From the IMG/VR virus record IMGVR_UViG_3300023174_000418, positions 1 to 33,790 of that record: DNA of 33,790 nucleotides; one strand, written 5' to 3'. Positions 1 through 33,790 of this stretch are shown here, in pieces. The stretch comes from a virus. Numbering within the stretch: the first letter of the stretch is position 1; the number at the start of each line of letters is the position of its first letter. The notes beneath the pieces were generated by a model. It worked only from the letters and a program-made list of their open reading frames with translations, did not search any database and was not told the DNA's origin. A program made the translations under genes and the position numbers.

Positions 1-1120
1 CTTCGTACCGATAGTGGCGCAGACAGGTAAGACCTTCCGCGCATCCATCTCGGTCGAACCAGCAGTTGTTGAAAATAGTTCGCGCAGCATTGATAGAGTC
101 AGCAATTGGCACTCTCGGAATGATTCGGGTCTTGTATCCAGCCGCTCTGACAATCTCCTCAATGGATTTGCCAGCAGCGGCAAGCGTCTTATTCTCAGCG
201 TCGTGCGGAAGCCACAACGTATCGTAATGGTATCCAAACGTCTGCAATTGCGCTAGGTAATAGCTGATTGTCTTTTGATTGTCCTCCATGTAACGCAACA
301 GCCGCGTTTCCATGCCGACAAACTGCAAGAACCAGATTGCCGTGGCGTCAGACCATCCAAGATCAAAGACAGCGTGAACAGGCTTGCTAGAGTCGAACGG
401 AACCCGTCCAATGCGCCCTTGAAGCTCGGCGTCCTGCATCTCCCTGGCAAACACCGCGCCGTCGACAGTCTGCCGGCATATGCCCTCCCAGACCGTGTTG
501 TAAGCCTCAATGTCCCGCTCTTTAAGCGCGTCCTTCTCAGCTTTCAGCGTCTCTGGGAACCAGGGATTGTCGGACCAGTTGATCTTAGTGACCACACAGT
601 CAGCAGGAGGATGCACCACAAAGCGCTGGAACGTCTCATCCGTCTCAAGCTCCGGGTTAAAGCTGATCCAGATCTCCGAATCTTGTTTACGGATCGTCGG
701 GATTAGCACATTCCAAGACATCTTAGACACTGACTGAGCTTCTTCAACCCAACAAATGTCAACGCCCTCAAACGATTTGATGTTTGAGACATTGTTTTTA
801 AGTCCAACAAAGAAGAATTCAGAGCCGTTTTTAGCTCTGATTGAAGTTTGAGTTATTTCATAAAATCCATGCAATCGCAATGATTCGATCTGATCACATA
901 AAAGCTTATGCACCGAATCGCGGATTGACGTCTGGAATTCCCGAGCGCAAAGAATGCGCGTGGGCTTAGATGCGCCGATGATTAGTAGCGCTCTGGCAAT
1001 CGCCCAAGACTTGCCGCCACCTCGACCACCGTACGCTACCTTATACCGATGCTTGTCAAAAAGAACCGATAGTTTCTCAGGAAACTCGGCGTTTGATACG
1101 GCATAGTCAAGCTCATTCAC
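1..1120 (-). CDS. terL: Terminase large subunit, C-terminus cut by window edge
   Basis: This is the ATPase-nuclease motor that packages DNA into the prohead. Translation from a GTG at 1120 gives about 373 residues and runs off the left edge. Walker A (GGRGGGKS) is near residues 31-38, and a Walker B-like CWVEEA follows the VSNIKSFEGVD stretch. The RNase H-like nuclease begins at HAVFDLGWSDATAIW, with a second acidic patch at LPHDAENK. The last catalytic Asp and the C-terminus lie outside. The GTG start overlaps the terS stop by 8 bp; an ATG at 1116 is in another frame that lacks the Walker motif. The PBSX/Terminase_3-like family is clear; the packaging mode is not readable from sequence alone. 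Confidence 0.95.
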   Translation of the reverse strand, partial: MNELDYAVSNAEFPEKLSVLFDKHRYKVAYGGRGGGKSWAIARALLIIGASKPTRILCAREFQTSIRDSVHKLLCDQIESLRLHGFYEITQTSIRAKNGSEFFFVGLKNNVSNIKSFEGVDICWVEEAQSVSKMSWNVLIPTIRKQDSEIWISFNPELETDETFQRFVVHPPADCVVTKINWSDNPWFPETLKAEKDALKERDIEAYNTVWEGICRQTVDGAVFAREMQDAELQGRIGRVPFDSSKPVHAVFDLGWSDATAIWFLQFVGMETRLLRYMEDNQKTISYYLAQLQTFGYHYDTLWLPHDAENKTLAAAGKSIEEIVRAAGYKTRIIPRVPIADSINAARTIFNNCWFDRDGCAEGLTCLRHYRYE

Positions 1121-1448
1121 TGGGTTTAACGAATGTAACCTTGATGCCCTCAACCGGCGAGCCGTCTGGATTGCTCAGCACAGTCGTATTGCGCTCGCCC
1201 CAACCCATCTGGGCTTTAGTCCACCAGATCATCGCCGTGGTGTCGCCCATCAGCGCTTTGTTGTACAGGGTCTTGGCCATGTTAGCGCAGGCAGTCGCCT
1301 TCCCAAGCGCCAGCTCGGTGCCGTAATACTTGCGCAGCGTCACGTCGCTGATGCCGATCAACGCAGCGATCTGGTCGTGCGGCAAGCCGAGACCGCTGGC
1401 CTGTTGGACCTGGCCACGTGTTTTATCGGTTGGTTCGTGCGGCACCAT
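1113..1448 (-). CDS. terS: Terminase small subunit
   Basis: This 111-residue protein would recognise phage DNA and recruit the large subunit. The N-terminal half has a helix-turn-helix (GLPHDQIAALIGISDVTLRKYY). The typical continuation ELALGKATACANMAKTLY and GDTTAMIWWTKAQMGWGER matches small terminase and phage HTH families. The ATG at 1448 sits 2 bp after the methyltransferase stop, and the gene overlaps terL by 8 bp. Position directly upstream of terL supports the call. Confidence 0.88.
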   Translation of the reverse strand: MVPHEPTDKTRGQVQQASGLGLPHDQIAALIGISDVTLRKYYGTELALGKATACANMAKTLYNKALMGDTTAMIWWTKAQMGWGERNTTVLSNPDGSPVEGIKVTFVKPSE

Positions 1449-1450
1449 TT

Positions 1451-2608
1451 TTATTGCGTCAAAGTGTTAGTCATTGAATCGAAAGGGATTCCCGATTCTG
1501 CGTGGGTTGCTGCCTTGCCAGTGAACTCCTGCCAGCGCTTTACTATCACGTCGCAGAAACGCGGATCAAACTCCATTACAAACGCCTGCGCTCCATGTTT
1601 TTCAGCGGCAATCAATGTAGAACCGGAACCCCCAAAAAAATCGGCAATCGTTTTCACCGACAACTTAAACCTTTTTAGAATCCATTCCATCAGAGCCACG
1701 GGCTTCTGCGTCGGATGAACCCGATTGGTTTTTTCCGACGCAAGCGTAAATTGCCTCACAACGCTTCTGAAATTTGCCCAAGCCAGTTCGCAATCGGTCT
1801 GATCTGACTGACCGTTGTTTTTGTCCCAAACCAACCAACACTCGCTGTCGGGCAGGACGGAACAATAATAATTGGCTCCCCACCAAATTTGTTTGGCTTC
1901 TGGGTATAGACCATAAATCAACCGAAAACAATCCTTTGCAACGTCAGGAGTGTCATCGCCCAAAATATCCTGTTTGTAATTTTTTTTCAATACCGACGAT
2001 TTGCTGACCGCATTCATCCCGTAAGGTGGGTCTGTATGAATGCAATCTGGATATGTTCCATCCATCAACTTCTCAACCGCGTCAATCGACGTAGAATCGC
2101 CGCACATTAGCCGGTGCTTGCCCAGTATCCAAACGTCGCCCAATCGCGTTGTAGGCTTTTCTGGAGCCTCTGGCACGTCATCCTCGTCGGTCAACCCGTC
2201 CGTGCCTTCGGTGACGCTCAGAAGCGCGTCCAGCTCCTCGGTCGTGAAACCGGCAATCGTTGCGTCGAAACCCATCTCTTGCAGATCGCCTAGCTCAAGC
2301 CGCAGCATTTCATCGTCCCACCCGGCATTCGATGCGAGCTTGTTGTCGGCAATCACCAGCGCTTTCTTTTGCGCCTTAGACAAATGGTCCAGCACGATGA
2401 CCGGAACCTCGGTCAATCCGAGCTTGCGAGCTGCCGCTAAACGACCGTGGCCAGCAATGATGCCGTTCTTCCCGTCAACCAGGATCGGATTAGTCCATCC
2501 GAACTCACGAACGCTTGCAGCAATCTGCGCGACCTGCTCGTCGCTGTGCGTCCGGGAATTGTTAACGTAAGGAATCAGCGCTTCAATCTTGCGCTGTTCA
2601 ACTTGCAT
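1451..2608 (-). CDS. ParB-like nuclease domain fused to DNA methyltransferase
   Basis: A 385-residue two-domain protein. Residues about 5-90 form a ParB/Srx-type domain (NNSRTHSDEQVAQIAASV, then IIAGHGRLAAARKLGL). The rest is a DNA N-methyltransferase with motif IV DPPY at 193-196, HPTQKP at 298-303 and the SAM-binding FGGSGS at 325-330, an order seen in beta-class enzymes. The start is taken as the ATG at 2608, which overlaps the previous stop as TGATG; a TTG four codons upstream is a weaker choice. No restriction endonuclease lies nearby, so it is probably an orphan methylase that protects phage DNA or marks it before packaging. The target sequence cannot be read from the protein. Confidence 0.9.
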   Translation of the reverse strand: MQVEQRKIEALIPYVNNSRTHSDEQVAQIAASVREFGWTNPILVDGKNGIIAGHGRLAAARKLGLTEVPVIVLDHLSKAQKKALVIADNKLASNAGWDDEMLRLELGDLQEMGFDATIAGFTTEELDALLSVTEGTDGLTDEDDVPEAPEKPTTRLGDVWILGKHRLMCGDSTSIDAVEKLMDGTYPDCIHTDPPYGMNAVSKSSVLKKNYKQDILGDDTPDVAKDCFRLIYGLYPEAKQIWWGANYYCSVLPDSECWLVWDKNNGQSDQTDCELAWANFRSVVRQFTLASEKTNRVHPTQKPVALMEWILKRFKLSVKTIADFFGGSGSTLIAAEKHGAQAFVMEFDPRFCDVIVKRWQEFTGKAATHAESGIPFDSMTNTLTQ

Positions 2609-2883
2609 CAGCAATTCCAATTCTTTAACGACGCTTTAGCCCGCTCTGCTGGTCCCTTTGCCTTCTTTACAACACCTTCCATCCTGGCACAAAAACTAGC
2701 CTTGCGACCTTTATCTGCGTCGGTCTTTGGATTCGGCGCTGGTGGTTTGAGATTGGCGTTGTTCTTGGCGTTGTATTCAGCACGACCTTTCGCAGTCATC
2801 CCGGCGCCCTTCTCGGTCGGGTTGTAGGTCTTGCCCTTCCCCGTTGTGGTCCGGGGAATGGGCTTGTCGTGCTTTGTAGCCAT
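2608..2883 (-). CDS. Small basic phage protein, DUF6321-like
   Basis: A 91-residue, lysine-rich protein with KGAGMTAKGRAEYNAKNNAN, a central SFCARMEG and a C-terminal KASLKNWNC. This layout (GxTxKGRxxYN ... SFCARM ... W-C) recurs in a family of uncharacterised phage proteins that I associate with DUF6321. Its high positive charge and conserved Cys pair suggest nucleic-acid or metal binding, but that is inference. It overlaps its downstream neighbour as TGATG and its upstream neighbour as TAATG, so the three are translationally coupled. Confidence 0.75.
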   Translation of the reverse strand: MATKHDKPIPRTTTGKGKTYNPTEKGAGMTAKGRAEYNAKNNANLKPPAPNPKTDADKGRKASFCARMEGVVKKAKGPAERAKASLKNWNC

Positions 2884-3020
2884 TACTTCTTTTTCGCCGC
2901 TGCTGCACGCTTGACAGCGTAGCTGATCGCCACTGCCTGTTTGACTGGTTTCCCAGCTTTGACCTCGGCTTTGATATTTTCTTTAAACGCCTTCTCAGAC
3001 GTTGATTTTTTGAGTGGCAT
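2883..3020 (-). CDS. 45-residue lysine-rich protein
   Basis: The ATG at 3020 gives 45 residues beginning MPLKKSTSEKAFKENIKAE and ending in a basic tail (KRAAAAKKK). The start lies 1 bp after the upstream stop, and the stop overlaps the next ATG (TAATG), the tight spacing seen across this operon. Similar 'KxAFxxNIKxE...GKPxKQAVAIAY' micro-proteins are common in phages and have no assigned role. Confidence 0.7.
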   Translation of the reverse strand: MPLKKSTSEKAFKENIKAEVKAGKPVKQAVAISYAVKRAAAAKKK

Positions 3021-3021
3021 T

Positions 3022-3342
3022 TCAGTTATCTGCAAAGGTAATTACAAAAGCCGTTTCGTTCTCTTCTTCTTCGTCATCCTGCTCGCACGTATGCTCGCCG
3101 ATAGCCAAGAACTGAGCAATGTGCTGCTCTAGCACGCGCTTGAGCACGTCGCGGCACTCTGGGCATTCCTCAGCATCAATTGCGCCCATCATGACCGCGA
3201 TTTCTTCGGCCAGCTCGCTTTTACCGGCGTCTGAACCGTCTTCAAACGCTTGAGCATGAATGTCATCCGACGATTCGTTAATCTGGTCTTCCAACGCAGC
3301 AACAGCCTCTTTCAAAAGATTGAGATCGTCATGGATGCTCAT
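3022..3342 (-). CDS. Acidic protein of unknown function
   Basis: A 106-residue, strongly acidic protein. The first 25 residues look like a short coiled coil (LNLLKEAVAALEDQI). A CPEC pair sits near the middle, and the tail is a D/E run (QDDEEEENE). I recognise no family. It is packed between small genes of the leftward operon, 1 bp before the 45-residue gene and directly after the beta-rich protein at 3343-3747. Confidence 0.65.
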   Translation of the reverse strand: MSIHDDLNLLKEAVAALEDQINESSDDIHAQAFEDGSDAGKSELAEEIAVMMGAIDAEECPECRDVLKRVLEQHIAQFLAIGEHTCEQDDEEEENETAFVITFADN

Positions 3343-3747
3343 TTAGCTTGCCCCGTGAATGATTGCGTAGTTCAGGATAACTGCCTCGGAATACGACGTG
3401 CCAGTCAAGTTACGCAGCGTCAAGATTGCCGAGCCGGTGGTCAACGACGTCACGTAAGACGTGTAAGCACCAGTTGTTGCACCACCCGAAATGCAAACGA
3501 TAACGGTATCGTTAGCCGATAGCAGGCTGTTGTTCAACGTAAAGCTGACAGCGGTATTGCCGGCCAGCGCTGCGTTGTTCAGCGTGATGCGCCCAGCACT
3601 CTTGTTCAATGTGACTGCCGTGGTCTTATCAGTGAGCTGCGTCACGGTGCCTTGAGCTGCTGCGCTGTAACCAATCTCAGCGCTGGCGTAGCACGTCGTA
3701 AACTCTGGATCGGCGTAAGCAACGCCGGATGCGATTGAATTACTCAT
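3343..3747 (-). CDS. Beta-rich virion-type protein
   Basis: 134 residues, rich in T, S, A and N. The core pattern (GTVTQLTDKTTAVTLNKSAG, then ITLNNAALAGNTAVSFTL and AILTLRNLT) is a known all-beta module of phage structural proteins and occurs in fibre or head-decoration proteins. A good Shine-Dalgarno AAGGA precedes the ATG at 3747. Its place among packaging-side genes, far from the main fibre cluster, leaves open whether it is a decoration, head-fibre or tail protein. Confidence 0.7.
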   Translation of the reverse strand: MSNSIASGVAYADPEFTTCYASAEIGYSAAAQGTVTQLTDKTTAVTLNKSAGRITLNNAALAGNTAVSFTLNNSLLSANDTVIVCISGGATTGAYTSYVTSLTTGSAILTLRNLTGTSYSEAVILNYAIIHGAS

Positions 3748-3756
3748 GATTGTCCT

Positions 3757-4011
3757 TTATTCCACGACCGCGCAAACGTCGGCCTCTTGGATGATTTGAT
3801 AATCCTGACCGTCCTTGTTGTGGGTCGGCCAATTAAGGTAGTCACCGTTGCCGTACTTGATCCAGTCACCGACCTTTGCTTCTTTAACCTGGGGTCCGAC
3901 CGCAACGATTCGACCTTCATTAAATGGCTCTTTGTTGGTGACGTGGATCACGTCTGAGAGTTTGCGCACCGCCGGTTGCACGGTGATGAAGTCACGTAAC
4001 GGTCTAATCAT
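3757..4011 (-). CDS. GroES-like co-chaperonin (Cpn10 family)
   Basis: 84 residues that align along the whole Cpn10 fold: IRPLRDFITVQP at the N-terminus (GroES IRPLHDRVIVKR), EGRIVAVGP (RGEVLAVGN), AKVGDWIKYGNGDY (VKVGDIVIFNDGYG) and a C-terminal DYQIIQEADVCAVVE (EVLIMSESDILAIVE). The mobile-loop region SDVIHVTNKEPF keeps a short hydrophobic stretch where GroES has IVL, the tripeptide that docks on GroEL. It would act as a lid on host GroEL, probably for folding coat protein, as T4 gp31 does. The ATG overlaps the upstream stop (ATGA). Confidence 0.85.
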   Translation of the reverse strand: MIRPLRDFITVQPAVRKLSDVIHVTNKEPFNEGRIVAVGPQVKEAKVGDWIKYGNGDYLNWPTHNKDGQDYQIIQEADVCAVVE

Positions 4012-4241
4012 TTCTGATAGCTTTTCCGGTCATGGGTGTAGCACGTGCCACCGGTGACGCCGGTGTTGAACTGCTTGTCCTTGCCAGCCATATCAGCCTC
4101 GCCCATGCCGATGCCGTTGACCATGCGCTCGGAGCGCGTGCCGCTCTTGTCCTGTCCGGCAACGCCAGCAGGAACCTTAGCGCTCGAGCCGAAGCCGTAA
4201 CCGGCTGGCTGCTTCGTTGCGGAGTCTTTAGATTTCATCAT
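4008..4241 (-). CDS. Gly/Lys-rich protein of unknown function
   Basis: 77 residues of low complexity, rich in G, K, S and A (AGYGFGSSAKVPAGVAGQD), probably unstructured. Two ATGs start the frame (4241 and 4238), with AAGG just upstream. It overlaps the GroES-like gene as ATGA. Short disordered proteins of this kind often sit between packaging and structural genes in phages. No function can be assigned. Confidence 0.6.
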   Translation of the reverse strand: MMKSKDSATKQPAGYGFGSSAKVPAGVAGQDKSGTRSERMVNGIGMGEADMAGKDKQFNTGVTGGTCYTHDRKSYQK

Positions 4242-4250
4242 GATTTAGCC

Positions 4251-4613
4251 TTACTTAAGAAAACGTAGTTTGAAAAGGGTCGAATCAATGAGTTGTGCAA
4301 TCTCATCAATCAGGTTTTGTATCTCAGAGTCGTCGGGCATGATTTCGCGTGAGTCTTGCACAAAATACTTGATTCCTTCCATGTACTCGACCGGATCGTC
4401 GGTTGGAAGGTAGTAGTCGTCAGGGAATTCGGTGAATTGCCCGTAGCGGCCCATGTAAGCCTCGGCCAACTGGTCGACCAGTTCTGGTATGGCTTGATAG
4501 TACTCACCTAGCGCCTGGTGCGCAGCAAAGCTGCTGGTGGTCCAATGCAGCAGATGCGCGTTTGTGCCTGAGTGCAGAAGCACCGAGACAAATGTGCTCG
4601 CTTCATTTTCCAT
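4251..4613 (-). CDS. Ferritin/Dps-like helical protein (DUF5856-like)
   Basis: 120 residues from the ATG at 4613. The helical pattern (LLHSGTNAHLLHWTTSSFAAHQALGEYYQAIPELVDQLAEAYMGRYG) matches a phage family related to Dps/ferritin four-helix bundles, which I know as DUF5856. The H..HW and later E/D residues could be remnants of a metal site, though iron binding is not shown. A longer reading from a TTG at 4661 would run back through the terminator hairpin and is less likely. This is the first gene after that terminator. Confidence 0.7.
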   Translation of the reverse strand: MENEASTFVSVLLHSGTNAHLLHWTTSSFAAHQALGEYYQAIPELVDQLAEAYMGRYGQFTEFPDDYYLPTDDPVEYMEGIKYFVQDSREIMPDDSEIQNLIDEIAQLIDSTLFKLRFLK

Positions 4614-4623
4614 CTGCACCACC

Positions 4624-4678
4624 AAAAAAATAGGGCAACACTCCGTCGCCCAATCGGGCAATGGTTTGGCGAGGAGTG
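4624..4678 (-). terminator. Rho-independent terminator for leftward transcription
   Basis: Read on the minus strand, CACTCCTCGCC (4678-4668) pairs with GGCGACGGAGTG (4650-4639) with one bulge. A few bases later comes a run of seven T (plus-strand A-run 4624-4630). It lies between the early leftward operon (last gene 4692-4934) and the ferritin-like gene, so it would separate early genes from the terminase-side late genes unless it leaks or is antiterminated. Confidence 0.6.
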
Positions 4679-4691
4679 CGCCTGTTCCCGA

Positions 4692-4934
4692 TCATGCGCG
4701 TTTTAGCACGTCTGACAAGTGTACGTCAAACGCTTTCTTGCGTCGTTCAATTTCACGATCTAAATACCATCTGGCTTTCTCAAGATCCTGCATTCCTGCC
4801 TTGAGATCCGCTCGCCAGACATATTTGATCGCGTTGCCCAGATTGAAACCCATATGTTCCGTGATCTGGATGCACTCAATGCCCGAAGGGTGCTGAGTGT
4901 AGTGCTGTGGATGGTTGACTGGATCGTGTTTCAT
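4692..4934 (-). CDS. DUF3310 protein
   Basis: 80 residues from the ATG at 4934: HDPVNHPQHYTQHPSGIECI, then ITEHMGFNLGNAIKYVWRA and DLEKARWYLDREI. This is the standard pattern of the DUF3310 family (often labelled phage nucleotide kinase-like or SaV1-like), in which the VNHPxHY motif, the EC/I and the NxxKYxxRxxxK segment are conserved. The biochemical role is not settled. The ATG overlaps the upstream stop (ATGA). It is the last gene before the terminator. Confidence 0.88.
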   Translation of the reverse strand: MKHDPVNHPQHYTQHPSGIECIQITEHMGFNLGNAIKYVWRADLKAGMQDLEKARWYLDREIERRKKAFDVHLSDVLKRA

Positions 4935-5338
4935 GAAAGGATGCTCGTTGAGTATTCGCCGCACCAGTGACCATCGTCGACCGGTGGCCAGCCAGGTGAT
5001 TGGTTGCCGTCCTCGTCTACCAGCAGTTCTGGTGATCGGCGTCGGCATTCACCCATCCAGGCGTCCGTCCCATCTCCTCCAAGTAAATTGAAATATCTAC
5101 AGGATCCGCAAGTAGGTCGCATAGCCACTCTTCCATAAATAAGTCGGACGTCTGTTCGTCGATCACTGGTTTCATCTTTTGCCTCGTACTGGTCTATCAA
5201 AACGGTGGCGTCAGTCTGGATCTGCTTCGCAAGACCGACCACGCAATCTAACTCAACCTTGAACCCAGCGCACTGCTTTTGCAGCTCGCTTGTATTCAAT
5301 TGGATATTAGTAATGGATTCGCTGATTAAATAACTCAT
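4931..5338 (-). CDS. Protein with C-terminal Cys-rich, probably zinc-binding, motif
   Basis: 135 residues in two parts. The N-terminal 70 or so are helical, with heptad-like spacing (SELQKQCAGFKVELDCVVG). From residue about 73 comes a small motif, CGSCRYF ... GECRRRSP ... WPPVDDGHWCGEY, with four spaced Cys. This motif is common in small phage and bacterial proteins that probably bind zinc. An internal ATG just before the motif (MRPTCGSC) could give a motif-only product. Both ends overlap neighbours as ATGA. Confidence 0.7.
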   Translation of the reverse strand: MSYLISESITNIQLNTSELQKQCAGFKVELDCVVGLAKQIQTDATVLIDQYEAKDETSDRRTDVRLIYGRVAMRPTCGSCRYFNLLGGDGTDAWMGECRRRSPELLVDEDGNQSPGWPPVDDGHWCGEYSTSILS

Positions 5339-5628
5339 GCAATAAGCGCCTCTTTAAGTTGTGATTCCTTCATTGTAAAAATGTCCTTGTCTTTGAAGAT
5401 TTTTTCAATCCAAGGTCTGACCCATAAATAACTTGTGCCGGCTTGCGCGTTTCGCTCAATCAAGTTCTTTGTTGTCAGCTTGACGTTGCCATACGAAACC
5501 CACAAATGCGGGGTCAAGTAGTGCGGCACGAACATCGCCTGGTTAAGCCAGAACACTGGCTGAATGTCAGGAAAGCCAATCTCAGACTCGTCGGCTTTGT
5601 ACACAAACCGTCCATTAGTAAATTCCAT
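5335..5628 (-). CDS. Protein of unknown function, early operon
   Basis: 97 residues from the ATG at 5628, chosen because a strong Shine-Dalgarno GGAGG lies 6 bases upstream; a TTG eight codons earlier lacks one. The sequence is aromatic-rich (PVFWLNQAMFVPHYLTPHLW, SYLWVRPWIEKIF). I recognise no domain. It overlaps the HTH-like gene upstream by 14 bp and the Cys-rich gene downstream as ATGA. Confidence 0.65.
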   Translation of the reverse strand: MEFTNGRFVYKADESEIGFPDIQPVFWLNQAMFVPHYLTPHLWVSYGNVKLTTKNLIERNAQAGTSYLWVRPWIEKIFKDKDIFTMKESQLKEALIA

Positions 5629-5917
5629 CAACAGCCTCCACAGGTTTGCCAAGCGTTCTCAAAATGGCGCAATTCTCTGGCTCACGATTGCTGGCGGTGC
5701 CGCTTCCATCGTAATAAATGTAGCTCGCTCGGTTGGTTGTGCAAGACTCATCAATGCGTCGGGAAAGTTTGCCAACCCGGAAGCCCTGGCGCAGCTTTGC
5801 ATCAACATCCTTTGAGCTTAAGCCGGGAAAGTATTGAGCGCATTGCTTTGACGTCATTGCACCATGATTGGCAATGATTTGAATTGGATCTATTTTATTT
5901 TCCATTTTATTAAACAT
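5615..5917 (-). CDS. Small putative winged-helix protein
   Basis: 100 residues. The segment IANHGAMTSKQCAQYFPGLS followed by DVDAKLRQGFRVGKLSRRI reads like a helix-turn-helix and recognition helix; ASYIYYDGS could be the wing. It sits between the SSB-like gene and an unknown gene, close to the origin, so a role in replication or early control is possible. No clear Shine-Dalgarno precedes either the ATG at 5917 or the one at 5905, so translation may be coupled to the gene upstream. Confidence 0.6.
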   Translation of the reverse strand: MFNKMENKIDPIQIIANHGAMTSKQCAQYFPGLSSKDVDAKLRQGFRVGKLSRRIDESCTTNRASYIYYDGSGTASNREPENCAILRTLGKPVEAVDGIY

Positions 5918-5922
5918 TTAAA

Positions 5923-6297
5923 TCAAAAAGGAATGTCGCTGTCATCGTCATCTGCGAAACTGGATGCGCGGCCCTGTGGCGCGTTTTGCATCCGAGCTGG
6001 TGGGGTAGCCTCACCCGCTTGCTGAAAGCCGCTCCTGTGACCGTCTAGGTGCCTTTTTGGGCCATGATCGACCCGGGTTGTCGGTTCGCAAGCGTTTCCA
6101 ATCGAAATTGCAGCGTACTGCATCCCGCTGGCAGCGGTTTTGATCGTGACGTCCAGCCAGTGCATCGTGCCGTCTGGCAAGCAAACCCGGCCTTTGTAAT
6201 CGGCGTGCCAATCCTCGATCTTTTTGTCATTCGGGAAGGCAGCACCCTTGCCAGGTTTCTGCTCGTAATTGCCTTTGGCTGCGATTGGTTTATTCAT
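5923..6297 (-). CDS. SSB-like protein with acidic DIPF tail
   Basis: 124 residues from the ATG at 6297 (a GTG at 6306 is an alternative that overlaps the upstream stop). The N-terminal half (WHADYKGRVCLPDGTMHWLDVTIK) has OB-fold-like alternating strands. It is followed by a disordered Gly/Gln/Pro linker and an acidic tip, DDDDSDIPF, almost the same as the bacterial SSB tip DDDIPF that recruits host replication and repair enzymes. I infer single-strand DNA binding; the core is not a textbook SSB. It sits near RusA and the origin. Confidence 0.65.
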   Translation of the reverse strand: MNKPIAAKGNYEQKPGKGAAFPNDKKIEDWHADYKGRVCLPDGTMHWLDVTIKTAASGMQYAAISIGNACEPTTRVDHGPKRHLDGHRSGFQQAGEATPPARMQNAPQGRASSFADDDDSDIPF

Positions 6298-6302
6298 TTG
6301 AT

Positions 6303-6551
6303 TCACTTTAGATTGTTTCTCAGGATTTGGTCGGTCACAACTTCGGATAAAAGCTCCTCCATTGTTTCGACCTCGGGTTGTTTGGCATCAATTCGGCGTC
6401 TGATTACCGATTCGATGCCGGTTTGCAATTGCGCTGACGTCATGTCCAGAGCAATCAATTCGTTTACCAGCTTGCTGCTTATTTGTGCACCTTTTATTTT
6501 TTTCAAACCTCCTCTTATTTCTTTAGTAAAATTAAATATAGAGTCTTTCAT
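6303..6551 (-). CDS. Helical protein of unknown function beside the origin
   Basis: 82 residues, predicted mostly helical (LVNELIALDMTSAQLQTGIE, then EELLSEVVTDQIL), with a basic N-terminus (FTKEIRGGLKKIKG). It is the first gene left of the iteron array; the first repeat touches its start codon. That position makes it a candidate iteron-binding protein or autoregulator, but no DNA-binding motif is recognisable. Its stop nearly touches the start of the SSB-like gene. Confidence 0.6.
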   Translation of the reverse strand: MKDSIFNFTKEIRGGLKKIKGAQISSKLVNELIALDMTSAQLQTGIESVIRRRIDAKQPEVETMEELLSEVVTDQILRNNLK

Positions 6552-6629
6552 CTTAGTCTTAGCTCCTTGTCGAAGATCTTAGTCTTAGCTCTCTTAGTCT
6601 TAGATCTTAGTCTTAGATCTTAGTCTTAG
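6551..6629. repeat. Five 12-bp direct repeats (iterons) TCTTAGTCTTAG
   Basis: Perfect copies lie at 6551-6562, 6577-6588, 6592-6603, 6605-6616 and 6618-6629. The last three are spaced 13 bp apart. Each copy is itself a tandem TCTTAG pair. The array sits between the start of the 82-residue gene and the DnaA-box cluster, the usual layout of an iteron-type origin or a multi-site operator. Confidence 0.85.
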
Positions 6630-6726
6630 ATTTCTACGCGCACGCGTATATGAAGAAAAGTTATCCACAGGGTTATCCACAGGGTTATCCACAGATTGTA
6701 GGGTAGTTATCCACAGGTTATCCACA
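6551..6726. other. ori: Putative replication origin: iterons plus five DnaA boxes
   Basis: Five perfect consensus DnaA boxes TTATCCACA lie in the same orientation at 6661-6669, 6673-6681, 6685-6693, 6707-6715 and 6718-6726, just right of the five-copy iteron array. The region has no gene, and recombination and SSB-like genes surround it. Such a cluster is far beyond chance. It implies that host DnaA starts replication here. The iterons, or the AT-rich flank at 6630-6660, may be the unwinding element. Confidence 0.82.
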
Positions 6727-6728
6727 GG

Positions 6729-6896
6729 CTACTTTGTGGGGTTTTTTAGGCTGTTTTCGCGCTCTCTTTCAATTTCTTTTACGATCTCTTTCTCCTCTTT
6801 TTTATAATCTCTGAGCGGTTTACCAAATATGTCCATTGCCCTGTAGGGCATCCGTTCCAACCGTCTTTTGGCTTCTAAATTTGCCTTTTTGCTCAC
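6729..6896 (-). CDS. 55-residue charged helical protein
   Basis: A GTG at 6896 overlaps the RusA stop as GTGA and opens a 55-codon frame ending 3 bp before the DnaA-box cluster. The product is a very charged helix (KKANLEAKRRLERMPYRAMD, then KKEEKEIVKEIERERENS). I recognise no family. The coupled start and the absence of any other frame in this 160-bp stretch support it. Confidence 0.6.
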   Translation of the reverse strand: MSKKANLEAKRRLERMPYRAMDIFGKPLRDYKKEEKEIVKEIERERENSLKNPTK

Positions 6897-7315
6897 TTGA
6901 TGTTCTCCGACAACCAGACCGTGACCGATCCTTCTTCGGCATATTTTTTGGATACTTTGAGATACATTACCTGAGCATCGTCCTCGTAAACCACGCCGTT
7001 CATCCCGTCTAGCACGGTCTTGGCAATGTTGTCGACGTCTGGCCTGGTCGGGTAAATATCGCCGTCCAGGGCTGCCTGGCGCTTTGCTTTGGACCAGCTC
7101 AAGGGAATGCTCATGGTCGCCTCAATCATGACTCTCAACGGCGTCTTGAGTGGTTCTCTGCCGGCCATTGCTTCGGCAGCTCGCGCTGCGATTAGTGCTT
7201 CGTACTCTCGGGTTACCGCCGGCGTGTAGCTGCGGGGCTTGCCGCCCTGCGTGCTGAACCGTGGCCGACCCTTGCCAACCGGTGGCCCAGGAATTGTGAA
7301 TTGCAACGTCATCAT
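6893..7315 (-). CDS. rusA: RusA-family Holliday junction resolvase
   Basis: RusA cuts four-way junctions made during recombination or replication. From the ATG at 7315 the protein has 140 residues, near the family's usual 120-140. It shows TIPGPPVGKGRPRF at the N-terminus, YTPAVTREYE, and the catalytic block RPDVDNIAKTVLDGMNGVVY followed by EDDAQV with the conserved Asp residues. A Shine-Dalgarno AGGAA precedes this ATG; an in-frame TTG at 7357 is less likely. It is the first gene of the leftward early operon and pairs functionally with the exonuclease and ERF genes on the other side. Confidence 0.93.
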   Translation of the reverse strand: MMTLQFTIPGPPVGKGRPRFSTQGGKPRSYTPAVTREYEALIAARAAEAMAGREPLKTPLRVMIEATMSIPLSWSKAKRQAALDGDIYPTRPDVDNIAKTVLDGMNGVVYEDDAQVMYLKVSKKYAEEGSVTVWLSENIK

Positions 7316-7460
7316 TTCAGTAGGTTCCTTGCTGTTTCCCGAACGGGTTCTTTTCAAGCCGGCGCTCTGTCTGGATTGTTGAAATGTCCCGACAGGGAAA
7401 CTCTTGAGAACGAACGGCAGATGATGCCCGAAGTCGATGGGATTGTGGAGAAAATTTGTA

Positions 7461-7477
7461 CTAGGGTTTGTCCCTAG
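7461..7477. promoter_or_regulatory. Perfect inverted repeat in divergent control region
   Basis: CTAGGG (7461-7466) and CCCTAG (7472-7477) flank a 5-base spacer TTTGT. The repeat lies in the leader of the leftward operon, between rusA and the rightward promoter. An A-run follows it on the plus strand, so it is not a normal terminator for either direction; an operator or a leader hairpin fits better. Confidence 0.5.
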
Positions 7478-7498
7478 AAAAAAAGTTGGTCTGACCCC

Positions 7499-7527
7499 TT
7501 GTCAACGGTTGTCAACCTCTGTACAGT
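7499..7527 (+). promoter_or_regulatory. Putative early rightward promoter with internal operator
   Basis: A sigma70-like pair TTGTCA (7499-7504), 17 bases, TACAGT (7522-7527), about 45 bp before the first rightward gene at 7573. The spacer holds the perfect palindrome GGTTGTCAACC (7507-7517), and TTGTCAAC occurs twice, 10 bp apart. On the opposite strand the same bases read GTTGACAA, so a leftward -35 may overlap here. The rest of the 257-bp gap 7316-7572 holds no gene I can support. Confidence 0.5.
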
Positions 7528-7572
7528 ACGACTCATGCGCTGCACGTCGTAGCGCTTAACCGGAGTCCCGCC

Positions 7573-7713
7573 ATGTTCAAGGTCACTTTTCACTACTACT
7601 CAAAACTCCTCAAGCGCGATTTCTACAACGTAGAAATTCATCGCAGCATGGATGACGCGAGACTGCGTGGTTGTACCTTGAACTGGACGATTTCAAGCGT
7701 CGAAAACATTTAA
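7573..7713 (+). CDS. 46-residue leader protein of early rightward operon
   Basis: The ATG at 7573 follows GGAG by about 9 bases and opens 46 codons (MFKVTFHYYSKLLKRDFYNV...). It is the first frame after the rightward promoter. I recognise no domain. Aromatic and basic residues alternate as in small beta-sheet proteins, and small early genes of this kind often target host functions, but nothing specific is visible. Confidence 0.6.
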   Translation: MFKVTFHYYSKLLKRDFYNVEIHRSMDDARLRGCTLNWTISSVENI

Positions 7714-7751
7714 TCAATCACGGGGGCATCTGCCCCCAACCAAGGAGCATC

Positions 7752-7922
7752 ATGAAAATCATATTCACCAGAAAAGAAATTGAGGAAATCATCCTCGCTC
7801 ACGTTCACCGCGAGGTTTACGACGAATTCAACACCATCGAAATCCAGAATTGGCGCAACGATGAATTTGTCATCGTGACCTATGTCGAACCAACCCCCGA
7901 GGAGCCAAGCAATGAGACCTGA
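7752..7922 (+). CDS. 56-residue protein of unknown function
   Basis: The ATG at 7752 has a strong Shine-Dalgarno AAGGAG 6 bases upstream; a longer in-frame reading from 7671 would overlap the preceding gene and is not needed. The product starts MKIIFTRKEIEEIILAHVHR, goes on with NTIEIQNWRNDEFVIVTY and ends in an acidic tail. The two-helix-plus-hairpin pattern is seen in many small phage proteins without a known role. Confidence 0.65.
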   Translation: MKIIFTRKEIEEIILAHVHREVYDEFNTIEIQNWRNDEFVIVTYVEPTPEEPSNET

Positions 7923-8019
7923 AGACCACGATTCCAACTTAGTTATCGCGCTGGCATCTCTTGCCGTTGGCGCCATGTCCGCAATCTGCTTGTTTCTTGC
8001 TCTCTCTGGAGGTCTGTAA
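7912..8019 (+). CDS. 35-residue single-span membrane peptide
   Basis: The ATG at 7912 overlaps the previous gene's end by 11 bp, and the stop overlaps the exonuclease start as TAATG. After a short polar N-terminus (MRPEDHDSN) comes one hydrophobic helix of about 24 residues (LVIALASLAVGAMSAICLFL). Coupled translation supports a real gene. Its function is unknown; early single-span peptides can affect the host membrane or superinfection, but that is speculation here. Confidence 0.55.
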   Translation: MRPEDHDSNLVIALASLAVGAMSAICLFLALSGGL

Positions 8020-8975
8020 TGGTCGGCAAAGTAACCCCCAACACAATGCTCTCAGCATCCCGCGTCCCAGCCCTTCTGGGCCACTCAAAGTACGAGACGC
8101 CTAATAAAGTACTGGAAAGCGTTCTGAACGCGCTACAGGACGTAGAAACGCCGTTTGAAGCCAACGAAGCAATGCACTGGGGCAATATGCTGGAGATCCC
8201 GATCCTGCTTGAAGCGTCAGGACGTTTGGGATTGTCCAACGTAGTGCTTGACCATCCAAAAGCGTACTTTCACCCAGACGCGCCGATTGCTTGTTCCCTC
8301 GACGGGAACGGTGACGGTAATGGCCTGGTTGTCAAAGACAATCCCGATGCCGGCGTATACGTTGTCGGCGCCGAATCAATCACGCTCGACGGTGTTGGCG
8401 TACTCGAAGCCAAGCTGACCAGCTCGTATCCCGAAGACTATCCAGCGCTGAGCCGGGGACCGCTACAGCTCCAAGCGCAGATGGACATTACCGGCGCCAA
8501 GTGGGGAGCTGTCTGCGTGCTTTATCAAGGCATCGAGCTGCGCATCTTTTTGTTTGCACCTCACGAGGAGACGCAAGCGCTGATCCGCAAGAAAGCGTTT
8601 GAACTGGAATCAAAAATCACGCATTGGTCCGAGACCGGCGAAGTTGAATGGTACGACCCGGCCACTCCCGAGGAGTACGGCACCAAATGGCCAGGCGATC
8701 CAAACCTTGACTCTGTTGATCTGGGCGATTGGGGAGCAACGCTGGCCGAGCGGATTGTCAAAGCCAAGCAGGAAATCAAAAAGCTCGAAACCACAATCGC
8801 CGACAGCGAGAAAGAACTCAAGGAAATGCTTGGCAATGCAACCAAAGCGCACGCCGAGGAGTTTTTGATTTCCTGGCCCATCCGTAACTATCAAGCGCAA
8901 CCTGCAAAGACTGTACCCGCTAAACCAGCGTATTCCATCCGTCAAGATTCTGTGACCGTAAAGGTGAAGAAATGA
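8019..8975 (+). CDS. YqaJ-type recombination exonuclease
   Basis: 318 residues. This is the 5'-3' exonuclease partner of a single-strand annealing protein, related to lambda Exo. Family marks are HWGNMLE (53-59), ACSLDG (91-96, catalytic Asp), LEAK (129-132, catalytic Glu and Lys) and LQLQAQMD (149-156). The C-terminal third holds a coiled-coil segment (KAKQEIKKLETTIADSEKEL), common in this family. GGAGG precedes the ATG. It overlaps the ERF gene as ATGA, so the two are made together. Confidence 0.93.
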   Translation: MVGKVTPNTMLSASRVPALLGHSKYETPNKVLESVLNALQDVETPFEANEAMHWGNMLEIPILLEASGRLGLSNVVLDHPKAYFHPDAPIACSLDGNGDGNGLVVKDNPDAGVYVVGAESITLDGVGVLEAKLTSSYPEDYPALSRGPLQLQAQMDITGAKWGAVCVLYQGIELRIFLFAPHEETQALIRKKAFELESKITHWSETGEVEWYDPATPEEYGTKWPGDPNLDSVDLGDWGATLAERIVKAKQEIKKLETTIADSEKELKEMLGNATKAHAEEFLISWPIRNYQAQPAKTVPAKPAYSIRQDSVTVKVKK

Positions 8976-9760
8976 ACGTCTACAAGAAACTGACCCAAGC
9001 CAGGTTAAAGCTGCTGTCGGCAGAAATGAAAAAGTCTGGCCACAACAAGTTTGCTGGCTATCACTATTTTGAGCTGGGAGACTTTATTCCTGCGATCCAC
9101 AAGATATTTGACGAGCTTGGATTGTGCGGAATATTTACGTTTGAGCACTCAAGCGCAACTTTGACGATCCACGACACCGATGGCAGTGGCTCGATTGTGT
9201 TCTCAAGCCCTGTTGTCTCTGCGACCAAAGTCGAAAAAGATGGGACGCAGAAACCAGAGTCGATTCAAGACATGGGTGGGAAGCACACATATTACCGACG
9301 CTACCTTTGGCTGATGGCTCTTGAGATCACCGAGCATGACTCGATTGACGCCGGTGACAACGCGGAGCGCAGACAAGACAAGCCAGAAGGCAAGCCAACA
9401 AACCCGCTGGATACGGTAGCACCCAAAGCGCTGCCAAAGCCCTCTGAGCCGCCGCCAGACGTGATTGAGTTTGAGGATGGAGCTGGTGGCACCTGGGCGC
9501 TGCGCGTGCCCAACGAAGCCAAGCCACGCTCAATGAGCAACGATGAAGCTGGGTGGATTGTTGAGTTCAACGCGCTGGCCGACGCCGTGATGAAAGCCGG
9601 CAAAGTGCCGCCAGCAGATCGGATTGCCAAGCTCAAGCTCTTGCGTACTGCTAACGACGCTGAAGTTAACCGGATGTCGATGGTCGAACGCGCTCGCTTC
9701 TTGCAGACCTTCTCAGCTCGGATCGGCGCTCTTGATGCGCTGATGAAAGCAGCGGCATGA
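8972..9760 (+). CDS. erf: ERF-family single-strand annealing protein
   Basis: 262 residues. It anneals complementary single strands made by the exonuclease next door and so drives phage recombination. The ERF core is visible in the first 130 residues: SGHNKFAGYHYFELGDFIPA, TDGSGSIVFSSP and SIQDMGGKHTYYRRYLWLMA, followed by the 'D DAGDN' region. The C-terminal half is a Pro/Ala-rich linker and a second helical segment. It overlaps both neighbours as ATGA. Confidence 0.93.
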   Translation: MNVYKKLTQARLKLLSAEMKKSGHNKFAGYHYFELGDFIPAIHKIFDELGLCGIFTFEHSSATLTIHDTDGSGSIVFSSPVVSATKVEKDGTQKPESIQDMGGKHTYYRRYLWLMALEITEHDSIDAGDNAERRQDKPEGKPTNPLDTVAPKALPKPSEPPPDVIEFEDGAGGTWALRVPNEAKPRSMSNDEAGWIVEFNALADAVMKAGKVPPADRIAKLKLLRTANDAEVNRMSMVERARFLQTFSARIGALDALMKAAA

Positions 9761-9975
9761 GGATGGCTCAGATCCGGTTATTGGACGCAATCGGTGGCTT
9801 GGAGAAATCCTTGGGCCGGTTGCCGTCCATGAATGAAATAGCACGGGTTCTGGGCTGTAGCCCCCAAAACGTCCACAAAATGATCAAAAGGATGAGGAGC
9901 AAAAATGAAACAATGTCCACCCTGCCACGGCAATTGCAATCAGGGTCGAAACTGCCCAAGGAGAAACAGCAATGA
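9757..9975 (+). CDS. Small helix-turn-helix protein
   Basis: 72 residues. MNEIARVLGCSPQNVHKMIK is a clean HTH of the LexA/sigma-like type, preceded by a helix LLDAIGGLEKSLGRLPS. The C-terminal 25 residues are polar and probably disordered. Placed right after ERF (ATGA overlap), it is the only clear transcription-factor candidate in the rightward operon and may control early-to-late change or act at the divergent control region. The target is unknown. Confidence 0.75.
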   Translation: MRMAQIRLLDAIGGLEKSLGRLPSMNEIARVLGCSPQNVHKMIKRMRSKNETMSTLPRQLQSGSKLPKEKQQ

Positions 9976-10358
9976 CTGACCGCGAACTTGTGCAACAGGC
10001 GTTGGATGCTTTTAAAGGGCTTCTGGTGTTTAACCCGTCACCGGCTGAGTACAAGCAAGGTAGGGATGTTGTTGCCGCCCTGCGCGATAGGCTGGCGCAG
10101 CCAGAGCAGGAGTTAGTAATTGACTGCCCCCGCTGCGGCCACTGCTGCCCAAAATCTAATCAAGAGCCGGTGGTATTGATGGACTCGCCGTTGCTTTTGA
10201 ATGGGCAACCCCTTTACACACATCCACCACAGCGCCCGTGGGTTGGGCTGACGGAAGAAGATAAGGAAGGTTTTTGGACAGCAGACCAGATGACTGTAGA
10301 AGAATGGGACACGCTATTCAACGAAATAGAAGAAGCACTTAAGGAGAAGAACACATGA
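9972..10358 (+). CDS. Paralogue family protein A (RPWVGLT motif)
   Basis: 128 residues. It begins with a helix like QQALDAFKGLLV, goes through RDRLAQPEQE and a CPRCGHCCPK cysteine cluster, and ends with HPPQRPWVGLTEED and an amphipathic C-terminal helix. The order 'QAL.AL ... ALR..LAQPEQEP ... YT.P...RPWVGLT.EE' is shared with the next genes and with many genes in phages of Betaproteobacteria. The role is unknown. The Cys cluster may bind metal and is not in its paralogues. Confidence 0.75.
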   Translation: MTDRELVQQALDAFKGLLVFNPSPAEYKQGRDVVAALRDRLAQPEQELVIDCPRCGHCCPKSNQEPVVLMDSPLLLNGQPLYTHPPQRPWVGLTEEDKEGFWTADQMTVEEWDTLFNEIEEALKEKNT

Positions 10359-10783
10359 GCATCGAAGCAATGAAGCAGGCGCTTGAGGCGTTGGAGGTGT
10401 TGGCGCGGTATGAGAATCCTGAAACCAGAGTTCAAGTCAGGAAGCCTAGAGGCGGTGGTCCAATTGTGACCATGTACCCGCATAAGGTTGCAATTGATGC
10501 AGCAGGCGCCCTTCGCGCCGCCATCGAGCAGACTGATGAGCAGGAGCCGGTGGCGTGGATGTATGAATGGGACGGGAAAAAACACCTTACTTTCACAGAT
10601 CAACGGTTTGTGGAGCAAGCTCACCCGCACTTCAATAAATCAACCCCCCTCTACACCATTCCATCAAAACGCCCGTGGGTCGGGCTGACGGATGAAGAGT
10701 TGATTGAACTGAGTGAGTCAGGGTTGTATTTGTGGGAATTGTGGAAAGCCATTGAACGCAAACTCAAGGAGAAGAACACGTGA
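10355..10783 (+). CDS. Paralogue family protein B (RPWVGLT motif)
   Basis: 142 residues. It starts MSIEAMKQALEALEVLARYE, has AIDAAGALRAAIEQ, then EQEPVAWMYEWDGKKHL, and ends with KRPWVGLTDEELIEL and a basic helix (IERKLKEKNT). It shares the framework of the preceding gene, including the identical C-terminal KEKNT. The short repeat-like C-termini (…LKEKNT, …LKGKNK) across three neighbours suggest duplication and divergence. ATGA overlap upstream, GTGA downstream. Confidence 0.75.
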   Translation: MSIEAMKQALEALEVLARYENPETRVQVRKPRGGGPIVTMYPHKVAIDAAGALRAAIEQTDEQEPVAWMYEWDGKKHLTFTDQRFVEQAHPHFNKSTPLYTIPSKRPWVGLTDEELIELSESGLYLWELWKAIERKLKEKNT

Positions 10784-10947
10784 TCGTCAAAGGAAAAATC
10801 GTCAAAGACTGGGACAAGTCCCAAATCTCAACTGCTTACCAGCGTCCCAACCAGTTCAAAGTCATCACTTGGGACATGGGACGCATTCAGAGCTGGCTGC
10901 TCGGCCAGAAGCCGCTGGCACGCAACCTGATCGAAAAGGTGATTTGA
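10780..10947 (+). CDS. 55-residue protein between paralogues
   Basis: A GTG at 10780 overlaps the previous stop (GTGA) and opens 55 codons that close with TGATG on the next start. The product (VIVKGKIVKDWDKSQISTAY, then FKVITWDMGRIQSWLLG) lacks the RPWVGLT framework. Double coupling supports it as a gene. Unknown function. Confidence 0.6.
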   Translation: MIVKGKIVKDWDKSQISTAYQRPNQFKVITWDMGRIQSWLLGQKPLARNLIEKVI

Positions 10948-11231
10948 TGAACCACGATGACATTATCCGAATGGCGCGGGAAGCTGGGATAAAAGATCCT
11001 GCACCGGCAAGGCAGGGATTCAAAATGTATGCAAATCCTCAACGGCTTGAACGCTTCGCCGCCCTTGTCGCCACGCATAAACGTCCGTGGGTAGGGCTAA
11101 CCAATGAGGAAATCATGGATTGTACTCATCATATGACAAAAGGCGAGAACGAAACGTGGGTTGTCACCGATAGCAATTTGTTTGAATTCGCCCACATTTT
11201 AGAAGAATGGCTAAAGGGGAAAAACAAATGA
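10947..11231 (+). CDS. Paralogue family protein C (RPWVGLT motif)
   Basis: 94 residues from the ATG at 10947, which overlaps the previous stop (TGATG); a longer frame from 10713 would run through two other genes. It starts NHDDIIRMAREAG, followed by LERFAALVATHKRPWVGLTN, and ends EEWLKGKNK. The 'DIIRMAREAG ... FAALVAxHxR' N-terminus is widespread in phages of Betaproteobacteria. Unknown function; the C-terminal half matches families A and B. Confidence 0.75.
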   Translation: MNHDDIIRMAREAGIKDPAPARQGFKMYANPQRLERFAALVATHKRPWVGLTNEEIMDCTHHMTKGENETWVVTDSNLFEFAHILEEWLKGKNK

Positions 11232-11416
11232 AAGTCTGGGTTGATCCACCGGAAGGTTGGCGCTACGGCTTCCCGAAAATCTGGGACACCGATCTGCACG
11301 ACAATCTATATCATTGGTTAGATGATCGTGGCTACCCGCCAGATCTGCGTCACCAATACGGTGAATATTTTCACGTCCGACAATGGTCGGTGCGTGACGA
11401 ACCAAGCGATTTATAA
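11228..11416 (+). CDS. 62-residue conserved phage protein
   Basis: The ATG at 11228 overlaps the previous stop (ATGA). The product, MKVWVDPPEGWRYGFPKIWD ... WLDDRGYP ... QYGEYFHVRQW, matches a small conserved phage family of unknown function with the VDPPxGWxYGFPK signature. It is the last rightward gene. It ends 6 bp inside the convergent phosphoesterase gene, so the two operons collide here with no visible terminator between them. Confidence 0.72.
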   Translation: MKVWVDPPEGWRYGFPKIWDTDLHDNLYHWLDDRGYPPDLRHQYGEYFHVRQWSVRDEPSDL

Positions 11417-12397
11417 AGCGCTGACGTCGACCAGCTCGCCACGGAAATCAAGCATTCCCTCAGCGTGTTTGATCGCTAATTCAGGAAACAAGAGCCGGGA
11501 ATCTCGGAATGTAAGCACGGAAAAACCGGAACGCCAGTTAACCGGATTGTCCTCAAGGTAGTCGTTGAACTGCTTGCCATCAATGTCTGCCAGCGTCCCG
11601 GTGTCCACGCCATAACGGTTTCCACGGTAATCACTGTACGGCGTGCATTTCAATGAATGCAGGTGGCCAGTAACGATGCTGATGCCACTGCCCATCGTGT
11701 TTGTGTGCGTTGCGTGGATGCCGTTTTTGTAACGGTGCTTGACCACCACTTCATCTGTCAACCAGCACGACCAACACGGATGCCACGCTGGGAAATGGTC
11801 TTTCAATGAGAAGCCGGCAACACCCTCGTAACCTGGCGTGTTCGCTGCTAAAAAATTCTCAAATCGAGAGTCATGGTTGCCGAGTGGCCAAATAAGCTGG
11901 ACGTTGTGGCGTGCTGCTTTGGCAACCGCCTCAATCTCTGCCAGAGCCTCTTGGCAAGCGTTTAGCTCCTCCTTGACGCTTGGTTGTTGCGTCCATCCAA
12001 TGCGCGGAAACCGACTGATTGAAGCCCCGTCAAAAGCATCGCCGTTATTTATAACAGCGTAAGGTTTGAGCTGGCTGATCGCCCAAAGCAATCCCTTGAA
12101 CGCCGTGGTTCGCAACCCTGGCCAAAAGTGCGCGTCAGAAAATACGATCACCACCCCATCGGTGATGCCAGCATGGTGCCGCGCTTTGGTTAGATGATGG
12201 GTTTGCAGATGGTCAAACGCTCTTGCCGTATCCGCTTGGGCAACAAGCTGGATTTTTAGTTTGGCTTCCAACCGGCGCCGATTCTGATGCGCCCATCGCT
12301 CAGTGCATCCGAAAAACTGAGCAACTTTGGCCGCGCTCTTTAACCGATTCCACGCCCCAAGAAAATCCTCATCGGAAACCTTTTGTTGTCCGGCCAT
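11411..12397 (-). CDS. Calcineurin-like metallophosphoesterase with N-terminal HTH
   Basis: 328 residues. The metal-binding motifs of the calcineurin-like superfamily are complete: DAH (88-90), GDAFD (119-123), GNHD (173-176), a His near 231 and GHLH (244-247). An N-terminal segment (residues about 10-45, AAKVAQFFGCTERWAHQNRR) looks like a helix-turn-helix. Phages carry such enzymes to cleave phosphodiesters in nucleic acids or nucleotides; the substrate is unknown. It follows the lysis genes at the end of the leftward late run and meets the early operon head-on. Confidence 0.87.
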   Translation of the reverse strand: MAGQQKVSDEDFLGAWNRLKSAAKVAQFFGCTERWAHQNRRRLEAKLKIQLVAQADTARAFDHLQTHHLTKARHHAGITDGVVIVFSDAHFWPGLRTTAFKGLLWAISQLKPYAVINNGDAFDGASISRFPRIGWTQQPSVKEELNACQEALAEIEAVAKAARHNVQLIWPLGNHDSRFENFLAANTPGYEGVAGFSLKDHFPAWHPCWSCWLTDEVVVKHRYKNGIHATHTNTMGSGISIVTGHLHSLKCTPYSDYRGNRYGVDTGTLADIDGKQFNDYLEDNPVNWRSGFSVLTFRDSRLLFPELAIKHAEGMLDFRGELVDVSAL

Positions 12398-12400
12398 TTT

Positions 12401-12428
12401 TTAGCACCATTTGTTGCGTTGGTGCTAA
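12401..12428. promoter_or_regulatory. Perfect 9-bp inverted repeat before phosphoesterase gene
   Basis: TTAGCACCA (12401-12409) and TGGTGCTAA (12420-12428) form a perfect stem with a 10-base loop. On the minus strand it ends 3 bases before the ATG at 12397 and covers the place of the ribosome binding site. No T-run follows, so it is not a standard terminator. An operator or an RNA hairpin that limits translation are the two natural readings. Confidence 0.6.
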
Positions 12429-12470
12429 ATAACACGATCAGATTACGGTGTCTAGTGCCAAACGCTTGTT

Positions 12471-12980
12471 TTATATATTTTTTTTCGCGTAGTCTTCAAC
12501 AGCGTTAACCCGACGTGTCCAGCCCTTGCCAAAGACCGGATAAGCCTTAAGTTTCTCAAGAAATCTCAGCCTGAGATCGCTATAGTCCTCAATCAAATCT
12601 GACGGTTTCTCGCGCTTAACCGCTGCGATTGTGATCGGACCAATGACCCCATCATCATCAACGCCCAAGATGCGCTGCAAGAATACAATCGCCTGTTTGG
12701 GTCCACTGTTGACCGCGCAATCAAAGACGCAGTAGTCAAGACCAGACGGCAGATCGTCGCCCCAAACCTTGTTCCAATAGCGACCACGGTAGAGCGGCAC
12801 CACGTCAGAGACGGATAGCTCGCGCATACACTGTTCGTCGGCACTCTCGCCTGTCCAGTCCTCCCAGACGCGCTTGGTGACGCCGTGGTTAGTCATACCG
12901 CCTGGGTCCGATGGATAATTACAGTAACCACCCTCAAAGCCAAGCGTCAGATCTAGCGCTTTCTGAAAGTTGTCTTTCAT
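12471..12980 (-). CDS. Endolysin, glycoside hydrolase family 108
   Basis: 169 residues. It cuts peptidoglycan at lysis. The GH108 N-terminal domain shows FEGGYCNYPSDPGG with the catalytic Glu at residue 16, then TNHGVTKRVWEDW and PLYRGRYWNKVWGDDLPSGL. The C-terminal part (FLQRILGVDDDGVIGPITIA) is the usual peptidoglycan-binding segment of the family. No signal peptide is seen, so it depends on a holin. The ATG overlaps the holin gene's stop (ATGA). Confidence 0.93.
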   Translation of the reverse strand: MKDNFQKALDLTLGFEGGYCNYPSDPGGMTNHGVTKRVWEDWTGESADEQCMRELSVSDVVPLYRGRYWNKVWGDDLPSGLDYCVFDCAVNSGPKQAIVFLQRILGVDDDGVIGPITIAAVKREKPSDLIEDYSDLRLRFLEKLKAYPVFGKGWTRRVNAVEDYAKKNI

Positions 12981-13378
12981 TTAGATGCAACGCCCTGAAC
13001 TTTTTCAAAGGTCCGTAGACCGCCAAGTCCAAGCATACCAAACATCAGCTCCCACAAGCTCGCGTCCAATGTCGGCATATCGCCAACCTCAATGCCGTTC
13101 AGTCTTGCAACGTAAGAGCCAATCGGTCGCAGAACGTACTGATACGCGAGTGCAGTAGCACAGACCCATCCAATCGCTGGACGCCAGCCGGCAACAAACA
13201 AGCTGCTTGATGTTGCTTCGGCTTTGTTGATCTCGAGCTGGCCGACAATCTTGGCAAGCTCACCAGACTGTTGGAGCTTCAGTAGCTCGAGCTGAGCGCT
13301 GGCCTGCTGCGCTGGGTCTGGCCAGACCCGCTTGATGATCTCACCACCAAGCCCGAGGATCGCCTCGATGCCGATCAT
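12977..13378 (-). CDS. Putative holin (3TM type)
   Basis: 133 residues from the ATG at 13378. After a basic-acidic helix (QQASAQLELLKLQQSGELAK) come hydrophobic segments at LFVAGWRPAIGWVCATALAY and at SLWELMFGMLGLGGL. GWRPxIGW is typical of the 'holin of 3TMs' family. It lies directly before endolysin with ATGA overlap. It would form the membrane lesion that releases endolysin. Confidence 0.8.
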   Translation of the reverse strand: MIGIEAILGLGGEIIKRVWPDPAQQASAQLELLKLQQSGELAKIVGQLEINKAEATSSSLFVAGWRPAIGWVCATALAYQYVLRPIGSYVARLNGIEVGDMPTLDASLWELMFGMLGLGGLRTFEKVQGVASK

Positions 13379-13578
13379 TTGGACCAGTGGCTGATGACCC
13401 AACCGGCAGCGGTGCTGATGCCGCTGATGACTGCCATGCCGAACCAAAACCCGCCCTTGCTTTGATTAGCAAGCTCCAACAGTTTCTTAATGTCGGCTTG
13501 CATATCGCTGACCTGCTTTTCAAGAAGGTCGACTTTAGCTATAAGCTGGCCGTATTTGATTGGATCGAAGTCTGACAT
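13375..13578 (-). CDS. Small coiled-coil membrane protein of lysis cassette
   Basis: 67 residues from the ATG at 13578. An N-terminal coiled coil (LIAKVDLLEKQVSDMQADI) is followed by one hydrophobic segment (FWFGMAVISGISTAAGWVIS) and a short basic end. This shape fits a second holin, antiholin or accessory lysis protein. No separate spanin is recognisable in the window. It overlaps the holin gene as ATGA. Confidence 0.65.
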   Translation of the reverse strand: MSDFDPIKYGQLIAKVDLLEKQVSDMQADIKKLLELANQSKGGFWFGMAVISGISTAAGWVISHWSK

Positions 13579-13580
13579 GA

Positions 13581-16202
13581 TCAATCTCTCTTTTTAACGC
13601 CAGCGCCTGGCTCAAGTCTACGTTGCATTTTTCTGGTTTCAAACATTTGGCCAATTTTACCAGCAGCACCACTCGCAATTGGTGGCAAACCTTTTGCAGC
13701 CAAAGCAACGTCAGCCGCTCGAGTGGCCATGCCGCCGCTCTGCTGAGCCAGTTGAGCAACAAAAGTGTTGGAATTATTTACAAACGATCCAGCAGGCTGT
13801 TCTTTTGTATATCGAAGCACATTCCCAAGAATACGCAATTCTTCAAGTGTTCTTGGGCTTGCGCCAGCTTTCAGTTTTTCTTCAAGCGCAGCAAGTGTCT
13901 TGTTATAGGTGGCTTGGTTGACCTTGCCGGTTTCCCCCATGCCGCCCTTTTCTCTTAAATGATTGATCAAAGCAGACTCAATATTTAGAGCGCCAGTTGA
14001 CCCTTCCCCAAACGTGTTACGCATAAGTTGAATCTGGCTAGCTGGTGCGGTTTTGGAAAACACGTGTTTTTCCATAAACGTGTCAGGTGGCGCACCATTT
14101 ACCGCGGCATCATAAGCAGGATCTGCTCTTAAAGCATCAAATCTTTCTTTGGCTGCGCTTCTAGCTTGATCGGCAATAGATTTTAACCCCTGAGCTTCTT
14201 GTAGCAATGGAAGGTCTTCAAGAGCTTGACGCACAAGGCTAAGAGCATATTTTGCATTTCCATCGCCAGCCCTTTCAGCTTTGCGAATTTCAGAAGCTAG
14301 GTTTGTTCTAAGAGCCTCAAATTTTTGAAAAGTCATAGGCTCGCCAGCTTCAAAAGCATTGATTTGTTTTTCAATGGTCGCCGGCAAAAACTCAGCTTTT
14401 AGATTTTCGTTAAGCAATCCTTTGGCGTTTTGTACAAATTGCGGTGCGTCAATAGGAAAACTGCCGCCAGCAGCGTTTTTAAGCGCTTGATATTTTTCTC
14501 TTATATCTAAATTTCTAGCGTTGTCAATTGCTTGATATTCGCTAATTTGCCTGACCCCGTGGTCGTACATTGATCCGCCCACTTCGTTTTGAGTGGCTCG
14601 ATCATGAATATCTTGAATTGCTTTTTTTAGCTTTGGATCTTGTTGATTGAACCTTTCAGCCAATGCTGGATATTTGCCCCGTTCGTTCATTTCAAACGAC
14701 AATGCACCCACATTGCCAGTAGCTTGACCTTCTGTTAGAAAATCCGAACCAAGACCAAGAGACTCGGCTTCAAGATGCCGTTGTAGCGCCGACAAATTGA
14801 TTTGATTGCGCGGAATGCTTTGCAAACGTGCTTGCAGTTGTGGGCTGGCTTGTGCTATTGCCGCATCAACCGCAGCTTGATTAGTAACCGATGCTGCTCC
14901 AACGCTTCCGGCTGGCGCCACAAGACCCGCCGCCGGAGCTATTGATGCTTTAGCTTGTTGAGCTTTAACTTGTTGCAATTCACGCTGTGTTGGAGCGTTT
15001 GCAATTTCAGTCAACGCTTTTTCTTTTGCTGCTTGCGCTTCTCGTTGAGGAGCAGATTGCTCGTACGATTCTTTCAAATTTCTAAAAACAGTCGGCATTT
15101 CTGCTGGCGTCGGCGCTGCCGGAGCTGGTGCGCCGATGCCTGGCTCAACTCGTGGTGCTGGTGCTTTGGCTGCAAACTGATCGCGCAATGCTTGCTCGGC
15201 GCCATAGGTGGCTGCGCCGGCTTTCTGGCCAATCTTGGCTGCGCCAGGGATCGGCAGCAGCCCAAGCGACCCAATCATATTCTCAACGTCGCCAACAGGA
15301 ATGCCGGTCTTCTCAGCAATCCAGGCTGCGCCCTTGCCGACGTTCTCGCCGATGTAGTTTGTCAGTCTACGGGTGGCTTCGGCTTTGTAAGCCGGATCTT
15401 CGCTGATACCCAAAGCACGGCCAAACGGGTCCGTACGCTTTTCAACAAACTCAGCCACCGATTTCTGAGCTTCGGCAGCAGGAACGCCCATTGCACGTTG
15501 TATCGCATAACTTCCCTGACCAACAAGACCAGTAAGACCGCCGGCAGCAACGTCAGCAATAGAGAAGATGCCTTTCCCGAGATCGGCCATTGAGCCGACC
15601 TTATACTCCGTCTTAGGCGCTGCTGGCTGTGGAGCAACGGTCGTTGTAGGGATTTGTGCTGGCGTCGCCGCTGGAGCCGTTTCAACGGGTTTCGGAGCCA
15701 ATCTATCCTGCATGATCTTGCGGATTAGATTGCCCTCTGGTACGCCAGACGATGTAAATTGCACCGGCTTCGGTGCCGCTGGTTTGGCTGGCTCCTCGGC
15801 TTTCTCTGTGCCAAGAATCAACGCGCTGATCTCGTCAGTCGGTGCCGCCGGCATCTTAGACTTGACCTTGTTGATATACCCAGACGGGTTCTTGGTGACA
15901 AAGCCACCGTACTGCGCCAGCGCTTTATCAACGTCGCCGTTGTTCTTGTCTAGCAGCGTCTGCAAGTAACCCCGAGCTGCTTCCCGCGCTTGTGGTTCAT
16001 TGAATGGATCAAATTTGACGCCTTGGTTCTGCAACGCCTTGACCGTACCAGGCATGAATTGGTACGCACCCATTGCACCTGATTGCGGATTGACTGCACG
16101 AGGGTTGCCGCCGCTCTCTACTGCCTTAACAGCATCCAGCAATTGGTCGGTGACAACGGTCTTGGATGGTTTCCCAAGAATCAGTTCTGAGACTTCATCC
16201 AT
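13581..16202 (-). CDS. Ejection protein with lytic transglycosylase domain
   Basis: 873 residues. The N-terminus carries a soluble lytic transglycosylase domain: AVESGGNPRAVNPQSGAMGA with catalytic Glu near residue 29, YQFMPGT, and later ALAQYGGF. A long Ala/Pro/Gln-rich linker and a large helical region with coiled-coil stretches follow. Such proteins are packed in the virion, injected first, and open the cell wall for DNA entry (T7 gp16 and P22 gp16-type function). It is the last of three ejection-type genes and touches the next one (stop and start within 1 bp). Confidence 0.85.
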   Translation of the reverse strand: MDEVSELILGKPSKTVVTDQLLDAVKAVESGGNPRAVNPQSGAMGAYQFMPGTVKALQNQGVKFDPFNEPQAREAARGYLQTLLDKNNGDVDKALAQYGGFVTKNPSGYINKVKSKMPAAPTDEISALILGTEKAEEPAKPAAPKPVQFTSSGVPEGNLIRKIMQDRLAPKPVETAPAATPAQIPTTTVAPQPAAPKTEYKVGSMADLGKGIFSIADVAAGGLTGLVGQGSYAIQRAMGVPAAEAQKSVAEFVEKRTDPFGRALGISEDPAYKAEATRRLTNYIGENVGKGAAWIAEKTGIPVGDVENMIGSLGLLPIPGAAKIGQKAGAATYGAEQALRDQFAAKAPAPRVEPGIGAPAPAAPTPAEMPTVFRNLKESYEQSAPQREAQAAKEKALTEIANAPTQRELQQVKAQQAKASIAPAAGLVAPAGSVGAASVTNQAAVDAAIAQASPQLQARLQSIPRNQINLSALQRHLEAESLGLGSDFLTEGQATGNVGALSFEMNERGKYPALAERFNQQDPKLKKAIQDIHDRATQNEVGGSMYDHGVRQISEYQAIDNARNLDIREKYQALKNAAGGSFPIDAPQFVQNAKGLLNENLKAEFLPATIEKQINAFEAGEPMTFQKFEALRTNLASEIRKAERAGDGNAKYALSLVRQALEDLPLLQEAQGLKSIADQARSAAKERFDALRADPAYDAAVNGAPPDTFMEKHVFSKTAPASQIQLMRNTFGEGSTGALNIESALINHLREKGGMGETGKVNQATYNKTLAALEEKLKAGASPRTLEELRILGNVLRYTKEQPAGSFVNNSNTFVAQLAQQSGGMATRAADVALAAKGLPPIASGAAGKIGQMFETRKMQRRLEPGAGVKKRD

Positions 16203-17731
16203 TACAGAGATCCAGTTTGTTCAAGACGCAGAATGTTCTGATATTTGCGGTTGAATTCTTCGCGCTCTTTTGGCGTGGCATTCTTCAAGATCTCATTTGC
16301 CACCTTGACGCGCTCAGCCTTGTCTTGAATCAACTTCGGCAGCGCCATAATTTCAAAGATGCGAGAGTCGGCATTCTTGGACCACGTTTGCTTAAATGCG
16401 TTGTGGTTAGCGTCACCAAAGTTCTGTGCAAAGTTTGCCGCCGCCCTGCCTTCCAGTTCGGTCGCCAGCACGTCAGCGTATGAACGTCTGGCAATAGACT
16501 TCAGCACGTTAGGAGGATAAGTCTCGTCACCGTTAGCGTGTCTGGCAAGAGCCTGACCAGAGACGGTATCCAACGAGCCGCCCTTGGATTGGATCATTCC
16601 AATCTGGACGTTGGCTAGATCTTTTGACAGTTGCTTGTAATCCTCGCTGCCAAAAAACCCGCGCACGTTACGTTCCATTGAGCCAGCAGCGCCGGCTTGG
16701 AAATACGATTGCTGTTGGATCTTGTTGGCTTTGTCAATAACTTCTTCAATGCTGCGTCGAGCCGTGGTCATCGCCGGTTGCATTGACACCAGATCACCAA
16801 CGTATTTTTGACCCGCGGCTCGGTCTGCTTCTTCGCCCACGACTGGAGCAAATGGTTGACCAGGAGTCCTTACGGGATAGCGCAACGCCGGCATGGTCAT
16901 CGCGCCAGCAGTGACGCCCTGTGGCTGCGTCGGCGCTGCTGGTTGCATTAATGGGACGCCAGCGCCCTGCTTGTTGGCTGGTGCCGTCTCAGACAAGCCC
17001 AAATCCATAGCGCGTTGTTGAATGCCCGTTGACAATGGAACGCCACCCGTCTGCACGCCTTGCTGCGGCATCTGCTGCGCCGGCATTTGCTGGCGTGGCT
17101 CAATAAGCGTAGGCACAAACTGAGCACCTGCTGGTGTCGCCACGACGCTACCAGGAACGCCACTAAAACTGACTTGCGGTGCGCCATACGGTGCAAACGC
17201 TTGCTGTTGTGCGCTCGGCGTCTGCGATGCCATCAAGTTGCGAAACATCCATTCTTTAACCGGCGTTGGATCGCCGGCTTCTTTGGCTTTCGCAATTTGG
17301 CTATACAACGATGCCGCAAAATACTCGGCAGCATCAGCAGGAACGCCGGCGGCAATTGCTCGCTCTTTGGCGCTCATCACGTCTTTGATTGCTGCTTGAG
17401 GATTGGCAGCAGGATTAGCAAATGAATTTAGCTGAATCAACGGCGCAAAATTGTCACGCAACGTCTGCTCAACGCTACCGGCAAAAGCCTTTCCTGCCGC
17501 TTTTTCCCCTGTGACCGCTGTGCCGCTCAGCGCTTTCTGCCGAGCAATTTCAGCAGCTTGCGTATCCCGAGCAATACCAAGCTCAATCCGAGCTTTTTCT
17601 TGCTGGATCGGGTTCATTGCTTGTTCTTGCTCAAGCGCTTGTGCGCCCCGGGCCAAGTTCAGCAGATTTCCAGCAGAGCCAAGAAAATCAATCGGCTTGA
17701 CACCCAGCGGAATGGTTGGATCAAGTGCCAT
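16202..17731 (-). CDS. Internal virion/DNA ejection protein
   Basis: 509 residues, rich in Ala, Gln and Pro, mostly helical, with a low-complexity middle (QQMPAQQMPQQG). No enzyme motif is visible. By position between the p32-like protein and the transglycosylase protein, and by composition, it is likely one of the P22-type ejection proteins (gp20-like slot). The family is not recognised from sequence alone, so the function is an inference from order. Confidence 0.7.
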   Translation of the reverse strand: MALDPTIPLGVKPIDFLGSAGNLLNLARGAQALEQEQAMNPIQQEKARIELGIARDTQAAEIARQKALSGTAVTGEKAAGKAFAGSVEQTLRDNFAPLIQLNSFANPAANPQAAIKDVMSAKERAIAAGVPADAAEYFAASLYSQIAKAKEAGDPTPVKEWMFRNLMASQTPSAQQQAFAPYGAPQVSFSGVPGSVVATPAGAQFVPTLIEPRQQMPAQQMPQQGVQTGGVPLSTGIQQRAMDLGLSETAPANKQGAGVPLMQPAAPTQPQGVTAGAMTMPALRYPVRTPGQPFAPVVGEEADRAAGQKYVGDLVSMQPAMTTARRSIEEVIDKANKIQQQSYFQAGAAGSMERNVRGFFGSEDYKQLSKDLANVQIGMIQSKGGSLDTVSGQALARHANGDETYPPNVLKSIARRSYADVLATELEGRAAANFAQNFGDANHNAFKQTWSKNADSRIFEIMALPKLIQDKAERVKVANEILKNATPKEREEFNRKYQNILRLEQTGSL

Positions 17732-17734
17732 GAT

Positions 17735-18592
17735 TTATCCGAGGTTTGGATAGTAAGTGCCTTGCATACTCTGCTGTTGGGCACCACGGCCAATCAACGC
17801 CGGTTCAGAAGGCCCAATCTGGATCGGTGCAGGCGCCTGCTGCTGGTTAGGGTTCCGCAACGCCTGAAGGTAGTTATAGCCACCAATGTTGCCCAACGCG
17901 CCACCGTAAGCATTTGCCGCTGCAACCTGGCCAGCACCTTGAACTGCCGCCGAACCAGTCGCCAAGCTCGATAGGTTAGTACCAAGTGCTTGATTTGCCG
18001 CGTTGACTGCCGACTGCCCAGTCTGTCCAATCCCAGCAATTCCGGCCAGCGTGTTGTAAATGTCCTTGCGCTGGTTTGAGAAGTTCTGAAATGCGTTCTG
18101 ATAGGCGTTGCTTGCGTAATCCTCGGCAAACCTTGTGATGCCACGGTCAATGTCGCTGCCGCCGCTGCCGCCAGCATTCAGACGCTGCCGCGCAGCTCGC
18201 TGACCTTCCTTCAACATAAACTCGTAATTGGGAGCCAGGCTTGTCTTGAGATCTTCAGGACCAAATTGCTTTGTCAGGTATCCCGATCCGGTCTGCATCA
18301 TTGGCTGACCGTTGGCGTCCAGCATGGGCTTGCCCTGCGCGTCAAACATTGGCGTTTGACCGCCCAGCATTCCACCGATCTGGCTCAGCGACGTATAACC
18401 AAGACCGCGATACGGAGCTTGTTGCTGATTGATTAGATCAAATTGACGCTGTTGGAGATCGGCAGCGTAACGAGCTGCGTCTGCCTGAGTATTTGCTGAT
18501 GATCGCGCAGCACCAGCACCCAAAGCGCCACCAAGCAGACTAAGACCGCCACCAATGACTGCTGGACTAGAAATTAGGGCCATGAACGGCAT
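17735..18592 (-). CDS. DNA transfer / ejection protein (p32-like)
   Basis: 285 residues. It starts with a Gly/Ala-rich hydrophobic segment (AVIGGGLSLLGGALGAGAA). It continues with SSANTQADAARYAADLQQRQ, EGQRAARQRLNAGGS and the segment NAYQNAFQNFSNQRKDIYNT. That pattern is the usual one for the first ejection protein in P22-like and related podoviruses. It forms part of the injected channel. The ATG at 18592 follows the cupin stop by 2 bases. Confidence 0.8.
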   Translation of the reverse strand: MPFMALISSPAVIGGGLSLLGGALGAGAARSSANTQADAARYAADLQQRQFDLINQQQAPYRGLGYTSLSQIGGMLGGQTPMFDAQGKPMLDANGQPMMQTGSGYLTKQFGPEDLKTSLAPNYEFMLKEGQRAARQRLNAGGSGGSDIDRGITRFAEDYASNAYQNAFQNFSNQRKDIYNTLAGIAGIGQTGQSAVNAANQALGTNLSSLATGSAAVQGAGQVAAANAYGGALGNIGGYNYLQALRNPNQQQAPAPIQIGPSEPALIGRGAQQQSMQGTYYPNLG

Positions 18593-18594
18593 GA

Positions 18595-18948
18595 TTAAAT
18601 TCCTTTGCTGATTAACACAGCATCAATTTCGTTCTCGTCTGTCTCATCTGTTGCATGGATGCAAAACCATACGCAATCCTGCAACGCTTCAATCTTGTGG
18701 TGCGTGCCAGCTTTGATCTCAATGCACGCTGGAGCGTTGTAACTTTCGACAGAATCATCAGTCGAAACAATGACTTGACCTGATGCCAGTATACTCAAAT
18801 GGGAATAAATGTGCTTGTGGGTCGCAGCAACGTATCCCTTAGGGATAAACATTTGCTTGGCATAGACGCCGCCTGAGAAATGATGCTCCACTTGTGGATC
18901 GGCATCAAATCGGCCAGCAATCCCTTTTACAAAATCATCGACTTTCAT
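18595..18948 (-). CDS. Cupin-domain protein among tail genes
   Basis: 117 residues. A single cupin fold is likely: IPKGYVAATHKHIYSHLSIL with the H-x-H metal site, ASGQVIVSTDD, then AGTHHKIEALQDCVWFCIH as the second motif. The family includes enzymes and binding proteins; no specific reaction can be assigned. It sits between a fibre-type gene and the first ejection protein, overlapping the former by 1 bp. Confidence 0.78.
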   Translation of the reverse strand: MKVDDFVKGIAGRFDADPQVEHHFSGGVYAKQMFIPKGYVAATHKHIYSHLSILASGQVIVSTDDSVESYNAPACIEIKAGTHHKIEALQDCVWFCIHATDETDENEIDAVLISKGI

Positions 18949-19475
18949 TAAGTATACAACGGCAAATAATACGTTGTACCGTCAGCCACAACCGGAAGCC
19001 ATTTTGCAATGACTGTGTGGGTTCCAGTTGCTGCCAGATTGTTGACCGTCACGGTGCTAGACGTCGTAAGCGTGGTTGCGCTGACTGACGTGCCAGCAAT
19101 TGATCCACCTGTAATTGCAACGCCGCTGGCATTCTGTGTGGCCATCGTGCCAGCACCAGAGACGTCAGCAATCGGAACCGTTGCGCTTGCCGTGAGCGGT
19201 GTCGTGCCGGCGCCTTTAACGTAACCAGTCAGCGTATTAGCGCCCGTACCACCAGATGCCACGTTTACAGTGCCGCCGAGCGTAACCGCACCAGACGCTG
19301 CCGCTGCCGGAGTCAGCCCTGTGGTGCCGCCATTGACAGAGTTAACCAGACCAACGCCAACCGTGATCGTTTGCACGTTAGGGTTTTGCAACCAGATCAA
19401 CCATTCCCGCGCCGGTCTTTTGGTGACTGGATCTAGGAATGGCGATTGTGGGTATCGCAGATAGGTCGTTGCCAT
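18948..19475 (-). CDS. Short fibre-type structural protein
   Basis: 175 residues, very rich in T, G, S, A and V, with the repetitive beta pattern of trimeric fibres (TLGGTVNVASGGTGANTLTG). The N-terminus (YLRYPQSPFLDPVTKRPARE) is non-repetitive and could attach to the tail. The 'GGTGANTLTGYVKGAGTTPLTA' type of segment is common in phage fibres. It overlaps the gp10-like gene by one base. Confidence 0.7.
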   Translation of the reverse strand: MATTYLRYPQSPFLDPVTKRPAREWLIWLQNPNVQTITVGVGLVNSVNGGTTGLTPAAAASGAVTLGGTVNVASGGTGANTLTGYVKGAGTTPLTASATVPIADVSGAGTMATQNASGVAITGGSIAGTSVSATTLTTSSTVTVNNLAATGTHTVIAKWLPVVADGTTYYLPLYT

Positions 19476-20950
19476 CAGTTATCACCCACGCTGGCTTTGA
19501 GATTGGCAGAGACAATTGCCGCTTTTACCGGATCGCTTATAGACACTTCCCAAACACGATCTCTGGCCATGCCAAGCCGACGCCAGATTGCTCTGTTTTG
19601 GTACTTGCCAATCTTGCCGATGGTTGTCCAATGCTCGTTTGAATAAGTGGAGCCACCGTCATTCGACCAGCGCAGCATTGCTTGTGGATCTTTACCTTGT
19701 CCAGTGCTTAGACCAACGCCAGGTTGGAATTGGATTTGCAGCTCCTCAAAATACTGTCTCTGAAAGTCAGAAACAATATGAGGAGTCCGACGCAATCGCC
19801 GGATTGGATTGCCGCCCTCGGTGTACACCTCGGTATCTACAATGTAGATCTTGCCGTTCTGATAGTCGCCAACCAGATTGTAGGTATTGAAAAAGGTGGC
19901 ACAATTTCCGCGATTGCGCTGGAAGTTATTCAGCGGGTCCAAGCTCATCCACTTGAACCAGAGCTTTGTCGTGGAGTCATAGACCCACGTCAGATTAGCT
20001 TGCGGGAAAGTAACGATGTACCACTCGTGTCCCGTAATCTGCATGGAGTAAGCAATTGCATCCGAGACGTCGTAACCAATCAGCGAGTTCTCAACCGCGT
20101 GGGTTGATAATCTAATGAATTGGTAACCGTTGATCGTGCCAATTGTTGCGTGACCCAATAGATCCCGCGTGACAAACATAAACGATTCGGCCCATCGAGC
20201 TACGCTGAATGGCGCGTTGATGCCGTGTTGGATGAACGTGCCGCTGATCGGCGCAAATGGAAAGCTGGCAATCGTTGGGTCGGTGCCTGGTGACTCAACC
20301 CAGACCTCCGTCGTGTATTCGCCAAATAAAAATAGCTGCTGGTGATCAAAAAAGAGTGATACCAGATTGTCCGACCCGCCATCTTTGCGACCGTAGAGCG
20401 TGCTGGTCGTATAGGCTGAGCCAGGATCGGTTGACGTGAATAGCTGGCTGTTTGGCTTGTTGTAAACCACGTAGCCATTGGCGTAATCGCAAACCGTCGC
20501 ATCGGCCCAAGGCCCATCGCTGGACAATTGGGTAAACGTGCTGGTTGTCAGATTGTAGATATACCGCGCAGACCCATCGGCAATGTAAGCCACAACGCCG
20601 TTAGAAGCGCCGTCATCGGTCGTTTGGATCTCGGTGATGCTAACGGGTCCGGTCGAAGTGATAAGCGTCCCAACCTCGGTATAAGACCAGTCTGCAAGAA
20701 TGACGTACAGCTTGTTAGCTGCGACCGCAACCATCTGCCCGAATGGGTTGATCGCTCGCATTCCGCGCACGGGACCGTTTGGCAGCGTGACAATCGTTTG
20801 GTAACCGGGAGTCGGCAGCAACGCTATGACGCCACGCGATCCATCGGGCTTTACCGGATCAATCTCGGGATACCAGTTGATGCACTCTTGGGCATCCTGG
20901 TAGATGGTCGGAGCTTCGTAAGACGCTCCAACAAACCCAAAGTCAGCCAT
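19475..20950 (-). CDS. P22 gp10-like packaged DNA stabilisation protein
   Basis: 491 residues, close to the 472 of P22 gp10. It starts FGFVGASYEAPTIYQDAQEC with INWYPE, the hallmark of the Phage_stabilise family. It goes on with LLPTPGYQ, FNTYNLVGDYQNGKIY and LRRTPHI, and ends with a beta-rich domain. It forms the tail hub that closes the portal after packaging. It follows the gp4-like gene with a one-base overlap, the same order as in P22. Confidence 0.92.
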   Translation of the reverse strand: MADFGFVGASYEAPTIYQDAQECINWYPEIDPVKPDGSRGVIALLPTPGYQTIVTLPNGPVRGMRAINPFGQMVAVAANKLYVILADWSYTEVGTLITSTGPVSITEIQTTDDGASNGVVAYIADGSARYIYNLTTSTFTQLSSDGPWADATVCDYANGYVVYNKPNSQLFTSTDPGSAYTTSTLYGRKDGGSDNLVSLFFDHQQLFLFGEYTTEVWVESPGTDPTIASFPFAPISGTFIQHGINAPFSVARWAESFMFVTRDLLGHATIGTINGYQFIRLSTHAVENSLIGYDVSDAIAYSMQITGHEWYIVTFPQANLTWVYDSTTKLWFKWMSLDPLNNFQRNRGNCATFFNTYNLVGDYQNGKIYIVDTEVYTEGGNPIRRLRRTPHIVSDFQRQYFEELQIQFQPGVGLSTGQGKDPQAMLRWSNDGGSTYSNEHWTTIGKIGKYQNRAIWRRLGMARDRVWEVSISDPVKAAIVSANLKASVGDN

Positions 20951-21918
20951 CAGACAAACCCGCCGGTCAAGATCCAGCTCGCGTCCTTGGCTTTGCCGGA
21001 GAACAGAACGTCAGGGAATTGTGCCGTTAGGCTCGGACGCATATTGGTACGCTTGAGCGTAGCCTTGGCTTGCGCTGCGTAAGCGTTGATCATGGCGAGC
21101 TGCGTCTGCGAATTTTTTCCGTACATTGGGCATAGACGCTCGGCCAAACACCAACGCAGAGCCATTAAATAGCCTTGCGGCAAAGCAATCGACTCGTACA
21201 AGTTGCTGTAGCGCCGAAACATCGTGTCGGCAAAAACGTGCATCTCGCCCTGCGCCGGAGCTGGCCAGACATAGATCGTGCCAAGCAGCTCAGCCGGTTG
21301 ATAGTAGAGCGCTTTTGGCCAGGGTCCGTTGAGACTCTTGAGACCGATTAGCTCGTACTGATCCAATCCAATGACTGCAACAGGATAATCCAGCGAGTTC
21401 TGAGATTGGCCACCACCACCAGACTGGTTGATCACGCGCACAAACGCGCTGTTGATGCTGACTGGACGCTGATAGCTCGCCGTGATTGTGGTGCTGGCAA
21501 CCGTCTGGCTTATGCTGACAATATACGTACCAAATTCGTTAACATTGCCGCCAGCGCCGGTGACAAACTGCACAATCGTTGTGCCAGTTGCAATGCCCGT
21601 GCCGACCAGCGTTTGCCCAAGCTGCACCGATCCGCTTGTCAGCGCCGTGACCGTTAGCGTTGTGCCGGAAATGGAGCCGGTGAATACTGCGCCGACCTGT
21701 CCACCTGGTCCAATCGTGTACTGCACTTGATTAGTGGCAGTCGGGAAAATGATCTCAGTCTGATAGCTGATCATCATCCGTTCGTTTGACCATTGGTCCA
21801 ATATGTCATTGAGCATATCAAACGCATCTTGAGCTGCGTCGGTCGTTGGCGTTTCGCCAGCCTCAAGCGCTCCAATGTCCTTCAAGGACCGCGAAATGAT
21901 TTCAATTGGCGCAGTCAT
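20950..21918 (-). CDS. P22 gp4-like tail accessory factor with inserted beta domain
   Basis: 322 residues, about twice P22 gp4 (166). The ends match the family: [33 protein letters not shown] and VQYTIGPGG before the insert, and [17 protein letters not shown] and [17 protein letters not shown] after it. Residues about 76-149 are an insertion with the pattern [18 protein letters not shown] and [11 protein letters not shown], ending in [14 protein letters not shown]. It would join portal and gp10-like hub; the insertion probably projects outward as an added beta domain. Confidence 0.88.
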
Positions 21919-21920
21919 AA

Positions 21921-22985
21921 TCAGTACTCAATAATGACGTAGCCATTGAGCGTCGGAGGAGACGCCCCATCGTATAGCGCTTGAACGGGGACAATGTTGG
22001 TTGTCCCCCGGCATTGGTTTGCCAGACTGCCATCAAAGGTTTTTGCGATGTAGTTTGCCGAGCCAATTGAAAATGTTGAGTTCAGCGCAGATCCACCTGC
22101 CGGACCTGGCGTTGATCCGGTCGGACCTGCCGCTGTCAAGTAGGAGCCGATGCTTGTGTTGCCGGCAGCGCCACCGTTGGTAATTGCAATTGATGCGCCT
22201 GGCGTGACAGTAATGAAACCAGCAGCAACCGTATAGATGACGGTCGCGCCGTTTGAGTAAACGCCGCTGCCGATCGTGGCTCGCAACCGAGTGACGCCAG
22301 ACGGAACCGTGAACGTATCTGATCCGCTGGTGACTTTGTAATACAAGCTAAATTGCAAGACGCCTGTGCTGATCGTTGGAGTCGTGGCAACAGCGCTGAT
22401 AATCTCGTTGTTGGCGCCGCCAATCGTGATCGTCGTGCCGTCAGGACGCAACGCACCAATCTGAGCTGTTGTGGCAACCGGGAGCGCTGCACGCTTGATA
22501 ATGGCGTCGTAATTCAAAGTCGACGCAATTGAATCGCGGTACAAGTAACCGCCGCCGCTCACCGGCAGCGCTCCCCCCGTGGTCGACAATGTGCCGGCAA
22601 GGAAACTCAACCCCGAGCCAACCGTTACGTTGCCGATGCCACCAGCTCCATCGCCACGCAGAATCGACGTGCCGCTTGTAATGCCCGTCACATCGTTGAT
22701 GCCGGAGATGTTGTCGTAAGTGCCGATAGTGACCGCTGTGCTGGTCTGTAGCACCAGCTTATAAGCACCACCCGTCGTTAACCAAACCTGATTTGGCGTG
22801 CGCCCTGCGCTGTCCAACACAATCGGATTGGCATTGGCAATGGTTCCCGCTGCGCTGGTATACGTCGCTTGTGGCGTCGTCGTTCCTGCGGTGTACGTGT
22901 ACAGCAGTCCACCGGCCAACGGAATTCCGAGATTGTCGAAAAACTGCCAACCGGCACCAGCTAACGGGGAAAGTCTAACGGCCAT
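21921..22985 (-). CDS. Tail fibre or spike-type protein
   Basis: 354 residues. The N-terminal module [20 protein letters not shown], with [10 protein letters not shown] and [11 protein letters not shown], is a common attachment domain of phage fibres and spikes. The middle is T/G-rich beta repeat ([20 protein letters not shown]), and the C-terminal third a distinct beta domain ending NGYVIIEY. It likely binds the host surface. It lies next to the gp4-like gene, two bases apart. Confidence 0.82.
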
Positions 22986-22987
22986 GA

Positions 22988-23353
22988 TTAACCTTGGCTG
23001 ATTTTGTAAGCGGCAACCAGTGCGTCATAGTTAGAACCAATTTGCGCCTTCAGCACGTCACGGATGCGAATTGACTTGTTTTGCTCAGCTTTCTCGGTGC
23101 GAACCAGAACGCGCAGACGGTCGCGGTATTGAAAATCGCCAATCTGGGCAACCTGATCGTCGCTCAGATCGTGCGGCAGATCTTCGGTTTTAATTGTGCG
23201 GAATGCTTCCAAGTCTTCTGGCCATTCGCCAGCCGGAAGCGCCTCAAGCATTGCAGCGTAGTTGTCGATGTTGAGCTGGTAGCCGTAGATTTCCATTTCA
23301 CGGTGAAATGAATTCATGACTAGGCCAGCTTGTTTTTCTTGGTCGGTGATCAT
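22988..23353 (-). CDS. Possible fibre assembly or virion-associated protein
   Basis: 121 residues, helical and acidic (FHREMEIYGYQLNIDNYAAM, then DDQVAQIGDFQYRDRLRVLV). Its place between two fibre-type genes suggests an assembly or chaperone role, as for tail-fibre assembly proteins, but no motif proves this. Confidence 0.6.
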   Translation of the reverse strand: MITDQEKQAGLVMNSFHREMEIYGYQLNIDNYAAMLEALPAGEWPEDLEAFRTIKTEDLPHDLSDDQVAQIGDFQYRDRLRVLVRTEKAEQNKSIRIRDVLKAQIGSNYDALVAAYKISQG

Positions 23354-23356
23354 GAT

Positions 23357-24439
23357 TTACCTTGTTTGGTTGCTAAAGGATACAGAAGTGGGAACGCCTG
23401 GTGCTGTGGCCGGATTGGAATACTGCGCCCCAAATCCAGTTGGGGTCCATGCGTAAACCCTTGCATATGGGGAAACAGATGGAATCGCTCCAACAATTTC
23501 AGTCCCGGTGCTAGACCAGTCAACAGCATAAACCGTTGATGTAATTGACGGACTTGCGTACAAAGACCCAAACCCAGAACCCCATTGATAAACCTTCAGC
23601 GCTGCCGGCGTTGCGTTGTTGCCGAATGCAATTGCAGACCCATTTGGCGCAAATCTTACAGCGGAAACCGTACCACCAATAGCTGATGACGGGTTTGAAT
23701 ATTTTGCGCCAAAACCCGCTGAAGTTACAGGGTAAGCAGCAATATATGGCGATAGAACGCTTCCAATTGCAACGTCATTTGTTGTCAAATTAAAGGTTAT
23801 AGACGCATAGTTTGATGCCCCAGGAGGAAGCGCCACTGGATTGGCGTATTTTGTTCCAAACCCAGTTGTAGATGACCACGGATATAAAGAAATATTTGGT
23901 GATGCGCTATGGCTGAATGCAACCTGAGTATTATCGCCGTTTAACGTCAATCCACTTGCGCCACCGCTTGCGCTAAAAAGCGATCCATTTGAATATTTGG
24001 TCCCAAAGCCGCTGGCTTGGCTCCAAGCCCATGCTTGTGGATATAGGGGAGCTAGTGAATTTAAGCTAAGCATTGCGTCGACATTGTTTGTCCACGTAAC
24101 ACCAGGAGGGCCAGCGCTGGCTGGGTTTAAAGTGCTAGCAGGATTGGCATATTGCGTACCAAAGCCCAAACCAGACCATTGCCAAACATTGAAATAAGGA
24201 GCGGCAGAAAACGCTGCTGAAAAAACAGAATTATCACGGACAAACGAAACTTGAAGAATTGAATTTGCAATTGACGGGGTTGTGAAAAGCGATCCAAATC
24301 CAGTCGCAGAATCCCAGTTGTAGACTAAAATTCTTTTTGCTGGTGTTGCTCCACCAAATGCAATGTAAGACGATGGCGTTACAGGTGGCAGACCACCGGC
24401 GCTCCCTCCTGCAAACAGCATTCCAAGGAAACCGCTCAT
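23357..24439 (-). CDS. Seven-repeat beta-propeller protein
   Basis: 360 residues from the ATG at 24439, which overlaps the upstream stop (ATGA). After a Gly-rich start come seven repeats of about 48 residues, each ending in a strand such as VYNW, VWQW, AWAW, LYPW, AYPV, VYQW or VYAW followed by GFG and a YxNP-type turn. GFG occurs at residues 47, 92, 144, 193, 242, 289 and 335. A final strand (TSVSFSNQTR) could close the ring with the first strand (SYIAFGG). I infer a seven-bladed beta-propeller; its place among the fibres suggests receptor or glycan binding. Confidence 0.82.
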   Translation of the reverse strand: MSGFLGMLFAGGSAGGLPPVTPSSYIAFGGATPAKRILVYNWDSATGFGSLFTTPSIANSILQVSFVRDNSVFSAAFSAAPYFNVWQWSGLGFGTQYANPASTLNPASAGPPGVTWTNNVDAMLSLNSLAPLYPQAWAWSQASGFGTKYSNGSLFSASGGASGLTLNGDNTQVAFSHSASPNISLYPWSSTTGFGTKYANPVALPPGASNYASITFNLTTNDVAIGSVLSPYIAAYPVTSAGFGAKYSNPSSAIGGTVSAVRFAPNGSAIAFGNNATPAALKVYQWGSGFGSLYASPSITSTVYAVDWSSTGTEIVGAIPSVSPYARVYAWTPTGFGAQYSNPATAPGVPTSVSFSNQTR

Positions 24440-25563
24440 GTGACGCCAGTACCGGAAACATACCAAGTATTTACTGCAACCTTGAGCAGCGTTGCAATCC
24501 CGTTGCTGGCCACTGACCGAGTGCCTGCCGAGCTTGAGTTAGCGAGCTGTAACGTCACGCCAGATGCAGGAGTGATCGTGATCGCCGTGTTGTTGCTCAC
24601 AATGGTAACAACCGTGCCAATATCAAACGCCACCGAAGAATTGAGAGGGACCGTGACGCCGCTGGTCACGTAGTAATGCTTGGCGTTATCAGACAGAATC
24701 AACGTGCCGCTGGTGTTGCCTGACTGCGGCATTGTCCGGTAGCCAAATGCGTAGCTTGTGCCTGCGCTGTCTTGCACAGTCGACGCGCTTGCCAATGCGG
24801 TGACCGTTTTATTGGTCAACGTCTGCGTGCCGGTAAGCGTTACAACAGTCGAGTCAATCGCAATCGTTCCGCTGCTGGTGATCGTCCCGCCCGTCAGGCC
24901 AGTGCCTGCTGTGATGCTGGTCACAGTGCCAGCCACCGAGTAGTTGGGGATATTAAGCGTCCCAGCAACAAACGTCGCAGCACCGGTCGATCCGCTCGTG
25001 GTCAACGTAATCGGAGCCTGGTAGTCAGTGCCAGACGTGGCAGCGCTTACCGCTGAGCCGTTGCCCTTGAGTAGACCATTGACGCTGGTTGTGATCGTGA
25101 TCGCGGGAGTCGTGGTAGCCGTGGCAACCGTGCCGCCAAATCCATTAGCGCTCACAACAGATGCGCTAGTAACCGTTCCAGTCCCTGCGCCTGCGGAGTA
25201 TTGCGGAACGTTTAGCACGTTGCCGACAAAGGTTGCTGCCCCGCTAGTCCCTGTTGTGGTTAGCGAAATCGGAGCTTGGTAATCAGTGCCTGCCGCAGCA
25301 TTGGCCAGAGCCCCACCAGAACCCGCTTTGAGCAGCGCTGTGCCGCTCGGAGGAGTCAAATAGTCAGTGTTAGCCGTGGCAGCGCTGACGGTCGTTCCAT
25401 CGCCCTTCAGAACGCCGGTAACCGTTGTGGTGAGCGTAATTGCCGGTGACGTTGTTGGATTAGATACCGTTCCTGCTAAGCCGTTAGCAGTAGCAACGCT
25501 GACGGTCGTAACCGTGCCGCTGCCGCCACCGCCACCGCCGCCAGCAATTGCCCTGAGAGCCAT
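24436..25563 (-). CDS. Repeat-rich tail fibre protein
   Basis: 375 residues, opening with a glycine run (AGGGGGGGSG). Three related repeats then follow of the form GTVT.VSVATANGLAGTVS, AITLTTTVTGVLKGDGT, SAATANTDY.AP and TFVGNVLNVPQYS. The C-terminal 120 residues form a different beta domain (LTGTQTLTNKTVTALASAST, then TVVTIVSNNTAITITPASG). The repeats are the usual building block of phage fibres. It overlaps the propeller gene as ATGA. Confidence 0.8.
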   Translation of the reverse strand: MALRAIAGGGGGGGSGTVTTVSVATANGLAGTVSNPTTSPAITLTTTVTGVLKGDGTTVSAATANTDYLTPPSGTALLKAGSGGALANAAAGTDYQAPISLTTTGTSGAATFVGNVLNVPQYSAGAGTGTVTSASVVSANGFGGTVATATTTPAITITTSVNGLLKGNGSAVSAATSGTDYQAPITLTTSGSTGAATFVAGTLNIPNYSVAGTVTSITAGTGLTGGTITSSGTIAIDSTVVTLTGTQTLTNKTVTALASASTVQDSAGTSYAFGYRTMPQSGNTSGTLILSDNAKHYYVTSGVTVPLNSSVAFDIGTVVTIVSNNTAITITPASGVTLQLANSSSAGTRSVASNGIATLLKVAVNTWYVSGTGVT

Positions 25564-25892
25564 TAGAGTCCTTCGCCTGGGGTAATTTCAAAAGCTCCAA
25601 CTGCGTCAGCTTGGAACCAAGCATTGGCAGGAATGCCACCAAAAACCTCGACCGAGCTAGGCAAGAACCCAAGCGTCTGCCGCTTTGGACTTCCAGCTGT
25701 CGGAGCTGCGACCGTGATCGTTGGCGTTGCATTGCCAGGAGCCGGCGCTACCCATGCAAGATACTGCGCTGATGCGCTGGTATTGCGGACCCGATAGCTC
25801 GTTGGGTTGTCGTTGTTATTGGTCGAAACCTGCACAGGAGACGTGCCAACAAGGTAGGTCGGGCCAAACGGCGTGAATGGTGAGTTGTACAT
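25563..25892 (-). CDS. Small beta-rich virion protein
   Basis: 109 residues (MYNSPFTPFGPTYLVGTSPV, then SYRVRNTSASAQYLAWVAPA and EVFGGIPANAWFQADAVGA). The pattern 'SYRVRN..A..QYLAW' followed by 'LPPGSVEVF' recurs in small phage structural proteins of unknown role, often near fibres. It overlaps both neighbours by one base. Confidence 0.65.
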   Translation of the reverse strand: MYNSPFTPFGPTYLVGTSPVQVSTNNNDNPTSYRVRNTSASAQYLAWVAPAPGNATPTITVAAPTAGSPKRQTLGFLPSSVEVFGGIPANAWFQADAVGAFEITPGEGL

Positions 25893-26134
25893 TATTTAGC
25901 CTCTTGAGCCGCCTGATACGCATCAACAACGTCAGCAGTCCAAGCAGCCGAGCAGATTGCTTGCACGTTTGCCGGTACGCCTGACACGTCCTGACCTGGG
26001 GTTAGGCTCGACCGATGATAGGTTTTTGACAATTCCACGCCATCCTCGAGGATTCGAGTCGCCTCTCGAAACAGCACAATGCCGTTTTCCGTGACGGTGA
26101 TTTGGTCAATCTTTGATTCTTTGGTGATAGCCAT
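25892..26134 (-). CDS. Small conserved phage protein
   Basis: 80 residues (ESKIDQITVTENGIVLFREA, then RILEDGVELSKTYHRSSLTPG). The strand-turn-strand then helix layout matches a small family found beside phage fibre genes, with no assigned role. It ends one base into the next gene. Confidence 0.62.
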   Translation of the reverse strand: MAITKESKIDQITVTENGIVLFREATRILEDGVELSKTYHRSSLTPGQDVSGVPANVQAICSAAWTADVVDAYQAAQEAK

Positions 26135-26156
26135 AATAAAACCCTTAAAGTTTCCG

Positions 26157-26177
26157 ATTACATCAACCCGATGTAAT
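26157..26177. repeat. Perfect 8-bp inverted repeat after large fibre gene
   Basis: ATTACATC (26157-26164) and GATGTAAT (26170-26177) with a 5-base loop, in the 46-bp gap right after the stop of the 885-residue fibre gene. No T-run follows on the minus strand, so it is not a clear terminator. It may cap or protect mRNA 3' ends. Confidence 0.5.
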
Positions 26178-26180
26178 TAA

Positions 26181-28838
26181 TTATTGAGTTGTTAAATACG
26201 AGCCGCTAATACAAATGTACTGCGATGAGAATACTTGCGAAGTTGTAAAAGTCGTAGCCGTTGAAGCAGTTTGATAAAAAATCATATTTGTCCCGTTTTC
26301 AACAAGAACAGGATAAATTGCGGTTGAGGTAAAATTTTGAAAATTTATAGTGCCAAACCCAAGCCCGATTGTTGTACCCGGACTCCCCCCAGAGCTCGCC
26401 GTAAAAGGCAGCCCGCTAACTGCCAATTGAGCAGAATTTCCCGTTCCGGAAATAATTACCAACCTGATTGAAAACATAACCAGGCTGCCGACTTTTGTAT
26501 AAAACCCTTCTTGCCTTCCGCTTCCGTACACAATACTGGAAACCCCTGCGCTAATTGTCGCAGTAAAAGTTCCTTCCTCATAATCATCCAGGGTATTTGC
26601 GTTTGTTGAAAGCGAAACGGTCGCCGGGAACGTAATCCCAGCCCCAACCGTGCTTGGGGTCGCACCGCCAACGCCAATAGTCGTTGACGCCGTTATCCGG
26701 GTCCCGTCAGTTGTAACCCCTGAAATACCGCCAAAAGCGCCGGCATTATTGTATTGCAACTGTGTTGTCGAACCACCCGGAGATCCACTACCAACCGCTG
26801 CCCATGACATCACGCCAGCGGTTGTACTAGACAATACATAACCGTTAGATGCAGGAACCGCTGTTGGCAGCGTATACGATTGAGTACCGGCGGTGGCAGG
26901 AGCCGCAATTGTGATCGTCCCGCTAGACGATCCTCTGTGAACGGTCGATAAAAATGACCCGGTTGTAAATGTACCGGCTGCTGCTGCCGTCCCTCCAATG
27001 GCAGGAGGAGAAGCAAGATAAGTGCTAAACCCAGTACCACTAACGGTTGAACTTGCCGAAAGCGTTGTAAATGCTCCGGTGTTGGCAGTGGTAGCGCCAA
27101 CCGTACCGTTGATGTTAATTGATGCAGTGCCGGTCAGGTTTGTAACCGTACCGCTGGAAGGAGTGCCTAGCGCTCCACCGTCAAGCAACAATGTCCCGGT
27201 TGCGTCTGGCAACGTAAACGTGCGACTTGCGGTCAGCGTCGTTGGTGTAATGGTCGCCACATAGCTGCTAGTGCCGCCGGCACGACCTTGAAGTTGCACC
27301 GCATCTTGCGTTGCTGCCGCGATTGCTTTGGCCGTCGTAAACGTACCTGCTGCTGGAGCCGTTCCTCCGATTGCTGGAGGAGAAGCCAGATAGGTACTAA
27401 AGCCAGTGCCGCTGACCGTTGAGCTTGCCGAAAGCGTCGTGAATGCGCCCGTGTTTGCCGTCGTAGCGCCGACCGTGCCGTTGTGCGGGCCAGCCAATCC
27501 TGCTGCGGTCAGCGTGGTTCCATCAAACGTAAGATTGGCAGAACCGGCAAACGATCCAGCATTGTTATATTGAACCTGAGTCGTGCTACCGCCAGGAGAG
27601 CCGCCGCCAGCCGGTGCTGCCCACGTGCCATCACCACGCCAGAACGTGCTAGCCGATGCGCCCGTACCGTTGCCGAGGTTCGTGACTGGTAGGTTGCCGG
27701 TTACTTGAGTCGCCAGGCTGACACCAGACAAAGCGCCACCGAGTGTCAGGTTGCCCGAGCTGGTGACGTTGCCAGTCAGCGTAATGCCGTTGACCGTGCC
27801 AGTGCCACTAACCGAGGTAACCGTTCCAGCGCTCGCCGCAGGGACCGCCCACGTACCGTCTCCACGCCAGAAGGTTGTTGACGATGCCGAGGTCCCCGAA
27901 TTCAGATTGGTAACCGGCAGATTTCCGGTAACGCCCGTCGTTAGCGGCAGACCAGTAGCATTGGTCAGCGTAACGCTGGCAGGCGTGCCAAGCGTCGGCG
28001 TGGTCATCGTCGGGCTAGTCAGCGTCAATCCGGCAATCGTTGCCGCAGTAGCACCGAGCGCCACGTTCGTTGATCCAATCGTGACCGAGCTGTTGGCCAA
28101 TCCAGCGTTAGGAATCGTCGCAGAAGCCGTTACAGCGCTTGCGCCGTTGGCATACATATAACCCGTCAAGCCAGTCACGGTCAGCGTGCTGAAAGCGCTT
28201 GAACCGCTTGCAGCGACTTTTTGCCATGCTGAGCCGTTATAAACAGCCCAGTCACCAATCGCCCAGGTCGTGATGCCGTTTAGGTTAGTCGAGCCAGCCG
28301 TCGAGACAACGTAGTAAAACCCGAGCGTTCCAACGCTCGATGTAAGCGTCGGACTATTAGTCGAAGCATTCCACGTTCCTTGGTAGCTGTTGCTGGTCGT
28401 TGCAATCGTGCTTGCAGCGGTAATCCGGCCCTGAGCGTCAACGGTAATCTGAGGAATGCCGATAGACGTGCCATAGGTTCCCGCTGTGACCGCTGTGTTC
28501 GCCAGCGAGATTGTGCCGGTCGTGGTGATCGGACCACCCGTCAGACCCGTCCCGGTTGCGACGTTTGAGACGCCACCAGCGGTTGATGCGATGGTGACCG
28601 TGCCGCCTGGACCCGAATCGGTCAACGTGATATTCGTGCCGGCTGTCAGAACCCGCTCGTTGGGCAATCCGGTCGACGCGCTCAGCGTGACATAACTATC
28701 GGTTGCACCAGCGCCAGAGCTGATTGGCTGGCCACCGTTGCCGACTAGAGTGATGAAATTGCCGTTGGCGTCATAAGTAGCACCAACAGGGACCACGTTC
28801 TGCGACGTAACGACGTTGACCTGATTCGTTTGCGACAT
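26181..28838 (-). CDS. Large tail fibre protein
   Basis: 885 residues, the longest fibre gene here. Short repeats fill most of it: [20 protein letters not shown] with [10 protein letters not shown] occurs twice, and [21 protein letters not shown] with [11 protein letters not shown] occurs twice. The C-terminus is a known fibre domain beginning [14 protein letters not shown], with [18 protein letters not shown]. Such proteins form long trimeric fibres that bind the host. It starts the gene run just left of the terminator at 28857-28888, so it may have its own weak promoter or rely on readthrough. Confidence 0.85.
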
Positions 28839-28856
28839 TTTTTATTCCAAAATTAA

Positions 28857-28888
28857 AGAAAAAAGCCGACCCTTGTGAGATCGGCTTT
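28857..28888 (-). terminator. Rho-independent terminator after the head genes
   Basis: On the minus strand AAAGCCGA pairs with TCGGCTTT around a loop of about 11 bases, followed by further T residues (TTTTTTCTTT). It lies after the gene at 28906-29337 and before the large fibre gene, so it would cut the amount of tail message relative to coat message. Confidence 0.82.
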
Positions 28889-28905
28889 CTCCTTATTTGC
28901 CCAAC

Positions 28906-29337
28906 TTACGGCAGGAACGTGAGATCGTAACCGTAGACAAACACGTCAACGGTGGCAGGGTAAGACGCTGCCGTGCCGACGTTAAAGTATACGTTCTGAC
29001 CCGTCTGAGCTGCTGTAGACGCTACAGTTCGCTGCGACACAACCGAAGCGCTCGTCAATGCGCTCAGGCTGGCATTCGCCACGATTGCGGTGCCGCTTGC
29101 GCCAGGCGCTGAAAACACGCCGGCCAAAGGGACGGTTGCGGTGCTCAGGTTAGTAGAAGCGTTTGTCACAATGACGTTTGAAACGCTGTAGCTGCCCGTG
29201 TTGAGGATTGGCAGAACGGTATCACCCGCTACTGCCAAGCTGACTGACTGAGCCGATGCCAACAAACGCAGAGCTTGGTTTGAACCAAGCACCTGTGGAT
29301 GATTGGCAACGGTAGTTGCTGGTCCCGGATTCGCCAT
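28906..29337 (-). CDS. Probable head decoration-type protein
   Basis: 143 residues, all-beta in character and rich in A, S, T and V (VLPILNTGSYSVSNVIVTNA, then NVYFNVGTAASYPATVDVFV). It directly follows the coat gene and precedes a strong terminator, so it is made in high amount like coat. A decoration or head-completion role fits, but no known domain proves it. Confidence 0.65.
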   Translation of the reverse strand: MANPGPATTVANHPQVLGSNQALRLLASAQSVSLAVAGDTVLPILNTGSYSVSNVIVTNASTNLSTATVPLAGVFSAPGASGTAIVANASLSALTSASVVSQRTVASTAAQTGQNVYFNVGTAASYPATVDVFVYGYDLTFLP

Positions 29338-29362
29338 GATTATTTCCTTAAATCGTTATTGA

Positions 29363-30610
29363 TTAAGCTGCGACTCGGCAACCCAACTCAGGGTAGAGCA
29401 TCGCCCAACCGTAGAGCACGTCAAGTCGACATGGGATGGAATCGTTATTAATTGTATATTGACGAACCACACGAATCGAAAGCCCCAGGTCACGATCCGA
29501 TGCACGTCCAGCGAAGACCACCCCGGCCGGCAGCTCAAGATCGGCGCAAGCCAAGGTCTCACAGTTCCTATGAAGGATGATGTTCTGTGGCGATACCGTT
29601 CCGGTGTTATTGAACGGAGTCACAACAGCGCTTGAGCTAGTGGCCGAAACGTAGCAGTTCTGGAATTGACCAGCGGTGATGATCGCGGGGCTAACCGTGA
29701 CCGATGCCGAGCCACCCGAGCTGATGGTCACAGCGCTGGTAACAACGAAATTACGCAGACGGTTCGTGCCATACGGCTGGCGGTTCTGTGGGTTAACAGC
29801 GTAGACGTTAGCGATGGTGATCACGTCGCCTTGCTGGATCGGAGCTGCTGCCGAGGTTGCTGAGATGGTGATCGTCGATGACGATGCCCAACCAGACGTC
29901 AACGAGCCGGTGAAGGTCGCCGTGTTGGTTGCCAGCGTTGCAGAAGCGTAGGAACCAAACGTCTGCGAGACCACGTTCTGATCCATCTTCCAGCGCATAC
30001 CAGCCGAGTCGGTACCCATCATGCCCTTTTCGTACTGCTCGCTGATCTTCTGGCTAGGCATAAACAGCCCTTTCAGCGAATCAACGATGGTAGCCGAGGT
30101 AAATGGCTCGACGATACAAGCACGGCGCCCGTCGCGTGGCGCACCTTCTGAGTCCAGATAAGCCTGGCCGGTCAGGTAGGTCAGCAACGAGGTAGGAGGC
30201 ACGCCAGCGGTACCGACGATGTTGGCGATGTTGTTCTTAGCAAGAACCAGACCGTCACGGTCGATCTTGTTGGCGATCGCAGCAACGCCAGGCTTGATCA
30301 CGCGATCCGAGAACATATCCAGCGAGAGAGCCAGATCTGCCGTCGAAAACTGTGTATCAACGTGGAATTGGGTGTTCAAAGTGACGGGTACACTTGTCTC
30401 GTTGAAGTCCTCGACGGCGAGATTTGGTCCCGTGGTCCCGATAAAGCGTGCTGGCTTACGGACATTGACGGTCTGTCCGATTTTCGCGCCTGATACAGAA
30501 AATTGATCATCATACTCACGGTTGACCTCGGAGGTGAACGTAAGTTCGTTCTCCAAAACCATAAGAGCTTCATTGGTGATCTTACTAATCGTAAGTAAGG
30601 TATTAGCCAT
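29363..30610 (-). CDS. Major coat protein, P22 gp5-like
   Basis: 415 residues (P22 coat 430). Family marks are MANTLLTISKITNEALMVLE, FSVSGAKIGQTVNVRKPARF and DLALSLDMFSDRVIKPG. They continue with LDSEGAPRDGRRACIVEPFT and AGMRWKMDQNVV, and end with ILHRNCETLACADLELPAG, the usual coat C-terminal segment. Between about residues 220 and 345 is a T/S-rich beta region in the place of the P22 I-domain. HK97 fold is expected. A good AGGAA precedes the ATG, and a small GCGTC/GACGC hairpin (30623-30635) lies just upstream. Confidence 0.95.
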   Translation of the reverse strand: MANTLLTISKITNEALMVLENELTFTSEVNREYDDQFSVSGAKIGQTVNVRKPARFIGTTGPNLAVEDFNETSVPVTLNTQFHVDTQFSTADLALSLDMFSDRVIKPGVAAIANKIDRDGLVLAKNNIANIVGTAGVPPTSLLTYLTGQAYLDSEGAPRDGRRACIVEPFTSATIVDSLKGLFMPSQKISEQYEKGMMGTDSAGMRWKMDQNVVSQTFGSYASATLATNTATFTGSLTSGWASSSTITISATSAAAPIQQGDVITIANVYAVNPQNRQPYGTNRLRNFVVTSAVTISSGGSASVTVSPAIITAGQFQNCYVSATSSSAVVTPFNNTGTVSPQNIILHRNCETLACADLELPAGVVFAGRASDRDLGLSIRVVRQYTINNDSIPCRLDVLYGWAMLYPELGCRVAA

Positions 30611-30646
30611 TTTATTTCCTTCGCGTCATAGACGCATTAAATCTGT

Positions 30647-31543
30647 TTACCTAATCTTGCCGGCTTGTCTAGCCGCTTTCCATGCTGCATATGTCCCATG
30701 AAATTCACCTTTGGAATTCACAAGATTATCAGCGGTTGCGTTGCTTGACTTGATAGGGTTGATCGGGGCTGGTGCCTTGCTTTTTACCACAGATCGCTCG
30801 GGCTTGCTAGTTTCAGATTTCTCAAACTTTGCTTCTAGCTTGCCAATAGCCCTCAGAGCTTGCGCTGCCGACATATCATTAAAGGTTCTGGCCTGATCCT
30901 GATTTGATGCAAGGTGATACAGGATTTGTGGTCCTACGTCTGACTCTAATATCGCGTCCCGAATGTGATTCGGCACAACAATATCGCTTGACGCCACCAT
31001 CTCATCAAAATCATCAATCTCAGCCTTTGCCGCCTCAAGCCGCTTAGTCCAAGTCTGTACGACTTTCGCCTGTTGCTCTTGCGCTCGCCTTTCTGAATCC
31101 TGCCGATCTCGCTCTTTAAGTGCTCTTTCAGCGCTATATTCAGCCAATGCTTCTGCGTATTCAAACGCATCGGTAAATTGATCCGGCGTCGGTTTGGCAT
31201 CAGCAACAGGAGCCTGTCTCGGCGCCTGTCCTTGCTCCAAAGCCGCTAGCCGTGCTTCCAGCGCTTCCCTGGCATCACGTTCACGCTGAGCATCAGCCCT
31301 GGCTTGTTCGCGTTGCCTTGTTAGCTCTGAAAACCGCGCTTTTAGCTTGCTAGGTTTCCCTTCGCTTTCTATGGTTGGTGCTTCATCTTCCGCTTCTGGC
31401 TCATTCTCAACCTCGGATTCGATTGGCTCTGCTTCTTCAGCAGCCTCAATCTCACCTTCGGGAGCTAAGTTCAGTTTCTGTGCAAAAAATTCGGCCTGAT
31501 TCTCTGACGTGACAACTTGCGTTGTCTCTCTTGGTTCTGACAT
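30647..31543 (-). CDS. Scaffolding protein, P22 gp8-like slot
   Basis: 298 residues, very acidic at the N-terminus (AAEEAEPIESEVENEPEAED), then a long charged coiled coil (LTRQREQARADAQRERDARE). The C-terminal part is helical and basic (FEKSETSKPERSVVKSKAPA), as expected for coat binding. Size, composition and its place between portal and coat all match P22 scaffold (303 residues). It directs prohead assembly and leaves before packaging. Confidence 0.88.
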   Translation of the reverse strand: MSEPRETTQVVTSENQAEFFAQKLNLAPEGEIEAAEEAEPIESEVENEPEAEDEAPTIESEGKPSKLKARFSELTRQREQARADAQRERDAREALEARLAALEQGQAPRQAPVADAKPTPDQFTDAFEYAEALAEYSAERALKERDRQDSERRAQEQQAKVVQTWTKRLEAAKAEIDDFDEMVASSDIVVPNHIRDAILESDVGPQILYHLASNQDQARTFNDMSAAQALRAIGKLEAKFEKSETSKPERSVVKSKAPAPINPIKSSNATADNLVNSKGEFHGTYAAWKAARQAGKIR

Positions 31544-31590
31544 GGTTACCCACGGATTTTCCCGGTGAAACGCGCCGGTACGATTGCGCT

Positions 31591-31619
31591 TATATAACCC
31601 GCTTTTGCATTGGTGTCAA
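31591..31619 (-). promoter_or_regulatory. Sigma70-like promoter for scaffold and coat genes
   Basis: On the minus strand TTGACA (31619-31614), exactly 17 bases, then TATATA (31596-31591). This is a near-consensus promoter in the gap between portal and scaffold, with transcription expected to start about 40 bases before the scaffold ATG at 31543. It would raise scaffold, coat and decoration levels above the portal level, up to the terminator at 28857-28888. Confidence 0.7.
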
Positions 31620-31622
31620 AGA

Positions 31623-33737
31623 CTATTGCATAAACGGGTTTTGACCTTGGTCAACGTCTTGCACGGCATAGGTTGCAGCCATCATTTGCTCAGCGTTACG
31701 TCGCTCAATCTCTCGAGCCAATGCGTCAATAGGCATATTGTGGATTAGCAGGTTAACCAGCGCATCAATCTCGGTCTTGTTTTGGCTCGTGATTGACCTA
31801 GTGTTCTGGTCATTGACCTTAACCTCGGCCATTGTCTCAGTGTTATGAGCCTTTGCCGTGACTTCCATGAGCTTGCGCTTGTTAGCTCCTTCTTCCTTAA
31901 TTTGCGCCACTTGACCGCGATTGTTGATTTCGAGCTGCATCGCTTGCATTTGTTGCTGCATCATCTGCATTTGCTGCTTGGCTTGTGCGAGCTGCATCTG
32001 GACCTGTGGCGGTATATCTGACTTCTCATCAATCTGCGCCAACGGGTTAACCGCGGCCAACCGGTCGGCAATGATCTCGGCGCCAGGGAAATCCATCTGT
32101 CGGAACACCAGATCGCCAGCAGCTTGGAACAGCTCTGGGCTTGATCCAATGAGCGGCATCATTGCATCGACCGCTTGAATGCGCCGTGATGCGTAGCCAG
32201 GACCCGTGTCCATGCTGACGTCATACTCGCCAACGGTGACGTCGTTTAGCACTCTCCCAACCTGGGAGGCTTCATTGATGGTGATCAAGTCTGGTTTGCC
32301 ATCAACGCCGATGATCCGCATCACGCGCTCGCTATCGTAAATCTTCGGAATCATATCCAGAATAATCCGGCCAGTCTGGGCAATGGATTTAGTCAAATTA
32401 TCGTAGTAGTGATAATTCGTCATATCCACTTGTTGCTGCTGACCGTTCAGCGCTTTACCGCTGATGTTGCCGGTCGGCAATTGGCTCGGATCGAAGATGC
32501 CCACGACCTGCTGTAGATCGTTGCTGACCGACTCTGCCGCAGCCATGATTCCAGCAGGAGGTGGCTCGGGTTGCAGACGGGTCGGAACCGGCGCCGTCCG
32601 TCCCTCAATGTCGGTCTGCTTGTATCGCAGCACCGGCGTGGCTTTGATGTTCGCCGCTGCCCACTCGGTCTCGTGACCTTCGTCTTGCCCTTCGGCCAGC
32701 AGCCACTTGGCTTTCGGCGCCAAAGCAATCGCCTCGGTCATGCTGGTCTGCCAGAAGTTGTACATCTTCTGCGGATCTTTGGCGTAGCGCACCAGCCCGT
32801 ACTTGATCGACTTACTGTCAATCACGATCCGACCGCCATAGACCGGCACGACAGGGATAAATTTACCTGGCCAATCGCGCTCCTCAAGGATCTCCATGGC
32901 GGTCAACTTGCACCACTTGACTACTTTTTTATAGCTATCGCGTTCACCAACGATCTCGAGCCCGTGCTGGGCCATGAAATCCTTGCTTGGAAGCTGATCC
33001 TTGAACAGACGGGATTTGTCGTTCAATAGATATAACTTGGCAGGCGTGCGCTCAATGTAAAAATACTCGGCAATCCGAACATCTTCCTTGGTCACCCACT
33101 CAGGATTACTGTCGCCGCTGCCTTGAGCGCTGAAATTCCCGCCATCGTCAGCATTTGGGTACATCTCCCGAAACTTGTCCTTGCTCATGATCGTCGTGAT
33201 CAGGCAACGCTCTTGGTCCGAGCCGTCTAGCGCCGTGCTGTTGGGATCAAAATAGACGCTGAACGGGTTCTCGATTGACTCAATGTAGATCTCTTGGTCA
33301 AACGACTCAGGAGACACGTAATCGGTCACCACGCGCCAGTAACCCCAGCCCATCCTGACGGCAGACTCAAACGCTCGGTCATAGGCACTATCGGCGTCGC
33401 TATTGATCTCAATGTGCCGACATATACCCTCGACAACCTCGGCAGTCTCTTTGTCTGCGTAGCTGTTGCACGGATGGACCTTGATCCGGGGACGCTGCTG
33501 GCGCTGCTGGTTGGCGATCTGCCGGCAATAGGCGTCGAGCTTGTTAATCGTCAGGCACGGCCTGGCTTCCAGGTTCCGGCTGTTCTGGATCTCGACAGGC
33601 CATTGGTCGCCGCTGACAAAGCGCAGATCGTCCAGCGCATCAGAGCGGTTGACGCTATCGGCTTCGCTTGCCAGACGCAGAAATTTCATTGCATCAGCAA
33701 TGCGCCCGTCCTCGCCTTCGTTTTGATAATTTGCCAT
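31623..33737 (-). CDS. Portal protein, P22 gp1-like
   Basis: 704 residues (P22 portal 725). It has DALDDLRFVSGDQWP, LEARPCLTINKLDAYCRQIA with NQQRQQRPRIKVHP, then ENPFSVYFDPNS. Later come VPVYGGRIVIDSKSIKYGLV and the segment NISGKALNGQQQQVDMTNYH. Near the C-terminus is a Gln/Met-rich helical stretch (QQMQMMQQQMQAMQ) like the P22 barrel and coiled-coil end. It forms the twelve-fold ring for DNA entry and exit. The ATG at 33737 follows another stop by one base. Confidence 0.95.
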   Translation of the reverse strand: MANYQNEGEDGRIADAMKFLRLASEADSVNRSDALDDLRFVSGDQWPVEIQNSRNLEARPCLTINKLDAYCRQIANQQRQQRPRIKVHPCNSYADKETAEVVEGICRHIEINSDADSAYDRAFESAVRMGWGYWRVVTDYVSPESFDQEIYIESIENPFSVYFDPNSTALDGSDQERCLITTIMSKDKFREMYPNADDGGNFSAQGSGDSNPEWVTKEDVRIAEYFYIERTPAKLYLLNDKSRLFKDQLPSKDFMAQHGLEIVGERDSYKKVVKWCKLTAMEILEERDWPGKFIPVVPVYGGRIVIDSKSIKYGLVRYAKDPQKMYNFWQTSMTEAIALAPKAKWLLAEGQDEGHETEWAAANIKATPVLRYKQTDIEGRTAPVPTRLQPEPPPAGIMAAAESVSNDLQQVVGIFDPSQLPTGNISGKALNGQQQQVDMTNYHYYDNLTKSIAQTGRIILDMIPKIYDSERVMRIIGVDGKPDLITINEASQVGRVLNDVTVGEYDVSMDTGPGYASRRIQAVDAMMPLIGSSPELFQAAGDLVFRQMDFPGAEIIADRLAAVNPLAQIDEKSDIPPQVQMQLAQAKQQMQMMQQQMQAMQLEINNRGQVAQIKEEGANKRKLMEVTAKAHNTETMAEVKVNDQNTRSITSQNKTEIDALVNLLIHNMPIDALAREIERRNAEQMMAATYAVQDVDQGQNPFMQ

Positions 33738-33738
33738 T

Positions 33739-33790
33739 TCAGCCCATCCAGTTCGTTGGTAACGTGAAGGTTACTTGTTTCTTACGTTGC
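33739..33790 (-). CDS. End of an upstream gene, probably terL C-terminus
   Basis: Sixteen codons and a TGA (QRKKQVTFTLPTNWMG) enter from the right edge and stop one base before the portal ATG. In P22-like gene order the gene before portal is terL, which is cut at the left edge. This fits the missing end of terL, but the fragment is too short to prove it. Only one of the two frames without an early stop was chosen, by its spacing to portal. Confidence 0.45.
   Translation of the reverse strand, partial: QRKKQVTFTLPTNWMG

Follow-up and report, generated by a model that had tools for sequence, protein, structure and literature searches.

Organization of the locus and the phage genome

The window analyzed was the whole of IMG/VR virus record IMGVR_UViG_3300023174_000418 (33,790 bp). 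An exact search located five head-to-tail DnaA boxes, TTATCCACA, on the plus strand between positions 6661 and 6726 (6661-6669, 6673-6681, 6685-6693, 6707-6715 and 6718-6726). A nearly invariant spacer, TATGAAGAAAAG (6649-6660), seen in the conservation profile, and a GC-rich palindrome, TACGCGCACGCGTA (6635-6648), part the boxes from five plus-strand copies of a 12-bp repeat, TCTTAGTCTTAG (6551-6629), which together comprise ten CTWAG pentamers; the gap between the repeat and box arrays is 31 bp (6630-6660). On the far side of the repeats lies an AT-rich block (6485-6554), a putative unwinding core delimited by nearest-neighbor stability and synonymous constraint. The flanking genes are encoded on the minus strand: the RusA Holliday-junction resolvase (6893-7357; PF05866, E = 9.5e-35), a small ORF between rusA and the boxes (6729-6896), recognized by sequence and conservation, an 82-aa ORF of unassigned function (6303-6551), whose first 20 codons overlap the AT-rich block and which had no family match, and the single-strand DNA-binding protein (SSB; 5923-6306; PHROG 18154). 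Four related contigs (L025, L033, L034 and L035) had an extra gene just after rusA and before the boxes, by eye methyltransferase-like in L034 and PAPS-reductase-like in the other three, and their boxes and repeats remained together.

Judged from its genes, the genome is that of a P22-like freshwater podovirus of about 34 kb, because it encodes a terminase, a P22-type portal, scaffold, coat, head-closure and ejection proteins, a holin and an endolysin. The left end of the window cuts TerL, which is about 52 residues short compared with that of the relative MW202674, and the portal gene begins 53 bp from the right end; in MW202674 the portal gene directly follows TerL, and the genome is therefore close to complete. 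The early genes include those for RusA, SSB, a YqaJ-type exonuclease and an Erf annealing protein, and neither an integrase nor a repressor was recognized among the ORFs scanned. Elsewhere in the window, a ParB-like nuclease domain fused to an N6/N4 DNA methyltransferase (1451-2620, minus strand) is encoded beside the terminase small subunit, and a phage GroES-like co-chaperonin gene (3757-4011, minus strand) is shared with related genomes at 36-96% identity.

The host is probably a betaproteobacterium (Burkholderiales or Methylophilales), since the nearest isolates by single proteins, both distant relatives, are MEP301, which infects Methylophilales, and P26218, which infects Rhodoferax. A search of bacterial genomes for the exact repeat pattern gave no match to a host. 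Homologues of the exonuclease were found in one Burkholderiales MAG contig (52%) and one MAG labelled Chloroflexi (50%), and the box array was absent from both MAGs.

Sequence and conservation of the DnaA boxes

TTATCCACA had no other exact copy in a search of the 33,790 bp of the record itself. Its expected number, counting both strands, was 0.145 per window, and the maximum was two in 200 trials with first-order Markov versions; therefore, five copies within 66 bp are not due to chance. The five same-orientation boxes and five 12-bp repeats reported in the initial annotation were exact, lay where it had placed them and occurred nowhere else in the window. The phasing of 12-13 bp that it gave for both blocks held for some intervals and not for others: successive boxes start at intervals of 12, 12, 22 and 11 bp, corresponding to one or two helical turns, and the repeats (starts at 6551, 6577, 6592, 6605 and 6618) at intervals of 26, 15, 13 and 13 bp. 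The equal copy number, to which it had also attached meaning, proved incidental, as relatives have the 12-mer two to five times and perfect boxes three to five times.

In M. tuberculosis and S. coelicolor, TTGTCCACA serves as the high-affinity DnaA box (PMC4285127), and the DnaA-box consensus TTA[T/A]NCACA leaves position 5 free (PMC10316083). The 159 boxes contained 22 substitutions: A became G at position 3 in 14 cases, C became T at position 5 in the other 8, and the remaining positions were unchanged. Seven of the 45 box columns were variable, all of them at position 3 or 5 (P = 2.6e-6 under random columns). Across these natural variants, the substitution pattern is what selection for DnaA binding predicts; together with the identity of the boxes, it makes binding by DnaA very likely. 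The TGTGGATAA end of the boxes faces the repeats. Bacterial origins vary in box orientation, which in T. maritima is tunable (PMC10316083), so that the reversed orientation is not a strict disqualifier.

A search with RusA retrieved 80 relatives, of which about 33 were close, mostly short metagenomic contigs. Each of the 32 distinct variants collected from uncultivated relatives had the module. The boxes, whose loss in close relatives would have counted against an origin in the initial annotation, were kept: with positions 3 and 5 allowed to vary (TGTGRAYAA), five boxes were found in 31 of the 32 variants at a spacing of 11/22/12/12 or one base off. The GC-rich 14-mer was also retained, with its CG/TG order shuffled, and the stretch running from the last box up to where the 82-aa ORF begins was the most conserved DNA of the region across the 32 variants. 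Five contigs (L008, L012, L018, L023 and L027) stop inside or just past the module; such ends are expected because co-occurring variants share identical sequence there, at which the assembly graph forks. In the named relatives, namely MEP301, P26218, EBPR podovirus 1 and two Manatee Spring phages, the array was absent.

The repeat array and its natural inversion

Like the boxes, the repeat TCTTAGTCTTAG had no further exact copy in the 33,790 bp. Read on the minus strand, the repeat unit is AGATCT-AAGACTA with a 13-bp period. AGATCT lies at 6574-6579, 6602-6607 and 6615-6620. A fourth site, 6628-6633, reads AGATTT here; all 31 other variants have AGATCT there. Measured from the palindrome edge, the AGATCT copies of the family have offsets of 3, 16, 29, 57, and 70 or 83, with some copies missing in some variants. 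AGATCT is the 6-mer that E. coli DnaA binds in single-stranded form within the unwinding element (PMC4285127); this binding has been described for E. coli alone, and the host here is probably another bacterium.

Six variants carried AGATCT-TAGTCTT in place of AGATCT-AAGACTA. AGATCT being palindromic, their array is the exact reverse complement of the usual one over its first 32 bp. Three further A-to-T changes beyond the 32 bp always accompanied the inversion, and the remaining CTAAG became CTTAG. All nine haplotype sites switched together, with flanks sharing as much as 99.5% identity with the usual type, and the two array forms therefore look interchangeable. The core-inverted array argues against directional iterons; a contact with the palindromic AGATCT or CTWAG, or simple helix instability, would tolerate inversion. 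The term iterons in the initial annotation is thus poorly suited, since it implies a phage Rep protein, which was not found, and natural variants exist with the core array inverted. The elements fit better as 13-bp unwinding repeats carrying AGATCT. Either DnaA or a small phage helix-turn-helix (HTH) protein may bind them.

The AT-rich block and the 82-aa ORF

By nearest-neighbor stability, no 60-bp window of the genome is less stable than 6495-6554 and no 100-bp window less stable than 6515-6614, and the repeats (6576-6635) ranked third among 60-bp windows for low stability. In 14 related loci, which include overlapping pieces of the same genomes, the block ranked first in 13 and second in one. 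Synonymous heterozygosity was 0.033 in codons 2-21 of the 82-aa gene, compared with 0.29, 0.29 and 0.20 in the rest of the gene. In two variants, L016 and L028, the start codon and most of the gene were lost and the AT-rich block was retained; on these sequences the 82-aa ORF is dispensable. From the low synonymous diversity and the survival of the block after gene loss, the DNA itself, and not the protein alone, is under selection. The block is a putative DNA unwinding element.

The initial annotation had suggested looking for a change in GC skew at this site. The detrended skew minimum lay at 8,086, where gene direction also switches; the measure is confounded by gene direction, and third-codon skew gave no clean pattern. 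Skew therefore lends the origin no separate support. GATC occurred at 5.9 per kb genome-wide, and the array region was not unusually dense in it.

Replication genes and candidate DNA-binding proteins

Searches for DnaB_C, Phage_rep_O, DNA_pol_A, IstB/DnaC, Rep3_N and lambda P found none in this genome or in five relatives; in the positive controls, the control genomes matched and P26218 gave its polymerase. Initiators from outside the searched families may sit among the unassigned early ORFs. The 82-aa ORF was considered as an initiator and rejected, as it was lost in two variants and differences in its sequence do not follow the repeat haplotype. A 105-aa early ORF gave a predicted structure with a pLDDT of 41, a confidence too low for use.

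Two small proteins were candidate DNA-binding factors. A 72-aa HTH protein (9757-9975, plus strand), identified by weak HTH matches and alignment, is a candidate phage factor for the repeats; it was nearly invariant across the family, and its recognition helix was the same in both repeat haplotypes. The 128-aa and 142-aa ORFs beside its gene had no detectable homologue in the relatives. The second candidate was a winged-helix protein (5615-5917, minus strand), for which AlphaFold2 gave a core pLDDT of about 86-89 and PDB winged-helix matches were found (best E = 1.2e-3).

Proposed origin and alternative explanations

From these features, the segment 6485-6726 is likely to be the replication origin of the phage. 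The compact, probably host-DnaA-using origin put forward in the initial annotation gained support from the retention of the boxes, the melting-prone neighboring DNA and the lack of a replication gene of the searched families. On balance, we favor an oriC-like phage origin driven by host DnaA; whether DnaA alone suffices, without a phage initiator, is evenly poised. In the favored reading, host DnaA would bind the five same-face, head-to-tail boxes, and the DnaA assembly would act over the spacer and the GC palindrome to open the repeats and the AT-rich block. By motif, the AGATCT copies in the 13-bp repeats may be where ATP-DnaA contacts the single strand once opened, much as it does in E. coli oriC. 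The replication machinery of the host (helicase, primase and polymerase III) would then take over, a step proposed because no phage replication genes were found, and the phage SSB, exonuclease, Erf and RusA would recombine the early copies into concatemers for packaging.

A tailed phage of this size normally encodes at least an initiator or a helicase loader. We tentatively suggest, with more doubt than confidence, that this clade of tailed phages may replicate as mini-chromosomes: a 240-bp mimic of oriC would engage DnaA and the entire replisome of the host, the phage would supply no initiator, helicase or loader of its own, and the unwinding array would have changed orientation in nature and stayed functional. 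If DnaA alone is used, lytic replication would be tied to the initiation clock of the host, and the module would be a very small natural test bed for box spacing, tolerated box changes and repeat directionality, for which the related contigs supply 32 naturally tested origin versions.

The main rival, which we consider rather unlikely, is an iteron-type origin as in RK2 or P1, in which a phage initiator on the CTWAG repeats opens the AT-rich block and DnaA on the boxes is a helper. It keeps this place because the order of boxes, repeats and AT-rich block equals that of RK2 oriV (PMC4980987). The best initiator candidates would be the 72-aa HTH protein and the winged-helix protein, both of which were retained family-wide, and the CTWAG pattern was retained in nearly all repeat units. 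However, homologues of Rep3_N, O and P were not found in this genome or the five relatives, and the repeat period of 13 bp is shorter than that of plasmid iterons, which are 17-22 bp (PMC4980987). RK2 depends critically on where its boxes and iterons lie and which way they point (PMC4980987). The core-inverted haplotype on nearly identical flanks, with no change in the HTH recognition helix between the haplotypes, also weighs against an iteron mode.

The boxes might instead form a DnaA sink, titrating host DnaA in a datA-like manner and thereby stopping host initiation or freeing host resources, without being an origin. Many other phage contigs, including that of Berlinvirus P483, do have DnaA-box arrays without obvious repeats. 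A sink would nevertheless have no need for the conserved fixed spacing, the palindrome, the repeats or the adjoining least stable DNA, and it would leave the phage with no recognized origin or initiator; we regard it as very unlikely here. Still more improbable is an operator or leader for the 82-aa ORF and ssb genes, at which DnaA or a phage repressor would regulate transcription or translation. Although the ATG of the 82-aa ORF lies at the end of the repeats, promoter-like sites were at chance level, and the module was retained where that ORF was destroyed. No RNA structure (fold z of +0.9 as RNA and -0.38 as DNA) and no Rfam match was found, and an RNA element was likewise rejected. An assembly or repeat artefact, which the several related contigs ending within or beside the block might suggest, has a negligible probability and was refuted by independent contigs, as the same module recurs in dozens of them from many samples with gene order intact.

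DnaA-box arrays in other phages

Among viral contigs, about 110 loci outside the family (L087-L232) carried at least three DnaA boxes at exact 12-bp spacing; the initial annotation had called an origin of this kind rare in lytic tailed phages, and DnaA-box arrays are not very rare in phages. The neighborhood fell in the most unstable tenth at 39% of the 72 loci tested outside the family. This enrichment of AT-rich surroundings is modest, so that some of these arrays may be sinks rather than origins. Up to 13 boxes lay nearby in such loci, for example in L101, L096 and L095. An unannotated cluster of perfect and near-perfect DnaA boxes also lies in an intergenic region (about 3440-3575 of L001, equivalent to about 37253-37388 of KP090453.1) of Escherichia phage P483, which is a T7-like Berlinvirus and has its own RNA polymerase. 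The roughly 110 unrelated phage loci point to a broader pattern. Such origins are already known on chromosomes and plasmids, as are DnaA-box arrays in other phages; a limited and partial literature search found no description of a tailed phage that combines an oriC-like origin with the lack of an initiator.

Comparison with known systems

Like the lambda and P22 origins, the module, which lies in the early region of its P22-like phage, combines repeats with AT-rich DNA. Unlike them, it has DnaA boxes and does not lie inside an initiator gene, and no O or P homologue was found; neither iterons inside an O-type initiator gene nor a P or DnaC-type loader could be recognized. The oriR of P1 is a phage replicon with tandem DnaA boxes, GATC-containing repeats and direct repeats, and is comparable to the array described here. 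In P1, oriR serves the plasmid form and requires RepA, and no RepA-like gene was found in the present phage. RK2 (IncP) oriV shares the order of DnaA boxes, direct repeats and AT-rich DNA; it differs in that its iterons are 17 bp, compared with the 13-bp period here, where no TrfA-like Rep gene was detected and the core array also exists naturally in inverted form.

The Bacillus-type basal unwinding system resembles the module in its sequence of boxes, a GC-rich segment and a repetitive low-stability tract. We defined that system as a box, a spacer of at most 16 bp and then at least three DnaA-trios on the correct strand. In the phage, by contrast, the box orientation is reversed (with the order as derived), the spacer is longer than 16 bp and there is no consensus trio tract: the only run of three loose NAN triplets in the genome enters the next box, and no 3'-GAT-5' tract was found.

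Compared with E. coli oriC, the module is phage-borne, its boxes all have one orientation, its core spacing is exactly 13 bp and no IHF consensus was found within 2 kb of the array. R1 of E. coli oriC presumably points in the opposite direction to the phage boxes relative to the unwinding region. The two nevertheless share a cluster of 9-mer DnaA boxes beside low-stability DNA with AGATCT repeats of about 13 bp, and E. coli oriC uses no dedicated extra initiator, just as none was recognized in the phage.
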